NCBI GenBank assembly: GCA_020073085.1
Contig: JAIQFV010000015.1
Coordinates: forward strand, 1 to 64,000
Direction: 5' to 3'
Source: Terriglobia bacterium
GTDB lineage: Bacteria > Acidobacteriota > Terriglobia > JAIQFV01
Length of the DNA: 64,000 nt
The position numbers and the translations under genes are program-made. Positions 1 to 64,000 of the stretch are shown here, piece by piece. Every line of letters starts with the position of its first letter. Positions within the stretch are counted from its first letter, which is position 1. The notes below the pieces were generated by a model. The model had not been told where the DNA came from. It saw only the letters and a list, made by a program, of their open reading frames with translations, and did not search any database.

Positions 1-361
1 CCTCCTGCCCGGCAATGTACTTCAACAGGGCCGGCACGCATGACTCACTGACACTGAAAGCTGCGTACCCCTCCTGCCAAGCGAACTGCCGCCGTTCTGG
101 CCATTCTTCGTGAACCCACCCGGTCGAGTTGGACTTCAGTTTTTCGACTACTTTCGCAATGGAATGCACGGCGCGGAGCTTGACCAAACCGTGCACGTGA
201 TCCGCGGGACCATTGAGGGCCAGCGGGGCTGCGCCTAGGTGATTGAGAATGCCCCCTAAATAAGGATAGAGTCGTGAACGTAGGTCGGCATCGAGCAGGG
301 GAAGGCGGTCTTTGGTGCTGAAGATCATGTGAACGAGAAGGTTCGTGAAGGTGTGGCCCAT
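1..361 (-). CDS. REP-associated tyrosine transposase (IS200/IS605 TnpA-like), 3' end outside the window
   Basis: The reverse strand reads from an ATG at 361 into the window edge without a stop, giving about 120 residues that start MGHTFTNLLVHMIFSTKDR. The HUH motif is visible as ADHVHGLVKL, and the last residues in the window, LLKYIAGQE, match the helix that carries the nucleophilic tyrosine in this family. Members of the Y1 transposase family cut and rejoin single-stranded DNA at hairpins; the REP-associated (RAYT) branch is single-copy and linked to genomic REP palindromes. REP-like palindromes are present from about 513 onwards and again at 8.5-11.7 kb, which supports the RAYT reading. The start has no strong ribosome binding site but the family normally begins close to this residue. 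Whether the C-terminus is intact cannot be seen. Confidence 0.85.
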   Translation of the reverse strand, partial: MGHTFTNLLVHMIFSTKDRLPLLDADLRSRLYPYLGGILNHLGAAPLALNGPADHVHGLVKLRAVHSIAKVVEKLKSNSTGWVHEEWPERRQFAWQEGYAAFSVSESCVPALLKYIAGQE

Positions 362-1083
362 GAGGTAATCTCCATCCCCGCAGATCGGGACCGGGGGAAG
401 GTAAGGGGGGTATGAAGAGGATACACCGGGGAGATGAAATTAGCAGGAAATTATTTAGCGTCTGTTGGAGGATTCTTTCGCCGGGGCTCTTACTATTTAT
501 CTCATGGCTACCCCACCCTCGCTCCCCCCCGCGAAGAGCGCGGGACCGAGCTCGGGTGGGGCACTCTGGATGCCCTCCGGGCATAAAAGGTATTCATGAA
601 CCCTCCCGCATTCACTCCGGAATTCAGTTTCCATTCCCCCCACTGAATCACATCCAACTCAAATTTCGCATTCCTTCGCTTACAGGATCTCTTCGACTTG
701 GTTTTGTTTCTAAAATCCCTCTCTGTAAAAATTTGTCTCTATGAAATTCAAGAATTCGGCAGGAGTCGTCTATTAAAAATGGAATGAAAGGGTTCAAAAT
801 TAATGTAACGTCCTCTCCTCGTGAACTCCGCGAAAACACCTCCGCGATAAAAATCAATGTCCTATGCGATGACAACTTTTTGCAGGCCGTTTTCGAAAAC
901 TGGAATTCGACTTGCGAATTAGACCCCCGTATCCCTTAAAGCAGAATTCCACTTCCGCAAAGTGGATTTTGTGATTTTGACACTTGCCCCTGATCAGCGG
1001 AGTCGAGATCGGAGGCAAACACTTGTACCTGGGGACTGGAACGGCTGACACTTTTCCAGTCTCAATAAAATAAGGAGAAAAAG
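362..1083. other. non-coding gap with one REP-like palindrome; no gene seen
   Basis: No reading frame in this 720-base gap looks like a protein. Bases 513-593 hold a REP-like unit described separately. The rest is relatively AT-rich and shows no convincing RNA gene or terminator. The promoter of the receptor gene at 1084 should lie in its last 150 bases, but I cannot point to clear -35/-10 boxes. Confidence 0.5.
513..593. repeat. REP-like palindromic element, type A
   Basis: The unit reads CCCCACCCTCGCTC at the left, an internal CGCGAAGAGCGCG hairpin, then CTCGGGTGGGG and ends in GCCCTCCGGGC. The same modules (GGGTGGGG / CCCCACCC arms, the CGCG hairpin and a GCCCGGAGGGC end palindrome) recur at 8.53, 8.86, 11.18, 11.31 and 11.52 kb. 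Its closeness to the Y1 transposase gene at 1-361 suggests that it belongs to that enzyme's REP family (inference). Confidence 0.7.
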
Positions 1084-4000
1084 ATGAACCTTGAATTGAA
1101 TTGCAAGAGAGGGATGGTATTTCTTGCCGCGATCCTCTTGTTGGTCAGCACGCTGACGTGGGCTCAGACCAGCAAGGGCACTATCGCCGGTACCATCACC
1201 GACGCCACAGGGGCCTCTGTCCCCGGAGCCACCGTGACGATTGCCGCGACCACGGGTGGAGAGACGCGCACGACCACCACCGATGCTTCGGGCGGATATC
1301 GGTTCGACGCGCTCAATCCCGGCGTATTTTCCATAGCGGTCACCGCGAATGGATTTGCACCCCTGAAGATCGAGAATCTCGAGGTGCGCGCTTCACTCAT
1401 CACCACGGCCAATGGGAAACTCGACGTCAGTGGGGTGACTTCTTCCGTGAACGTGGAGGCCTCCACGGGCACCGAGCTCCAGACCGTCACGGGCGATCTC
1501 AGTCACAGTATCGGGTCTGTCGAGATCACTTCGCTTCCCATTCTCAGCCTGAATCCGATCAGCCTGGTCCTGACCGAGCCGGGGGTCCTGGCTCCCTCCA
1601 GCCGCGAAGATTTCACCAACGGTGTGGGGTTTTCCGTCAACGGCACGCGCCCGCGCTCCAACAACTTTCTGATTGATGGCCAGGAAAACAATGACCAGTC
1701 CATCCAGGGGCAGGCCCTCCAGCCCACCAATCTCGAAGCCGTGGGCGAGGTCGCCATTCTCACCAACGCTTACGGTCCGGAATTTGGACGCGGCGGTGGA
1801 TCGGTCACCAACGTGATTTACAAGGGCGGGACGAACCAGTATCACGGCTCGGCCTGGGACCTGATTCAAAGTTCAGCCCTGCAGGCAATCCCCGCCGATC
1901 AGAAACTCGTGGGAGTGACCCGCAACCCGGTGAGCATCGAGAACACCTTTGGATTCTCTATGGGAGGTCCCATCATTAAGGACAAGCTGTTCGTCTTCGG
2001 GAGCTCACAATGGGATCGCTTCCGCAGTACGGCCAACGATATTACGCTTCGGGTGCCCACCGCGGTCGGCATTGCAACCCTGCAATCCCTTGGCCCCAAT
2101 CCCAATGTCGATTTTCTCATCAACTCCCTCGGGGGACTGCGGGGCACAGGCAATAGTCTCTCGAACATCGCGCTGGGAAATGGCCGTCCGAGTGTCGAAA
2201 CCGGGCTGGTACAACGTTCGGGCCTCGCGCAGTTCGACAATAGTACACAATGGGATGTGCGACTCGACTACCTGCCACGGCAAGTCGATACCTTCACATT
2301 TCGATACGTTTACTCCGCCAATGTATTCGCGCCGGATACTTTTGCAAACCCCGGCACCCTCTCGCCGTTCGACACGCAACAGGGAGGGATCTCTCAAAAC
2401 ATGGGGATCACCTGGACCCATACGCTGTCCGGGCGGGCACTCAACGAGTTTCGCTTCTCTTATGGGCGAATCAGCGCAGCCTTTGATCCAACGGCGGCGA
2501 CTCTTAACAATCCCCTGTCGCAGCTTCCTGGGGTCACGATTTCAGGACTCCTGGTGAGTGGCGACCAGTTCGGACTCACCACCGGCTTTCCGCAGGCGCG
2601 ATTCAAGAATTCCTGGCAGTACCAGGATGCCTACACCTATACCCGCGGCAATCACACCCTTAAAGCCGGGTTTGACATCGACCGCTTCCTCCAAAGGCAG
2701 GATGTTCCGTTCAACTCCCGGGGAACCCTGGACTTTACCGCCGGGGGAGGATTCACGGCCCTGGGTAATTTCATCGACAACTTTACCGGCCAATCCGGCG
2801 CCGCCTCGATTAACTTCGGGAGTCCAACCGTTTACCCCAACCAGACGTTACAAGCCTACTACGTTCAGGACTCGTGGCGCATCAAACCGAATTTCACCTT
2901 CAATTACGGCGTGCGTTACGAGTACTGGGGAACCCCGCTGAATGTTCTTCCCTTCCCGACGGTCGATGGGACCTTCGGACAGGTCGGCACCTTCCCGGTT
3001 GCAGTCAGGCAACAGAAAGACACCAACAACTGGGGACCTCGCATCAGCCTTGCCTACACGCCTCATGTTTGGAAGGGACTGTTCGGGGAAGACAAGACCG
3101 TCATCCGGGCAGGCTACGGTATGTTTTACGACGGCCTGTTCGGCAACATCCTGGTCAATGCAGGAGCCTCGGTCCCCAATGTCCTGGGCGGAACCTTGAC
3201 CGGGCAGGATGGAAGAGGCCTGGCGAATGCTTTCAGCCTGATCCCTGCCGTGACGCCGAGCCTGGATCCATTCTCCACGCAAAGTGCGGTGATCTCGAAC
3301 CTCGTGAACCCGGTCACCCACCAGTGGAATTTCGATATTCAACGGGAGCTGCCCGGCAACTTCATCGTGACGGCAGCCTACGTCGGGACGCGGGGAGAAC
3401 GGCTTTTCGTCAACGACCAGCTCAACCCGGGAATCGATTTCAACCGCATCAATCCCGACCGCGGCTCCATCCAGGTGCGCACCAATGCGGGCGACTCGAT
3501 TTACCATGGCTTCAACCTCAAGGTGGATCGTCGCTTCAGCAAGGGCCTTTTGCTGCGAGGCGCCTACACCTGGTCGCGGCTCATTGACGACGGCTCCGAA
3601 GTATTTGCGACCACGGGCCTGAGTTCATTTCCACAAGACTCGTTTAACCGCAGTGCTGACCGCGGGCTCTCCGCCTTTGACCGCCGACAACGGCTGGTGC
3701 TGTCTTATGTGTACGATCTACCGAGCCTGAAGCGGAATGGTAATTTTGCAGCCTCGGCCGCCAGCTTCGCTTTCCGCGATTGGCAGATTTCGGGAACCAC
3801 CACCTTCCAGGCAGGCGCCCCGAACACCGTTACCCCGGGGTTCGATATCAATGGCGATTTGAACGGAGGCAGTGATCGCCCCGTGCAGGGCAATGTCAGC
3901 GCCCCGCTCACTTCATTCGCCTATGACGGAGTGCAGATCGGCGGAATCCCGGGCGTTTTCTATGATGGCCCCACGTTCAATTCCACAGGCAATCTCGTCC

Positions 4001-4302
4001 AGGTCGATCCAAACTCTGTGCGTTGGCTTATCCAGGGAGCGGGAGTGGGCAATGTGGGCCGGAATACGATCATCTCACCCGGGCGCCAGGATTGGAACTT
4101 TTCGATCGCGCGCCAGTTCAAGATGCCGTCGAAGCATATGGAGGGACAGCACATTGAATTCCGAACCGAGCTCTTCAATGTGTTCAATCACCCCAACCAA
4201 GGCAATCTGTCACTCAACCTGCAGGATCCGAGTTTTGGAAATGCAGATGTCACCCGCTTCGGCGGCCGACAGATTCGCTTCTGGCTGAAGTACGCGTTCT
4301 AG
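1084..4302 (+). CDS. TonB-dependent receptor, Oar-like, with carboxypeptidase-regulatory-like N-terminal domain
   Basis: A 1072-residue outer-membrane protein. Residues 1-28 form a signal peptide (hydrophobic AAILLLVSTLTWAQ). Residues about 30-110 form a carboxypeptidase-regulatory-like beta-sandwich (GTIAGTITDATGASVPGATV). A plug-like region follows, with VNGTRPRSNNFLIDGQENND near residues 185-205, then a long beta-barrel ending in Phe (FWLKYAF), as expected for BAM-inserted proteins. Family knowledge: Oar-like receptors are very numerous in Acidobacteriota and are thought to import polymeric substrates with TonB energy, but the substrate of this one is unknown. The start is supported by AGGAGA about eight bases upstream. 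The gene stands alone and is followed by a strong terminator. Two paralogues lie at 5182 and 12729. Confidence 0.92.
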   Translation: MNLELNCKRGMVFLAAILLLVSTLTWAQTSKGTIAGTITDATGASVPGATVTIAATTGGETRTTTTDASGGYRFDALNPGVFSIAVTANGFAPLKIENLEVRASLITTANGKLDVSGVTSSVNVEASTGTELQTVTGDLSHSIGSVEITSLPILSLNPISLVLTEPGVLAPSSREDFTNGVGFSVNGTRPRSNNFLIDGQENNDQSIQGQALQPTNLEAVGEVAILTNAYGPEFGRGGGSVTNVIYKGGTNQYHGSAWDLIQSSALQAIPADQKLVGVTRNPVSIENTFGFSMGGPIIKDKLFVFGSSQWDRFRSTANDITLRVPTAVGIATLQSLGPNPNVDFLINSLGGLRGTGNSLSNIALGNGRPSVETGLVQRSGLAQFDNSTQWDVRLDYLPRQVDTFTFRYVYSANVFAPDTFANPGTLSPFDTQQGGISQNMGITWTHTLSGRALNEFRFSYGRISAAFDPTAATLNNPLSQLPGVTISGLLVSGDQFGLTTGFPQARFKNSWQYQDAYTYTRGNHTLKAGFDIDRFLQRQDVPFNSRGTLDFTAGGGFTALGNFIDNFTGQSGAASINFGSPTVYPNQTLQAYYVQDSWRIKPNFTFNYGVRYEYWGTPLNVLPFPTVDGTFGQVGTFPVAVRQQKDTNNWGPRISLAYTPHVWKGLFGEDKTVIRAGYGMFYDGLFGNILVNAGASVPNVLGGTLTGQDGRGLANAFSLIPAVTPSLDPFSTQSAVISNLVNPVTHQWNFDIQRELPGNFIVTAAYVGTRGERLFVNDQLNPGIDFNRINPDRGSIQVRTNAGDSIYHGFNLKVDRRFSKGLLLRGAYTWSRLIDDGSEVFATTGLSSFPQDSFNRSADRGLSAFDRRQRLVLSYVYDLPSLKRNGNFAASAASFAFRDWQISGTTTFQAGAPNTVTPGFDINGDLNGGSDRPVQGNVSAPLTSFAYDGVQIGGIPGVFYDGPTFNSTGNLVQVDPNSVRWLIQGAGVGNVGRNTIISPGRQDWNFSIARQFKMPSKHMEGQHIEFRTELFNVFNHPNQGNLSLNLQDPSFGNADVTRFGGRQIRFWLKYAF

Positions 4303-4326
4303 GCAAAGTTTACCTGCTCCACTTTC

Positions 4327-4358
4327 GGGGAATCCACCTTGGTGGATTCCCCTTTTTT
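4327..4358 (+). terminator. intrinsic terminator after the first receptor gene
   Basis: A perfect 12-bp stem (GGGGAATCCACC with GGTGGATTCCCC) and a two-base loop is followed by six T residues, 24 bases after the stop codon of the 1084-4302 gene. It marks that gene as monocistronic. Confidence 0.92.
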
Positions 4359-4480
4359 GTTATTGACCCGGTCGACCAGGAATCGGACAAAGGGTATCCA
4401 AATAAGTACTGCCAGATTGACCCGCGGCCTTGATCGCCTGCTCGACGTTACCAGCGAGCATGGGGGACGAATTTAACAGC

Positions 4481-4626
4481 ACCCCGATTCATCGGGGTGG
4501 ACACAAACCAGGGAAAACATACCGAAACCGTTTCAACGGTTTAGCTCTGACGCTTAGCCAAAGGGAATCGACCACGGGCATCCTTGTTGCGAATGGCGCC
4601 AACGAGAGGAAACCGATGAATCGGTT
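4481..4626. repeat. three short perfect hairpins of the T-NN-A family
   Basis: Three small palindromes lie within 146 bases: ACCCCGAT-TC-ATCGGGGT at 4481-4498, AAACCGT-TTCA-ACGGTTT at 4525-4542 and AACCGAT-GA-ATCGGTT at 4611-4626. The arms differ but all end in T and restart in A around a 2-4 base loop. The same design recurs at 19.87-20.37 kb, 22.88-23.03 kb and 26.52 kb. The remainder of the 4359-5181 gap has no gene; its last 200 bases should hold the promoter of the next receptor. Confidence 0.75.
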
Positions 4627-5181
4627 AGAGAGCTGGAATGCGGGGAGAGGTATAGCTTTTTTCTCGCTTAGTGCGATGCCGGGCGCTCTTTTCAACAAGA
4701 GATAACTCGGCCAACCATGCATTGTTTCTAATAAATATGCAGAGGGGACGGAGATCCTTGGAAGTCGCATTGATATTGCCCCGGGCCATAACCCGGCACA
4801 AATTCTCCCGAACCATTCTACGCAAACCCATAACGTTCTACAGAATTATGGAGTATTCTTCCCCCAATCACCCTGACACTTTGCTTCAATTCTAATATAA
4901 GTATAATATTTACAATATTTTACATCCAATCCGAAGGCCACCCTAAGAATGGAATCAAACTTGCGAGATGGAGGCTAGATTTTAGGACCATTGTTCGTAT
5001 TTACCCTCGCCCGTTTGGGACGGGCATCTTAAAAGCTTAAACACATCAACAGGCCGAATCGAAAAGTGGCAGATGAGGGTCAATTCCAAAGTGCGCGGCT
5101 GTTCTTCTCTCTACATGGACAGGACGGGCGGGAGGCTTTTCATTCGGCTCATTTCCAACTTCAACAAGAAGGAGACAACAC

Positions 5182-8100
5182 ATGAAGTTTGCATTTAAAT
5201 CCATGGGACTCGTGATCCTGGTCCTGGCGACCATTGCTCTGATCGCGCTGCCCACGTCAATGAACGCTCAATTGACGCGCGGTACAATCTCGGGAACAGT
5301 CCATGACACCTCAGGGGCTGTCATTCCGGGCGCAACGGTGACCATCACCAATCTCGACACAAACTTTGTCCGTGACGCCATCACAAATGAGGTGGGGTTT
5401 TATCGCGTTACGGCCCTTGAACCCGGCAACTACTCTGTCAAGATCACCAAGGACGGGTTTGAAGGTATTGAGAACCGTTCCCTTGCGGTTCGGTCTACCC
5501 AGGAAGTCACCTATGATGTCGATTTGAAGGTGGCTGCCGCGGGTAACGTCACGGTCGATGTGACAGGCCAGGCGGAAGCGATCAGCTTGAACAAATCGAA
5601 TCCGACGATCGGTCTTACATCCACGTCGCGCCAGGCTGTGGAATTGCCGCTGAGCGCGGGGCGTGACATTAATCAACTTTCATTGCTCTCTCCGAACGTT
5701 TTCACGGCGCCCGGCTCCACGGGAATCTCCGCCAACGGCCAGAGGGCTCGCAACGACAATTTCACTATCGACGGCACCGACAATAACGACATCAGTGTGA
5801 CACTGGCTACGATCCCGGTCGTGGCCGAGAGCGTCTCGGAGTATCAAGTCCAGACCAATGCGTACAATGCGGAGTTTGGGCACAGCACCGGGGCACAGCT
5901 CAATGTGATCACGAAGTCAGGCAGCAACACTCTTCACGGGGAAGGCTGGGAGTACTATCGCGACAACGCCTTGAACGCGCTATCCCCGGGCGAAAAACGA
6001 AATGGATTGACCGATCCGGCGCGCTTCGACCGACATCAGGTGGGGTTCGATGTCGGAGGACCGATCAAGAAGGACAGGACTTTCTTCTTCTTCTTGATGC
6101 AATGGGATCGCCTTCGTTCCGCAGGGGCACCCGGCACTTCGGCGACCATTCCTACGCCTGCTGGATTTGCGCTGCTGAACACTGTGCCATTGCGTCCGCT
6201 GGCCGGCACTGTGCCTGCCCAAACGACCGCGAGCCGGCAGGCAGTGTTGGCTTCGATGGGATTCCTGACCAGTGTTTATGCTAAGAACCCGGTTTTTTCC
6301 GCCCTCAAGACAACTCAGATCAATGGGGTGAACATCCCGATCGGGACCATCTCCTTCCCCATCGATCAGCCCAGCAATGTAAGGAACATAACCATTCGCG
6401 TGGATCACCGCATCAGCAACAGGGACACCTTCACGGCACGTTACGTCAACAATAAGGAAGACGATACGAACGTGATCAGCAACCTTCAGTTCGGTTCTCT
6501 CTTTGGAGGAAACCAGAACATTGTGGACCAGAATGGCGCCCTGAGCGAGACTCACATCTTCAGCCCGACGGTCCTCAACGAATTCCGATTCTCGGCCATC
6601 CGGCGAAACCTTGCATTTCCTGAGAACGACCCCAATGATCCTGCGACTGGAATCACGGGATTCTTCTCTATCGGAGGGTTGAGCAATTTCCCGCAAGGGC
6701 GTGTCCAGAACAGCTTCCAGTTCCAGGATATTGTGACCTTTCAAAAGGGCCGGCATTCGATTAAGGTGGGCGCCGATATCCGTCGCGTTCGGCTGTTCAA
6801 CCTGGCGGCTTTTGACTCCAAGGGAACGTTCAGCTTTAACAACCTGCAGGATTTCATGAACAACAACGCCAACTTCTTCCAACAGGCGCTGCAGACGGCA
6901 ACCTTCGACGCGCGCCAAACGAATCAGGCCTACTTTGCTCAGGACGACTTCAAAGTCACTCCGAATCTGACCTTGAATTTAGGCGTCCGATACGAGTACT
7001 CCAGCGTTCCGTTTGGCTTTTTTGGCGCCACCGACCCGCAGTCGTTGGCCGCCTTGGTTCCGGGACCCACACAGCCGGATAAGAACAACTGGGCACCTCG
7101 GTTTGGTTTTGCTTATAGTCCCCATGGCGGACCCGGGTTCCTGGGCCGTCTCGTGGGAGACGGGAAGACAGTGTTCCGCGGTGGGTTCGGGATGGCGTAC
7201 GACATCTTGTTTTACAACATCCTGACTGTTGACGCTTCAAACTTCCCGCGCGTTGTGGTCCCGCGCATCAACAATGCCCCTGACGTGTTCCCCAATCTGC
7301 TCCCCGTGAGCGGATCGGCAGTCTTTAATCCCCTGGCCACCTTCGTGAACACGCCGCCTGATGCCCGGACGCCTTATGCCGAGCTTTACAGCTTTGGCAT
7401 TCAACGGGAGCTTGGCCGGAATTTCGTCCTGGAGGTGGGTTACACGGGCAGCCGTGCCATCAACCAGATCAACCAGGGCGAGCTCAATCCGGCGGTCCTG
7501 ACTTCCACGCAGATCGCAACGGTCCAAGCATTCGTGACTGCGAACCCGGACAAGCCGGTCCCCTCCAGCCTGATTCCCAGCACGCAGAACCGTCGTCTCC
7601 TCCCGCAATTTGGTTCGCGTGTCACCATTGCAACCACGGCGATGGCCTCCTATAACGCGGGGTACTGGTCGTTAAACAAGAAGTTTTCGAATGGATTGCA
7701 GTTCGGGACTTCGTATACCTGGAGTCACAACATCAGCAACAACGATGAATCTCTCGGCGTGGCCGCGATCACCGCAGGCTCTCCTCAGGTACCCCAGGAT
7801 TATTTGAACTATGGAGCGGAGAAGAGCACGTCGGTCTTCGATCGGACGCAGCGGTTCGTGGTCAATTACATCTACGAGATCCCGTGGTTAAAGACGGGCT
7901 GGGCACAAAGTTGGGTAGCCCGGCAGGCCTTCAGTGGTTGGGAACTCTCCGGCGTCGATTCGTTCCAATCGGGACAACCCTTCAGTATTCTGACGGGTGT
8001 CGACACCAACGGCAATGGCGCCGGTGGTGATCGACCGAATTTCAACCCCGGGGGATCGCTCTCGCTGGACCCGGTGACTGGCAACCTCCGCTCGTTTACC

Positions 8101-8415
8101 TCTTCCCGTTTGACAGGACCATTTGTAGTCCCGGTAGTATCAAGCGGACTGCCTGTGGCTAGCTCGTTGGGTAACGGCAACCTGGGAAAGAATACTCTGC
8201 GTGGCCCGGGATTTGCCAACTTCAACCTCAGTCTTGGGAAAGCCTTCAAATTCGCCGAGCGATATGAACTCAGGGTTCGTCTGGATATGCTGAACGCATT
8301 CAACAACCGCTCTTGGGGAAATCCCACCAATAGTATGGCGAGCCCCAACTTCGGCTTGAACCTGAACAACCCGACCCCGCGCACGATGACCTTGGGGGCA
8401 AAGTTCAGCTTCTAA
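5182..8415 (+). CDS. TonB-dependent receptor, Oar-like, with carboxypeptidase-regulatory-like N-terminal domain
   Basis: A 1077-residue paralogue of the 1084 product. It has a signal peptide (residues 1-30, hydrophobic stretch LVILVLATIALIALP, probable cleavage after MNA), a carboxypeptidase-regulatory-like domain at about 34-115 (GTISGTVHDTSGAVIPGATV), a plug with DNFTIDGTDNNDISV near residue 195, and a barrel ending in TLGAKFSF with terminal Phe. A strong ribosome binding site (AGAAGGAGA) lies ahead of the ATG. Role by family: TonB-dependent uptake across the outer membrane, substrate unknown. Single gene closed by a terminator at 8466-8506. Confidence 0.92.
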   Translation: MKFAFKSMGLVILVLATIALIALPTSMNAQLTRGTISGTVHDTSGAVIPGATVTITNLDTNFVRDAITNEVGFYRVTALEPGNYSVKITKDGFEGIENRSLAVRSTQEVTYDVDLKVAAAGNVTVDVTGQAEAISLNKSNPTIGLTSTSRQAVELPLSAGRDINQLSLLSPNVFTAPGSTGISANGQRARNDNFTIDGTDNNDISVTLATIPVVAESVSEYQVQTNAYNAEFGHSTGAQLNVITKSGSNTLHGEGWEYYRDNALNALSPGEKRNGLTDPARFDRHQVGFDVGGPIKKDRTFFFFLMQWDRLRSAGAPGTSATIPTPAGFALLNTVPLRPLAGTVPAQTTASRQAVLASMGFLTSVYAKNPVFSALKTTQINGVNIPIGTISFPIDQPSNVRNITIRVDHRISNRDTFTARYVNNKEDDTNVISNLQFGSLFGGNQNIVDQNGALSETHIFSPTVLNEFRFSAIRRNLAFPENDPNDPATGITGFFSIGGLSNFPQGRVQNSFQFQDIVTFQKGRHSIKVGADIRRVRLFNLAAFDSKGTFSFNNLQDFMNNNANFFQQALQTATFDARQTNQAYFAQDDFKVTPNLTLNLGVRYEYSSVPFGFFGATDPQSLAALVPGPTQPDKNNWAPRFGFAYSPHGGPGFLGRLVGDGKTVFRGGFGMAYDILFYNILTVDASNFPRVVVPRINNAPDVFPNLLPVSGSAVFNPLATFVNTPPDARTPYAELYSFGIQRELGRNFVLEVGYTGSRAINQINQGELNPAVLTSTQIATVQAFVTANPDKPVPSSLIPSTQNRRLLPQFGSRVTIATTAMASYNAGYWSLNKKFSNGLQFGTSYTWSHNISNNDESLGVAAITAGSPQVPQDYLNYGAEKSTSVFDRTQRFVVNYIYEIPWLKTGWAQSWVARQAFSGWELSGVDSFQSGQPFSILTGVDTNGNGAGGDRPNFNPGGSLSLDPVTGNLRSFTSSRLTGPFVVPVVSSGLPVASSLGNGNLGKNTLRGPGFANFNLSLGKAFKFAERYELRVRLDMLNAFNNRSWGNPTNSMASPNFGLNLNNPTPRTMTLGAKFSF

Positions 8416-8465
8416 GAGGAGACTATTAAATAGACGAACTGAAGAAGTTTTCCTGAAGTTTTTAT

Positions 8466-8506
8466 GGCGCCCCGAGTCATGATTCAGATTCGGGGCGCCT
8501 TTTTTT
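8466..8506 (+). terminator. intrinsic terminator after the second receptor gene
   Basis: A GC-rich stem GGCGCCCCGA pairs with TCGGGGCGCC across a loop of about 14 bases and is followed by seven T residues. It lies 50 bases after the stop codon of the 5182-8415 gene. Confidence 0.9.
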
Positions 8507-8531
8507 GTCCGTGATCTTGCCCGCGCCATCC

Positions 8532-8652
8532 GATTAGGCCCGGAGGGCCGAAAGAGTGTAGCCCCACCTGATGCTCCGTTCCGCGCTCTTTGCGGGACCG
8601 AGCGAGGGTGGGGTAGTGATGAGAGAAATTGTAAGAGCCCCGCTTGCGGGGC
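8532..8652. repeat. REP-like palindromic element, type A
   Basis: The order is GGCCCGGAGGGCC palindrome, a TAGCCCCACC arm, a CGCGCTCTTTGCGGG hairpin, CGAGGGTGGGGTA, then an AGCCCCGCTTGCGGGGCGAAAG hairpin whose stem is GCCCCGC/GCGGGGC. A nearly identical ordered copy lies at 11297-11436 on the same strand, and an inverted copy at 11521-11661. Confidence 0.8.
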
Positions 8653-8854
8653 GAAAGACTCCCCTTACGTTCAAAGGATCGCGCTGTTCCAGTCTAACGA
8701 TTACGGCATCAGGAGGGTGAGACGAGTCGTGAATCAGACCGGAACTGAGGCAATGTCTCAACTCATCCGGATTTATTCAGCACGGAAAAATGGAGGGACG
8801 CTGATCTATGTTTCTGTCGGCCCTACGGGCCTCCTGGATTATTATTGATAGGCC

Positions 8855-9015
8855 TGTACACCCCGCCCTCGCCCCGCAAAAAGAAAAGGCGCGGGGCTCA
8901 GACGGGGCTACATTCTGACGGCCCTCCGGGCCTAAACCAGACGGGGCTACATTCTGACGCCCCTCCGGGCCTAAACCAGACGGGGCTACATTCTGACGGC
9001 CCTCCGGGCCTAAGC
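8855..9015. repeat. type A REP-like element ending in three 39-bp tandem copies
   Basis: An inverted type A unit (ACCCCGCCCTCGCCCCGC, then GCGCGGGGC) begins at 8855. From 8899 to 9015 its distal module, GACGGGGCTACATTCTGACG followed by the CCCTCCGGGCC palindrome, is repeated three times head to tail with a period of exactly 39 bases (8899, 8938, 8977) and only a few substitutions. 9016-9330 carries further degenerate palindrome pieces (GCCCTTCGGGCCC near 9073) and no gene. Confidence 0.85.
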
Positions 9016-9330
9016 GGTGGTCCCGCCGTGGCGGATCTTCGACAGGTGGGGCAATGCACCGCAGCGCGGAAGCCCTTCGGGCCCAATCGAAAGCGACTTC
9101 TCTCTTTCGACCCTGATTTCTGTCCATAACGGGATTCTAATCTTCCCCCGGCTTCCTTCACGGCCATTAACTTCGGGATCCGGGTTGAACACCCCCTCAC
9201 CCTTTTGCCGTCCAGGGGGACGATCCTCCTGTAACCGCCACCCCTGAATCAGCGTCCGTTGGGATTGAGAGACGTTCTTTGACACGAAGGGCTTCTTTTT
9301 CATTTTGAAACTTGATACTGTAGCGGCGGC

Positions 9331-9945
9331 ATGGAACCGGAAGAACGCGACCTTATCAAGCGTTGCCAGCAGGGCCACGAACTCGCCTTCAATGAATTGT
9401 TCCGGCGATACCAGTCGAAGATCTTTTCGATCGTGTATCATTTGATCTGGAACCGCGATGACGTGGAAGACGTTGCCCAAAATGTTTTTTCGAAGCTATA
9501 CTTTTCGATCCGCTCTTATCATTTTCAGGGGGCATTTTCCGTCTGGGTCGAACGCGTCGCGGTCAATCAATGTTTCGATTACCTGCGGCAGAAAAAGCGC
9601 CACAAAGGAGCCATCGAACTGGATGCGATGAGCGCTGAAGAAGCCAATGTCACGCTCCAGCCCGCGCGGCCCGGCCATACCCCGGACGCGGAGAAAGGCG
9701 TCATCTCACGGCAGGCGGCCACGCGTCTGCTCAAGGAATTGAACGAAAATGACCGTGCCCTGCTGATTCTGAAAGAAGTGGATGGGGCGTCGGTCCAGGA
9801 ATTGAGCCGGGTGTTCAAGATCTCGGAAAGCAATGTGAAGATCCGGTTGATGCGGGCGCGGCACAAACTGCGCGCCATTTATCAGAAGTCGCAGGAGAGA
9901 GCGGCCCCGTTGAAGAGAACAGCGTCAGGGGAAGGTCGATCATGA
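9331..9945 (+). CDS. RNA polymerase sigma factor, ECF subfamily
   Basis: A 204-residue sigma-70 family protein with region 2 at about residues 13-80 (LAFNELFRRYQSKIFSIVYH, then DDVEDVAQNVFSKLY) and region 4 at about 130-188 (NENDRALLILKEVDGASVQE, then ESNVKIRLMRARHKLR). There is no region 1 or 3, as in ECF factors. It overlaps the next gene by four bases (ATGA), and that gene encodes a zinc-finger membrane anti-sigma factor, so its activity is probably controlled by release from that partner. The third gene, encoding a Spy-like protein, suggests a cell-envelope stress regulon (inference). Confidence 0.93.
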   Translation: MEPEERDLIKRCQQGHELAFNELFRRYQSKIFSIVYHLIWNRDDVEDVAQNVFSKLYFSIRSYHFQGAFSVWVERVAVNQCFDYLRQKKRHKGAIELDAMSAEEANVTLQPARPGHTPDAEKGVISRQAATRLLKELNENDRALLILKEVDGASVQELSRVFKISESNVKIRLMRARHKLRAIYQKSQERAAPLKRTASGEGRS

Positions 9946-10475
9946 ATTGCCAAATTTGCAGAGTGAACCTGGAAGATTTTATCGAAGAGCGGCTGGAGGG
10001 AGCGCTGCTCGAAGAGTTCCAATCCCATTGTAAGGGGTGCGCGGATTGCCGCGCCCTGGTGGAAGACGCCTCCTTTGGGCGGACCGTGGCTCATGCTGCA
10101 TTTCCCGCAGAAGACTGGAGCGCTTCACCACAGTTCTTCTCCACGCTCTGGCAGTCGATCGAAGCCGAGCGCTCCCGGCCGTTTTCATGGGTGGTGGTTC
10201 GAGGTCTGGCGTTGCGCTTTGTCGCCGGGGTGGCATTGATCATCGCCCTGCTGGTCGGGGTCGACGCCCTCAGCGGATCCAGGCCGAGCGAGAGCCAGAT
10301 GGCCATTGAGAATTACCTGGAAGCGCCCGGCGCCCCTGACGCCTTCCGCGACGTGCTCATTGGAGATGTCAGCACGAATCGGGATCAATTGCTCGATAAC
10401 CTGATGGTGCGTGACCGGCAGCAGAACTCGATGCCGGCTCCTCATGCACCTGAAAAACAGACACCCAACCCATAA
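9942..10475 (+). CDS. membrane anti-sigma factor with zinc-finger (zf-HC2-like) domain
   Basis: A 177-residue protein. The N-terminus carries C3, C6, then H29-x3-C33-x2-C36, the usual HxxxCxxC signature of zinc-binding anti-sigma domains. One membrane segment lies at about residues 88-108 (ALRFVAGVALIIALLVGVDAL), with a periplasmic tail of about 65 residues. Family knowledge: the cytoplasmic domain holds the partner ECF factor inactive and a periplasmic signal triggers release. Translational coupling by the ATGA overlap with the sigma gene supports the pairing. Confidence 0.9.
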   Translation: MNCQICRVNLEDFIEERLEGALLEEFQSHCKGCADCRALVEDASFGRTVAHAAFPAEDWSASPQFFSTLWQSIEAERSRPFSWVVVRGLALRFVAGVALIIALLVGVDALSGSRPSESQMAIENYLEAPGAPDAFRDVLIGDVSTNRDQLLDNLMVRDRQQNSMPAPHAPEKQTPNP

Positions 10476-10493
10476 CCTCCCGAGGTCATTCTC

Positions 10494-10901
10494 ATGGCTG
10501 AACCCCGAGTGAAAATTGTCGGATTGCTGGTCTTGATCTTCCTGCTGGGAGCCATCACGGGCAGCTTGGGATATCGCCTGCTCGAAGAAAAGGGTGCTTT
10601 GGCCTCGTCCACCCGGACCGCCCCCGGCGCCAGCCACCGCGGCGAGGTTGTCGACAAGTTTACTCGTGAACTGAACCTGACCCCCGAACAAACCCAGCGC
10701 CTCAATGCGATTTTTGCGGAAAACGAACAGAAATTCAGCGAACTCCACAAGAGTTTCAAGCCCCAGGCCGACGCCATCCGCCAGGAAGGGCGCAACAGGA
10801 TCCGCGCCATGCTCACCGACGAACAGAAGCTCAAGTTTGAGGATATGTTGAGAAAGATGGACGAAGAGCGGCGCCAGCGCGGAGAAGCGCGAAGGAGATA
10901 G
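10494..10901 (+). CDS. Spy/CpxP-like envelope protein with LTxxQ motifs
   Basis: A 135-residue protein with an N-terminal membrane anchor or signal (residues 7-28, IVGLLVLIFLLGAITGSLGY) followed by a charged helical region. That region contains two LTxxQ-type motifs (NLTPEQTQRL near 57 and MLTDEQKLKF near 103), the hallmark of the Spy/CpxP/CnrX group of periplasmic chaperones and metal or stress sensors. It follows the anti-sigma gene by 18 bases and is probably co-transcribed. It may act as the periplasmic sensor of the sigma/anti-sigma pair or be a target of it; the sequence does not decide between these. Confidence 0.82.
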   Translation: MAEPRVKIVGLLVLIFLLGAITGSLGYRLLEEKGALASSTRTAPGASHRGEVVDKFTRELNLTPEQTQRLNAIFAENEQKFSELHKSFKPQADAIRQEGRNRIRAMLTDEQKLKFEDMLRKMDEERRQRGEARRR

Positions 10902-11960
10902 TCCTTCGAAGTGCGGGCGTCCTCGCCCGCTCTGTGTAATCCGATATTAATAAGAGTTCCGTCCCCCCATTCTGTTTGCCCCCGAAAGTACTTCTTCCTG
11001 TCGTTAGTTCATTGCCTCATCTTCCTCCCATCGGTGCGGTCGACTCTAATCTTCTTTTCGGGATGTAAGCCCTACTGGTTGTATCCCGAATTCCGAAGAT
11101 GAAGGCCATGACTCATGTCGGAGGAAGATTCGATTCCCATCAGGAGATGCTCTTCGAACGAGGCTGCTGTCGGTCTAGGCCCGGAGGGCTGTTGCGCCGC
11201 GGCGCATAGCCCCTCCAGTCGAAGACCCTCTGGGGTGGAAAGCTTTGTCCCGTGCATTTTGCTCGAGAACGAGAGTGGACTCAGGGAGTGAAATAAAGTC
11301 TGAATAGGCCCGGAGGGACGCCAGATTGTAGCCCCACCAGAAGCTCCGTCCCGCGTTCTTTGCGGGGCGGAGCGAGGGTGGGGTACCGGTCTCTCCGAAG
11401 ACATCCAAGCCCCGCTTGCGGGGCGAAAGAACCTGTCGAATGGGGCTTAGGTCAAACAAATCCTCTCCGAGTGCAAGGCATCGAATAGGACATTCGGCAT
11501 ACTTGGCTCTTACGACATTATTTCGCCCCGCAAGCGGGGCTCTCACATTTTCTCTCATGGGTACCCCGCCCTCGCCCTCCGCCTACGGCGGACGGGGCTC
11601 CCGCCTCGGCGGATCTTCGACAGACGGGGCTACAATCTGAGAGCCCTCTGTGCCTAGACCGACAACAGCCTCGTTCGAAAAGCATGGACGGACAGAACCT
11701 AGTCAGACATCTCTCCCTTTTTCTCCCGTCCCTTCAAGATGGGAACGATTCCATTCTTCCCTCATCCCATCCCAATCGATTTGAATCGAAGAGCTTAACA
11801 CTTGGTTGACACCCTCAACCTCGGAATTCAGTTTATTAGGCAACACCTCTCTTCACCCTCCCCCCCTCATAACTCTCCGCGCCCGCGTGTAACCCATACC
11901 GGGACGCCAACGTCCATAGCACTATCAATGCTATTAACTTTTTCCCAGGAGGGAAACTTC
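10902..11960. repeat. repeat-rich gap with clustered type A REP-like elements (mainly 11175-11661)
   Basis: Right after the Spy-like gene is a GCGGGCG-TCCT-CGCCCGC hairpin (10913-10930) without a T tract. From about 11175 there is a half unit (GGCCCGGAGGGCT), then a complete type A element at 11297-11436, then an inverted complete element at 11521-11661 whose AGCCCCGCTTGCGGGGCG hairpin faces the first one. About 300 bases up to the gene at 11961 hold no gene. Together with the copies at 8.53-9.02 kb, these elements bracket the sigma/anti-sigma/Spy operon. Confidence 0.8.
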
Positions 11961-12338
11961 ATGAAAACAACGTGGTTCAAAGTACTCATGGTTTGCGCTC
12001 TGGCGCTGATGCTGTGTTCCGTTTTTGCCTATGCCCAACAGGGGCGTGGGCCCGGCATGCAGTTTGATCCCAACAAGATGACGGGTGGTGAAATCAAGAA
12101 CATTGATGCCAAGGCCATGACCTTTGAGGTGGAGCGGGTCAATCGGCAGTCCGGCGAGACCACCAAGGACACCATCTATTGCACCGACAAAACCGCATTC
12201 AAGAAGGACGGAAATGATGCCAAGTTTTCGGACTTCAAGGTAGGCGACCGCATTCGCGCCACCGGCGAGCGGAAGGATGGAAAGTTCATGGCGGAGCAGG
12301 TGATGACCGGGGGCAGACAGCGACCCTCTGGGGAATAG
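11961..12338 (+). CDS. small secreted protein with DUF5666-like (OB-fold) region
   Basis: A 125-residue protein starting MKTTWFKVLMV, preceded by AGGAGGG ten bases upstream. The frame is open further upstream (to 11802) but the ribosome binding site and signal peptide fix the start here. Residues 1-26 are a signal peptide (ALALMLCSVFAYAQ). The mature part reads GGEIKNIDAKAMTFEVE, then VGDRIRATGERKDGKFMAEQ, a pattern typical of small OB-like secreted proteins (DUF5666 type) common in Acidobacteriota. Function unknown; periplasmic or extracellular. Confidence 0.75.
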   Translation: MKTTWFKVLMVCALALMLCSVFAYAQQGRGPGMQFDPNKMTGGEIKNIDAKAMTFEVERVNRQSGETTKDTIYCTDKTAFKKDGNDAKFSDFKVGDRIRATGERKDGKFMAEQVMTGGRQRPSGE

Positions 12339-12490
12339 ACCTCTCCTTTCTGAAGGGTCAAAACTCTCGTAACCCGGCGCGTTCAGAGTACGTCTTGACG
12401 TGCGGGATCTGAAACCGAATCGAGCTGGGCAGGAGCTCGAGGAAAGCACGATTTCTTCGATTCACTCTTCCCGCTCGATTTTTTTTTGAA

Positions 12491-12718
12491 GCAGTTGTCA
12501 AAGGCAGTTGCCAGTTCTCAGTTGTCAGTGAGAGCTGTCAGACATCAGCTTTCAGCTGTCGGCAAGAACGAAGAATTAGGCCATGGATTGCATTTCATAA
12601 AGTTCGTCGAAGACATATCTATTTTCGGTCTGCATAACAAACATGAGACATGCATCCATGTTGATCGGGGAAAACTGAGAACTGACAACTGCTTCTGGCA
12701 ACTGACAACTACTCCTGG
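12491..12718. repeat. inverted pair of 7-bp-periodic tracts (CAGTTGTC type)
   Basis: The left tract (12491-12562) is a degenerate 7-bp repeat of the CAGTTGCCAGTTCTCAGTTG kind. The right tract (12672-12718) is the reverse-complementary kind, ACTGAGAACTGACAACTG. The two arms could pair across about 110 bases. The right arm ends 10 bases before the ATG of the receptor gene at 12729, so it lies in that gene's leader. The same motif forms one block of the composite elements at 24.3 and 30.3 kb. Confidence 0.8.
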
Positions 12719-12728
12719 AACGGTGAGC

Positions 12729-15700
12729 ATGAAGACATTCATCAATCGGTCGACTGCACTCTTGGCCACACTGATCTTCTGCGCGATGTCAACTCTTTTT
12801 GCCCAAAGCCCTCCTGGCAAGCTTTCCGGAACGGTGAAAGACGCCAAAGGGACGCTGGTCCCCGGTGTCACGGTGACCGCCACGCAGATCGAAACCGGGA
12901 AGAAGTATGAAACCTATTCCAACGACGACGGTCAGTTCGTGTTTGCAGGCCTGCCCGGCGGAACTTACCGGGTCGACGCTGAAATCATTTCTCTCCCCAA
13001 GGCAGCCCAGGATGGAATCAATGTCGTGAGTCTTCAAGAGGCCCATGTTGACCTCGTGCTGGGTCGTGTTCAGTTGAAGCCGAAAGTTGAGGGCGTACCG
13101 GGCGCGGAGAAGTCCGAACCAGGCAAGAACCCCAACACGCAGCGCCCCGGACCTCCACCGTCGCGGCCCGGACAAGCGGCGGGCTCAACGCCTGGCAATC
13201 GACGGCAGCTTCCTCCTAACTTCCAGAATCTGACCCTCCTTACCAACCCCGATGTGGCCGATGTGACCCAGTCTGCGCCGGCAGCCGCGGGAGGTGAAAA
13301 CGGAGGAATGGGCTTGGGTCCGGACTCCGGGGGACAGAATGTTGCGGAAAACTTTCTAATCAATGGTTCGGTGAATACAGGGGCCTTCCAACTCACTCAA
13401 AACGGACCGGGAGACATGGGGGATGCCGACCGCATGGAGCGGGTGCGCGAATTCATGCGCAATGCGGACCCGGCGTTACTGGATCGCATTCAACAGATGG
13501 CCGGCGCCGGCGGCTTTGGCGGGTTCGGCGGCGGTCCCGGATTTGGCGGAGGAGGGCGGATGGGCGGCCCGGGCGGACCCGGGGGAGGCGGTCGCGGCGG
13601 GTTTGGCGGGTTCGGTGGACGCAACGCCCGCGTCAACAAGATCCAGGGAAATTTCTTCATGAATTACCGCAACTCCGTCTTTGACGCCAAGCCGTATTCC
13701 TTTCAGGGAGTCGATCAATCCCGCCCGTCCTATATCCGGAACAATTTTGGCGGCTCCGTCGGCGGCCCGTTGAATATCCCGCACGTCTACAAATCGCGGG
13801 ACCGCACTTCTTTCTTTTTCAATTGGCAGTCACAGCGGAGCAAGGATCCGTTCGCAACCACGACGACGGTGCCGACACTGGCGGAACGCAACGGCGATTT
13901 CTCGCAGACGGTGTTTGCGACGGGCCCCAACGCGGGGCAGATCATTCCCATTTTCGATCCCCAAAGCCCGGTACAAAGCCGTCAACAGTTCCCCAACAAC
14001 CAAATCCCTCTGAATCGTATTGATCCGGCAGCCCAGGGCCTGCTGAAGTTCATCCCGTTGCCCAACCTCCCCGGGCAGTCCTTGAACTTCCATTTTGAGC
14101 AAAGCCTCTCCGACATCACCGACAATTTCAGCGGCCGGATTGACCACAAGCTCACTAACAAAGACAATCTTTCGTTCAGCTACAATTTTCGCCGCAGCGA
14201 TTCATTGTCCTCACAAGGTTATCCCGATTTATCCTCCACCACCTCCTCCCGGGGACAGAACTTCTCGGCCTCCTATACCCATACCTTTAATGACCGGCTG
14301 CTCAACGAGGTCCGCTACCAGTTCAACCGGCTGCGTTTTTCGGTGCTGAACAACTTCGCCTTTGTCAATGATGTCGCCGGCCAGCTGGGGATCACCGGCG
14401 CTTCGAGCAGCCCAATCGACTTCGGCCCGCCGACCGTGAGCTTCACCAACTTCGGTCCGCTCTCGCTCAACAGCCCCGTGCTCCGCCGGAACCAGACGTC
14501 CCATATTTCCGACAATCTCACCGTCATTCGCGGAAAGCACAGTCTACGATTTGGGTTTGAGTTTCGCCGCATCGAGCTCAACACCACGGGTGGCGTCAAT
14601 GGCCGGGGAAACTTCGTGTTCAGCGGATTTTCGACGGCCGCCTTTGACCCCCAAGGCCAGGCCCTCGCCAACACCGGATTTGATCTCGCGGATTTTCTCC
14701 TGGGACTGCCCCAATCGACGAGTCTCCGGTTTGGGGGCGACAATGTATATTTTCGGTCAAACGTCTACGCCGGGTATATTCAAGACAACTGGCGTGTGAA
14801 ACCCCGATTGACCCTCAGCCTGGGACTGCGCTACGAGATTTTCACACCTCTGACGGAGAAATTTGACCGCATCGCGAATCTGGATATCGCTCCCAACTTC
14901 ACCGACGCCTCGGCCGTCCTGCCCGGCCAGACCGGCCCTTTTTTCGGGGTGTTCCCGCAATCATTGATCAACGGCGATTATAACAATCTGTCTCCGCGCT
15001 TCGGCTTTGCCTGGCGCCCGTTTGCCAAGAAGAGGACCGTGGTGCGCGGCAGTTACGGCATCTTTTTTATCCCTTCGATTTACAACCAGCTCTATCCGCA
15101 GCTGGCCAGTCAGCCCCCTTTTGCGGTAACGTCTCAACTGCTGACTTCACCGCAAAGCGTGCTGACCCTTGAGAACGGATTCCCTCTGAATCCCAATCCG
15201 GGCGTGACCATACGAAACTCGTTTGCGGTGGATCCCAATTACCAGGTGGGGTACGTGCAGCAGTGGAACCTCCTCATCCAGCATGAGCTGACCCGCAGTT
15301 TTGTCGTCTCGGTGGGATACCTGGGAACCAAGGGGACCAAGCTCGATCTGTTGCGGGCGCCCAACCGGGCCGCCCCAGGGTCTTCGCTGACGACCCAGGA
15401 GCGTCTCCAGATCGGCAACGCCGAAGGGTTTCTGTATGACACCTCCGGAGCCTCCTCGATTTTCCATGCCCTTCAAGTCCGCGTCCAGCGTCGCATGACG
15501 AAGGGATTTGCCGTGCAGGGAATGTACATTTTCGGGAAATCGATCGATGACGCCTCTTCCATCGGTGGCGCGGGCGGAGGCACGGTGGTTCAGGATGAAA
15601 ACAACCTTCGCGCCGATCGCGGTCTCTCCAGCTTTGACGTCCGGCACCGGGTGATCCTCAACGGCACCTATGAATTTCCTTTCGGGGACCGCAAGCGCTG

Positions 15701-16193
15701 GCTGAGCAAACGAAGCTTCCTCGCCGACATCCTGGGGGACTGGCAAGCGAGTGCCAATGCCATCGTTCAGTCAGGAAATTATTACACACCGCGTGTCCTG
15801 GGCAGCGCGATCAACAACAGCGGCACCGGGGCCAACCAATCAGAGCGGTCCGATTACAACGGGCTCCCGATTTCACTCCCGCCCGACCAGCAAACGATCG
15901 ATCATTTTTTTAACACGGTGGCTTTCCTGGATCCCCCTCCCGGGAGTTTTGGGGACGCGGGGCGCAATATCATTCCGGGTCCCGGGCTGGTGAATCTGAA
16001 CATGGCACTGAACAAGATTATTCGCACCCGGTGGGAGGGAAAGCGGATCGAATTTCGCACTCAAATTCAGAATGTGTTCAATCATCCCAACTTTACCGGG
16101 CTGAACACAGTTGTGGACTCGACCAACTTTGGACGCCTGACCTCGACGCGCGGAATGCGAACCGTGGAGTTCAATTTGAGATTCAGATTTTGA
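12729..16193 (+). CDS. TonB-dependent receptor, Oar-like, with a Gly-rich insertion
   Basis: A 1154-residue outer-membrane receptor. The frame is open upstream to 12486, but that part only translates the 7-bp repeats; the ATG at 12729 begins a proper signal peptide (MKTFINRSTALLATLIFC, cleavage near FAQ). A carboxypeptidase-regulatory-like domain covers about residues 30-115 (GKLSGTVKDAKGTLVPGVTV). A Pro-rich linker (120-165) and a strongly Gly-rich stretch at about 258-300 (runs such as GFGGFGGGPGFGGG) follow, the latter inside what should be the plug region. The barrel ends in FNLRFRF with terminal Phe. Ten bases separate it from the VWFA gene, so the two are probably one operon. The Gly-rich segment is absent from the two other receptors in this window. 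Confidence 0.9.
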   Translation: MKTFINRSTALLATLIFCAMSTLFAQSPPGKLSGTVKDAKGTLVPGVTVTATQIETGKKYETYSNDDGQFVFAGLPGGTYRVDAEIISLPKAAQDGINVVSLQEAHVDLVLGRVQLKPKVEGVPGAEKSEPGKNPNTQRPGPPPSRPGQAAGSTPGNRRQLPPNFQNLTLLTNPDVADVTQSAPAAAGGENGGMGLGPDSGGQNVAENFLINGSVNTGAFQLTQNGPGDMGDADRMERVREFMRNADPALLDRIQQMAGAGGFGGFGGGPGFGGGGRMGGPGGPGGGGRGGFGGFGGRNARVNKIQGNFFMNYRNSVFDAKPYSFQGVDQSRPSYIRNNFGGSVGGPLNIPHVYKSRDRTSFFFNWQSQRSKDPFATTTTVPTLAERNGDFSQTVFATGPNAGQIIPIFDPQSPVQSRQQFPNNQIPLNRIDPAAQGLLKFIPLPNLPGQSLNFHFEQSLSDITDNFSGRIDHKLTNKDNLSFSYNFRRSDSLSSQGYPDLSSTTSSRGQNFSASYTHTFNDRLLNEVRYQFNRLRFSVLNNFAFVNDVAGQLGITGASSSPIDFGPPTVSFTNFGPLSLNSPVLRRNQTSHISDNLTVIRGKHSLRFGFEFRRIELNTTGGVNGRGNFVFSGFSTAAFDPQGQALANTGFDLADFLLGLPQSTSLRFGGDNVYFRSNVYAGYIQDNWRVKPRLTLSLGLRYEIFTPLTEKFDRIANLDIAPNFTDASAVLPGQTGPFFGVFPQSLINGDYNNLSPRFGFAWRPFAKKRTVVRGSYGIFFIPSIYNQLYPQLASQPPFAVTSQLLTSPQSVLTLENGFPLNPNPGVTIRNSFAVDPNYQVGYVQQWNLLIQHELTRSFVVSVGYLGTKGTKLDLLRAPNRAAPGSSLTTQERLQIGNAEGFLYDTSGASSIFHALQVRVQRRMTKGFAVQGMYIFGKSIDDASSIGGAGGGTVVQDENNLRADRGLSSFDVRHRVILNGTYEFPFGDRKRWLSKRSFLADILGDWQASANAIVQSGNYYTPRVLGSAINNSGTGANQSERSDYNGLPISLPPDQQTIDHFFNTVAFLDPPPGSFGDAGRNIIPGPGLVNLNMALNKIIRTRWEGKRIEFRTQIQNVFNHPNFTGLNTVVDSTNFGRLTSTRGMRTVEFNLRFRF

Positions 16194-16203
16194 AAGTTCT
16201 ACC

Positions 16204-18375
16204 ATGCGCAAGCTCATCACACCGATCCTCCTTTTCGCCCTGGTACTGAATCCGGCTTCGACCTTGTTGCCCCAGGTGCAGTCGGGTGCGAAGTTCAAGG
16301 TATACAGCGACCTGGTGCTCGTGGATGTGGCAGTCACCGACAAAAAGGGAAATCCCATCCGGAATCTGGGCAAAAAGGATTTTCACGTCTTTGAAGATGG
16401 CGTTGAACAGTCGATTGAGGTCTTTCGATTCGAGGATATTTCCCAGTTCCAAGCCGACCGGGATAAGGAACCTGCCCCCGCGCCTCCTGTCCCTGCCGCT
16501 GCCCCGCCGCCCGTTCAGAAAACCCTGGCATCCCAGAAGACGGACGCGGCCCGGTTTTCCAACCGCCGGCTGATCGTGATGATGTTCGACCTGTCTTCTC
16601 TCGACGTCCCCGATGCCATCTTTGCGCGCAAATCCGCGGAAGAATTCATCCACACGAAAATCTCACCGGCTGATCTGGTCGCGGTGGTCGTCATGGCGGC
16701 CACCCTGCGCGTAGCGCAGGACTTTACCAGCGACCAGAATCTCCTGATCGCCGCTCTGAACAAGCTGAAACTCGGCCAGAGCTCCGAGCTTGTCGCCCAG
16801 GGCGCCACCGATACCACGTCGGGCGACATTACCGGGACCGCCGAAAACACGAATGAAGACACCTCCGACGCCTACGCCCTCGACGAGACCCAGTTCAATA
16901 TTTTCAATACGGATCGAAAGCTCATGGCGATTGAGTCCGTGGCCAACATGCTCAAAGATCTCCCGGAGAAGAAATCGCTGATCCATTTTTCGAGCGGCCT
17001 GCAAACCACAGGCATTGAGAATCAGTCCCAGCTGGTGGCGACGGTGAATGCGGCCAATCGCTCCAACATGTCGATCTATGCAGTGGATGCGCGAGGACTC
17101 ATCGCCACACCGGCGGGCGGGGACGCCAGTCATGGGGGCACGGGGGGCACGGCCATGTTCAGCGGCGCCTCACAGCGCTCCGGTCTCAGCAATATCGACG
17201 CAGCCCAGGAGACGTTGACCACGCTCTCCGAAGACACGGGAGGACGGGCGTTTCTCGATACCAACGACCTGGGGCAGGTGTTCGACCAGGTTCAAAACGA
17301 CACCAACACGTATTACCTGCTCGGCTATTATTCCAACAACACCAAGCACGACGGGCGCTTTCGCAAGATCAAGGTCACCGTGGATGAAGCGGACACCAAG
17401 ATCCGGTTCCGCCCCGGTTATTTTGCCCCCAAGGAATTCGGCCAATTCACCAAGTCGGAACGTGAACATCAGCTGGATGAGGCCATCAATACCGACAGCC
17501 CGTTCACCGATCTTCCCTTCATCCTGGGCGCTTATTCCTTCAAGGCGGAAGATCCCCAGAACCCGAAGAACAACCAGATGTTTGTTCCTGTCTCCTTGCG
17601 GCTCCCGTCAAGCGATGTCCCTTTTGCGGCGAAGAAAGACCGCAAGGAGGCCGATTTTGATTTTGTGGGACAGGTGCGGGACCCGGCGCGCGGAGACGCC
17701 ATGGTAAGTTACGTCCGGGATGTCATTCATCTGAAGCTGGATGACGCCACGTATTCCCGCATTGCGGCGGGGGGATCCATCCAGTACGACACCGGATTTT
17801 ATCTGCGGCCCGGGAATTACAAGATGAAGTTCCTGATCCGGGAGGACCAGACTGGGAAGATGGGTTCGTTTGAACAGAGCCTGGCGGTTCCGGACCTCAG
17901 CAAACAGACCCTGAAGATGAGCTCCGTCATCCTGAGCAGCCAGTTACAGCCTGTCGACCAGCAGGCCTCGATGGTCCGCAAAAACGCAAGAGACTCCCTG
18001 CTCCAGGAGCAGGATAAGATTGCGAATCCGCTCATCCAGGACCAGAAGAAAATTGTTCCAAACGTCGGTCACGTGTTCTCGCCCAAACAGACCCTCTACG
18101 TTTTCTTCCAGGTGTACCAGCCCGGTGTCGACCCCGAGAAGAAGAGGCCCCACGTGGACCTGGCATTGCTTTTTTTCAAAAACGGAAAGAAGTTTTATGA
18201 AACGCCGGAATACGAGGTCGCCCAATTCAAGGGCACTTCATCGGACGTGGTGGACTGCAACTTCTCAGTCCCGCTGTCGCAGTTGACCCGGGGACGATAT
18301 ACGCTGCAGCTGGTCGTGACCGACCGCATTGCAGACACTCACATTTACCAGCGGCTGCCGTTCGTAGTTAGGTGA
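16204..18375 (+). CDS. VWFA-related Acidobacterial domain protein, secreted
   Basis: A 723-residue protein with a signal peptide (MRKLITPILLFALVLNPAST). Residues about 35-95 match the opening of the VWFA-related Acidobacterial domain (DLVLVDVAVTDKKGNPIRNL, then DFHVFEDGVEQSIEVFR). The von Willebrand A-like core runs from about 115 to 400 (RRLIVMMFDLSSLD as a degenerate MIDAS, YYLLGYYSNN near its end). The C-terminal 300 residues form further beta-rich domains without a family I recognise. Proteins of this type are close to taxon-specific for Acidobacteriota and their function is unknown; extracellular adhesion or complex assembly is the usual guess. It follows the receptor gene by 10 bases. 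Its stop codon lies within the start of a 7-bp repeat tract. Confidence 0.9.
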   Translation: MRKLITPILLFALVLNPASTLLPQVQSGAKFKVYSDLVLVDVAVTDKKGNPIRNLGKKDFHVFEDGVEQSIEVFRFEDISQFQADRDKEPAPAPPVPAAAPPPVQKTLASQKTDAARFSNRRLIVMMFDLSSLDVPDAIFARKSAEEFIHTKISPADLVAVVVMAATLRVAQDFTSDQNLLIAALNKLKLGQSSELVAQGATDTTSGDITGTAENTNEDTSDAYALDETQFNIFNTDRKLMAIESVANMLKDLPEKKSLIHFSSGLQTTGIENQSQLVATVNAANRSNMSIYAVDARGLIATPAGGDASHGGTGGTAMFSGASQRSGLSNIDAAQETLTTLSEDTGGRAFLDTNDLGQVFDQVQNDTNTYYLLGYYSNNTKHDGRFRKIKVTVDEADTKIRFRPGYFAPKEFGQFTKSEREHQLDEAINTDSPFTDLPFILGAYSFKAEDPQNPKNNQMFVPVSLRLPSSDVPFAAKKDRKEADFDFVGQVRDPARGDAMVSYVRDVIHLKLDDATYSRIAAGGSIQYDTGFYLRPGNYKMKFLIREDQTGKMGSFEQSLAVPDLSKQTLKMSSVILSSQLQPVDQQASMVRKNARDSLLQEQDKIANPLIQDQKKIVPNVGHVFSPKQTLYVFFQVYQPGVDPEKKRPHVDLALLFFKNGKKFYETPEYEVAQFKGTSSDVVDCNFSVPLSQLTRGRYTLQLVVTDRIADTHIYQRLPFVVR

Positions 18376-18602
18376 TAGGGGATAGGTGATAGGTAATAGG
18401 TAATAGGTGATAGGGATAGGTCATAGGTAATAAAAGCCAGAAGCGGGAGGGCAGGTACCTAAGTCGGAAGGCTAGTTTTCGAAAATCGACAAGAATTCCG
18501 GGACATGGGAACGTACTCCTGAAACCCAACACATAATCTCTATTGCCTCACACCTATCCCCTATCACCTACTACCTATCACCTATTACCTATTACCTATC
18601 CC
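18369..18602. repeat. inverted 7-bp-periodic tracts (GATAGGT type) filling a convergent gene junction
   Basis: From 18369 to 18433 the sequence is a heptamer array (GATAGGTGATAGGTAATAGG). From 18551 to 18602 the same array appears as its reverse complement (CCTATCACCTATTACCTATT). The first begins at the stop codon of the VWFA gene and the second ends three bases before the stop codon of the opposing gene at 18605. A transcript from either side could fold into a long imperfect hairpin, so the pair may serve as a bidirectional terminator (inference). Confidence 0.85.
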
Positions 18603-18604
18603 CT

Positions 18605-19780
18605 TCACCCCAACGCCTGCTCAATATCCTCAATCAAATCCTTCGCGTCTTCGAGACCAATTGACAGCCGGACGGTCCCTTCCGTGATGCCGACAGAGCG
18701 AAGTTGTTCGGCCGAGAAGCCCCAGTGAGAAGTCAACACGGGGAGTGAAATCAGCGATTCCACGCCTCCCAGGCTCGCGGCGTTTTGGATGATCCTCAAA
18801 CGGTCCGCAAATCGCATGGCCGCGGGACGGCCGCCCCGCAGGTCGGCGGCGATCATTCCCCCGAACAGGCCGTGCATCTGCTTCCTCGCCAGTGCATGAT
18901 AGGGACTGGACTTCAATCCCGGATAGTGGACTTTCGAGAAGCGCGGATGTTTTTCCATCCAGCGGGCAATCGTCATGGCACTCTCGCATTGCCGCTCGAC
19001 ACGGACCGGCAAAGTCTTCATCCCCCGCAGCAAAAGGAAAGCCGCGGCCGGATCCATGATCCCGCCCAGCCGTTTCATCATGTCGCGGATCTTGCCAATC
19101 ATTTTCTTGTTCCCCACCAGTACCCCACCGATAATATCGCTGTGCCCGCCCAGGTATTTAGTCACACTGTGCATCACCACGTCGGCTCCCAATTCAAGCG
19201 GGCGCTGTAAGAGGGGGGTGGCAAAAGTGGAATCGACCATCAAGAGCATGCGGTGTTTTCGGGCCAACTGGGCCGCGCGGCGCAAGTCAATAACCTGCAT
19301 GACCGGGTTCGCGGGCGTTTCAATATAAAGGAGCCGCGACTGGGGAGTCAGCAAGCGCTCCACCGAATCCAAATCATCCCCCGAAAAAAAACGCGTGCGG
19401 ATGCCAAACTTCGGCAAGACGTGATTAAAAAAATGAAACGTCCCCCCGTAAATGTTCCGGCTGGAAAGGATTTCGTCCCCAGAGCGAAGCAAGGCGAGGG
19501 CAGCGGTGGAGATTGCAGCCATGCCTGAGGCCGCCACCAGGGCCGCCTCTCCTCCTTCGAGGGCAGCCATTTTGACCTCGGCCGCCTGAAGCGTCGGATT
19601 TCCGTAGCGGGTGTACATGAACGCTTTGCTCTTCCCCTCGGAGAACCGCTGCACCTCGCGGCTGCTGGGAAAAACAAACGTGGAGGTCTGAACGATGGGA
19701 GTCGCGACCGGAGCGAACTTGCCACGACGCTCCTCTCCGGCGTGAACGGCAAGGGTGAACAACGAGTGTTGATTTTTCAT
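18605..19780 (-). CDS. PLP-dependent trans-sulfuration enzyme (cystathionine gamma-synthase / lyase family)
   Basis: A 391-residue cytosolic enzyme of the Cys/Met metabolism PLP family, of normal length. Visible features are the YTRYGNPT motif (residues 56-63, phosphate-binding Tyr/Arg), SGMAAI at 85-90, YGGTF with the ring-stacking Tyr at 111, ETPANP near 154-159, the DSTFATP cofactor Asp at 183, and the PLP lysine in HSVTKYLGGHSD (K208). The family includes cystathionine gamma-synthase, cystathionine gamma-lyase, methionine gamma-lyase and O-acyl-homoserine sulfhydrylase; the visible residues do not separate these. The Gly at 113, where methionine gamma-lyases have the characteristic Cys, argues mildly against a methionine lyase. 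No other sulfur-metabolism gene is adjacent. Confidence 0.88.
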   Translation of the reverse strand: MKNQHSLFTLAVHAGEERRGKFAPVATPIVQTSTFVFPSSREVQRFSEGKSKAFMYTRYGNPTLQAAEVKMAALEGGEAALVAASGMAAISTAALALLRSGDEILSSRNIYGGTFHFFNHVLPKFGIRTRFFSGDDLDSVERLLTPQSRLLYIETPANPVMQVIDLRRAAQLARKHRMLLMVDSTFATPLLQRPLELGADVVMHSVTKYLGGHSDIIGGVLVGNKKMIGKIRDMMKRLGGIMDPAAAFLLLRGMKTLPVRVERQCESAMTIARWMEKHPRFSKVHYPGLKSSPYHALARKQMHGLFGGMIAADLRGGRPAAMRFADRLRIIQNAASLGGVESLISLPVLTSHWGFSAEQLRSVGITEGTVRLSIGLEDAKDLIEDIEQALG

Positions 19781-20399
19781 AGGGTCTGCTCGGTTATTGA
19801 GATGGGAGATCCGACGAGCATCGGCCGATCGTTGTGAAGATATGCGCTCTCATGCCGAGCTCGCGTGTGGCCCCGTTCACGGGGCCTGACTCCGTACAGC
19901 CCGCTGGTTTACCGGCGGGAATTGAGGACAACAATTTTCCCCGGGAGTAAAGAACAAAACCCAGCCCCGTTCACGGGGCTTCGATCTCTGGACCGGAGCG
20001 CTTGAGCGCCCACTGCGCTACTGAAAACCTCTGTTTTCCCTTCGCCCCTCAACGGGCAATGAATTGGAATCAAGCCCGGTGAACCGGGCTCGCGTTCTTG
20101 TTCACGACATTACCCGCCGCTAAAGCGGCGGGCTGTACACAGCCATGCCCGGTGAACCGGGCCCTCCAACCGGCTCCTTGGTTTGCCGCCCTCTTCCTTC
20201 CTGCTCCTCAACCGATTTATCGGTGCCCGGTCGTTGATGCGAGTCGCGCCAAAGGAATGAACGTCCTGTTCTAATTTTCAAGGCCTTCTTGATTTCTCCC
20301 ATGAAACCGTTAAAACGGTTTCGAGTCGTTTCTTCGGATCGGTGGTCACCCCGATAAATCGGGGTGCTCTTATGAACCTCCGTGAACCGGGGGAGCCCT
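19781..20399. repeat. gap packed with hairpins of the T-NN-A family
   Basis: No gene lies in this 620-base gap, but at least eight short perfect palindromes do: GGCCCCGT-TC-ACGGGGCC (19869), AGCCCCGT-TC-ACGGGGCT (19963), AGCCCGGT-GA-ACCGGGCT (20073), CCCGCCGCT-AA-AGCGGCGGG (20113), GCCCGGT-GA-ACCGGGC (20147), ACCGAT-TT-ATCGGT (20211), GAAACCGT-TAAA-ACGGTTTC (20303) and ACCCCGAT-AA-ATCGGGGT (20348). Arms vary, while loop size and the flanking T and A are constant. The last lies 34 bases beyond the stop codon of the exporter gene at 20400. Confidence 0.85.
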
Positions 20400-21626
20400 T
20401 CAATACAGGACCTTTTCGCCTTCCTTCAGCCCGCTCACGATTTCGCAATTCAAGCCATCACAAACACCCACCTGGACGCGGTGGTTGTGCTCTGCGGAGT
20501 TACCTTGGAGTGAAACCATCGATTGGCCTGCTGCATCGGCCCGGATCGCCGCGCGCCGGAGGAGGAGAACCCGGTCCTTCTTTGCAACCTGGATGCGGAC
20601 ATCCACCCGCAAGCCAATCTGAATTCGCTCGTTTGGGTCCAACTGAATGAGGGTTTCCAGGATCTCGGTGTCCACCTTCTCGGTGGGGTCGTCAGTATGG
20701 ATGTTTTTCTTGCCGATTGAATTACCGATCCGCACGACGGCGCCTTGAAAGATCCGGGACCCGTAGGCGTCGGCAGTAATGGCCGCGCGCTGACCCAACC
20801 GGATCTTGTTCACATCGGTTTCATCCACCTCGGCGCGCACGCGAAGCACGGAATCATCGGTCATCGAAATCACCGGGGCGCTGGAACGGTCGAACGCGAT
20901 GATGGATTCACCCGGTTTCAAATACTTCTTCAAGACCACCCCGGCAATGGGCGCCTGGATAAATGAGTTCTCGTAGTTCACCCGGCTGGCCTCGAGCTGC
21001 GCGCGTGCGTTGGCCGTTTGTGCCCGGGCCATATCGACATCCTCGCGACGGGGAGGGGCGGTGATCAGCCGGTAGCGCTCCGTGGCCGCGTCAAATCTTC
21101 CTTTGGCCATCTTCCAGTTGCTTTCGACCTCTTCAACCCGCTCCTTCGAAACATAGCCGCCCTGTTTGTAGAGCGTCGACCAGCGATCGTAGAGAGAACG
21201 GGTGTTTTCTTCCGCCGCACGGGCTTCCTCCATCGAGGCTCGTGCCTCATCGCGCTCCTGCGGGCGCGCCCCGTTCAGGACTTTCTCGAGTCGAGCTTCA
21301 GCATCCTTCAGCTGCGCCTCAGCGGCGTGAACTGCAGCCAGGAGATCGTCATTTTCGAGGACGGCGATGACATCTCCCTGCTTGAGGTGGTTGCCCTCTT
21401 CGACGCGCACTTCCTTCAACCGGCCCGCCAGCTTCGAGGTCACCTTAATTTCTTCCGAGATCCCTTCCACACGTCCCCGCGCCGCCATATGATCGTCAAT
21501 ATCGCCCAGGGTGACGGTGGCTTCGCGCAGTCCTTCCGCTTTGCTCGTGCCATTGGAGTACTTGAACCCGATGACGATGACGAGCGCAAAGGCAACAATC
21601 GCGATGATGTAGTAATACTTCCTCAT
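20400..21626 (-). CDS. HlyD/DevB-type membrane fusion protein of an ABC exporter
   Basis: A 408-residue periplasmic adaptor. An N-terminal membrane anchor (residues 4-21, YYYIIAIVAFALVIVIGF) is followed by a beta-barrel strand region, a lipoyl-like half (VEEGNHLKQGDVIAVLEND), a long alpha-helical coiled-coil hairpin (about residues 90-200, e.g. AEAQLKDAEARLEKVLNGA), and the second lipoyl half (APIAGVVLKKYLKPGESI). Such proteins bridge an inner-membrane ABC transporter and an outer-membrane channel. It is the last gene of a minus-strand set permease - ATPase - adaptor, the DevC-DevA-DevB arrangement. It is separated from the ATPase gene by 418 bases of structured repeats. Confidence 0.9.
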   Translation of the reverse strand: MRKYYYIIAIVAFALVIVIGFKYSNGTSKAEGLREATVTLGDIDDHMAARGRVEGISEEIKVTSKLAGRLKEVRVEEGNHLKQGDVIAVLENDDLLAAVHAAEAQLKDAEARLEKVLNGARPQERDEARASMEEARAAEENTRSLYDRWSTLYKQGGYVSKERVEEVESNWKMAKGRFDAATERYRLITAPPRREDVDMARAQTANARAQLEASRVNYENSFIQAPIAGVVLKKYLKPGESIIAFDRSSAPVISMTDDSVLRVRAEVDETDVNKIRLGQRAAITADAYGSRIFQGAVVRIGNSIGKKNIHTDDPTEKVDTEILETLIQLDPNERIQIGLRVDVRIQVAKKDRVLLLRRAAIRADAAGQSMVSLQGNSAEHNHRVQVGVCDGLNCEIVSGLKEGEKVLY

Positions 21627-21786
21627 GGTTGAGAATATTCAGGTAGCAGTCTTTTTAACCACAATCTTCATGTTAATGCACTATTGCATTTCTTTCCAGT
21701 TCTTGACGGCGATCCGGCCTTCAGGCTCAACCATCTTTTTCGCTTTCCGGAGTAATCGATCTTCATCATGGTCCGCGGCTTTGCCG

Positions 21787-21949
21787 CCCATTATTGCGGA
21801 AAGGCTGTGCCTTTCCGCGACAGTGAGAACTCTTGGTTCCTTTTTCGTTCGCTGGGGCCCGACGCCTATGGCATCGGGCCCCAGCGATCCATTAAAGAAA
21901 GAGGGAAAGGGTTCGCCACGGTAAGCCAAATGCTTACCGCAATAATGGG
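21787..21949. repeat. nested hairpin element inside the exporter operon
   Basis: A 13-bp perfect inverted repeat, CCCATTATTGCGG at 21787-21799 and CCGCAATAATGGG at 21937-21949, encloses three hairpins. These are GCGGAAAGGC-TGT-GCCTTTCCGC (21796-21818), GCTGGGGCCCGA...TCGGGCCCCAGC with an inner GCC-TAT-GGC stem (21851-21885), and GGTAAGC-CAAAT-GCTTACC (21920-21938). The element fills much of the 418-base gap between ATPase and adaptor genes and would be transcribed with them. It has no coding potential I trust. Confidence 0.8.
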
Positions 21950-22044
21950 GGGCACAGCCCCAAATGCCATCAATTCCCTGATCCGCATTCATCCCAGCCG
22001 CTATCCTTCCATATCCTCGGTCGGACTTGTTCGCTCTAATCTGC

Positions 22045-22794
22045 CTATCCGGAAACCGGCGGCGGGCCAGACGACATGATCTGTTTCCGGAAGCGGGCTG
22101 AAGCCTCTTCGTTTTCGTGCGACAGCAACATCCCGTCATTCATGTATAGGATCTCATCCGCGTAATCGAGGATGCGATTGTCGTGACTGACCACGAACAC
22201 GAGGCGATTCTCCCTCTGGGAAAGCTCCTTGAGCAGACCCACGATGGCGCGACCGGTCTTTGAATCCAGTGCGGCGGTGGGTTCATCCGCGAGAATAATG
22301 GGCGGCTCTCCGGCCAACGCCCGTGCCACCGCCACCCGCTGCTTCTCTCCGCCGCTCAAATCCTCGGGCAGATGGTGCATCCGCGCCGACAACCCCACCT
22401 TTTCCAACAGGGCCTTTGCCTGGTCCTCCGCCTTCTGCCCCCGCACTTCCTTGACGTTCAGCGTGGCTTCCACATTCTCCACTGCCGTCAGCGCCGGGAA
22501 CAGGTTGAATCCCTGGAAAATAAATCCGATTTGCCGGCGTCGCACGTAAGGCAATTCCTTCTCACTGAGTCGACTGATCTCGGTTCCAAGCAGAGAGACG
22601 GTCCCCGAGGTGGGTTTCAACAGGCCGCCCAACAGCATCAGCAACGTGGTTTTCCCGCTCCCGGAGGGCCCCATCAGGATGACAAACCGCCCCGTCTCGA
22701 TCCGCAGGTTGACATGGCTGACCGCGACAACCTCGGAGGAGGTTCCTTCGTTATAAATCCGGGTGACATCATTTAATTCGACCAGTGGCGGCAT
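22045..22794 (-). CDS. ABC transporter ATP-binding protein (MacB/LolD/DevA type)
   Basis: A 249-residue nucleotide-binding subunit. Walker A is GPSGSGKTT at residues 42-50, the Q-loop lies in FIFQGFN near 94, the ABC signature is LSGGEKQRVAVARAL at 146-160, Walker B is IILADEPTAALD from 166, and the H-loop His is at 204 (VVSHD). Length and motifs match the LolD/MacB/DevA branch that works with FtsX-like permeases. It energises export from the periplasmic side together with the permease at 23038 and the adaptor at 20400. Substrate unknown. Confidence 0.93.
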   Translation of the reverse strand: MPPLVELNDVTRIYNEGTSSEVVAVSHVNLRIETGRFVILMGPSGSGKTTLLMLLGGLLKPTSGTVSLLGTEISRLSEKELPYVRRRQIGFIFQGFNLFPALTAVENVEATLNVKEVRGQKAEDQAKALLEKVGLSARMHHLPEDLSGGEKQRVAVARALAGEPPIILADEPTAALDSKTGRAIVGLLKELSQRENRLVFVVSHDNRILDYADEILYMNDGMLLSHENEEASARFRKQIMSSGPPPVSG

Positions 22795-22878
22795 AGGAGT
22801 GGGTGATCGACCGGAGCCCGGTCCCCTTCAGCGCTCTCTGCGGCTCGGCAGTAAATCGTTTGTAAGAGCGTCGCAAAA

Positions 22879-23033
22879 GGCCGACTGAAGTTGTCACTAC
22901 GAGTCACAAGGACCGACTGAAGTCGGGACTGCGAATCACAAAAGGCCGACTGAAGTCGGCACTACGAGTCACAAGAGGCCGACTGAAGTCGGCACTACGA
23001 GTCGCAAAAGGCCGACTGAAGTCGGCACTACCG
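22879..23033. repeat. five tandem copies of a ~33-bp hairpin unit
   Basis: Units start at 22879, 22910, 22944, 22977 and 23010 (period 31-34) and read GGCCGACTGAAGTCGGCACT followed by ACGAGTCACAA. Each contains the palindrome GCCGACT-GA-AGTCGGC, the T-GA-A form of the hairpin family seen elsewhere; the first copy has lost it by substitutions. The array ends five bases before the stop codon of the permease gene and separates it from the ATPase gene. There are no unique spacers, so it is not a CRISPR array. Confidence 0.93.
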
Positions 23034-23037
23034 TTCT

Positions 23038-24162
23038 CTAACTCTTGAAGACCAGGGCCGGATCAATCCGGGTGATCTTGAAAATTGAGATAAACGAGGA
23101 GCTGATACACATCATGACCGTGACCGCAAAAATCCCGATCATCATCTGCCAGGGCATCAGTACATCGAGTCCCCCCTGGCGCATCAGTCGAATCACACCC
23201 TGGGCGATAATCATGCCCGTGGAGAATCCAATGACCGAATTGATCAACGCCTGTTTAATGATGATGAGATAAATGTCGGCATTGGAGGCGCCGATGGCCT
23301 TCAGCGTTCCAAACTCCTTAATATGTTCAATGGTTGATGCGTAAATCGTCTGGCCCACGATGATGGTCCCAATCACTAATCCCATCAGGGCGGAAGCGAG
23401 CAAGGCAAGCCCTGCACCGGTCGAAACCATCCAATACTGCCGTGACTTGTTCGAAAACTGCTGGCGAGTATATACATCGTTGTCGGGCAGAACCTCTTGC
23501 AGGCGTCGTTGAACATCGGGAACGGTGTATCCGGGCGCAACTTTCACAAGGACATAGACCGTCTGCCCGCGGCTGAGGAACGAGAGGCGAATGGCGTTCT
23601 CAAAGGAAGTGAACACAAACGGGGTCTGGGTAAACGACTTGGCCCCTCGCGTCAATCCGATGATGCGGGCTTTTGTGCCTCGGATTTCAATGTAATCCCC
23701 CACTCGGGGATTGCCCAGCCGCGCCAGGTCCGCCTCATCCACCATCACCTGATCCAGGTACTTCACATCATATATGCTTCCTTCAATGACCTGCCAGGGA
23801 GACCCGTTCATCGTCTCCGGATCGAAGCCCACCAATTCCACCGATTCCTGCCCGCCGCTGGGCCGCTTCCAAAGTGAAAACGTCAGGATGTACTTCTCCG
23901 CCCAATTGACCCCGTTTACCTTTTGAGTCAAGTAATACACTTTGTCGGAATAAGCGCGCCCGAATTCAAAGTTGGACAGGTTCCGGGCCGTGATCCAGAT
24001 ATCGGCATGGGCATGGTCAATCAGCACCGAAGCATTGATGAGGAACCGCAGGAATACCCCTGCCTGGATGGTGATGAGGACCACGGCAAACTGGATTCCC
24101 ACCAGCGCGATGACGAACCGCAGTTTGTCGCGGAACAGGTTCTTTCGGGCAATCGACACCAT
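23038..24162 (-). CDS. FtsX-like ABC transporter permease (DevC type)
   Basis: A 374-residue inner-membrane protein with one N-terminal membrane segment (about 16-38, FVIALVGIQFAVVLITIQAG), a large extracytoplasmic domain (about 40-250), and three C-terminal segments (about 255-277, 305-325, 338-360) forming the FtsX domain (HIKEFGTLKAIGASNADIY). This four-segment layout and the VSIARKNLFRDKLRF opening are those of DevC-type permeases. It is the first gene of the exporter set. Confidence 0.9.
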   Translation of the reverse strand: MVSIARKNLFRDKLRFVIALVGIQFAVVLITIQAGVFLRFLINASVLIDHAHADIWITARNLSNFEFGRAYSDKVYYLTQKVNGVNWAEKYILTFSLWKRPSGGQESVELVGFDPETMNGSPWQVIEGSIYDVKYLDQVMVDEADLARLGNPRVGDYIEIRGTKARIIGLTRGAKSFTQTPFVFTSFENAIRLSFLSRGQTVYVLVKVAPGYTVPDVQRRLQEVLPDNDVYTRQQFSNKSRQYWMVSTGAGLALLASALMGLVIGTIIVGQTIYASTIEHIKEFGTLKAIGASNADIYLIIIKQALINSVIGFSTGMIIAQGVIRLMRQGGLDVLMPWQMMIGIFAVTVMMCISSSFISIFKITRIDPALVFKS

Positions 24163-24263
24163 GAAGTTTGTCTTCTCTCGCCGTCCTCAGTGAAGCCCTT
24201 TGTCCTGAAAAGAAACTTTCATACTACTCAAAAGGCGGGACCGTCGCAAGGATGTTCGAAGAG

Positions 24264-24624
24264 GTGTCAGGTGCCGGGTGTTGGGTGCCAGGGAAGCAGT
24301 TGCCAGTTTTCAGTGGTCAGTTGTCAGAGGGAATTAACGGAAGCCGGAGGCCAGAAGCCAGAGGCCGGAATTCTCCCGTAGGGGCGCACAGATGTGCGCC
24401 CTCGGTTAAAGTCGGAGGTCGGACGTCAGAAGTCGGAAGTCAGAGGCAGAAAGCTGGAAGGCAGACATCTGAAGCCAGAAGTCAAAGGTCGGAAGTCAGA
24501 AGTCGGACAAAGATTGAGGACCTTATTTGATGGCCGATTTGGGGTTTTTGACTTTGAACTTTGAACCTTGAACTTGGAATTGTTTCTTAGACTTTAAACC
24601 TTGGACTTGGGACTTTGGACTCCG
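24264..24624 (-). repeat. composite heptad-block element, copy 1 (minus orientation)
   Basis: Read on the minus strand the element consists of ordered blocks, each a degenerate 7-bp tandem array with its own consensus: GTCCAAG/GTTCAAA (24546-24622), a non-periodic core with CCCCAAATCGGCCATCAAAT (about 24515-24545), TGACTTC/CCGACTT (24410-24508), CGGCTTC/TGGCCTC (24339-24369), CAACTGA (24297-24338) and CACCCGGCACCTGACACC (24264-24292). A hairpin GGCGCAC-AGAT-GTGCGCC interrupts it near 24382-24399. The same block order occurs at 30025-30368. It ends about five bases from the stop codon of the pseudogene at 24629. Confidence 0.85.
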
Positions 24625-24628
24625 CCCT

Positions 24629-25208
24629 TCACCCCGCATCAATCTGCAAGTAACGACGCACTTCCGGATCGTGCCCGACCTTCCAGATTTTTGAGTCGAG
24701 CCAGTAATGCAGCAAGCCGGGGGCTGCGAATATAGAGAACAATAGCTGGTTCCGGAGGTTGGCCTCCTGAGGACCGGGCCAGGGAGGCAGAATAAACCGG
24801 GGAAGGACATCAAACAGGGAAGCGTAGAGAAAAGCAAAAGCGGCGTAGAAGACCAGATTTCGATTGGCCAACGCGACGAGCGCGTTCCTCACTGTCGAGG
24901 ACGGTGCGGGACCACGTCGCATACCCGTGGGTTTCATCGAAAATGACAGCCCAGGCAGCCACAAGCCATGCCAGGGGGATTTGTGAGTAACGCCACAGGG
25001 CCCAAAAAAGGTAACCCGCCGCCGCACTGCCGATGAACCAAACCAAGTCGTCGCATGCGCTGACAATCCACCTTGGATGGCTTGGCGCAAGGAAATCTAC
25101 TTCGACCCTCTCCAAGGGAGGGAGACAAACTTGGGCGCTCATTCGAACGGCCTCCCGAATCGAGTGCACTCGGCACCCGAAAATGAGCCCTCCTGGGCTC
25201 AAAGCCAA
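24629..25208 (-). pseudogene. frameshifted remnant of a polytopic membrane protein gene
   Basis: Two overlapping minus-strand frames look like the two ends of one protein. The first (to about 24905) gives WFIGSAAAGYLFWALWRYSQ, then FDETHGYATWSRTVLD. The second, in another frame (24629 to about 24905), gives TVRNALVALANRNLVFYAAF, then LLHYWLDSKIWKVGHDPEVR. The HYWLDSKIWKVGHDP ending recalls a C-terminal motif of multi-pass proteins of unknown function that I have seen in Acidobacteriota and Myxococcota. The joined length of about 190 residues is short for such proteins, so an internal deletion as well as the frameshift is likely. A sequencing error could explain the frameshift alone but not the missing middle. 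Confidence 0.6.
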
Positions 25209-25269
25209 ATAGAACCGGATGGCTCAATTTTATATCAATTCCGGAAGGCAAGGTCAAGGTGAGGGTAGA

Positions 25270-26493
25270 TCAAGGCGATTTGCCAGGATCGGCATCCAAC
25301 GATTTTTCTGTAAAAAGAAAATAAGGGATGGAAAAAAGGGCCAGGATGGCGGCAACCCCGTAAGCGACATGGAATCCATAGTGCTGCACCAGGAGACCGG
25401 TCACGACGGAACCGGAACCAATCCCCGTATCGAACGCAAGTAAAATGGATCCGAAGGCGGCTCCATGCCGGTGGGAGTCGATTCGATCGAGGATCATGGC
25501 GGCAAAGATGGGATAAGCGGAACCGAACCCGAAGCCGAAGACAATAGCCGAAGCCACCAGCATCCAGAAAGCCCCTGAAATGGCCAGTAGCGTCTCGCCC
25601 ACACCAATCAGGGCGAGGCTCGGCAGCAGGATTTTCCTTCGCCCCCACTGATCGGCGACCCTGCCGGCAAAGGGACGCGTGAAAAGCATGGTCGCGGCAA
25701 AAACCAGGAAGTAGATTCCCACCGGCCGGGTGCCGGAATCTTTTGCATAAATCGCCACGAAGCTGGTGATTCCACCATAACCAAAGGAATACATGAACAA
25801 GGCAATAGAAACGATGAAGACCCGGTGCTCGAAAAACCCTTCGGAAAAGAACCCTCTCAAGGTCCGGCCGCTGGGATGGGTGTGCGGTTTATCCTGAACG
25901 CCTAAGGAGATCCCCAGCATGCCCAGGCAGAGCATGCTGATTCCTCCACACAACCAGTGCCATCCCAGCAGGTTATAAGTGGCCAGTCCCACCGATGGAG
26001 AAATGGCGATGGCCAGCGTGCTGGCTACCCCCCAGTACCCGATCCCCTCAGCGCGTCGTTCCGACGGAATCACGTCCGTCATCAAGGCAAATGATGCCGC
26101 CAGCAGGGCGCTCCAGAAAACGCCGAACAAAAAAGCGGAGGGCAGGATGATCCACAGACTCCGGGCAAAAGAAAAAACAAAACTCAAGCCAAAGAAAGCG
26201 GAACTCGAGACCAGCAGGATGTGCCGCTGACCCAGACGGTCGGCTATGGCCCCACCAAACGGTGCTGAAAATGCCGAGGCAAAAGTAAGAAGCCCCAAAA
26301 ACAGTCCGGCCTTCCCCTCGCTTCCTCCCAGGGCGAGAATCCGAAATGGCATCGTCGGGTAGAGTTGAAATGCAGTGAAGAAGGTGACGAAGGAATAGGA
26401 GGCCAACAGAAAAAACCGGGGGGTAAACAGCGGTTTCTCAGGAGCTGCCTCCGGCCTCCCCCTCGTCAAAATCTTCGATTCTGCGTCGCCCAT
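25270..26493 (-). CDS. major facilitator superfamily transporter
   Basis: A 407-residue inner-membrane protein with about 12 predicted membrane segments. The MFS motif A between segments 2 and 3 reads GGAIADRLGQRHI (near residues 78-90), and an equivalent is seen in the second half (GRVADQWGRRKIL). The central loop is at about 195-215. Length and layout are typical of drug- or metabolite-efflux MFS proteins (YfcJ/YhhS or Bcr-like); the substrate cannot be told. The convergent gap to the pseudogene is only about 60 bases. Confidence 0.88.
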   Translation of the reverse strand: MGDAESKILTRGRPEAAPEKPLFTPRFFLLASYSFVTFFTAFQLYPTMPFRILALGGSEGKAGLFLGLLTFASAFSAPFGGAIADRLGQRHILLVSSSAFFGLSFVFSFARSLWIILPSAFLFGVFWSALLAASFALMTDVIPSERRAEGIGYWGVASTLAIAISPSVGLATYNLLGWHWLCGGISMLCLGMLGISLGVQDKPHTHPSGRTLRGFFSEGFFEHRVFIVSIALFMYSFGYGGITSFVAIYAKDSGTRPVGIYFLVFAATMLFTRPFAGRVADQWGRRKILLPSLALIGVGETLLAISGAFWMLVASAIVFGFGFGSAYPIFAAMILDRIDSHRHGAAFGSILLAFDTGIGSGSVVTGLLVQHYGFHVAYGVAAILALFSIPYFLFTEKSLDADPGKSP

Positions 26494-26853
26494 CCCGTTC
26501 GCTCTTCCTCTTCATCGCCCCGTGCACGGGGCGAGATGCATTGCGGTGAGTTGAGTCCTATGAAAACCCGCTATGGTACCACAGAGCGGGTTGTGGGGGC
26601 AGGGACGAGGGGCCCGCGTTCCCCTTCAGCGCGCCTTATCCTCTCCTCAAGAGGATATGGGCCGTCCAATACCTGATTTCTATGGAATTGACATCCCGTG
26701 TAGGTTAGACTTACTGCAAATCAGACATCTTTGCGTTTAGGCGTACTGGGGACAGCGAATTTTCATTCTGAGGATCATCATCTTCTTCAAATTAGAAGCC
26801 TCTTCTTGCAGGAATTATTTCAATTCCAAAACAATCAGGGAGGAAGTTCAGCT
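26494..26853. other. divergent intergenic region with one hairpin
   Basis: The region lies between the start of the MFS gene on the minus strand and the membrane protein gene on the plus strand, so both promoters should be here. Bases 26516-26533 are the palindrome CGCCCCGT-GC-ACGGGGCG of the T-NN-A family. Nothing else is recognisable. Confidence 0.5.
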
Positions 26854-27498
26854 ATGTCCAATGGAACAAAGAGCACGTGGCAAATGATTCAGATTCCGGC
26901 AGTGATCACGGTGGTCATCACGCTCCTGCGTCTTATCGGTGAGCTCCAACACTGGTCGCCCCGGTTCTTCAATCCCGATCCTGGGGGGCCAGGAGCGATC
27001 GTCGGGATCGTTTGGCTGGTTCCGATTTTTGGAATCTATTTTGCAATGAAGCTTGCCCAGCAGGAGGGTGGTCCTGAAAGCAAAGGGAAAGCCATCGGAT
27101 TGCAGGTGGTTGGATTTGTGATCATAGTTGGGGCAGGTTTCGTGGGATTCAAGTTCAAATGGGAATACATCAGCTATATCCTGATGATGGTGAGCTGGAT
27201 TGTCTTCGGAATGGCCTGGGGGAGCCTGGCGAGAACACTGTTCGCTTATGGTTTTGCGGCACGTATCCCGGTCGTCATCGTCATGGCCATCGCAATTTGG
27301 AACAATTGGAACACTCACTACAGCGCCTTTCCGCCGGGTGATTTCCCTTACACAACCTTCGCGGGAAAATTCTGGCATGGCGCTGTCCTGCCGCAGCTCA
27401 TCTTTTGGATCACATTTACGCTCGCGGTGGGTGGGCTGTTTGGCATTGTCACCTCGTTCTTTGTCCGTAAACCGGCCATCGTCAATCAGGCGGCATGA
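26854..27498 (+). CDS. six-pass membrane protein of unknown function
   Basis: A 214-residue protein. The frame is open from 26731, but the ATG at 26854 has a good ribosome binding site (AGGGAGGAAG) and the upstream part does not look like protein. Six hydrophobic segments are visible: residues about 9-27, 47-66, 77-98, 103-127, 133-150 and 179-203. There are no recognisable catalytic motifs; conserved-looking features are NNWNTHYSAFPPGDFPY in a loop and HGAVLPQLIFW. I do not recognise the family. It is upstream of the octaheme cytochrome gene on the same strand, but the gap of 418 bases makes a shared operon uncertain. Confidence 0.75.
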   Translation: MSNGTKSTWQMIQIPAVITVVITLLRLIGELQHWSPRFFNPDPGGPGAIVGIVWLVPIFGIYFAMKLAQQEGGPESKGKAIGLQVVGFVIIVGAGFVGFKFKWEYISYILMMVSWIVFGMAWGSLARTLFAYGFAARIPVVIVMAIAIWNNWNTHYSAFPPGDFPYTTFAGKFWHGAVLPQLIFWITFTLAVGGLFGIVTSFFVRKPAIVNQAA

Positions 27499-27916
27499 CT
27501 CACAGCCAGGCCTTGGCCCACTGGGCAAATTGGTTATTGCACTGAATCTGAGAAGATCATTTCAGCACCGTCCCCACTGAGCCCGGGGTTCCCCCCCGGA
27601 CTAGCCTGGGGAGACCTAAGTCACAGCATCACTCCGACAAATCGTCGAAGATAGGTTGCGGTCTTCGTTCGATGTTGTCCATAACCGATGCACGCCGTCA
27701 CGACGACAAAGGGTACGCCTTGTGTGATGGGGCGAACTCCTGTAATTCTTAGTGGTCGCATGTGCAGCGACACATAATCCAGTCATGGCTGTTCAGCCCG
27801 CCAAAGAGTTTTCACACCCAAGCCATTGACCTGGATTTCTTGGGTTTTGAAGAATTCCTGTCCAATTCCTTTTGAAAACCCGCTCTTCCAAATTGATTTA
27901 TTCCTGCGAGGTCAAT
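27499..27916. other. gap with a possible gene remnant on the minus strand
   Basis: No intact gene. On the minus strand from about 27783 to 27622 a short open stretch reads LDYVSLHMRPLRITGVRPIT, continues GVPFVVVTACIGYGQHRTKT and ends with a stop; it looks protein-like but has no credible start or recognised family and may be the 3' remnant of a lost gene. The leader of the cytochrome gene occupies the last part. Confidence 0.35.
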
Positions 27917-29260
27917 ATGAACAAAACATCAAGGAAGCATTGCCGGAGATTTCTCCGGACCATGATGCTCATGCTGGTTGGATCCGTCATTTTCAGTCCC
28001 CTCACCTTTGGGGCTGTGACCAAGACGCATACCACCCCTGCCATTTCCAAGGAAGCCAAGGCCTGTCTGGAGTGTCATAGCAGCTCAACGCCGGGCGTTG
28101 TCGAACAATGGAAGAACAGTGCGCATTATCGAAAGGGGGTGGATTGTTACTCCTGCCACAAGGCCAACGAGAGCGATCCGGCCACGTTCGACCATTATGG
28201 TCAGAAGATCGCCGTCATCGTCACACCCAACTACTGCAATCGCTGCCACCAGCAGGAAGTAAAAGAATTCGAAGTGTCGCACCACGCCATGGCCGCCAGT
28301 TTCATTGGTTCGCTGGATAACGTTTTGGGTGAGGTGGTGGAAGGCGGGGCTGCCGCAGTAAACGGTTGTAAGCAATGCCACGGGTCGACGGTCTCCTACA
28401 AAGGAGGAGGAAAGTTTGATGCCGATACCTGGCCGAACAGCGGCATCGGCCGCATTAATCCTGACGGATCCAAAGGGTCCTGCGCCGCCTGTCATGGCCG
28501 CCACTCGTTTTCTTCGGCCGTGGCACGTCAGCCGGAGAACTGCGGGAAATGCCACATGGGGCCGGACCATCCCCAGATTGAGATCTACAACGAGTCGAAG
28601 CACGGGATCCAGTTCCGCGCCAATATTGCAAAGATGAATCTCGACAAGAAAAAATGGGTGGTCGGGAAGGACTACACCGCCGCTCCCACCTGCGCCACGT
28701 GTCACATGAGCGCCACCGCGACTCAGCCCGTCACGCATGACATCGGCACGCGCATCAGCTGGACGCTGCGACCCGTGGTCTCCATCAAACAGGAAAACTG
28801 GCAGAAACGGCGCGAGTCGATGCAGGAGGTCTGTTCCAATTGCCATGCCACCGGCTGGGTGGAGAATTTCTACAAGCAGTACGACAGCACGGTCGATCTC
28901 TACAACGAAAAATTTGCCAAGCCGGCCAAAGGAATCATGGATAAATTGTATGCGGATGGCAAGCTCACCAAGACGCCGTTCGATGAGCCGCTCGAATGGA
29001 CTTATTACGAGCTCTGGCATCACCAGGGCCGCCGTGCCCGCATGGGCACCGCCATGATGGGACCGGACTACACGCAGTGGCACGGTTTTTTTGAGGTAGC
29101 CAAAACCTTCTACAACGAATTCCTTCCCGAGGCCGAACGCCTGGAGCCTGGCGTGACCGAGAAGGTCCTCGCCAGCGATTTCCACAAGTGGAAGAAGGGG
29201 TTCAGTCCGGCCGATTTACAGAAGATTCTGGATTTCTACAAGGAGAGGTATAAGCAGTAG
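27917..29260 (+). CDS. octaheme c-type cytochrome, hydroxylamine oxidoreductase (HAO)-like
   Basis: A 447-residue periplasmic protein with a signal peptide (residues 1-33, MMLMLVGSVIFSPLTFG) and exactly eight CxxCH haem sites: C50, C77, C107, C151, C189, C209, C259 and C306. Eight haems, this spacing and the C-terminal block TYYELWHHQGRRARMG, then MMGPDYTQWHGFFE place it in the HAO/octaheme nitrite reductase family. In true HAO a C-terminal Tyr cross-links to the catalytic P460 haem; Tyr385 in PDYTQWHG is the candidate here, so both hydroxylamine or hydrazine oxidation and nitrite or hydroxylamine reduction remain possible. The ATG at 27917 (GCGAGGTCAAT upstream) is preferred over an in-frame TTG at 27872. 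No quinone-linked cytochrome partner is next to it. Confidence 0.88.
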   Translation: MNKTSRKHCRRFLRTMMLMLVGSVIFSPLTFGAVTKTHTTPAISKEAKACLECHSSSTPGVVEQWKNSAHYRKGVDCYSCHKANESDPATFDHYGQKIAVIVTPNYCNRCHQQEVKEFEVSHHAMAASFIGSLDNVLGEVVEGGAAAVNGCKQCHGSTVSYKGGGKFDADTWPNSGIGRINPDGSKGSCAACHGRHSFSSAVARQPENCGKCHMGPDHPQIEIYNESKHGIQFRANIAKMNLDKKKWVVGKDYTAAPTCATCHMSATATQPVTHDIGTRISWTLRPVVSIKQENWQKRRESMQEVCSNCHATGWVENFYKQYDSTVDLYNEKFAKPAKGIMDKLYADGKLTKTPFDEPLEWTYYELWHHQGRRARMGTAMMGPDYTQWHGFFEVAKTFYNEFLPEAERLEPGVTEKVLASDFHKWKKGFSPADLQKILDFYKERYKQ

Positions 29261-29269
29261 GAAAAGGCG

Positions 29270-29294
29270 TGGGGCAGACGAGACGTCTGCCCCA
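29270..29294. terminator. hairpin between the cytochrome gene and tRNA-Ser, possible terminator
   Basis: A perfect 11-bp stem TGGGGCAGACG-AGA-CGTCTGCCCCA begins nine bases after the cytochrome stop codon. It has no T tract on either side, so it may act only as an mRNA 3'-end stabiliser or a weak terminator for the converging transcripts. Confidence 0.5.
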
Positions 29295-29308
29295 CAAACT
29301 CACAAATC

Positions 29309-29402
29309 TGGCGGAGAGGGCGGGATTCGAACCCGCGCGGGAGCTTTTGGCCCCCAAACCGCTTTCGAGGCGGCCCCGTTATGACCACTTCGGTACCTCT
29401 CC
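29309..29402 (-). tRNA. tRNA-Ser, anticodon CGA
   Basis: The minus strand gives a 94-base class II tRNA. The acceptor stem is GGAGAGG with CCTCTCC, discriminator G and an encoded CCA; the D-arm region is ACCGAAGTGGTCATAACGGG; the anticodon stem-loop is GCCGC-CTCGAAA-GCGGT (anticodon CGA); there is a long variable arm of the serine type; and the T-arm contains GGTTCGAATCC. It reads UCG codons. It lies between the converging cytochrome and tadA genes. Confidence 0.97.
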
Positions 29403-29469
29403 GTGCCTGCGCGAAGCGCCGATCAAGTTACAACAACCTCTTTCAAAGAACACTCTAGTTTCTCGCGGA

Positions 29470-29979
29470 CTAGCTTCTTTTTCCAGCGAAAAAATTTTTC
29501 ATCAGGGCACGGCATGACTCCTCCCGCACCCCGCGGGTCACCTCGACCTGGTGGTTTAACCTTGGATCAGTCGCCAGATGAAACAAGCTATCCACGGCAC
29601 CCGCTTTCTCGTCGGCGGCGCCGTAAACCAGGCGCCGGATGCGGGCTTGGAGGATGCCTCCTACGCACATGGAACAGGGCTCAATTGTAACATACAGGGT
29701 GGCCCCATTCAGTCGATAGTTCCCAAGGCGGCGACAGGCTTCGCGAAGAGCCAGAATCTCGGCATGGGCCGTTGGATCGTTCAAGGTGATGGGACGATTG
29801 TGGGCGCCTGATATGACCCGTCCTCCCATTTCGATCACGCATCCAACGGGGACCTCCCCTTCCTTCGCCGCGTTGCGCGCCTCTTCCAGGGCCAATGCCA
29901 TGAAGAAATCATCGGAGGGAATTTCCACTTCTGGCGACACTGTTGCCTCTCCCTTGCTCCGTGCGATTCGACGGGCCAT
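29470..29979 (-). CDS. tadA: tRNA-specific adenosine deaminase TadA
   Basis: A 169-residue cytidine/deoxycytidylate-deaminase-fold enzyme. The zinc site is visible as HAEIL (His and catalytic Glu) and PCSMCVG (PCxxC). EVPVGCVIE and the NRPITLNDPTAHAEI block are typical of TadA, which converts adenosine 34 of tRNA-Arg(ACG) to inosine. The frame is open to 30054, but the ATG at 29979 has an AAGGA ribosome binding site and the longer version would translate a repeat tract. It sits just upstream of the tRNA-Ser gene. A general nucleoside deaminase is the alternative but less likely. Confidence 0.9.
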   Translation of the reverse strand: MARRIARSKGEATVSPEVEIPSDDFFMALALEEARNAAKEGEVPVGCVIEMGGRVISGAHNRPITLNDPTAHAEILALREACRRLGNYRLNGATLYVTIEPCSMCVGGILQARIRRLVYGAADEKAGAVDSLFHLATDPRLNHQVEVTRGVREESCRALMKNFFAGKRS

Positions 29980-30024
29980 ACGGTATCCTTCTTTCAAGCA
30001 ATTATAGCACTGGGGGAGAAGTTC

Positions 30025-30368
30025 GAAGTTCTGAAACACCAGTTCAAGGTTCAAAGTTCAAAGTTCAAATCTCGGAGTCCAAAGTCCCAAGTCCAAAGTC
30101 CAAAGTTAAAGAACCAGTTCCAAGTTCAAGGTTCAAAGTTCAAAGTCAAAATCCCCAAACCGACCATCAAATATGGTTCTCACTTCTTCTCTGACTTCCG
30201 ACCTCTGACTTCTGATTTCCGACCTCTGACTTCTGATTTCCGGCTTCTGACTTCTGATTTTCGGCTTCCTGCTTCCGGCCTCTGGCTTCCTTATATTTTC
30301 TCGGGCAACTGGCAACCGAGAACTGAGAACCGACAACTGCCTTCCTGACACCCGACACCTGAAACCTA
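30025..30368 (+). repeat. composite heptad-block element, copy 2 (plus orientation)
   Basis: Blocks in order are GTTCAAA and GTCCAAA heptads (30025-30147), a core with CCCCAAACCGACCATCAAAT (30148-30185), TGACTTC/CCGACCT heptads (30190-30255), CGGCTTC/TGGCTTC heptads (30256-30291), CAACTGG/AACTGAG heptads (30305-30340) and CACCCGACACCTGAAACC (30348-30366). This matches, block for block and in the same order, the element at 24264-24624 read on the minus strand. Across the 46 bases around the core the two copies differ at five positions. It lies between the divergent tadA and molybdoenzyme genes and so contains their upstream regions. Confidence 0.85.
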
Positions 30369-30447
30369 TCGTCATCTTCAGAATAAACGTTGTCACTCAC
30401 TTTTCCACGGCGCTATACTACGCAGATCCACCATAAGGAGAATTCCG

Positions 30448-30912
30448 ATGTCTCCCATTACCTTCACCTTGAACGGAAAAAAGCAGACAGTTGATGTCAG
30501 CCCCGAGATGCCGTTGCTCTGGGTATTGCGCGATACGCTGGGTTTGACTGGAACCAAGTATGGCTGTGGGATGGCATTGTGCGGCGCTTGCACGGTCCAT
30601 CTGGAGGGGGACGCCATCCGTTCCTGTGTGACGCCCATCTCCGAGGTTGCCGGGAAGAAGGTCGTCACAATCGAAGGACTCTCGCCCGAGAACAGCCACG
30701 TGCTTCAGAAAGCGTGGATTGCTGAAGAGGTGCCACAATGCGGCTACTGCCAGCCGGGGCAGATCATGAATGCCGCCGCGCTGCTGGCCAAGACACCGCA
30801 CCCTTCTGATGCCGACATCAATTCGGCCATGTCGGGCAACATCTGCCGCTGTGGAACCTATCAGCGGATTCGCAGTGCCATTCATCGTGCGGCGGGCGGA
30901 GGTGCGAAATGA
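30448..30912 (+). CDS. isoquinoline 1-oxidoreductase-like alpha subunit, 2x[2Fe-2S] protein
   Basis: A 154-residue electron-transfer subunit. The plant-type cluster ligands are C40, C45, C48 and C60 ([11 protein letters not shown]), and the second cluster ligands are C98, C101, C133 and C135 ([10 protein letters not shown] and NICRCG). The ribosome binding site is TAAGGAG. It overlaps the large-subunit gene by four bases (ATGA). Together they form the small and large subunits of a xanthine-dehydrogenase-family molybdoenzyme lacking the FAD subunit, which usually passes electrons to a cytochrome. Confidence 0.92.
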
Positions 30913-33035
30913 ACACGACTTCCAAGATGACTCGTCGAAATTTCATAAAAGCCGGGACGCTGGCAGGCACCGGTCTTATCGTCGCCTTCTACTTGCCCTC
31001 CGGCCGCGAACTGGACACTTCCCTCGATGCGGCGGACGGCTCGTTTGCCCCCAATGCTTTTCTGCAAATCGAACCTTCCGGCAAAATCACGGTGTGGGTG
31101 ACCAAGTCGGAAATGGGACAGGGGGTTCAGACTTCCCTCCCGATGCTGGTTGCAGAAGAACTGGAAGCCGATTGGTCCACCATCCACATCAAGCAGGCCG
31201 ACTCCAATCCCAAATATGGGGATCAAGGAACAGGGGGCAGCGAGAGCATCCGCACGATGTGGACCCCGCTCCGCAAGGCGGGCGCCACGGCGCGTGCGAT
31301 GTTGATTACAGCGGCCGCACAGACATGGGCCGTCGATAAGTCGACGTGCAGGGCCGAGAAGGGCATGGTCATTCACGGGCCGAGCGGACGGAAGCTCGGT
31401 TATGGCGCGCTGGCTGAAAAAGCTTCGAAGTTGCCGGTCCCGACCACGGTTCCCTTAAAGGACCCCAAGGATTTCCGAATCCTCGGCAAGAAGGTGCCCC
31501 GACTCGACACCGGCATCAAAGTGGATGGCAAGGCGGTGTTTGGACTGGATGTTCGAGTCCCTGGCATGCTCTATGCGACCCTTGCTCGATGTCCTGTTTT
31601 TGGCGGTAAGGTGGCGAGTTTTGACGCCTCCAAGGCCAAGGCGATCCAGGGGGTCCGCGATGTGATCAAGGTTCGCGACGGGATCGCCGTCATTGCTGAG
31701 AACACATGGCTGGCGATGGAGGGGCGCCGGGCGTTGGAGATCAAGTGGGACGAGGGTCCTAACACCGGGGTGAGCAGCCCCAGCATCACCAAACTGTTTG
31801 CGGATCAGTTCAAGCAAGCCGGGCTGGTGGCGCGCAAAGTGGGGGATGCCGACGCCGCGCTGAAGAGCGCGCCGAACATCCTCGAGTCCATGTTTGAATT
31901 CCCTTACCTTGCTCACGCCACCATGGAACCGATGAATTGCACTGCCGACGCCCGTGCTGACCGGTGCGAGATCTGGGCTCCCACACAGTTCCCGTCCTGG
32001 GGGCAGGAACTGGCAGCGGGAGTCGTCGGCCTGAAGCCGGAGCAAGTGAAGGTGCACGTCACGCTGCTGGGTGGAGGCTTCGGCCGCCGCGCCAATCCCG
32101 ATTTCATGGTCCAGGCCGCTGAAATCTCCAAGGCCATCAGTGCTCCGGTCATGTTGGTGTGGACGCGCGAAGACGATATGCAACATGATTTCTATCGCCC
32201 GACCTCCGCTCAACTCCTTCGTGCCGGGATCGACAGCAAGGGTCTTCCGGTGGCCTGGCATCATCACATCCTTGGACCCTCCATCGACGCCCAAATGAAT
32301 CCCAAATTCACGGGTCTGGATAAGGGTGCCGTCGATGTGGCCGCGACCCTTCCCTACACGATCCCCAACATCCATGTGGATTTTTTGAATGTCAACATCC
32401 CCGTGCCGGTGGGTTGGTGGCGCTCGGTGTGGGCTTCGCAGCATGCCTACGCCAACGAATGCTTTCTGGACGAAATTGCCTACGCATCCCGAAGCGATCC
32501 GTACGAGTTCCGCTTGAAATTGCTGGCCAACGAGCCACGGTACAAAGGGGTGTTGAAGCTGGCGGCCACCAAAGCGGGGTGGGGAAAGAAACTTCCCGTA
32601 GAAAGGGGAATGGGAATCGCGGTCGCGAAATCCTTTGGCACCTATGTGGCCCAGGTTGCAGAAGTCACGGTGGAATTCAAAAAGGTCACGGTGCATCGTA
32701 TCGTGTGTGCCGTGGATTGTGGACAGTATGTCAACCCCGATACCATTGAAGCGCAGATGCAGAGCGCCATTGTCATGGGACTGACCGCCGCATTGAAGGG
32801 CGAGATTACGATCGACCGGGGCCGGGTCATGCAGGGCAACTTCAATGATTACCCGGTGCTGCGGATGGAAGAAGTGCCGGTCATTGAGACCTACATCGTG
32901 CCGAGCCAGGAAAAGCCCGGCGGGATCGGGGAGCCCGGGCTGCCTCCGGTTGCCCCGGCGGTCGCCAATGCCATCTTCGCCTCCATCGGCAAGCGCATCC
33001 GGAGACTGCCCATTCGCTCGACCTATCCGGGCTGA
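30909..33035 (+). CDS. molybdopterin-dependent oxidoreductase, isoquinoline 1-oxidoreductase beta-subunit type
   Basis: A 708-residue catalytic subunit with a twin-arginine signal ([20 protein letters not shown]), so the complex is exported folded to the periplasm with its small partner. Molybdopterin-binding features are visible: [19 protein letters not shown] near residue 70, [12 protein letters not shown] near 388, and the conserved active-site Glu in [10 protein letters not shown] near 670. Enzymes of this group hydroxylate N-heterocycles or oxidise aldehydes. The substrate here is unknown. No molybdenum-cofactor maturation gene follows. Confidence 0.9.
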
Positions 33036-33353
33036 TTCACCGCAGAGACGTCGAGCTTTATCATAGAGCTTTGGTAGCCCCGCCTGCGCTTTTTGCCGGC
33101 GGGGGCCTTTCCGATCGTTCGTCCGTCATCGTAGGTTCATACCACACCGCAACGAAATGCCCCCGCTCAAACCGATTTAGTAGCACCGGTCCTGCCTCGC
33201 GGGACGCTTGGGGACTTTGTCCGATGAGTCCGCCCCCCTCATCTCGTAGGACGTCGCGGTAACCTCACTTAAGGTCCCGCTTCAAGCGCGTTGGCAATTA
33301 TTGTTTGCTAAACGCGAAAATGTGAAGGACAGGTCGCTATCCCCTATTTGAGG
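33036..33353. other. intergenic gap, no gene seen
   Basis: About 320 bases between two converging genes. One weak palindromic patch is present near 33090-33105 (TTTTTGCCGGCGGG). I see no terminator with a clear T tract and no RNA gene. Confidence 0.4.
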
Positions 33354-33719
33354 TCAAGAATAAGTCTTCATGCGCGCCTTGTAATACCAGTTAATCAGGA
33401 AAAGGACACCTACCAGGAACAACGGCCCCGGAATTATCAAATAGGCCGACCAATGAAATCGTCCCCAAACCTTCTCGAGATAAAACAGTCCACAGACGGG
33501 GAATAGGATTGCGCCCACCCAATCCCGGTGCCAGGAAATCGCCAGGACGATCAGAATGACAGCGGTCGGGATGAGATGCATCAGCAGGGCCAAGGAAGTC
33601 TTCCAAAAGCCCTGTCCTCCGCCGAATACATCAAGCGCAAAGAGGCTGACAAAAAGCGCAAAAAGAAGACATAGAATCCTCGGGGTCCAGAACAGCAATG
33701 GTCTTGCATGTGTGCTCAT
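33354..33719 (-). CDS. small four-pass membrane protein, unknown function
   Basis: A 121-residue protein with four hydrophobic segments (about residues 9-28, 40-62, 66-84 and 92-113). The ATG at 33719 has AGGAGG eight bases upstream; an in-frame TTG one codon earlier is less likely. The layout resembles small conserved membrane proteins of unknown function in Acidobacteriota (DUF7670-like); I cannot name a function. It is a single gene with no co-directional partner. Confidence 0.72.
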   Translation of the reverse strand: MSTHARPLLFWTPRILCLLFALFVSLFALDVFGGGQGFWKTSLALLMHLIPTAVILIVLAISWHRDWVGAILFPVCGLFYLEKVWGRFHWSAYLIIPGPLFLVGVLFLINWYYKARMKTYS

Positions 33720-33947
33720 CAAGGCCTCCTATCGCCCTCATACCCTATCGATGAATCCCGTTTAAGAACGATGCGACAGGGAAAACTAGAGAAAACAGGA
33801 CACATGTAACGTGCGGGGGAGGTTCGTCGAAGCAGACTCAGAAGAAATTCCAAAATCCAATTGGTCCGCGGCGGATAAAATCCAAACAAAAACCATATTA
33901 CAGGTACCAAACAAAATCCCAACGGGAACGGGTCATCGCACCAGGAT

Positions 33948-34310
33948 TCATTTCGCTTTGAAAGGTTCCACAAGGCGGAGATTGATCATTTTCTTGGCGA
34001 GAGAATAAATGTCTTTCTGGCTTCCGGCTTTGCGAATACCCACAGCGACCACGATGACGACCACCAGTCCCCGGTCGACCCGGTAGATAATTCGGTAGCG
34101 TTGGCCCACCGCTCGGAGACTTCGATAGCCCGCCAACTCTTCGACCAGTGGCTTGCCTTGCTTTTCAAGATCTTCCGCCAATCCATCGATGCGGCTGATG
34201 ATTTTCTCCATAATCCTGCGCTCTGAAATGCCCTTCAGAATTGTCAGGGCGAATGGCGTAATTCTGATTTTGTAGCGCACCCCTAGAGCCTCTTCCTTGC
34301 TTTTTCCCAT
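33948..34310 (-). CDS. RelE/ParE-family toxin
   Basis: A 120-residue protein; the RelE/ParE fold begins at about residue 12 (YKIRITPFALTILKGI). It continues through two helices (LAEDLEKQGKPLVEELAGYR) to the central strands SLRAVGQRYRIIYRVDRGLV and VVVAVGIRKAGSQKDIYSLA. The RYRIIYRV segment holds the basic residues typical of the family. It overlaps the antitoxin gene by 28 bases. RelE types cut ribosome-bound mRNA whereas ParE types inhibit gyrase; the sequence alone does not settle which. An internal GTG at about codon 11 is an alternative start. Confidence 0.85.
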   Translation of the reverse strand: MGKSKEEALGVRYKIRITPFALTILKGISERRIMEKIISRIDGLAEDLEKQGKPLVEELAGYRSLRAVGQRYRIIYRVDRGLVVVIVVAVGIRKAGSQKDIYSLAKKMINLRLVEPFKAK

Positions 34311-34558
34311 GGGATGGTCTTCCCTGCCTCCGCCTCCTTAATTGCCTGGCGCAAAGCGGCCATCTGCTCGTTATCTCCCAGAATCTCCAGGGTCTCAACG
34401 ATCGCCTCGTACAGATCCCACCGCAAGATGGCCAGGACAGTTTCTCCCCGCCGCGTTACCGAGATGGCCCCCGGTCGGCGTTGAAGCCTCTCCGGAAGGC
34501 TGGCCAACTTATTTCGGGCATCGATGATGGCCATCTCAGCAGCTACATCCGTACTCAT
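34283..34558 (-). CDS. Phd/YefM-family antitoxin
   Basis: A 91-residue protein starting MSTDVAAEMAIIDARNKLAS, with a good ribosome binding site (AAGGAGAAG). The N-terminal half has the Phd/YefM pattern (IIDARNKLASLPERL, then AISVTRRGETVLAIL), which binds operator DNA. The C-terminal helices (MAALRQAIKEAEAGKTIPW) would wrap the toxin. It precedes and overlaps the RelE/ParE-like gene, the standard order. Upstream reading-frame extension to 34840 is not protein-like. Confidence 0.85.
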   Translation of the reverse strand: MSTDVAAEMAIIDARNKLASLPERLQRRPGAISVTRRGETVLAILRWDLYEAIVETLEILGDNEQMAALRQAIKEAEAGKTIPWEKARKRL

Positions 34559-34772
34559 TCGCTTCTTCTCCTTTCTCCATGAGGCCGTGCTAGAGACGAT
34601 CCGTACTACGACACGTACGGCAAGGAGTACGCATCTATCAAGACCTTTCTCAGCACCCCACCTAGAACAATGTATGGCCGAGCCCGCTACTCCGAGAGAG
34701 CACAGCGGGGGTGTCATCTTTGTATCGCACACATCGCAAAGAGCGCGATGTATGCGCCACCCACCAAAAAAC

Positions 34773-34838
34773 AAAATTCCAAATTCCAAAGTCCAAAGTC
34801 CAAACAAAACCCAAATTCCAAAATCCAAACAAACCCAC
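34773..34838. repeat. 7-bp-periodic tract (ATTCCAAA / GTCCAAA type)
   Basis: A degenerate heptamer array (AAATTCCAAAGTCCAAAGTC). It matches the first block of the composite elements at 24.6 and 30.05 kb, here without the other blocks. It lies in the gap between the antitoxin promoter region and the 3' end of the gene at 34911. Confidence 0.75.
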
Positions 34839-34910
34839 AATCAACCCCGAGAGATCGAAGTGTGTGGCACTCCATCCGCCCCGCTATAGGTCTGTGTTGA
34901 GAGAAGTCGC

Positions 34911-36389
34911 CTATGGCCCATGATGGTGCAGATGCTCATCGCCCTTCAACCGCAGCCGCAGATACATCATGAAACCCACGGGATGATTGCCATAGAACGG
35001 TTTGATCACCATGGGAACCCCGTATCCCGTGAAGTTTCCTCCCAACCCGATTGTAATCCCTGCCGCCTCTTTGACATCCCGCGTGTATCCCAGCGTGTAA
35101 GCATGGATGCGGAACACCGAGCCCGCCGTGCGGGCGAGCAGTTCCTTGACCTCCGGCTGGTCGTCGAACAGCTCGTCCTTGTCGACCAGCTCGATTCGGC
35201 CGGTCAGATAGTTTTTGTTCTGAAACTGAACGACCGATTCCACCAGGTATGAATTGATATTGCGCCGTTCAGCCACCTTATGATTGCGGCCCCAGATGAG
35301 GCTGGTCGCCCAATGTCCGGAGGCCAGGGGCCGGTTATAGGTCACCGAGGCCGTCGACCGGACGATGTCTCCGGGCTCGAGTTCCTCGGGATGCTTCAAT
35401 CGACCCACTGACACCTGCGCGCTCCAATTGCTCGCAGGTGTCACGGTGAACCGCGTTGACCACGAATCGACGGCCCCATGATCGATGTTCCAGCGGTTCT
35501 CATTGGGCTCGCGGCCATGAAACCCACTTCCCTCGATCCGGACCATCCCGAATTTGAACCCAGCCGTGAGCACCTCGTTGACGATATGAGAAGAATCCTG
35601 CAGATGATGCGAGAGGGTGGCCTGCGGAAGCTCCGCGGCGGAAACGCGATGCGGATACGCTACCGGCCCGAGGGCCGGATCCCCCACCGGAGCGAAATAG
35701 AAATCCACCATGCTTTTCTCGCCGAGATGCCGCGCGTACTGTACGCTCAACTCCATGAAGAGGTCATGAGGATGCTGCCCATCGACGACCGCCTGGCCAA
35801 AGGCGGTCTCACCGGTTTGAAAGAGCAAAGGATATCGGCGCTCGGTCACCGTGGCGGGTTCCAGGCTCAGCATTGCTCGAACCATGAAGCTGCCGCTCCC
35901 CACCTGGCGGTGAGCCATCCCCATGAACCAGTTCGAGGAGAATAGTTTGTCGCCGCCCCGTGGACCGCTCTGCTGGATGTCGCCCACAAACGCCGAGCCA
36001 TGAAACATGAAGTTCCAGGAGCGGGCGTTAATCATCTTCATGTGCATCGGCGAGGATCCGGGGTTGACGCTGGTGCCTGAGCCCTGCTCCATTAAAAACA
36101 TCCCTGAAGGGTTCAACTCCGGCAATTCCATCCCTGGCATGGACATCTTTTCCATCTTCGAATGATCGTGTTCGGGCGTTTGGGTCGCCGCGGCCTTTTC
36201 AGGGGGTGGGGCCGGATGCTGATGCGGTGCGGCCGGCTTCTCATCTCCTTTCTCCTGCCCGGCTTGGACGCCCGCCCCGCAATCCTCTCTCATTAAACTG
36301 TGGGAATTGGCGGGACGCACCAGGGAAAAGACGAGAAGCAGAAATAAGAGCGATCTCAACCGGAGTGCCTTGGACCCGGCGCTGTTCAT
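34911..36389 (-). CDS. predicted outer-membrane protein with His/Met-rich N-terminal segment
   Basis: A 492-residue exported protein. The ATG at 36389 is preferred because of AGGAGAGG five bases upstream and the signal peptide that follows (LRLRSLLFLLLVFSLVRPAN); the frame is open to 36575 but not protein-like there. Residues about 45-95 are rich in His, Met and Pro (HQHPAPPPEK, HDHSKMEKMSMPGMELP), suggesting copper or silver binding. The remainder shows alternating beta-strand patterns, such as WNFMFHGSAFVGDIQQSGPR and HHLQDSSHIV, and ends in HHHGP. I recall this family next to copper/silver efflux genes in other genomes, but none is present here. Barrel-type location is inferred. Confidence 0.7.
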   Translation of the reverse strand: MNSAGSKALRLRSLLFLLLVFSLVRPANSHSLMREDCGAGVQAGQEKGDEKPAAPHQHPAPPPEKAAATQTPEHDHSKMEKMSMPGMELPELNPSGMFLMEQGSGTSVNPGSSPMHMKMINARSWNFMFHGSAFVGDIQQSGPRGGDKLFSSNWFMGMAHRQVGSGSFMVRAMLSLEPATVTERRYPLLFQTGETAFGQAVVDGQHPHDLFMELSVQYARHLGEKSMVDFYFAPVGDPALGPVAYPHRVSAAELPQATLSHHLQDSSHIVNEVLTAGFKFGMVRIEGSGFHGREPNENRWNIDHGAVDSWSTRFTVTPASNWSAQVSVGRLKHPEELEPGDIVRSTASVTYNRPLASGHWATSLIWGRNHKVAERRNINSYLVESVVQFQNKNYLTGRIELVDKDELFDDQPEVKELLARTAGSVFRIHAYTLGYTRDVKEAAGITIGLGGNFTGYGVPMVIKPFYGNHPVGFMMYLRLRLKGDEHLHHHGP

Positions 36390-36647
36390 CCGATCCTCTC
36401 CTTTAATCCTCTTACCTTGCCCAGTGACTGAGCCATGAGCCCGCTCCCGCACGGAAGCCATGATGAAAACGCCGTTCTTTTTCATTTTACATTCTACACC
36501 TTTACCACTTAATCCCTGGAGCCCTGCCGAGCATTCCCTGACCTTGCCCCTGAATTTGACCGGGCGTATACTCACAAGGAATCACTTTGCGGCCGAACTC
36601 CAGGGCCTCAGTAATTTTCTTGCCACCAACTGATCCAATCACCCGCG

Positions 36648-39128
36648 ATGAAGGAATTGATTGAAACAGGCACTACGTTCTCCCACTACCGGATTCTTTC
36701 CCCCCTCGGCTCCGGCGGGATGGGTGAGGTGTACCTGGCTGAAGACGACCGGTTAGGTCGCAAGGTCGCGCTCAAGCTATTGCCGGTCGAATACATCCAG
36801 GATCAGGAACGGATGCACCGCTTCGAGCAGGAAGCGCGCGCTGCCTCTGCCTTGAATCATCCCAACATCATTACCATTTTCGATGTCGGCCGCGCCGAAA
36901 ACGTCCATTTCATCGCCACCGAGTTCATCGAAGGATCGACCCTTCGCCAATATCTGGCCAAAGCAAAGCTGAGTTTGAGGGACGCCGTGGATGTGGCCGT
37001 TCAAGTGGCCGGCGCCTTGAGTGCGGCCCATCGGGTGGGCATCGTGCATCGTGATATCAAGCCCGAGAACATCATGTTGCGGCCGGATGGCTACGTGAAG
37101 GTCCTGGATTTCGGGCTGGCCAAGCTGACCGAGCCGACCCCGTCTGATTCCGAGTCACCCACTCGGGCGACCGTGCAAACGGAGACGGGCGTGGTGGTGG
37201 GGACGGTGAGTTACATGTCTCCCGAGCAGGTTCGAGGCGTGGTCGTTGATGCTCGCACCGACCTCTTCAGTCTGGGTGTGGTTCTCTATGAAATGGTCGC
37301 TGGTATTCCGCCCTTTGAAGGCGGGAGCAAGAGTGAATTGATTGCGGCCATCCTCGACCGAGAGCCCCCGCCGCTGGCCCGGTATGCGCGCGATGTTCCC
37401 AATGAAGTGGAAAGAATTGTCAGCAAAGCCCTGCGGAAGGACCGCGAGTTGCGTTACCAGACGGCCCGGGACGTTCAGATTGATCTAAAAAGTTTGAAAG
37501 AGGACCTTGAATTTGAAGCCAAACGCGAACGAGTAGGTCAGGCCACCTCGAGTGGAACACAGGCGATCGCTTTGGAGGGAGAGCCGGCCGCCGTCAAGTC
37601 CGGGACGCACCCCCTACCTCAAGCGACCTCCAGCGCTGAGTATCTGGTCACCGAGATCAAACGCCACAAGAAGACCACATTCCTGGTTCTTGCCTTGTTG
37701 ATCCTGGCGGCAAGTGGGGTGATTTATGTCCAAACCCGAAGCGGGAAAACCATAAGTTCTCTCGCGGTCCTGCCCTTTGTCAATGTCACCGCGGATCCCA
37801 ACAGTGAATACATCCCGGATGGCATCACCGAAAGCCTCATCAACCGACTGGCCCAGCTGCCAAACCTCACGGTGATGTCGCGAAGCTCAGTCTTTCGGTA
37901 TAAGGGCCGTGAACCTGATGTCCAGGAGGCCGGACGCCAGCTGAAGGTCCAGGCCGTCCTGACAGGAAGGGTGGTGCAGCGTGGCGATGACCTCGACATC
38001 AGCGCCGAGCTTGTGGATGTGCACAACAACAGCCACCTCTGGGGAGAACAATACCACCGCAAGCTTTCCGATATACTCACCCTGCAGAGCGACATTGCCC
38101 GCGAAATTTCGGAGAAGCTGAAACTGAGGCTGACGGGGGCCGAGAAGGACCGTCTAGCGAAAAATTACACCGAGAATACCGAAGCCTATCAGTTGTATCT
38201 CAAGGGTCGGTACCATGCGGCCAAGTTTACCGAGGACGGCCTGGCCCGGGGACTCAACTATTTCAACCAGGCGATAGCCATCGATCCTTCTTATGCGCTT
38301 GCCTACGATGGAGTCGCGTATTACTACGTGACGGCCGCGGACTGGTTCATGTCGCCCCGGGAAGCCATGCCGAAGGCCAAGGCGGCGCTCCAAACCGCAT
38401 TGCGGATTGACAATGCCCTGTCTGAAGCTCACACCTCCCTGGCCATCGTTTCTTACTGGTACGAGTACGACTGGGCGACGGCGGAGCGGGAATTGAAGCG
38501 GGCCCTGGAACTCAATCCAAATGATGCCTCCGCGCATCAATTCTACGGATCGTTTCTGGCCTGGACCGGAAGAGTGGACGCGGGAATTCGAGAAGCGAAT
38601 CGGGCCATTGAGCTGGATCCACTGTCACCCCAGGCCCGCACCTACCTGGGTGTCAATCTGTTCTTTGCGCGGCGGTACGATGAAGCGGTCAAACAACTTG
38701 AGGAGGTCACTCGCACGAGCCCGAATTACTGGTGGGCGCATGTTTTTCTCGGAAGGTCCTTCGCGCAGACGGGAAGACTTCCCGAAGCCATTGCCGAGTT
38801 CCAGAGTGCGAAACGGATCGAAGATGCTATCTCGGAGATCGACGCGGCGCTTGGCCATGCGTATGCCCTATCGGGAAGGAAGAGCGAAGCAGAAAAGGTG
38901 CTCGAGGAGTTGAAGCAGCGTTCCATGCGAAGTTACGTCTCGCCATACAACATGGCCGTTGTTTGTGCCGGGCTGGGTGAAAAGGATGCAGCGTTTCAGT
39001 GGCTCGACAAGGCCTATGACGAACGCCCATTTTACCTAACCTGGCTGGAAGTGGATCCGGACCTCGACATTCTGCGTTCCGATCCGAGGTTTAGCAAATT
39101 GCTTCGTCGAGTAGGGTTCAAGAGATAG
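36648..39128 (+). CDS. Ser/Thr protein kinase with TolB/FlgO-like domain and TPR repeats
   Basis: An 826-residue transmembrane kinase. The kinase domain is at about residues 14-278: glycine loop GSGGMG at 21-26, ATP lysine K43 (VALKLL), HRD at 134-136, DFG at 154-156 and MSPEQ as the activation-segment end. A membrane segment lies at about 345-363 (TFLVLALLILAASGVIYV). Outside the membrane, residues about 370-505 resemble the TolB/FlgO-like domain (SLAVLPFVNVTADPNSEYIP), followed by about eight TPR units up to residue 800. All catalytic residues are present. Family knowledge: this architecture is common in Acidobacteriota; signals and targets are unknown. A heptad repeat begins at its stop codon. 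Confidence 0.93.
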   Translation: MKELIETGTTFSHYRILSPLGSGGMGEVYLAEDDRLGRKVALKLLPVEYIQDQERMHRFEQEARAASALNHPNIITIFDVGRAENVHFIATEFIEGSTLRQYLAKAKLSLRDAVDVAVQVAGALSAAHRVGIVHRDIKPENIMLRPDGYVKVLDFGLAKLTEPTPSDSESPTRATVQTETGVVVGTVSYMSPEQVRGVVVDARTDLFSLGVVLYEMVAGIPPFEGGSKSELIAAILDREPPPLARYARDVPNEVERIVSKALRKDRELRYQTARDVQIDLKSLKEDLEFEAKRERVGQATSSGTQAIALEGEPAAVKSGTHPLPQATSSAEYLVTEIKRHKKTTFLVLALLILAASGVIYVQTRSGKTISSLAVLPFVNVTADPNSEYIPDGITESLINRLAQLPNLTVMSRSSVFRYKGREPDVQEAGRQLKVQAVLTGRVVQRGDDLDISAELVDVHNNSHLWGEQYHRKLSDILTLQSDIAREISEKLKLRLTGAEKDRLAKNYTENTEAYQLYLKGRYHAAKFTEDGLARGLNYFNQAIAIDPSYALAYDGVAYYYVTAADWFMSPREAMPKAKAALQTALRIDNALSEAHTSLAIVSYWYEYDWATAERELKRALELNPNDASAHQFYGSFLAWTGRVDAGIREANRAIELDPLSPQARTYLGVNLFFARRYDEAVKQLEEVTRTSPNYWWAHVFLGRSFAQTGRLPEAIAEFQSAKRIEDAISEIDAALGHAYALSGRKSEAEKVLEELKQRSMRSYVSPYNMAVVCAGLGEKDAAFQWLDKAYDERPFYLTWLEVDPDLDILRSDPRFSKLLRRVGFKR

Positions 39129-39174
39129 TTGTCAGAGAGAAGCTATCAGTTTTCAGCAGTCAGCAATCAGCAAG
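39127..39174. repeat. 7-bp-periodic tract (TCAGTTT / CAGTCAG type)
   Basis: A degenerate heptamer array (ATCAGTTTTCAGCAGTCAGC) starting at the stop codon of the kinase gene. Its reverse-complementary counterpart lies at 40259-40388, so the two tracts flank the triple-HTH gene in inverted orientation. Confidence 0.75.
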
Positions 39175-39258
39175 CATTTGACAGTTCCAAATAGCGAGCG
39201 GTCATTGCCCTTGTTGAATTGGATGGCTTTGCGTATGCAAGGTCGCAGACAAAGGAAA

Positions 39259-40005
39259 ATGGCATGGAAGCCCCGAACTGAACTCGGATGCTATATCCGT
39301 GCTCGTCGGGAGGCTCTGGGTTTGAGCATCCGGGAGATGGCAAAGAGGATGAAGAAAGATCACACTTATGTTCGTGAGGTCGAAAGAAGTGCCTCTTCCA
39401 TGTTCCGGCGCTCAATGGCATCCTGGGCCAAGGCGCTCGGGTGCCGTCCATCCGATTTACAACGGTTTGCCGGGAACCCGGGCTATGCAAAAGAGAGTCC
39501 CACTGAGCTCGGCCGGTTCGTCCGCAGACGCCGCAAAGAATTGGGCCTCAGTCTTCAGCAACTCGCAGGGCATGTGGGTGTGACCCGACAACGGATGAGC
39601 CAGATTGAAATTGATCGGGGGGTCGTCCTCTCGAGAGGCGATACGGTTCGCAGAATGGCCCAAGCGCTCCGCGCGGAAACTACAACGCTCAAGCAGCTTG
39701 GGTGGAAGGAGAAATGTGATCAGGCCCTTCATCGAATGGTCCATCGGCCCCCTGAACGGTCAACGCCTTTGGGCACCTTCCTTACCTGTCGACGTCTTGA
39801 ACTTCGATTAACGCAGCACCAACTCGCCAGCCAAGTTGGAATTGATCGCGCCATGGTGAACAAATTGGAGCGCGGAGAATCAAGAAGCGTTCGATCCTTG
39901 CGCCGGCTGTCACGAGTTCTGGGACCGATCCCCCCCCAACTCCTTCCCCTCAGGCGAATGCTAACCCTGATGACGTCGGACCCCGATATCCCTTTCTTGG
40001 AGTAG
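39259..40005 (+). CDS. DNA-binding protein with three tandem XRE-type helix-turn-helix domains
   Basis: A protein of about 248 residues built from three repeats of a Cro/C1-type HTH. Repeat 1 starts LGCYIRARREALGLSIREMA (about residues 9-65), repeat 2 starts LGRFVRRRRKELGLSLQQLA (about 85-145) and repeat 3 starts LGTFLTCRRLELRLTQHQLA (about 171-235). Each has the recognition-helix pattern (TYVREVER, QRMSQIE, AMVNKLER). No other domain is present. The start is uncertain: ATG 39259 has AAAGGA close upstream, and ATG 39223 or TTG 39178 are alternatives that add non-domain residues. Probably a regulator; three HTH units in one chain could bridge several operator half-sites (inference). No adjacent target gene is evident. 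Confidence 0.75.
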   Translation: MAWKPRTELGCYIRARREALGLSIREMAKRMKKDHTYVREVERSASSMFRRSMASWAKALGCRPSDLQRFAGNPGYAKESPTELGRFVRRRRKELGLSLQQLAGHVGVTRQRMSQIEIDRGVVLSRGDTVRRMAQALRAETTTLKQLGWKEKCDQALHRMVHRPPERSTPLGTFLTCRRLELRLTQHQLASQVGIDRAMVNKLERGESRSVRSLRRLSRVLGPIPPQLLPLRRMLTLMTSDPDIPFLE

Positions 40006-40393
40006 ACCCTCCGAAGGGGGAGTCAGTCAAGGGGCATAACCCTAACAATTGCATTGCCTGTCCCGGGTTCTTCAGGGACGACTAGTGATGGTGAGCCTCA
40101 GATGCCCCTACCCTTTATGATTGTGGTGCGGTGTACTGGAGGAAATCTCGGGGGAAAAGATCGTTCCGAATGAATCCAGAAGGTCTGTAATACATCGACA
40201 CACGGATCTGCCGTCGACGACAGAAAAAACTGCAGGTTTTGTCAACCGCCAGTTTTTGCCGACAGCTGACGGCTGGTTGCTGGCGACTGGTAACCGCTTG
40301 CTGATGGCTGACGGCTGATAGCTTCTTTCTGACAACTGAGATCTGCTAGCTAATTGCTGACTGCTGAAAGCTGATCGCTGATGGCTGTTCTTC
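40006..40393. repeat. gap with a long 7-bp-periodic tract at 40259-40388
   Basis: The first 250 bases hold no gene. From 40259 to 40388 the sequence is a degenerate heptamer array (AGCTGACGGCTGGTTGCTGG, later CTGACTGCTGAAAGCTGATC), the inverted form of the array at 39127. It ends five bases from the stop codon of the minus-strand gene at 40394. Confidence 0.75.
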
Positions 40394-40846
40394 TCAAATA
40401 TCCAGGACTGAAACCCTTTCCACGCTAAATACTAAAGGAACCTCGCACTCGGGGACCATGGACAGAGCTAACCCGACAGCCTGGTCTGAGGAGTCTGCGA
40501 TTCCCACAAACTCCTTATCGTGTTCAGGATGCTTGCCGTCAACAATCCTGACCTTGAATACATGGGGCATCTTGAAATTCTGATCGAATCCGTGAGTCGA
40601 AAAATCAGACGGGACCCAGTGTGCAGGAAATGAGGGAGTATCAGGACTGGGCAAAGCGGCCTGCGGCTCGACAGTCTGATTATTCTCCAATCCCCCGAAT
40701 TTGTTCATAGACATCTGAAATTGTCCCATGGACGGATATCTCTCCTCTCCCCAAACACGGCATCTGACGTAACGGTAGAGATATCCTAACGCAATGATGT
40801 GGAAACTTATTGCAATGCACAAAAAAACCGCAGCCATTATCGACAT
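40394..40846 (-). CDS. hypothetical protein with N-terminal membrane segment
   Basis: A 150-residue reading frame with a hydrophobic N-terminus (MAAVFLCIAISFHIIALGYL) and a soluble tail with a protein-like composition (HVFKVRIVDGKHPEHDKEFV). No family is recognised and the ribosome binding site is poor. I accept it because the frame is longer and more protein-like than its shadows and because it shares the stop-codon/tract junction seen at other genes. The real start may be the second Met. Confidence 0.5.
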   Translation of the reverse strand: MSIMAAVFLCIAISFHIIALGYLYRYVRCRVWGEERYPSMGQFQMSMNKFGGLENNQTVEPQAALPSPDTPSFPAHWVPSDFSTHGFDQNFKMPHVFKVRIVDGKHPEHDKEFVGIADSSDQAVGLALSMVPECEVPLVFSVERVSVLDI

Positions 40847-41036
40847 CTACCCGCATCGCTTTCTGGGCGGCTTCCTTCATTCGAAAGTGGCATGCTCCTG
40901 GTCCAGGGGCTACCCACTCCTGGACCAGCGCTCCGCCGACAGAGCCCTCAGCGGTCGAGGGCTTAAGTTGAGCTGATTCCTTCTGTCGCTCCCGGCGGAA
41001 GTCCCCCTTCATCCGGATCTATCACCTCTTGGGCCT

Positions 41037-41519
41037 TTATTCCATCCCGCTGTCCTCGAGCTCCCCTGCGGGCAAAACTACCCTTTCCGGTCCTCCACGA
41101 TTGCCCGCCTGTTCGATGACGTATGCCAACTCCTGCTCCAACCTCGATGGAGCCAGTTTCCGTCCGACGCTCTCCCCGGGCAACCACACTTCGGACAGAA
41201 AAGTCCGGTTCCCATAACCGTTGAACACGAGCATCCCCTTATCTGCAATCTTATCCCGGGAGCCTGCAAGCGGCATGGGGGGTTGGATGATCATGCCGAG
41301 ATTCCCTTTGTGCTGGTGGATCCGCAGTACTCCCCGGTACAAGGCAGGGAGATGGTGAGTGATCATATATTCCCCTGGAGGGAATATGTTCTCGCCAACG
41401 AGAAAATCGAACGGGACGTTAAACCTTGCCATGCCGTCGTTCTGACCTCGGGCGGATCCGGCCCCCATCAGGATGAGGGCCCAGATCGTCACAAGGATTC
41501 TCCATCCTTGTTTATTCAA
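41037..41519 (-). CDS. secreted protein of unknown function, Acidobacteriota type, TTG start
   Basis: A 160-residue protein with a signal peptide (ILVTIWALILMGAGSARG). The core reads FNVPFDFLVGENIFPPGEYM, then MLVFNGYGNRTFLSEVW and KLAPSRLEQELAYV, a pattern I know from small exported proteins common in Acidobacteriota with no assigned function. The start is a TTG at 41519 immediately behind GAGGTGATCC, which is fully complementary to the usual 16S 3' end; the frame upstream of it (to 42323) is the shadow of the sigma gene on the other strand. It diverges from that sigma gene. Confidence 0.78.
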   Translation of the reverse strand: MNKQGWRILVTIWALILMGAGSARGQNDGMARFNVPFDFLVGENIFPPGEYMITHHLPALYRGVLRIHQHKGNLGMIIQPPMPLAGSRDKIADKGMLVFNGYGNRTFLSEVWLPGESVGRKLAPSRLEQELAYVIEQAGNRGGPERVVLPAGELEDSGME

Positions 41520-41795
41520 AGGATCACCTCTTTGAGTCTCATATCGAGGCGAACCTGATTGCGGCCTCCCTGGATCCCCTATCGGCCCGGAATCACCCTG
41601 GCGACCGATGGCCCTCGCAAGGGCTCGCCTCGACTCCGCCTCATAAGGCGGTCTGTCTCTTCTACCTATATAAGGCGGGAAAACGAGGAGAAATGGCCCA
41701 TCCCTACAGAGTTTTTTTTCGAGCGCCCCCCGTCGGGGGGAATTGGTGTTAGAATCGGGTGTTCTCCAACGCAGATCGATTGGAGAGAGCCCCGA

Positions 41796-42380
41796 ATGCC
41801 CATACCCCCGCCCGAGAAAGTCAGCCAGTTGTTGCTTGATTGGAGCAAAGGGGACAAAGCCGCTCTGGATGCCCTGGTTCCGCTGGTGCACGAAGAACTG
41901 CACCGATTGGCTCATCACTATATGGGAGGAGAGCACTCCGGGCACACGCTTCAAACCACGGCACTTATCAACGAAGCCTATCTCCGGCTCACCGACTACA
42001 GGAACATGCGTTGGCAGAATCGGACCCACTTTTTCGCCGTTGCGGCACAAGTCATGCGGCGCATCCTGGTTGATTACGCTCGGAGCCGCCATTATGCCAA
42101 GCGGGGCGGAGGCGACTCCCATGTTTCCTTGGACGAAGCGATGGTCTTGTCGGAGGATACGTCGTCCGAGCTCATCGCGGTCGAAGAAGCCCTCAACGAC
42201 CTGGCCGCCTTTGATCCCCGCAAGAGTCAGATTGTCGAACTGCGTTTCTTTGGCGGGCTGAATATCGAGGAGACTGCCGAGGTTTTGGCGATCTCGCCAA
42301 CCACGGTGAAGCGGGAATGGCAAAGAGCCAAGGCCTGGCTGTACCTGGCGATCAAGAAGGGGGGAGCGACTGGAAAGTGA
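41796..42380 (+). CDS. ECF sigma factor of the Sig-70_X6 / kinase-associated type
   Basis: A 194-residue sigma factor. The ATG at 41796 is chosen for GGAGAG upstream; the frame is open to 41559 without protein-like sequence. Region 2 is at about residues 20-105 (LVHEELHRLAHHYMGGEH, INEAYLRLTDY, THFFAVAAQVMRRILVDYAR) and region 4 at about 130-185 (DPRKSQIVELRFFGGLNIEE, SPTTVKREWQRAKAWL). This sequence type is the ECF group often encoded beside Ser/Thr kinases in Acidobacteriota and Planctomycetota; in Vibrio parahaemolyticus the comparable EcfP is activated by the kinase PknT. A Ser/Thr kinase gene indeed follows at 42547, and no anti-sigma factor is present, so control by phosphorylation is the likely mode (inference). 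Confidence 0.9.
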   Translation: MPIPPPEKVSQLLLDWSKGDKAALDALVPLVHEELHRLAHHYMGGEHSGHTLQTTALINEAYLRLTDYRNMRWQNRTHFFAVAAQVMRRILVDYARSRHYAKRGGGDSHVSLDEAMVLSEDTSSELIAVEEALNDLAAFDPRKSQIVELRFFGGLNIEETAEVLAISPTTVKREWQRAKAWLYLAIKKGGATGK

Positions 42381-42510
42381 CAGGGAACGGCAGGTGCGAA
42401 GTCATGCGGTGAGCCTTGGAAAGAGGCGTCAGGGCAAGTCTATGAGGTCAAGCTGCGTCAATTGACGGTCTAATGCCCGGGTTCCCGCATGTTTACTCTC
42501 GAATCCTATA

Positions 42511-42541
42511 CTGGCAACTGAGAACTGACAACCGGCACCCT
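42511..42541. repeat. short 7-bp-periodic tract (CAACTGA type)
   Basis: The sequence CTGGCAACTGAGAACTGACA continues into ACCGGCACC, matching the junction of the last two blocks of the composite elements at 24.3 and 30.3 kb. It ends six bases before the start codon of the kinase gene, in the place of a ribosome binding site. Confidence 0.65.
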
Positions 42542-42546
42542 CCTCT

Positions 42547-43890
42547 ATGGATACTGCCCGCTGGAAGCAGATTGATGAAGTCTTCGAGGCCGCCCTGGAA
42601 CGCGAGCCCCACGAACGCCCAACATTCCTTAACCAAGCCTGCGCCGGTGATGAGGAATTGCGGACACAGGTTGAGTCCCTGCTCGCCTCCGAAGAGCAGG
42701 GCCGAAGCTTTATTGAAACACCTGCCGTCGAACTTGCGGCCCATTCCCTGTCAAACCAGCAGACCCGATCCATGACAGGAAGGATGGTCGGCCCTTACAA
42801 GATCCTGCAGCCCCTGGCCTCAGGGGGAATGGGCCACATCTATCTGGCCAAGAATACCAAGCTTGACCGACTCGTCGCCCTGAAGGTGTTTCCTGCCTAC
42901 CTCGCCCAGGACCAAGACCGGATGAGCCGCTTCGAGCAGGAAGCCCGCGCGATCTCCGCTCTCAACCATCCCGCAATCCTTACCATCTACGAGGTGGGAC
43001 ATTCTGAATCGCTCCACTTCATTGCCACGGAATTCATCGATGGAAAGACATTACGTCAGACCTTGATCGAAGGAAGGTCGGATCCCCGCGAAGCAATCGA
43101 CATGGGCATACAGGTCGCCGGTGCGTTGGCGGCAGCCCACGAGGCGGGGGTGGTGCATCGAGACATCAAACCTGAAAACATCATGCGGCGGCGCGACGGC
43201 TATGTAAAGATCCTGGACTTCGGGCTGGCCAAAATGATTCATTCGCAATCGCTCCCGGTCGATCCCGAGGTGTCCACCCTCGCGGATGTTCAGACGAACA
43301 CCGGCATGGTGTTGGGAACCACCCATTACATGTCTCCTGAACAGGCTCGCGGCCTGGACATCGACGGACGAAGCGATATTTTCAGTCTCGGAATCGTGAT
43401 CTATGAAATGGTCGCGGGCCGTCCACCCTTTGGAGGCGAAACGCCCAGTGATGTCCTGGCCTCAATCCTGCTCCGCGACCCTCCACCGCTGACGCACGAT
43501 GAGCAAGCGGTCCCTCAAGAGTTGCAGCGGATCGTCTCCAAAGCACTGTGCAAAGACCGAGAGGTGCGGTACCAGACGGCCAACGAGTTGATGGGGGACC
43601 TCAAAGACTTGAGGCATCAAATGGAGAATGCGGCCGAACCGGAACGGCCCGAAGGAACCGCCCCGCGTCCTCAGGTCACTGACAAAGCCGAGTTGGACAG
43701 AGAGCGGCTGCGCTCAGCCACAGGGGCGATCGGGAAGCCGCGCCATCGCAGCGACCACGTCTGGCTTCCCACTTCGAAGGAGCCGATTCGTTCAAGGACG
43801 ATCAAACGAGTCAACCTCGGCGTTGCGATCCTCATCGGGGTGCTTTTCATCGCCGCCCTGGTTTATTTTCTATACCTAGCCCAACGGTAG
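42547..43890 (+). CDS. Ser/Thr protein kinase ending just after its membrane segment
   Basis: A 447-residue kinase. Residues 1-75 are a helical N-terminal extension typical of Acidobacteriota kinases (WKQIDEVFEAALEREPHERP). The kinase domain covers about 84-345: glycine loop ASGGMG at 91-96, ATP lysine K113, HRD 204-206, DFG 224-226, MSPEQ. The last 25 residues are a membrane segment (GVAILIGVLFIAALVYFLYL) and the chain stops three residues later, so there is no extracytoplasmic sensor. It is close in sequence to the kinase at 36648 (same FEQEAR, ATEFI, TLRQ blocks). It follows the ECF gene by 166 bases and is its likely regulator. Its start is immediately preceded by a heptad tract. Confidence 0.92.
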   Translation: MDTARWKQIDEVFEAALEREPHERPTFLNQACAGDEELRTQVESLLASEEQGRSFIETPAVELAAHSLSNQQTRSMTGRMVGPYKILQPLASGGMGHIYLAKNTKLDRLVALKVFPAYLAQDQDRMSRFEQEARAISALNHPAILTIYEVGHSESLHFIATEFIDGKTLRQTLIEGRSDPREAIDMGIQVAGALAAAHEAGVVHRDIKPENIMRRRDGYVKILDFGLAKMIHSQSLPVDPEVSTLADVQTNTGMVLGTTHYMSPEQARGLDIDGRSDIFSLGIVIYEMVAGRPPFGGETPSDVLASILLRDPPPLTHDEQAVPQELQRIVSKALCKDREVRYQTANELMGDLKDLRHQMENAAEPERPEGTAPRPQVTDKAELDRERLRSATGAIGKPRHRSDHVWLPTSKEPIRSRTIKRVNLGVAILIGVLFIAALVYFLYLAQR

Positions 43891-44072
43891 GCTCCCAAGA
43901 GGCTCCATCTCGGAGCTTGCCACGCACTCCAGGAAATCAACAATTTGAAGCAGTCCTGCCCAGTAAGACTCCTGGCATTTCGTTCTAATTATTTGAGAGA
44001 ACAAGAGTAAGGGGTTGGAGTGACGTTTTATCGATTTCAACTTCTTGTGTATCACTACGCCTAACCGAAAAA

Positions 44073-44109
44073 GGGACAGTCCCTAGGGACAGGCCCTAGG
44101 GACTGTCCC
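44073..44109. repeat. perfect 16-bp inverted repeat
   Basis: Left arm GGGACAGTCCCTAGGG (44073-44088), loop ACAGG, right arm CCCTAGGGACTGTCCC (44094-44109). Each arm is itself partly palindromic (GTCCCTAGGGAC), giving several alternative folds. No T tract follows. It stands 22 bases before the pseudogene at 44131. The rest of the 43891-44130 gap shows nothing. Confidence 0.85.
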
Positions 44110-44130
44110 CCAGGATACGAGGATTGCAAA

Positions 44131-44514
44131 ATGAATGACTTAAAGAGAGTTCGATACTTCACAGGTCAACTTTTGACTGCCGATGATTTTGTCGCGGAAC
44201 AGTACTAATTTCAAGAAAAGCATCGAAGGCACAATCGATACCTGCATGGATACGGCGTCGTCTACGGGCTGGATATTTCGACAGATGGGGTCACTACCAT
44301 AAAGATTGCTCCAGGTACGGCAATAGATTGTCGGGGGGAGGAGATCACTGTTTGCGGGCCGGCTGAGCCACGCCTGCCTGAGGCCGGCGATGTCGTGTAC
44401 ATCACAATCCGGTATGTCGAAAAGGACGGGATGGCAAGATCCTCATCCCTTTGTACAATGCCCAAATGGTCTATCTCGTTTGCTGACTTGCGTCTCGGCG
44501 TCTTCGCACGATAA
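44131..44514 (+). pseudogene. 5' remnant of a conserved gene, broken by an early stop codon
   Basis: From the ATG at 44131 the frame reads MNDLKRVRYFTGQLLTADDF, then VAEQY, a TAA stop at 44206-44208, and continues in the same frame as FQEKHRRHNRYLHGYGVVYG. I recognise this N-terminus (YFxGQLLTxxDF, then EQDYxxEKxRRHNRxLHGxGV) from a family of unknown function in which DY occupies the position of the Tyr-stop pair here, so the gene has been inactivated by point substitutions. The frame degenerates after about residue 100 (VVYITIRYVEKDG) and ends at 44514, so the 3' part is missing too. The recognisable part suggests decay in place rather than a chance match. Confidence 0.72.
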
Positions 44515-44529
44515 GGTCGGTTTTCAAGT

Positions 44530-44928
44530 TCAATTCCCGATGATGAGTCGAGGATCCAACTGGAAGGGCTTGCCTTTGTCGCTTCCCGAGACCGTGTACT
44601 TATAGGGGGTATCACGAATCTTGTCCGTGCCCGGAATGTCTGAAACGCAGTTGCCGTTCTTGCAGTCAGGGTCTGGAAAGGGTCGATCGTCGCCGAAGCG
44701 AATTTCCAACCGGTCCACTTTGTAATGCCAATGCACCTTCTGTTTTCCCGCCTTGACATAAATCGGGTCCGGGCTGACGCTGACTCTACCGCTGGACTCG
44801 AAGTTGAAATCCGCTGAGACCTCGGGGGGAATTTTATTGCGCGCTGTGCAAACTTGCAGCGACAGGATCAAGCCTGTTAAGAGTATCCCCGCCAGAAAGC
44901 GAAACCGTGTGGTCTGTTGGTTTGGCAT
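44530..44928 (-). CDS. small exported protein, paralogue of the 45194 product
   Basis: A 132-residue protein starting MPNQQTTRFRFLAGILLTG. Residues about 8-28 are a signal peptide or anchor, with a Cys at 27 that is only a poor lipobox. The C-terminal half reads VYVKAGKQKVHWHYKV in style (exactly IYVKAGKQKVHWHYKV), then TPYKYTVSGSDKGKPF and ends DPRLIIGN. The product of 45194-45508 shares this plan (AYVISNKQKPHWVSW, SYKYTVSLRVNGKIY, DPRLVVGN), so the two are paralogues of probable beta-sandwich fold. Function unknown. Last gene of a minus-strand set headed by a Ser/Thr kinase. Confidence 0.72.
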   Translation of the reverse strand: MPNQQTTRFRFLAGILLTGLILSLQVCTARNKIPPEVSADFNFESSGRVSVSPDPIYVKAGKQKVHWHYKVDRLEIRFGDDRPFPDPDCKNGNCVSDIPGTDKIRDTPYKYTVSGSDKGKPFQLDPRLIIGN

Positions 44929-45193
44929 GGTTCCCACCCCTTTGCGCGAAGCGATTTTGACCCAAATTCGCACTTCCATTACAAGCGACTGGAACTCCTC
45001 GAACCTCTCGAACCCCGGAAATTCAACCCCCGCCGGGTAGAGGACAGCGGTCACCGCCGTCCGGGGCAGCAGCCTCGCTGCAGGCGGTGAACGCACCATT
45101 TCTGTATCCGGAAGGATTCGAGTTGACGATCAAATGGTGGAACAATGATCGAGGGATCCTTCTTTCCGTCGATCCGGCCGAGTTCGTATGCTC

Positions 45194-45508
45194 TCAGTTC
45201 CCGACCACAAGTCTGGGATCGCCCTTGTAGATCTTTCCGTTGACTCGCAGTGAAACCGTATATTTATAACTCCCCGGTGTGAGGGGATGGCTTTTCGACT
45301 TCGCATGTCCCCGGTTGCAGGCCGGCTTCTCAGGGCTCCCGGAGGCCTTTTCGAACTCGACGTCCACTACTTCTCCCTGCCAGGAGACCCAGTGGGGTTT
45401 TTGTTTATTGGAGATGACGTAGGCCTCGTCCGGCACAACCACGACGCTATTCGGATCGTTCAGATCTTCGGCGAAGACCATGATGGGAACTTCATTGTGA
45501 AATGGCAC
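45194..45508 (-). CDS. small protein, paralogue of the 44530 product, GTG start
   Basis: A 104-residue protein. The start is a GTG at 45508 preceded by AAGGAGGATCAA. It lacks the signal peptide of its paralogue. The core is KQKPHWVSWQGEVVDVEFEK, a pair of cysteines is absent apart from one (PACNRGHAK), and it ends SYKYTVSLRVNGKIYKGDPR plus LVVGN. It begins 17 bases after the stop codon of the kinase gene at 45526 and is probably translated from the same mRNA. Function unknown; possibly a ligand, substrate or accessory protein of the kinase (inference). Confidence 0.72.
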   Translation of the reverse strand: MPFHNEVPIMVFAEDLNDPNSVVVVPDEAYVISNKQKPHWVSWQGEVVDVEFEKASGSPEKPACNRGHAKSKSHPLTPGSYKYTVSLRVNGKIYKGDPRLVVGN

Positions 45509-45525
45509 TTGATCCTCCTTCTGTG

Positions 45526-48123
45526 TTATTGGTGGTTCGATGATTTAGGTCTTGCTCCCGTTTTCAGGGCTTCCTGAAAGGCTCCTTCGTTTCGCAGGTT
45601 GGCCAGCTCTGGATCCCGGGCAATATCGGCGACGGGATACCCCCCCTCGACTGCCCTGCGAATCCAGTTTAGAGCTTCCTGTTTCTTGCCACAGAGGTTG
45701 TCGACTTCGGCGGCCTGGAAGAGGTTGTTGGGATCGTTTGGATCCAGATCCATGGCTCGGCGAAGGTCTTTCTGCGCCTCCTTGACATCGCCCGTCTTGG
45801 CAAGACAGAGGGCCCGCGTCAAATAAGCTTCAGCGTCGCCCGGATTAACCTGCAAGTCCCTTGTGGCAAGCTGAATGGCCTTGATGTATGAGTCCTTGGC
45901 ACGCGGTTGCATTCCTGGTGTCCATCGATACGCATCCCCCAGGTTGGCCCAAAGCACATAGTATCCGGGCTTCAGCGCTACGGCTTTCTCGTAAGCCTCC
46001 GCGGCTTCATGGTAGCGACCGAGGGCGTATTCGAGCGTCCCCAGGTTCGAATAGGCGTCCCCGGTGGGATTCAGATCAATCGACTTCAAGTAAGCGGCCC
46101 GGGCCTCATCCGTTCGATCGATCTGTTGAAGGGCGGCCCCGAGATTGTAATAGCCGCGTGCATTATCCGGAGAGAGCCCCACGACACGTTGAAACATCTT
46201 GAGGGCCTTGGGATACTGACCGCGTTCGAAATAGAATTTCCCCAGCTTGTTGTATCCGGACCAGTAATCGGGCTGAAGTTGAAGGGCTCGGGCGTAAGTG
46301 GTCTCAGCTTCTGAAAGCTTGCCCGCTTTCTCGTAGGCTTCGGCTAATCCGAGTGTCGCATCGGCGGAGTAAGGCTGTTTCGACAGCGCCTGCTGGAATT
46401 GTTCGATCCCCTCCACGGCGTGGCCTGTGCGCGTTTTGAGGAGACCGAGGGTCACATGGACCTCCGGCATCCGGGGATCGAGTTGCTCAGCGCGCTGGCA
46501 CAGGGTGATGGCCTGTTGTGCCCAGGTGGTTTCGTGGCTTAAATCGTACTTGTAGAGATAGGCCCGGCATAGACCCGCCTCAACGAGCGCCGAGTCCGAC
46601 CCGGTCCTCGCCAATTCCTTGAGCAGGGCAATTCCGCTGTCCACGGAGGACTCATTCTCAAATCGCTGCAAGTAACCCAGCGCCTGGAGGTAGTGATCGT
46701 GGGCCGCAGCGGTTTCCAAACCGGTTCGCTGGGGAGGCTCGGTCCGCACCGGAAACTGCAATTGCAGCTTATTCACGACGCTCTGGGCCACGCGATCCTC
46801 CAGGGCAAAAAGATCTTCGGCGGAACCGTCCACCGTATCTCCATCAATTTGACTCCGCCTTGATCCACTTAAAAGTGAATAGACCACCCGGAGTCGGTCG
46901 CCCACTCGCTGCACGGAAGCGCTCAGAATCAGGTTCGCCCCCAACTCCCTCACAATTCGGGGAAGATCCGTTTCGGGGACCGAGAGGCTTCGAACCATGG
47001 CCGGAGTCATCACCTGGACGCCGGAGACGTCTTGCAGGTGGGCGCTCACCACCGCCGCAAAACCCTCTGCAAAAAGCTGCCCGTTGGGGTCGCCGCTCAG
47101 ATCCTTGAACGGCATGACAATGAGGTGTTTTTGAGCGGGGAGGGAGTCTCGCTGCGAAGTAGGGGACTTCCGGACAACCCAGGACACCAGCAGCACCAGT
47201 GCGATCAGAAGCACTCCCAGGAGCTGGTAAAGGTGCTTCCCCAGCCAACCCCCTGTCCGATCAGGTGCAGCCAGGACCGCTTCAATCTCCATCCGCGCAT
47301 CTCCGATGTCCCGGAGACGATTTCTCAACTCCTTCTGCATGCACCGCTGAAGCAAATCCCGGATGAGGCTCGGGGTCTCGCCGGGCAGCGCCTCCCACTC
47401 AGGCTCCTGGGTGAGGATGGCCGCAATCTTGTCCGACCGGGTCTCCCCGTCAAAGGCCTTCCTGCCGCACAACATTTCATAAACGACACAGCCGAACGAC
47501 CAGATGTCGGTCCTTCTGTCGACGGGCTTGCCCCGCGCTTGTTCCGGACTCATGTAAGCTGCTGTACCCAGAACGGTGCCTTGCGTGGTTCCCTCCACGG
47601 TGAGCGTGGGAGATTCCGAAATTTCATCCGTTGTATTCTCCCTATCCGTTCCTTTGGCCAGCCCAAAATCGAGGACCTTGACCTTCCCCTCCGGAGTGAT
47701 CTTGATGTTCGATGGCTTCAGGTCGCGATGGATAATGCCCTTCTCGTGAGCCGCCTCCAACCCCTCTGCAATCTGCCTGGCAAACTGGAGGCTATCCTGG
47801 AGGGACAAGGGGGCGACGGCGATTTTGTCAGCGAGGGTCAGACCGGGAACAAGCTCCAGAACGAGGAAGCGCACCCCCTCGCAGTCCTCAAGTCCATAAA
47901 TGGCGCCGATGTTCGGGTGATTGAGGGCGGCGAGAAGGCGTGCTTCGCGCTCGAACCGGGACAGCCTCAGGGCATCCCCCGCGAGGGCCTCGGGGATGAC
48001 CTTGATCGCCACTTCCCGTCCGAGCTTGGTGTCCAGCGCCCTGTAAACCTCACCCATCCCGCCAGCGCCGAGGGAGCCGAGTATTTCGTAGGCACAAAGT
48101 CGTGTACCGGTTGTCAGAGCCAT
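45526..48123 (-). CDS. Ser/Thr protein kinase with TolB/FlgO-like domain and TPR repeats
   Basis: An 865-residue transmembrane kinase. The kinase domain is at about 12-275: glycine loop GAGGMG at 19-24, ATP lysine K41 (VAIKVI), HRD at 132-134, DFG at 152-154, MSPEQARG. A membrane segment lies at about 297-317 (LLGVLLIALVLLVSWVV). Then comes a TolB/FlgO-like region (about 330-455, HLIVMPFKDLSGDPNGQLFA) and about nine TPR units (480-845, e.g. AEAYLTRALCLAKTGDVKEA). It belongs to a different kinase subgroup from those at 36648 and 42547 (activation region TTQGTVLGTAAYMSPEQ). It heads a set with the two small paralogous genes downstream. Confidence 0.93.
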   Translation of the reverse strand: MALTTGTRLCAYEILGSLGAGGMGEVYRALDTKLGREVAIKVIPEALAGDALRLSRFEREARLLAALNHPNIGAIYGLEDCEGVRFLVLELVPGLTLADKIAVAPLSLQDSLQFARQIAEGLEAAHEKGIIHRDLKPSNIKITPEGKVKVLDFGLAKGTDRENTTDEISESPTLTVEGTTQGTVLGTAAYMSPEQARGKPVDRRTDIWSFGCVVYEMLCGRKAFDGETRSDKIAAILTQEPEWEALPGETPSLIRDLLQRCMQKELRNRLRDIGDARMEIEAVLAAPDRTGGWLGKHLYQLLGVLLIALVLLVSWVVRKSPTSQRDSLPAQKHLIVMPFKDLSGDPNGQLFAEGFAAVVSAHLQDVSGVQVMTPAMVRSLSVPETDLPRIVRELGANLILSASVQRVGDRLRVVYSLLSGSRRSQIDGDTVDGSAEDLFALEDRVAQSVVNKLQLQFPVRTEPPQRTGLETAAAHDHYLQALGYLQRFENESSVDSGIALLKELARTGSDSALVEAGLCRAYLYKYDLSHETTWAQQAITLCQRAEQLDPRMPEVHVTLGLLKTRTGHAVEGIEQFQQALSKQPYSADATLGLAEAYEKAGKLSEAETTYARALQLQPDYWSGYNKLGKFYFERGQYPKALKMFQRVVGLSPDNARGYYNLGAALQQIDRTDEARAAYLKSIDLNPTGDAYSNLGTLEYALGRYHEAAEAYEKAVALKPGYYVLWANLGDAYRWTPGMQPRAKDSYIKAIQLATRDLQVNPGDAEAYLTRALCLAKTGDVKEAQKDLRRAMDLDPNDPNNLFQAAEVDNLCGKKQEALNWIRRAVEGGYPVADIARDPELANLRNEGAFQEALKTGARPKSSNHQ

Positions 48124-48771
48124 ACGGTCGAGGAAACCACCCCGTTACTGATTCTCCGCAGAACCAAGCTTCACGGGCCAAACATCAAGTCCGACTCAGC
48201 CCATGCGAACTCGCCACAGAACAATCTGGAGCAACCCACCTTGGGCAGAAAGCGGATCAGTCACCATCACGGCGGTTCTGCATCCTGGAATGATTCTTGA
48301 AGTGCATTCTACAAAGGAAACGGTCTCAAGGAGGGACGAGTGCGTTTGCTCTCAATCATCAACTCTCCCTCTCCTTGACGCTCACAATTCTATGGGCGGC
48401 CGGAATTCCGACACGTGTGAATGCCCCGTATCTGCCGAAAGCCAGGCGTCTTTAAAACGCCAAAAGTGGTAAGTCCGCAAACTGCTTATAGTATGAACCC
48501 GCGAACCTTTAACAATCAAGCTTGTTCGTTGAGACTTCGAGGGATAAGGATCGGAGTCGGGAATTAAGGAGGGGTGGAGAAAAGCTTTTCACGCCGCGTC
48601 TTCGGAGCGTCTTTGGAGTCTGGCCGCTTGCTGCCGCTTTCACAGTCCGGAGCCAGTGTCGCGCTCACTTCGTCGGCAAAGGACGGGGCGCCGAACCATC
48701 GCGCAAGCCGACTTGGGCACTCTAACGGGATGACACTTCATCTTCGGCTATGACGATTTTCGTAACACTCC
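48124..48771. other. intergenic gap, no gene seen
   Basis: About 650 bases upstream of the kinase gene and beyond the 3' end of the hybrid kinase gene. No protein-like frame, RNA gene, repeat family or convincing terminator is visible. The kinase promoter should be in its first part. Confidence 0.45.
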
Positions 48772-51700
48772 CTACTCCGCAAGCGTTGCCAAGGCCGGGA
48801 TGATCCAGTCGATCTCCGCCTTGAGTTTGGCGTAAACCTCGTGGGCCAATACGAGATCGTTCTCGCGTCCCAATTTCTCTAATTTCTGTGCAGCCTCAGT
48901 CGCTCCTTTGGCGCCGAAGTTACTCACAGCACCTTTCAGGGTATGGGCTGAACGCTCAAGGGCCTTGCTATTTCCTTGTGTGATTGCACCCCGGATCTCG
49001 GACAAGAGTTGGGAGGTACTCTCAAGAAACACATCTCGGATCTCCCTCAGAAAGTCCGGATCTCCATCAGCCAGGGCCAGAATCGCCTCCCTGTCGATGG
49101 CTTCCCTTTCGTCGGGACGTGAGGGTGACACCTCGGCCGCGCCTTCGGCTCTCTTCTCGGTTGGCGCTAACGGGGATATCCCCGTGTTCCTCGAACTCGC
49201 GGCGGAAATCTGTTTTTCAATTGCCTCGAAGAGCCGGGTGGCTTGAATGGGCTTGGGCACATAGCCGTCCATCCCGGCCGCCAAACAGCGTTCTTCGTCA
49301 CCCCGAATAGCATGAGCGGTCAAGGCAATGATCGGGACGTGCCCGCCGGTCCCCATTTCTCGTTCCCTGATGGCCGCAGTGGCTTCGAAGCCGTTCATTT
49401 CCGGCATTTGCATGTCCATCAGCACAAGGTCGAACGCCTCCGTCTCCATTCGGCGAAGCGTCTCGCGGCCATTGTTCGCCACGACGACGGTGTATCCGTG
49501 TTTTTCCAGCATATGGACCGCGACCTTTTGATTGACGACATTGTCCTCAGCCAGAAGAATATGAAGGGGCTTGTGGGGAACCGGCCCGGAATGGTGTGTG
49601 ACGAGTGGTGATAGACCTTTTTGCATGGGCCGGGCGCTGAGCACGCCCACGATAGCATCGAACAGATCGGAGTGCTTGATTGGCTTCGACAAGTACGTGG
49701 AAATGCCCAGATCCCGGCAGCGCAGGGCGTCGCCTCGCTGACCGCCCGAAGTTAACATGATGATTTTGACACCCGCCAGATGGACGTCTTGCTTGATTTG
49801 CTCAGCGACCGTAAACCCGTCCATGAGGGGCATGTCCACATCGAGCAGGACCAGCGGAAACGGGGCACTTGATTCCCATGCCTGCTGAAGGGCGATCAAG
49901 GCAGCTTTTCCGTTGTCGACTACCGTCGGCCGCATCCGCCAGCTCGTCAGAACGTCATCCAGGATGCGCTGGTTGGTGGCGTTGTCGTCGACCACGAGAA
50001 CGGGTAGCTCCCTCAAATCCATCGGCCGTATCGTCTCAAAGTGCTCTTCAGCCTTCTCTAGTTCAAAGGATGCCGTGAAGTGAAACGTGCTTCCCCGATT
50101 GACTTCGCTCTCGACCCAGATGCGTCCACCCATTGACTCAATGATTCGAGAAGAGATCGCCAGGCCCAGGCCGGTCCCGCCATACTTGCGGGTGGTCGAG
50201 TTGTCGGCCTGCGAGAAGGCCTCAAAAATGGTCTGCTGCTTGTCCGCGGGGATGCCGATCCCGGTGTCTGCCACAGCAAAGTGCAGTTGCACCTTGGGTT
50301 CCGCCCGGGATTCGACTTCAACGTGGAGAACCACTTCGCCCGCCTCAGTAAATTTGATGGCATTGCCGACCAGATTGACAATGACCTGACGCAGGCGGCC
50401 GGCGTCGCCAATGAGAACGTCCGGCACATCCGGTCGCACATGGCAGGCCAGCTCCAGTCCCTTGTCAATTTCTTTCAAGGCCAGTGTCCTGATGATGTTG
50501 TCGAGGCTGTCTCGCAGGTTGAACCGGATGGGATCCAACTCGAGTTTGCCCGCCTCGATCTTTGAAAAATCAAGAATGTCATTGATCAGGGACAAGAGGA
50601 CATTTGCGGAGGACCGGACCAGGCCCAGATATTCCCGTTGCTCTTCGGAGAGATCCGTTTCAAGCGCCAGCTCGGTCATTCCGATAATCCCGTTCATGGG
50701 GGTGCGAATCTCGTGGCTCATGGTGGCTAGAAATTCGCTCTTGGCCCGAGAGGCCGCTTCGGCAGCCACCTTCGCCTTTTGCAGCTCTGCCTCTGCCCGC
50801 TTGCGCTCGGTAATATCGACATACATCGCATAGATTCCCTCGAGATTCTTCTCCACCAGGATGGGCACCCCGTAAATTTCGACGGGCATCAAGCTTCCGT
50901 CTTTTCTCTTCCTCAAGCTCTCCCGGCAGACGACATCCCCCCCCAGCACTGTCCCTGAAAATCCAGAAGCCTCTTCGAAGCATGACTGGGGGACAATGAC
51001 TTCATTGATGGGCAGCCCCTGAATCTCCTTGAAGGAATACTGAAAGATATTCTCAAAACTCTGATTCACATGCAGGATTTTCTCTTCCTTATCCAGCATG
51101 GCGATTCCAATGGGTGCGTTTTCATAGAGCTGCTGAAAGCGCACCTTCTGCAACAGAATCTCGATCTCGGCGCGGGAGCGCTCATCGATTTCCTTCTGCA
51201 ACTCCCGGGTCCGCCCTATGACCCGATGCTCCAATTCATTGCGGGCCTGTTCAAGCGCCCCGTCTCTCGCCTGGATCTGGCTCAGCATCTCGTTGAACGC
51301 GGTGGTGAGCATTCCCAGTTCATCATCACGGTGCTGGCGGGCCCGGACTCCATAATTCTTCTCGACCGAAACCACCCTGGCCGTCTCGGCCAATTCCAGG
51401 ATCGGCCCGGAGATGACGCGCTGCAATCGGGTGGACAACAGCCCGGCCACCAGAACCGCCATCAACAGGACAAGGCCCATGATCAGCACGTATCGCTTCA
51501 TCCGGGCGTTCAACTCTTGAAGGTCGGATCGAAGGTAAATCGTCCCGATCCTTTCGCCCTGCAGAACTACAGGTTTGAACAAAACCAGGTGTCCTCCATC
51601 GAACCAGACTCCATCCGAGGAAGGCCTTTCCGGCAGGTGCGGCGGGGCGATGTTTCCGCCCGGGTAGGTGGTCAGCACTTTCCCGTCTTCTGTATAAAGG

Positions 51701-51963
51701 CACGCCGCGACAATCGCCGGGTCAACACGCAGGGCCGAGAGGGTTTCCCCCGCGGCCTGCTGATCGCCGAAACTAAGCGCGGCGGTGCTGTTGTTGGCGA
51801 TCATTTCTGCCATCGTGGACAGATTCCGCAGGGCCGCCCTGCGAGATACGATCACATCGTAGGCTCCAAAAGCCACGCAGGCCAGTACCAGCGCCGCCGC
51901 ACTGGTCAGCGTGATTATCAAGGCGAGCTTTCGACTTATGGAGATGTCCCGGAAGGAGCGCAT
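48772..51963 (-). CDS. hybrid sensor histidine kinase with CHASE8-like sensor, HAMP, PAS, two receiver domains and HPt
   Basis: A 1063-residue multi-step phosphorelay protein. In order: membrane segment about 12-34; periplasmic sensor about 35-155 of the CHASE8 type ([20 protein letters not shown]); second membrane segment about 158-180; HAMP about 182-235; coiled coil; PAS about 270-390 with its PAC end; HisKA with the phospho-His in [18 protein letters not shown]; HATPase with [20 protein letters not shown] and GTGLGLAIS; receiver 1 about 668-785 ([13 protein letters not shown]); receiver 2 about 815-935 ([14 protein letters not shown]); and HPt about 965-1055 ([15 protein letters not shown]). 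All phospho-acceptors are present. No separate output regulator is adjacent. Confidence 0.93.
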
Positions 51964-51964
51964 C

Positions 51965-52081
51965 TTAGCGACCCCCCGTGAAATACGACTTCAGGACGGG
52001 CCCGGACGGGGTCATCAACGTCGCGCCGAGCCTTACAACAGCCCGAGCGGGGACCTCTTCAATGATCTGAAAACGCGCCAT
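51965..52081 (-). CDS. 38-codon open frame directly ahead of the hybrid kinase
   Basis: An ATG at 52081 opens [20 protein letters not shown] and continues [18 protein letters not shown] to a TAA. The TAA is followed after one base by the ATG of the hybrid kinase (TAAGATG), an arrangement suited to translational coupling, and the kinase ribosome binding site (GGGGGG) lies inside this frame. It may be a leader peptide or the 3' remnant of a gene lost upstream. No family recognised. Confidence 0.35.
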
Positions 52082-52762
52082 AGAGTCGTCCTGCTTAATA
52101 TGAGTGATCCCTCCGTCAGACGACGGATGGTGGCTATACCATGCATTCACTTATCGGCATTCAGTGAGAGAAGCTTTAGAGCGTTGATTGAATCGACGTC
52201 AGCATTGAAATGGCGACACCCATCGATCCTACTCCCGGGGATCCGACATTTCGTGGACTTCACTGGCGAGCACGCCTTCACTTGCCTTATCAACAGGATT
52301 GGTCGTAACAGGGGCCAAAAAATTCATTATCAGGAGGCCAGGAAAACAGGAGGTTATAAAGCTTCAATCTGAGGAGAATGGGATGATCCTGCCACGGGGG
52401 CTTTACGTCGACGACCAATCCACTGGTTTCCCGGATTCCTAATAATATCTGGTTTGGGTACCGGTTCACCCAGAGAAGGGGATATACTATGGAGGAGAAA
52501 TGAGGGGGAGGGAGGGTTTCCATTCTCCCTTGCCCGTCATTGAGGGGGCTTACCACTCCCGTTTCAGCACACTGGTGACTGAACGGTGAAGACTTGAGAA
52601 ATCCGCTCTCTGCCATCGAAAGGGAGCTTGAGCGTAACTCCACACGAGCAGGTATTGCCCAGCCAGAGATCGATTTCTTAGACTTTCCAGACAGCGCAGC
52701 CCTCGAGCGATTTGATCATGCAAGGGACTCGTTCCGTCAAATGCCTTCATTCCGGTGCCATC
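52082..52762. other. divergent intergenic region, no convincing gene
   Basis: About 680 bases between divergently read genes. A frame at 52594-52971 on the plus strand has a protein-like opening (NPLSAIERELERNSTRAGIA, then QPEIDFLDFPDSAALERFDH) but runs into the start of the next gene in another frame; it may be a remnant. No repeats of the families seen elsewhere occur here. Confidence 0.4.
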
Positions 52763-54292
52763 ATGAAAAACAGACTGGTCTATCTTCTTCTCATTTTGAG
52801 TTTATGTTTCTTTGCTGGCTGCAACTCCCAAAATGCGCAGTCTTCCGGACACATCGAGCAAACAGATCGACAACCTGCCGTCGCAGGACAATTCTATCCG
52901 GCCGAGAGAGAACATTTGGAGACCATGCTCCACCAGTTGTTCTCAAAAGCCGTTCCCGCAAAGCATCTTAAAAACGTGATCGCCATTATTTCTCCGCACG
53001 CGGGTTATCCCTACTCCGGAGAGGTGGCCGCTTCGGGTTTTAATCAAATCGATCCGGAAAAGGAATACGACAACATTTTCATTTTGGGTCCCAGCCACCA
53101 CATTGGCTTTGAGGGCGCCTCTATTTACTCCAAAGGCAATTTTGTCACGCCGCTGGGAACGGTCAAGGTCAACACCAGGCTTGCCCAGGAACTCGTCCGG
53201 AAACACAAATTCCTTTCAGACCGGGTTGATGCTCATCAGGCGGAGCACAGCATCGAAGTGCAGCTTCCCTTTTTGCAGATGGTGATGAAGAAGGACTTCA
53301 GGATTGTTCCCGTCATCGTAGGCTCCGGGTCAGCCGAAATGTACGCGCAGATCGCGGAAGCCCTGCGCCCATACTTGAATACGAGAAACCTCTTCGTGAT
53401 CAGCACTGATTTCTCTCACTATCCGGCTTACGCTGATGCGGTTACCGTCGACAAGGCCACGGGCGATGCCGTGTTGACTAATTCCGCCGGAAACCTGATG
53501 AAGACCGTCAGGGCCAACGCCCTGAAAAGCATCCCCAACCTGGCCACCAGCATGTGCGGGCTATCGGGCGTGCTGACGTTGCTGTATATGACGCAAGACA
53601 ATTCCCGGGTGACCTACACGCCGATTCAATACAAGAATTCGGGAGATGCGGATCCCGGCATGAGACAGCAGGTCGTCGGGTATTACGCCATCGCTGTGTC
53701 ACTCCAGGAGGGGGCCCCCGGTGGCGGCTTCGGCCTGACCGATAAGGAAAAGGGGGAATTATTGGGAATCGCGCGGTCGGCCCTCGATCAGTACCTCAGG
53801 AATCGGCGGGTCCCTGAGATTGATGCGTCCATTTTCTCTGAAAACATCAGGACGAAGACCGGCGCCTTTGTGACGCTGAATAAGAACGACCAGTTGAGAG
53901 GATGCATCGGACGATTTGATGCGAGCGAGCCGTTGTACAAGGTGGTCCAGCAAATGGCCGTTGCCGCAGCAACGGAAGATCCCCGCTTCGGTCCCGTGGA
54001 ATCCGCAGAATTGAACAAACTTGAAATCGAAATCTCAGTGCTCACCCCGTTGCGGCGCATCCACTCCATCGATGAGATTGAAATGGGCAAGCACGGCATC
54101 TATCTCCGCAGGGGAATGAAGTCAGGAACGTTTCTGCCGCAGGTGGCCACCGATACGCACTGGACGAAGGAAGAGTTCCTGGGTCATTGCGCCCAGGACA
54201 AAGCGGGCCTGGGCTGGAACGGGTGGAAAGACGCGGAAATCTACGTCTACGAGGCGATCGTGTTCAGTGAAAAAGAAATCCTGAAACATTGA
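52763..54292 (+). CDS. AmmeMemoRadiSam system proteins B and A fused (Memo-AMMECR1), predicted lipoprotein
   Basis: A 509-residue protein. Residues 1-20 are a lipoprotein signal (MKNRLVYLLLILSLCFFAGC, Cys20 as the lipidated residue, then Asn-Ser). Residues about 33-320 are a Memo-type domain (AVAGQFYPAE; SPHAGYPYSG; LGPSHHIGF; AHQAEHSIEVQLPFLQ; STDFSHYPAY), with the His residues that bind metal in this family. Residues about 330-500 are an AMMECR1 domain (GAFVTLNKNDQLRGCIGRFD; VAAATEDPRFGPV; EIEISVLTPLRRI). Family knowledge: the two domains and a radical SAM enzyme co-occur as the AmmeMemoRadiSam system, of unknown function. The ATG at 52763 is chosen because it opens the lipobox signal; the frame is open to 52712. 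The expected location outside the cytoplasm is unusual. Confidence 0.88.
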   Translation: MKNRLVYLLLILSLCFFAGCNSQNAQSSGHIEQTDRQPAVAGQFYPAEREHLETMLHQLFSKAVPAKHLKNVIAIISPHAGYPYSGEVAASGFNQIDPEKEYDNIFILGPSHHIGFEGASIYSKGNFVTPLGTVKVNTRLAQELVRKHKFLSDRVDAHQAEHSIEVQLPFLQMVMKKDFRIVPVIVGSGSAEMYAQIAEALRPYLNTRNLFVISTDFSHYPAYADAVTVDKATGDAVLTNSAGNLMKTVRANALKSIPNLATSMCGLSGVLTLLYMTQDNSRVTYTPIQYKNSGDADPGMRQQVVGYYAIAVSLQEGAPGGGFGLTDKEKGELLGIARSALDQYLRNRRVPEIDASIFSENIRTKTGAFVTLNKNDQLRGCIGRFDASEPLYKVVQQMAVAAATEDPRFGPVESAELNKLEIEISVLTPLRRIHSIDEIEMGKHGIYLRRGMKSGTFLPQVATDTHWTKEEFLGHCAQDKAGLGWNGWKDAEIYVYEAIVFSEKEILKH

Positions 54293-54380
54293 CCTGAATT
54301 CCGGGATTTGCCCGGGGCCAATTCTCGGAAATCCGGCTTGCCACCCCTTCAACGATCCGGCGATCCCGGGTGCTATCTTT

Positions 54381-56555
54381 ATGGTTCATTCGAGTGTCGA
54401 CAGAAGGATCATGCTTGCCATCGGCGCAGTTGGCTTTACGTCGATCATGACGCAGACGATCCTGTTGCGTGAATTTCTGTCGGTATTTTCCGGGAATGAA
54501 CTGGTCATCGGGATTGTGCTGGCCAGCTGGATGATTCTGACCGGGGTGGGGTCATTTCTGGGACGGTTCGCCGGCAAGGCGAAACATCGGCTGGACCTCA
54601 TCATCATTTTGTTCCTTCTGACTGCCCTGCTTCCAATCGTCACCGTCTTCCTCCTGAGCTATCTCAGAAATCTTGTTTTCCCTGTGGGCGCCCTGATTGG
54701 GCTGGTCGAAAGCCTGTACAGCTCATTTCTGCTCCTGCTCCCTTACTGCGTGATTTCAGGCCTCCTCTTCACCCTCTTTGCACAGACCGCCTCGGAACAG
54801 GGGAATTCCAATCTCATCGCCAGCGTGTACTGCTGGGAATCCCTGGGGAGTATCGTGGGCGGCTTTCTGTTCAACCTCGTGATCGTTTTCCTGCTTTCGA
54901 CCTTTCAAGCCCTCCTCCTCCTCGCTGTCTTTAACCTCAGTGTCTGTTTCTCTGTCTCCTTGAAATATGGGAGGCCGGCCTTCAGGTACGCCCTCCCGCT
55001 CGTGGGAGGTCTGGTTGTGGTGCTGGCTTTAACGGTCAACCTGGATGCACTTTCGAAGCGGTTCCTGTTCCGGAATCAGGAACTCCTTTTTTACCTGGAC
55101 ACCCCTTACGGCAACCTAACCCTCACCCAACAAGGGGAGCAAAGGAACTTTTACGAGAACAGTGTCCTTCTTTTCTCCACAAATGATGTGATGTCGAATG
55201 AAGAAGCGGTTCACTATGCCATGGTCCAACATCCACGTCCCCGCAACGTCCTCCTCATCTCGGGCGGCATTTCAGGGACGATCCGGGAGATCCTGAAGTA
55301 TGATGTGGATCGAATCGATTATGTGGAGCTCAATCCCTGGCTCATCGAGATGGGGAGAGACTATACCTCCGCATTAACGAGTCCCAAACTTCATGTCTTC
55401 ACGGACGATGCCCGGAGATTCCTCAGAGATGCGGACGGACACTACGACGTCGCCTTAGTCAATGTGCCCGATCCGGTGACCGCGCAAATTAACCGGTACT
55501 ATACCGTAGAGTTTCTTCGGCAGCTCAAGATGAAGCTGAATGCGGAGGCAGTGGTCTCCTTCAGCCTGCTCCCGTCGGTGGACTACCAGGGTGCGGAAGC
55601 CCGGCTGCTCAGTTCCATCATGAACAATACGCTGCGCACGGCGTTCAAGAATGTGCTGATTGTCCCCGGGCTGCGAAATTACTATCTCGCCTCCGACGCT
55701 CCGTTGGACATCGAAATCACCCGCAGGATTGAACAGCGCCACATCGCCAACAGCTATGTGAATTCCAGTTATGTCGACGATCTCTCCTTGCGCCAAAGAA
55801 GTGATGCCATGGTCCGGGATCTCTCAGGGCGGACCGTCTTGAACAGAGATTTTGCTCCCATCGCCTACTATCGCCAATTAATGTACTGGCTCAGCTCCCT
55901 GCAGTTCAGTCCCTGGATCCCGGGCGGCGTCTTGATCGTTCTTCTCGCGCTCGTGACGGCGAAGCTCAATACGATCAGCTTCGGATTGTTTACGGGGGGA
56001 TTCGCGGCCTCCTCCATGGAACTTCTGCTGCTGATTTCGTTTCAAATCCTTTATGGGTACGTCTATCAGGCCACCGGCTTGATCATTACCCTGTTCATGG
56101 CGGGGCTTGCGGCGGGATCCTTTTACGGACAGAAACGATCCAGGCCTTTTGGTGTTCCGGGATTCATTGGTACCCAGTGCGCCATTGGCGTCTATTGCCT
56201 GCTGCTCCCCATCGTCCTTTTGATATTGAAGGGAGCCCATCTGGGGGACTTCATAATTCACGCCATCTTCGTCCTCCTCACCTTTGCGGTGGCAGCGCTC
56301 GTCGGCCTGCAGTTCTCCATCGCCTCAGCCCTTCGGAGGGGAAAAATTGAGTCGGTGGCCTCAGAACTGTACAGCATCGACCTCATAGGCTCGGCCATCG
56401 GCGCCCTGGTTGTCTCGACCTTCCTGGTCCCGCTCCTGGGCATTGCGAAAGTCAGTCTTGTCGTCGCATCCCTGAGCTTGCTGAGTGCCGTCGTGACGAC
56501 GCTCAATAGAAACCGATCCACCGTTTTTTCAGAGAGTGAGTTGGCCCATGTGTGA
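54381..56555 (+). CDS. polytopic membrane protein with spermidine-synthase-like domain
   Basis: A 724-residue protein in three parts. Residues about 10-215 contain six to seven membrane segments (e.g. FLLLLPYCVISGLLFTLFAQ). Residues about 240-480 form a soluble Rossmann domain of the spermidine synthase class: LLISGGISGTIREIL as the nucleotide-binding loop, DYVELNPWL as the acidic strand end, FTDDARRFLRD, and VALVNVPDPVTAQINRYYT where spermidine synthases have their catalytic Asp-Pro. Residues about 505-710 have six or seven more membrane segments. Family members are annotated as spermidine synthase-like or fused MFS/spermidine synthase proteins and none is characterised to my knowledge. It lies 88 bases after the Memo-AMMECR1 gene and overlaps the radical SAM gene by eight bases, so the three form an operon. 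Confidence 0.85.
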   Translation: MVHSSVDRRIMLAIGAVGFTSIMTQTILLREFLSVFSGNELVIGIVLASWMILTGVGSFLGRFAGKAKHRLDLIIILFLLTALLPIVTVFLLSYLRNLVFPVGALIGLVESLYSSFLLLLPYCVISGLLFTLFAQTASEQGNSNLIASVYCWESLGSIVGGFLFNLVIVFLLSTFQALLLLAVFNLSVCFSVSLKYGRPAFRYALPLVGGLVVVLALTVNLDALSKRFLFRNQELLFYLDTPYGNLTLTQQGEQRNFYENSVLLFSTNDVMSNEEAVHYAMVQHPRPRNVLLISGGISGTIREILKYDVDRIDYVELNPWLIEMGRDYTSALTSPKLHVFTDDARRFLRDADGHYDVALVNVPDPVTAQINRYYTVEFLRQLKMKLNAEAVVSFSLLPSVDYQGAEARLLSSIMNNTLRTAFKNVLIVPGLRNYYLASDAPLDIEITRRIEQRHIANSYVNSSYVDDLSLRQRSDAMVRDLSGRTVLNRDFAPIAYYRQLMYWLSSLQFSPWIPGGVLIVLLALVTAKLNTISFGLFTGGFAASSMELLLLISFQILYGYVYQATGLIITLFMAGLAAGSFYGQKRSRPFGVPGFIGTQCAIGVYCLLLPIVLLILKGAHLGDFIIHAIFVLLTFAVAALVGLQFSIASALRRGKIESVASELYSIDLIGSAIGALVVSTFLVPLLGIAKVSLVVASLSLLSAVVTTLNRNRSTVFSESELAHV

Positions 56556-57708
56556 ACTAATCGAACAGAAGAATTTGACTCGAAGACGATTCAATAAGTA
56601 CTGTGTCCTGGGGATGGGGGCGTGTCTTGTCGGGCTGGACTGGCTGGAGCATCTCACCGGCACCTCGAATGTACTTCTGGGCTCTGAAGGTCCCGGGAAA
56701 TGGAGCAAGGAAGCCCTTTTCTATTCAAGAACAGGCAATACCATCACCTGTCTGAAATGCCCCAACTACTGCCAACTGGGACTGGATGACACCGGGAAGT
56801 GTCGCAACCGGGTGAGCTACCAGGGAAAGCTTTACACGATTGCCTATGGAAATCCCTGCGCAGTTCACATTGATCCCATCGAAAAGAAACCGCTCTATCA
56901 TTTTCTTCCTACCACCCGGGCCTTCTCGATCGCTGCGGCCGGATGCAATTTCCGGTGCCTGAACTGCCAGAACTGGCAAATTTCCCAAGTCAGCCCAAAG
57001 GAAACAGCCAATGCGGATTTAATGCCCCAAGCTGTGGTTGACCAGTGTGTCAATTCGGGTTGTGAATCGATTGCGTATACCTATTCGGAGCCAATTTCAT
57101 TTTACGAATATGTGCTGGATACGGCAAAGCTTGCCCGCGCGAAAAAAATTAGAAATGTTTTTAAGTCGAATGGCTACATCAATCAAGAACCCCTCCGCCT
57201 GCTGTGTAAGAATCTCGACGCGGCCAATATCGATTTGAAGTGCTTTGAGGATGGGACCTACGCCCGATTGTCCGGGGGCAAACTGGCGCCCATCCTGAAT
57301 ACCCTCAAGACCTTGAAGCAAGAGGGCGTGTGGCTGGAAATCACAAATCTGGTCGTCCCGAGCTGGACCGACAATCTTGACATGATCAAGAGGATGAGCG
57401 ACTGGCTGGCGGCCAACGGACTGGCCGATTGCCCCCTGCACTTCACACGGTTTTCTCCACTCTATAAACTCAGCCAGCTCCCCATGACCCCTGTTTCGAC
57501 CCTCGACAAAGCGAGAGAAATCGCCATGCAAGCAGGAATGCACTATGTGTACGTCGGCAATGTCCCCGGGCATGCTGCCGAAAATACTTACTGCCATGGA
57601 TGCAAGAAGCTGCTCATGGAGCGAAAAGGATTCCGGATTTACGCCAACAACATGGCTGCCGGCAAGTGCAAGTTCTGTGGTGAAAGAATTCCGGGGGTCT
57701 GGACCTAG
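56548..57708 (+). CDS. AmmeMemoRadiSam system radical SAM enzyme with Tat-like N-terminus
   Basis: A 386-residue protein starting MCELIEQKNLTRRRFNKYCV; the motif TRRRFNK followed by a moderately hydrophobic stretch (VLGMGACLVGLDWL) fits a twin-arginine signal. The radical SAM cluster motif CNFRCLNC (CX3CX2C) is near residue 136. A Cys cluster upstream (CLKCPNYCQLG, about 71-81, plus C90) and one at the C-terminus (CHGCKK; CKFCGERIPG) probably bind further metal. LDLK-type sequence NIDLKCFEDGTY and FTRFSPLYKL match the AmmeMemoRadiSam radical SAM family, of unknown reaction. The ATG at 56548 is chosen; a GTG at 56536 is the alternative. Export of a radical SAM enzyme would be unusual; the N-terminus could instead be an anchor. 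Confidence 0.87.
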   Translation: MCELIEQKNLTRRRFNKYCVLGMGACLVGLDWLEHLTGTSNVLLGSEGPGKWSKEALFYSRTGNTITCLKCPNYCQLGLDDTGKCRNRVSYQGKLYTIAYGNPCAVHIDPIEKKPLYHFLPTTRAFSIAAAGCNFRCLNCQNWQISQVSPKETANADLMPQAVVDQCVNSGCESIAYTYSEPISFYEYVLDTAKLARAKKIRNVFKSNGYINQEPLRLLCKNLDAANIDLKCFEDGTYARLSGGKLAPILNTLKTLKQEGVWLEITNLVVPSWTDNLDMIKRMSDWLAANGLADCPLHFTRFSPLYKLSQLPMTPVSTLDKAREIAMQAGMHYVYVGNVPGHAAENTYCHGCKKLLMERKGFRIYANNMAAGKCKFCGERIPGVWT

Positions 57709-57965
57709 TGGACGGAATCTGAAATCAGGCACAATTTAAACTTCCCCTCCAACTCCTTGAAAAGAATTCTCTAATGCTCCTCTGAAAAAATCCGATAACA
57801 ATGGACGGGTAGGAGTGTTTTCGCAAGCCTTCGGGCCGCGCTGCTGCTCGGTTACGTCTGTTTTTCAGAAAAGCTGAATCTCATCTCAAGCTCGCTTTCG
57901 GAACCTCTTCGACCCCCACAACCAGCGAACCTTCTTAGGGTCAGTTCATAGTCAAAGGTCATCGC

Positions 57966-60539
57966 ATGAAATCAGTTCTTGCCATCGATAAGCGGACCCA
58001 CCCTCCCTCCATGCCTCGACTCCTCCTTTTGGTGTTTTTCATCCTGGCGGTGAGCATTGGGGCTTCCGGTTACTATTACTATTCCAACCAGCGAAAAGAT
58101 ATCAAACAAAGCAGTGCCGAAGAGCTTTCCGCCATCGCCGAGTTGAAGGTCAACGGGATTGTGAGTTGGCGGAAGGCTCGACTGGGAGATGCCGACGTTA
58201 TCTTTGGGGGTCCCTGGACTGCCGCCCGGATCCAGCAGTTTCTCAACGACCCGTCTTCCGTTGCCCTGCAACAGGAAATCCTGACGTGGATGGAATCCAG
58301 AAGGAAGAACTATCAATACAACTCTGCTTTTTTATTCGACGCCCTGGGAAACATCAGGTTATCTGCCAACCCGGAGGATGAACGGATCCACCCCCTCACG
58401 ATCGATCTCGTAAAGCAAGCCTTGAGCACCCGCCACGCAATTCTGTCGGACATTCGGGAATCGAACCAAGGAAAGGATCTTGATATCGATCTGATTGCAC
58501 CCCTTGTCCTGGGGAAGGGCTCGGAAAAGATTCTGGTGGGTGCTCTCCTTTTCCGAATCGACCCTCGCACCATCCTATACCCGCTCATCCAGACGTGGCC
58601 CACGCCCAGTAAGAGTGGTGAAACCCTGCTCGTTCGTCGCGAGGGGAAAGACGTTTTGTTTTTGAATGATCTGCGCCACCGCAGGAATGCTTCCCCAGCC
58701 CTCCGAATCCCTCTTACCAAGCTGGAGGTCCCGGCTGTTCAGGCGGCATTGGGCCAGGAAGGAACAGTGGAGGGGGTGGATTACCGCGGCGTCAAGGTGC
58801 TCGCGGTCAAACGCGTCATCCCTGATTCATCCTGGGCGATGGTTTCTAAGGTGGACATAGATGAAGTCTACCGGCCCCTCTACGAGCGAGCGCGCTGGGT
58901 CATTGCGTTCGTGGGGATTCTGATCCTCTCCGCCGCCTTGTGTCTGGGATTCATTTGGAGACAGCAGACAGCCCGTTTCTATCTCAAAGGATACCAGGCG
59001 GAACTGGCACGGCGGTTGACCGAGCAGAGGATGAAAGAGAGCGAGGCGCGCTATCGCTCTTTGTTCGAGAACATGCTTGAAGGATACGCCTACTGCCGGA
59101 TGATCTTTGAACACGATCAGCCCCAAGATTTCATCTATCTCGATGTCAATCGTGCCTTCGAGCAATTGACCGGCCTGAAGAATGTCGTTGGGAAAAGGGT
59201 CACCGAGGTGATTCCGGGGATACGGAGGACCACTCCGGAATTATTCGAGGCTTATGGCCGGGTGGCATCGACGGGCAAGCCGGAAACATTTGAGATTTAT
59301 GTTGAGGGCCTGGGAATCTGGTTTTCGATCTCCGTATACAGTCCGCAAAGAGATTGCTTTGTCGCCGTTTTCGAAAACATCACGGAGCGCAAGCGCGCCG
59401 ATACTGCGTTGCGTCACAGTGAGGCGCAATTCCGCACCGCCTTCGATGACGCGCCCGTCGGCATGTGCTTGACCACTCCTGAGGGCCGTCTCCTGCGGGT
59501 TAACCAAGCCCTCTGCCAATTCCTCGGATACACGGAGCCGGACCTGCTGGCCAGGGGTTTTGACGAGGTGACGCACCCGGACGACCGGGAGAACAGCCTC
59601 GAAGGCTTAAAGCGCGTGCTATCCGGAAAGGCAGAATCCGCCGATTTTGAGAAGCGATACCTCCGCCGGGACGGACAGCCCATCTGGGCGTTTGTGAGAA
59701 CTTTTCTCCTGAGGGACGCGAACCACCAACCCGTCCATTTCATCACGCACATCCTGGACATCAATGAGCGCAAGCGCTCGGAGGAAGAGGTCCGCCGATT
59801 GAACATTGAACTGGAACAACGTGTGCTCGACCGCACCACCCGGCTGGAAGCGGCCAACCAGGAACTGGAGGCGTTCGCATATTCCGTCTCCCACGACCTT
59901 CGCGCTCCGCTGCGTGCCATGGATGGATTCTCGCGCATCCTGCTGAGTGATTACAGCTCCCAGCTTGCCTTCGAGGCCAAGCGCTATCTTCAATTGGTAC
60001 GGGACAACGCCCGGCAGATGGGTCATTTAATCGATGACCTGCTCGCCTTCTCGAGGCTCAGCCGTCAAAACCTGAATAAGCAAGTGGTCCGGCCACAAGA
60101 TCTGGTCAACCAGTCTATCGAAGATCTACGCCCCGAGCAGGATGGCCGGAAGGTGGAAATCAAGGTGGGGTCCTTGCCCGCCTGCCACGCCGATTCACCC
60201 CTGCTCAAACAGGTCTTCATGAACCTGCTATCCAATGCGCTCAAATTTACCCGTAAACGCGAGTTGGCCGGCATTGAAATTGGCTGCCAGAGTCGAAATG
60301 GCGGGGCCACCTATTATGTCAAGGACAACGGCGTGGGCTTTGACATGCAGTATGCACAGAAATTATTCGGTGTTTTTCAACGGCTGCATCGCTTGGAAGA
60401 ATATGAAGGCACCGGCGTGGGGCTGGCGATCGTGCAGCGGATTATCTCTCGCCATGGAGGGCGCGTTTGGGCCGAGGCCGCGTTGGACCAGGGAGCAACT
60501 TTCTATTTTACTTTGGAGGGAGAGACGAGCCATGAGTGA
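57966..60539 (+). CDS. membrane sensor histidine kinase with two PAS domains (phytochrome-type kinase core)
   Basis: An 857-residue kinase with AAAGGTC ahead of the ATG. A membrane segment at about 17-37 ([20 protein letters not shown]), a periplasmic sensor of about 265 residues (Cache-like in size), a second membrane segment at about 310-330 ([20 protein letters not shown]), PAS 1 at about 360-478, PAS 2 at about 485-603, and HisKA with [20 protein letters not shown], then the ATPase domain ([39 protein letters not shown]). The [11 protein letters not shown] form is typical of Cph1-like and CHASE-type kinases that work with Rcp1-type regulators. Exactly such a regulator gene overlaps its end by eight bases. 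Confidence 0.92.
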
Positions 60540-60987
60540 AAGACCTGTGGAAATCCTGCTGGTGGAAGATAACCCGAATGACGTGGAACTCACCCTGCAT
60601 GCTTTCAAGAAACACAATCTTTCCAATCGAGTCCACGTCACGCGCGATGGCGTTGAGGCCCTGGACTATATCTTTGGCTCAGGGGCCTATCAGGGCCGGA
60701 ACATCGAGGACAAACCCAAGGTGATCCTGCTCGATTTGAAACTGCCCAAGGTGGATGGGATCGAAGTCCTCCGCAAGATCAAGGCCGACGCGAGGACCCG
60801 GGCCATCCCCGTGGTCGTCTTGACCTCCTCCCATGAAGAGCGCGATATCGTGGAAACTTACAATCTGGGGGTCAACAGCTACATTGTCAAACCCGTCGAC
60901 TTCGAACAGTTCACCGAAGCCGTTCGGGAGGTAGGCCTTTACTGGCTGCTCCTCAATCGGCCCCCCATCTTTAATCCGAACGGCTAG
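60532..60987 (+). CDS. single-domain response regulator, Rcp1 type
   Basis: A 151-residue receiver-only protein. The phospho-acceptor is D68 ([13 protein letters not shown]), the acidic pair is E12-D13 (LLVEDNPND), and the switch residues are in VVVLTSS and YIVKPVDF. The extended loop with [12 protein letters not shown] is characteristic of the Rcp1 group, partners of phytochrome-like kinases. No output domain; it would pass phosphate on or act by protein contact. The ribosome binding site (GGAGGGAGAG) lies inside the kinase gene, whose stop codon it overlaps (ATGAGTGA). Confidence 0.93.
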
Positions 60988-61047
60988 GCCGTGATGCAAG
61001 GCCGTATTGAGGTCGAGCGAATCGAATTAGAAACCCCGAGGTGACCG

Positions 61048-64000
61048 ATGTCTGTCCCAATCAAGGTTTTGTTGCTGGAGGACAGTGTCTCTGACACTGA
61101 ACTCATATTGCATGAGTTGCGCAACGCCGGCTTCGACCCCCAATGGGAGCGCGTGGATACCGAAGCGGATTTCCTGACCCATCTCAGTCCTGCACCGGAC
61201 ATCATCCTTGCCGATTTCAAACTCCCCCAATTCGACGGAACTCGCGCCCTTCGACTGTTGCGAGAACGGGGATTGGATATTCCCTTCATTCTCGTCTCAG
61301 GATCCATCGGAGAAGACCTTGCAGTTTCCGTTTTGAAAGCAGGCGCCTCTGATTACCTGCTCAAAGACCGCCTCGCTCGATTGGGCCAGGCCGTCGGTCA
61401 TGCGCTGGAGCAAAAAAAAGCGCAGGAGGAGAAACGCCGGGCCGAACAGGCCCTGATTGACAATGAAAAGCGCTTTCGCACCTTGATCGAACATAGTTCG
61501 GACACCATTTGCCTGGTGGCTCCCGAGGGGACCTTCTTGTATGCCGGGCCTTCTTCCGCTCGAGTCATCGGCTACCAGGAAGAGGAGTTGGTCGGCCGAA
61601 ACGTGCTCGAATTCATCCATCCGGACGATCGGGAGCTTACACTGGCGATCCTGACGGAACTGGTGAATACGCCGGGTGACAGGGCAACGGCGCAATATCG
61701 ATTCAAGCATAAGAATGGCTCCTGGCTCTGGATCGAAGGGGTCGCCTGTAATATGGTGGATGAACCCAGTATCCGGGCGATCGTGGTCAGCTATCGCGAT
61801 ATTTCAACCCGCAAGCGGACGGAAGAGAGCTTGAAGCAAGCCTTGGCCTGGTATGAAGCGATCTTTGAAGGCTCACGGGATGCCATCTTCATCAGTGATG
61901 CCGAGTCGAGATTTATTGCCGTCAACCAGGCCGCCTGCGAATTGACGGGATATTCGAGGAAGGAACTCCTGGGCATGCGAATTCCCGATCTCCATGAGCC
62001 GAGTGATCTCGAGGCTTATGAGAAATATCACGACCGCATCATGGTGGGTGTGGATATTGTGGACGAGGCCAAGGTCTTGCGAAGAGACGGCAGCAAGGTG
62101 GATACCGAATTCAACAATCGCCGCATCCTCATCAACGAGGTTCCTTTCATTCATAGTGTGGCCCGCGATGTTACAGACCGAAAGCGCGCGGAAGAAGCCC
62201 TGAGGCGCAGCCATGAGTTCCGTGACAGGGTCATGGAAAGCGCCACCAATTCGATTTTCGCCGTTGACCTGAAGGGGAAGTTTACACTCGCCAACAAGCG
62301 AACATCCCGGATCACCGGCTACGAGCCGGACGAATTCATCGGGATGTCATTTCACCGGCTTTACTCACCTGAGGTTTTGCCTGGCCTTGTGGAGCAGTTT
62401 AAGCGGCTGGTGACCGACCGAATTTCCATTTCGCAGTACGAGACTGATCTCATCCGGAAAGATGGGACAACCATTACCATCTCCTTCAGTCTTGCTCCCC
62501 TATTGGAGAACGGACAAGTCGTGGGCGTGGTCGGAACGTCGGAAGACATTACCGAGCGCAAGCGCGGAGAGGAAGCGCTGCGACTGGCCGAGAACAAGTA
62601 TCGCTCCATTTTTGAGAACACCATCGAAGGCATCTTTCAATCGACCCCGGAGGGTCGTTACCTCAGTGTCAACCCGGCCCTCGCCAGGATCCATGGGTTC
62701 GAGTCCCCTGAGGAAATGATGTCCTCCATAACCGACATTGGACATCAACTCTACGTCGATTCCAACCAGCGGGCAGAGTTCAAGCGCCTCCTGGAGGTAA
62801 GTGGCTATGTGAAAGATCTGGAGATTCAGACCCGCCGGAAAGACGGAACCCGGATTTCGACCTCAGTGAACGCTCGCACCCTTCGCGATGCAAGCGGTGC
62901 GGTAATGTGCTATGAAGGGACCGTTGAGGACATCACGGAGCGCAAGCGCGCGGAGGAAGCACTCAAAACGCAGGCACAAGTGCTCCAGAACATGGTTGAA
63001 GGCGTGTGCGTCACGGAAGAGGGAACCCATATCACGTTCACCAACCCCCGATTCAACGCCATGTTCGGATATGAGCCAGGAGAGTTGATCGGAGAACATG
63101 CGTCCATCTTGCATCATTGTTCAGCCGAAGAGAGTGCGCAGCTCCATGACGAGATTGCACATCGACTCCAGACCGGGTCGCTGTGGGAGGGAGAATGCCT
63201 GAACACCAAGAAAGATGGGACGCACTTTGTCACTTCAGCCCGGATTAGCCGAATGGAAATTTCAGGCAAGGATTGTTGGATCTCTGTTCAAGAAGATATA
63301 ACTGAGCGCAAGCGGGCGGAGGAGGAACGTCTCAAGCTTTTTCGTGCCGTGGAACAGAGTCCGGACTCGGTGGTCGTTACCGATACGCAAGGGAACATCG
63401 AGTATGTGAATCCCAAATTTACTCAAATCACCGGGTACTCGTCGGCAGAAGCCCTGGGACAAAATCCCCGCATTTTGAAATCCGGCGAACTATCCCCGGA
63501 AAAATACCAGGAGCTGTGGAAAACCATTACCAGCGGCCATGATTGGCGCGGCGAATTTCATAACAAGAAGAAAAATGGCGAGCTCTACTGGGAATATGCC
63601 ACGATCTCTCCCATCAAGAACGCCCAGGGCGACATCACTCATTTCCTGGCCATCAAGGAAGACCTCTCAGTACGAAAAAGTCTGGAGGAACAACTCCGGC
63701 AATCGCAAAAAATGGACGCCATTGGAAGACTGGCGGGAGGAGTGGCCCATGACTTCAATAACCTGCTCACGGCGATTCTCGGGTATTCCGAGATGATGGA
63801 GACGAAGTTGAAGGCCAACGATCCCCTGTGCTCCAGTGTCCGGGAGATCCGTAACGCGGGAGAGCGCGCGGCCACCCTCGTTCGTCAACTCCTCGCCTTC
63901 AGCCGGAAACAGATGCTTCAAACGAAGGTCTTGAATCTGAATCAAGTCGTCGGGGAGTTGGACAAGATGCTCCGCCGGCTGATTGGCGAGGATATCGATC
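61048..64000 (+). CDS. receiver - six PAS - histidine kinase, 3' end outside the window
   Basis: An open frame of 984 codons from ATG 61048 to the window edge. Receiver domain at residues 1-125 with D56 (IILADFKLPQFDG) and the DYLLKD motif. PAS domains begin at about residues 139, 268, 389, 514, 642 and 762, each closing with a PAC segment and a linker such as [13 protein letters not shown] HisKA domain starts near 887 with AIGRLAGGVAHDFNNLLTAI, the His in AHDFNN. The ATPase domain has just begun at the edge. It follows the Rcp1-type regulator by 60 bases and probably belongs to the same operon and relay. No membrane segment is visible, so it is cytoplasmic. Confidence 0.92.
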   Translation, partial: MSVPIKVLLLEDSVSDTELILHELRNAGFDPQWERVDTEADFLTHLSPAPDIILADFKLPQFDGTRALRLLRERGLDIPFILVSGSIGEDLAVSVLKAGASDYLLKDRLARLGQAVGHALEQKKAQEEKRRAEQALIDNEKRFRTLIEHSSDTICLVAPEGTFLYAGPSSARVIGYQEEELVGRNVLEFIHPDDRELTLAILTELVNTPGDRATAQYRFKHKNGSWLWIEGVACNMVDEPSIRAIVVSYRDISTRKRTEESLKQALAWYEAIFEGSRDAIFISDAESRFIAVNQAACELTGYSRKELLGMRIPDLHEPSDLEAYEKYHDRIMVGVDIVDEAKVLRRDGSKVDTEFNNRRILINEVPFIHSVARDVTDRKRAEEALRRSHEFRDRVMESATNSIFAVDLKGKFTLANKRTSRITGYEPDEFIGMSFHRLYSPEVLPGLVEQFKRLVTDRISISQYETDLIRKDGTTITISFSLAPLLENGQVVGVVGTSEDITERKRGEEALRLAENKYRSIFENTIEGIFQSTPEGRYLSVNPALARIHGFESPEEMMSSITDIGHQLYVDSNQRAEFKRLLEVSGYVKDLEIQTRRKDGTRISTSVNARTLRDASGAVMCYEGTVEDITERKRAEEALKTQAQVLQNMVEGVCVTEEGTHITFTNPRFNAMFGYEPGELIGEHASILHHCSAEESAQLHDEIAHRLQTGSLWEGECLNTKKDGTHFVTSARISRMEISGKDCWISVQEDITERKRAEEERLKLFRAVEQSPDSVVVTDTQGNIEYVNPKFTQITGYSSAEALGQNPRILKSGELSPEKYQELWKTITSGHDWRGEFHNKKKNGELYWEYATISPIKNAQGDITHFLAIKEDLSVRKSLEEQLRQSQKMDAIGRLAGGVAHDFNNLLTAILGYSEMMETKLKANDPLCSSVREIRNAGERAATLVRQLLAFSRKQMLQTKVLNLNQVVGELDKMLRRLIGEDID

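Follow-up and report, generated by a model that had tools for sequence, protein, structure and literature searches.

A signal-bearing AmmeMemoRadiSam system linked to a membrane protein in Acidobacteriota and its predicted location outside the cytoplasmic membrane

Radical SAM enzymes depend on SAM and strong reductants and are for this reason regarded as cytoplasmic; the chemistry of AmmeMemoRadiSam systems is likewise thought to take place in the cytoplasm. A locus where members of all three AmmeMemoRadiSam families are encoded beside a membrane protein, and where export signals precede both the Memo-AMMECR1 part and the radical SAM enzyme, raises the question of whether this chemistry is also performed on the other side of the membrane. 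The locus lies in the window, i.e., the whole analysed stretch of 64,000 nucleotides from a Terriglobia bacterium, which is part of contig C15 in a genome of 5.79 Mb. A preliminary description had proposed that the entire system acts at or outside the inner membrane; here, we addressed this proposal by comparing the locus with its relatives.

Three genes of the forward strand constitute the locus, with a gap of 88 bp between genes 1 and 2 and an overlap of 8 bp between genes 2 and 3. The first (52763-54292) encodes a Memo-AMMECR1 fusion of 509 aa, whose N-terminus (MKNRLVYLLLILSLCFFAGC) is a lipoprotein signal peptide (52763-52822) with the lipobox FAGC and the predicted lipidated Cys20 (52820-52822), followed by a Memo domain (52871-53689; PF01875 214 bits, TIGR04336 242 bits against a cut-off of 26) and an AMMECR1 domain with the LRGCIG motif (53768-54265; PF01871 176 bits, TIGR04335 172 bits against a cut-off of 99). 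The second (54381-56555) encodes a 14-helix membrane protein of 724 aa, in which PF01564 (67 bits) sits between two hydrophobic blocks. The third (56548-57708, ATG start) encodes an AmmeMemoRadiSam radical SAM enzyme of 386 aa (TIGR04337 336 bits against a cut-off of 220) carrying the twin-arginine motif TRRRFNK at residues 11-17 (56578-56598) and the CxxxCxxC triad Cys133, Cys137 and Cys140 (56944-56967), so all three families are matched above their curated cut-offs. Translation of the open reading frames and profile matching bore out the reading frames, coordinates and features of the preliminary description, including the Cys20 lipoprotein signal, TRRRFNK and the intervening membrane protein. 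In a second species (L033), which has the same gene order, Tat motif and Cys20, the proteins are 87-89% identical and dN/dS amounts to 0.09-0.15 (0.09 for the fusion); the three genes are one operon under purifying selection. A genome of the same family, at 57% identity, shows the same gene order, has SRRRFAT as its Tat motif and carries a Sec signal with no clear lipobox. The genes flanking the operon (45526-51963 and 57966-60987) encode a Ser/Thr kinase with TPRs, a hybrid histidine kinase and a PAS histidine kinase with a response regulator, and are not conserved with the triad.

Sixty regions were fetched for locus comparison. The motif RRx[FLMWA] followed by a hydrophobic stretch was found in 51/51 other loci of the radical SAM clade to which the window's enzyme belongs (35 of them with F), hence in 52/52 rows with the window counted, and an AxA-like site lies behind it in 48/51; since some loci were picked for having a partner gene, these counts describe the clade and not radical SAM proteins at large. 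Under a strict rule, demanding a start codon within 20 residues, RRx[FLMWA] and an uncharged hydrophobic stretch, 48 of the 51 clade loci pass vs. none of 53 signal-less paralogues; two of the three failures merely have no usable start codon nearby (one being at a contig end), and the third falls below the hydrophobicity threshold. Judged by these counts, the motif is not a product of chance. In the tree of 108 rows, the Tat-bearing proteins occupy one side of a single branch, as expected for one change (SH-aLRT 80, which falls short of firm proof), with two signal-less groups placed elsewhere. TatC and a cytochrome c assembly protein were detected in 15/15 genomes tested (twelve with haem-type loci, see below, that of the window and two others), so that the features of a Tat substrate, i.e., a motif of the [ST]RRxFxK type, a hydrophobic stretch and TatC in the genome, are found together. 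A lipobox-like stretch with Cys is also contained in 18/52 of the Tat signals, and some of these radical SAM proteins may be lipid-anchored.

One subclade of the radical SAM proteins provides an additional clue. Its twelve members, a single group with support of 100, all have a CxxCH motif at a fixed place between the Tat signal and the enzyme domain (12/12), with His residues downstream of it; the window's own enzyme is without CxxCH. The position of the motif beyond the Tat signal, together with the cytochrome c assembly protein encoded in the genomes, predicts that these proteins carry c-type haem. Covalent attachment of such haem takes place on the outer side of the membrane, and the gain of CxxCH thus lends independent support to export. 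It also hints at an electron route for the exported enzyme.

The search for membrane-protein homologues in GTDB contigs yielded one near relative only, and the survey was therefore based on whole-genome searches within Acidobacteriota. Counting the fusion only when full Memo-AMMECR1 was recovered and scoring the membrane protein as present above approximately 90 bits, we found the former in 60 and the latter in 56 of 198 genomes: both together in 54, fusion alone in six, membrane protein alone in two and neither in 136 (Fisher p ~5e-39, with genomes treated as independent and kinship ignored). A radical SAM match was present in all 56 genomes with the membrane protein, and the three genes adjoin each other in several different orders. 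The triad is not a local oddity but recurs across many Acidobacteriota. Most of 24 genomes examined have two AMMECR1 genes, typically one of ~190 aa and a Memo fusion of 480-600 aa, the latter either beside the radical SAM and membrane genes or elsewhere in the genome. All 13 remote fusions fetched begin with a hydrophobic signal, whereas the stand-alone AMMECR1 copies have none, and nearly all Memo-AMMECR1 fusions examined in the phylum bear signal peptides; in many homologues it is a Sec signal lacking a lipobox, while lipobox and Cys are present in the window and L033. Similarly, 20 short radical SAM reading frames have no signal, and most of them come from surveyed genomes that also contain the Tat copy. 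The genome of the window itself contains plain versions of each component (a second radical SAM gene at C7:139498, stand-alone AMMECR1 at C7:125315 and stand-alone Memo at C10:203334), and two sets per genome, with the plain one usually kept alongside the signal-bearing one, appear to be the common state. Loci preserving the gene order after loss of both signals, named in the preliminary description as the case that would speak against it, were not found in Acidobacteriota.

Searching plasmids gave no homologue that covers 80% of the membrane protein; what it did return was a small number of AmmeMemoRadiSam loci from other phyla. Two of these, in Segatella and Ideonella, combine a fused Memo-AMMECR1 with an adjacent radical SAM gene having neither a Tat motif nor a membrane partner. 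The fusion of the Segatella hominis plasmid (L144:2408-4825) has a likely signal peptide; its radical SAM gene is truncated at the C-terminus and followed by transposase-like fragments. On the Ideonella dechloratans plasmid (L145:2603-9026), the fusion is signal-less and the pair is located near an arsenic-resistance operon.

Residues expected at the active sites are preserved throughout the exported set. The radical SAM cysteines are invariant in 52/52 sequences, and so are two additional sets of four cysteines (68/71/75/85 and 349/352/374/377); metal-ligand-type His79 and His112 of the Memo domain are kept in 49/49 and Cys265 in 48/49, and AMMECR1 Cys381 of the RGCIG motif in 49/49. With all key residues conserved, the set looks catalytically active and not degenerate.

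The alignment of 43 homologues of the membrane protein displays seven hydrophobic peaks on the N-terminal side of the inserted domain and seven or eight on its C-terminal side. Helices 1-6 are homologous and parallel to the last six (hhalign probability 97.8, E 6.5e-13; at most 3.3 for reversed controls). With the N-terminus inside, which also leaves the C-terminus inside, K+R number 17.5 per protein on the inner vs. 2.4 on the outer side, the excess being inside in 43/43 homologues and in each half separately. This positive-inside topology places the domain of residues 220-507 (55038-55901), via the extra helices 7 and 8, on the outer side, and the spermidine-synthase-like domain is thus predicted to face the same side as its partners; its location depends on TM7 and TM8, and the domain would be cytoplasmic if both were non-spanning. 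An AlphaFold model built from 2 sequences only reached pLDDT 37. Two parallel homologous six-helix halves are the arrangement of MFS-type proteins, and NF037959 (fused MFS/spermidine synthase) scores 53 bits against a cut-off of 40; since the likeness consists in the two-half repeat and a Pfam profile search gave no MFS match, membership of MFS is not claimed.

The domain itself aligns with spermidine synthases (best 3anx/1uir, E 9e-18), its nearest solved relative being the aminopropyltransferase of T. thermophilus. The SAM-site residues, namely the glycine-rich loop, Glu316, Asp343 and Asp356, are conserved among the 43 homologues, as are R372, T375 and a P-x-P motif. The acid of GxG(D/E)G occurs in 2/43, and the column of the catalytic Asp holds D in 4/43, so the pair of residues distinguishing a spermidine synthase is missing from nearly all of the family, and an aminopropyltransferase function was rejected on these grounds. 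The membrane protein had originally been suggested to handle a SAM- or polyamine-derived group; the polyamine part of this suggestion is disfavoured by the same residues, while a role connected with SAM may apply. In two loci (L042:1-3376 and L043:345-3810), a second homologue of the membrane protein adjoins a different, distantly related radical SAM gene (31-36 bits), and other radical SAM enzymes may also be partners of this membrane family.

Among the locus neighbours, where a substrate gene was sought, DUF362 and DUF6599 were the only recurrent families of note, and no recurrent multihaem cytochrome was encountered. A DUF362 gene immediately precedes the Tat radical SAM gene in 31 loci (e.g., L108:1343-2329, L082:9739-10881 and L114:3926-4993) and often encodes a twin-arginine motif itself; it is missing from all haem-type loci and is not adjacent in the window. 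DUF362 is possibly an alternative electron or metal partner. In nine loci (e.g., L081:3020-3952), a DUF6599 protein with a signal-like N-terminus is encoded close to the radical SAM gene, on the other strand.

Export signals on the radical SAM enzyme and the fusion, the outward domain, intact active sites and genetic linkage together support a set of proteins located in the envelope, and AmmeMemoRadiSam chemistry probably also happens outside the cell membrane. The proposal made from the window is thereby strongly supported by comparison, as a prediction, through the Tat motif universal in the clade, the signals of the fusions, CxxCH and the outward domain. With moderate confidence, we favour a duplicated AmmeMemoRadiSam system, or complex, on the outer face of the cytoplasmic membrane, where the membrane protein would deliver SAM, present it or take it away. 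The radical SAM enzyme would acquire its fold and its [4Fe-4S] cluster in the cytoplasm before being exported by Tat; the fusion would leave by the Sec route and, in this genus, be held by a lipid anchor. The membrane protein, predicted to comprise a six-helix block, an extra helix, the outward SAM-binding-type domain, another extra helix and the homologous six-helix block, would most likely provide the exported enzyme with SAM or deal with a SAM product, a second SAM-dependent group-transfer step being the close alternative. Electrons might come from periplasmic carriers, with one subclade having its own predicted haem on the radical SAM protein; Memo-AMMECR1 may hold or process the substrate at the membrane, and the three proteins could form a complex. 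The target would probably be an envelope molecule encoded outside the operon, since no substrate gene is linked. A bolder form of the same idea, with an enzyme working outside the membrane, connected to c-type haem in one branch and receiving its SAM through a dedicated permease whose SAM-binding domain faces outward, is offered only tentatively.

Several observations stand against the favoured explanation, and part of them feed its rivals. Six genomes have the fusion and lack the membrane protein, and the Segatella fusion has a likely signal while its radical SAM gene does not. To our knowledge, neither a SAM pool nor a low-potential donor for a radical SAM enzyme exists in the bacterial periplasm, which counts against export and would suit an enzyme that retains its Tat signal but works in the cytoplasm or before export, leaving Memo-AMMECR1 alone outside. 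The Tat-less radical SAM proteins beside fused Memo-AMMECR1 in Segatella and Ideonella agree with such a division; however, retention of the motif in every clade row and the gain of CxxCH in the Tat clade only, given where c-type haem is attached, make it rather improbable. If all parts reside in the envelope, the membrane protein might be a SAM-dependent group transferase (methyltransferase-like) acting on the same substrate in a separate step and not a supplier of SAM. We regard this as a possible, though not the likeliest, state of affairs: the domain is homologous to spermidine synthase, R372, T375 and P-x-P suggest a catalytic site, and the GxG(D/E)G acid absent from 41/43 homologues is the very feature whose loss is said to set the fungal methyltransferase NHMT apart from spermidine synthases (PMC10349129), but the second six-helix block is absent from NHMT, which is likened here by its published description, and no acceptor is known. 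It seems very improbable that the membrane protein acts as a genuine aminopropyltransferase on polyamines and that polyamines are what the system modifies, because the matches to PF01564 and the NCBIfam aminopropyltransferase models, like the kinship with the T. thermophilus enzyme, are offset by scores far below the SpeE equivalog cut-offs (e.g., 164 vs. 472 bits) and by the active-site replacements described above.

A literature search returned neither exported radical SAM enzymes nor this arrangement; an earlier mention is possible in a 2019 JBC dioxygenase/Memo survey, which reportedly discusses Memo gene contexts. The families are already known, and it is the exported, membrane-coupled version, surveyed within one phylum, that appears new as far as this search went. 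If the conserved exported clade is real, SAM and low-potential electrons must be available outside the membrane, with a route for both. The exported set would give the question of Memo and AMMECR1 function, which concerns bacteria and humans alike, a testable setting with an envelope substrate and a partner membrane protein, and the paired cytoplasmic paralogue of the same genome is a built-in control for its knock-out.

In relation to known systems, the locus belongs to the same families as plain AmmeMemoRadiSam (TIGR04335/TIGR04336/TIGR04337; amrA, amrB, amrS) with all key residues kept, and departs from it by signal peptides, the Memo-AMMECR1 fusion, the linked membrane protein, the separate Tat clade and the haem motif of one subclade. 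Fungal NHMT (AN4663), a SAM methyltransferase of secreted LPMOs and a precedent for the arrangement proposed here, is an ER-resident protein with seven helices and a spermidine-synthase-like domain; its activity needs the helices, and limited SAM in the ER was considered a possible constraint by its authors (PMC10349129). Like the present protein, it has a helical bundle joined to a domain devoid of the GxG(D/E)G acid, and its action in the secretory pathway resembles the predicted extracytoplasmic site; it differs in being fungal, in having one helix block and in the absence of AmmeMemoRadiSam partners. Fused MFS/spermidine synthases of NF037959 similarly combine N-terminal helices with the domain, whereas here the domain is followed by a second homologous helix block and the gene occurs in linkage with those for the exported Memo and radical SAM proteins. 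Human MEMO1 (7kq8, 3bcz) and AMMECR1 (archaeal homologue 1zq7) have the same folds and share the metal-ligand-type His/His/Cys and the RGCIG Cys, whereas here the two are fused and, by prediction, exported.
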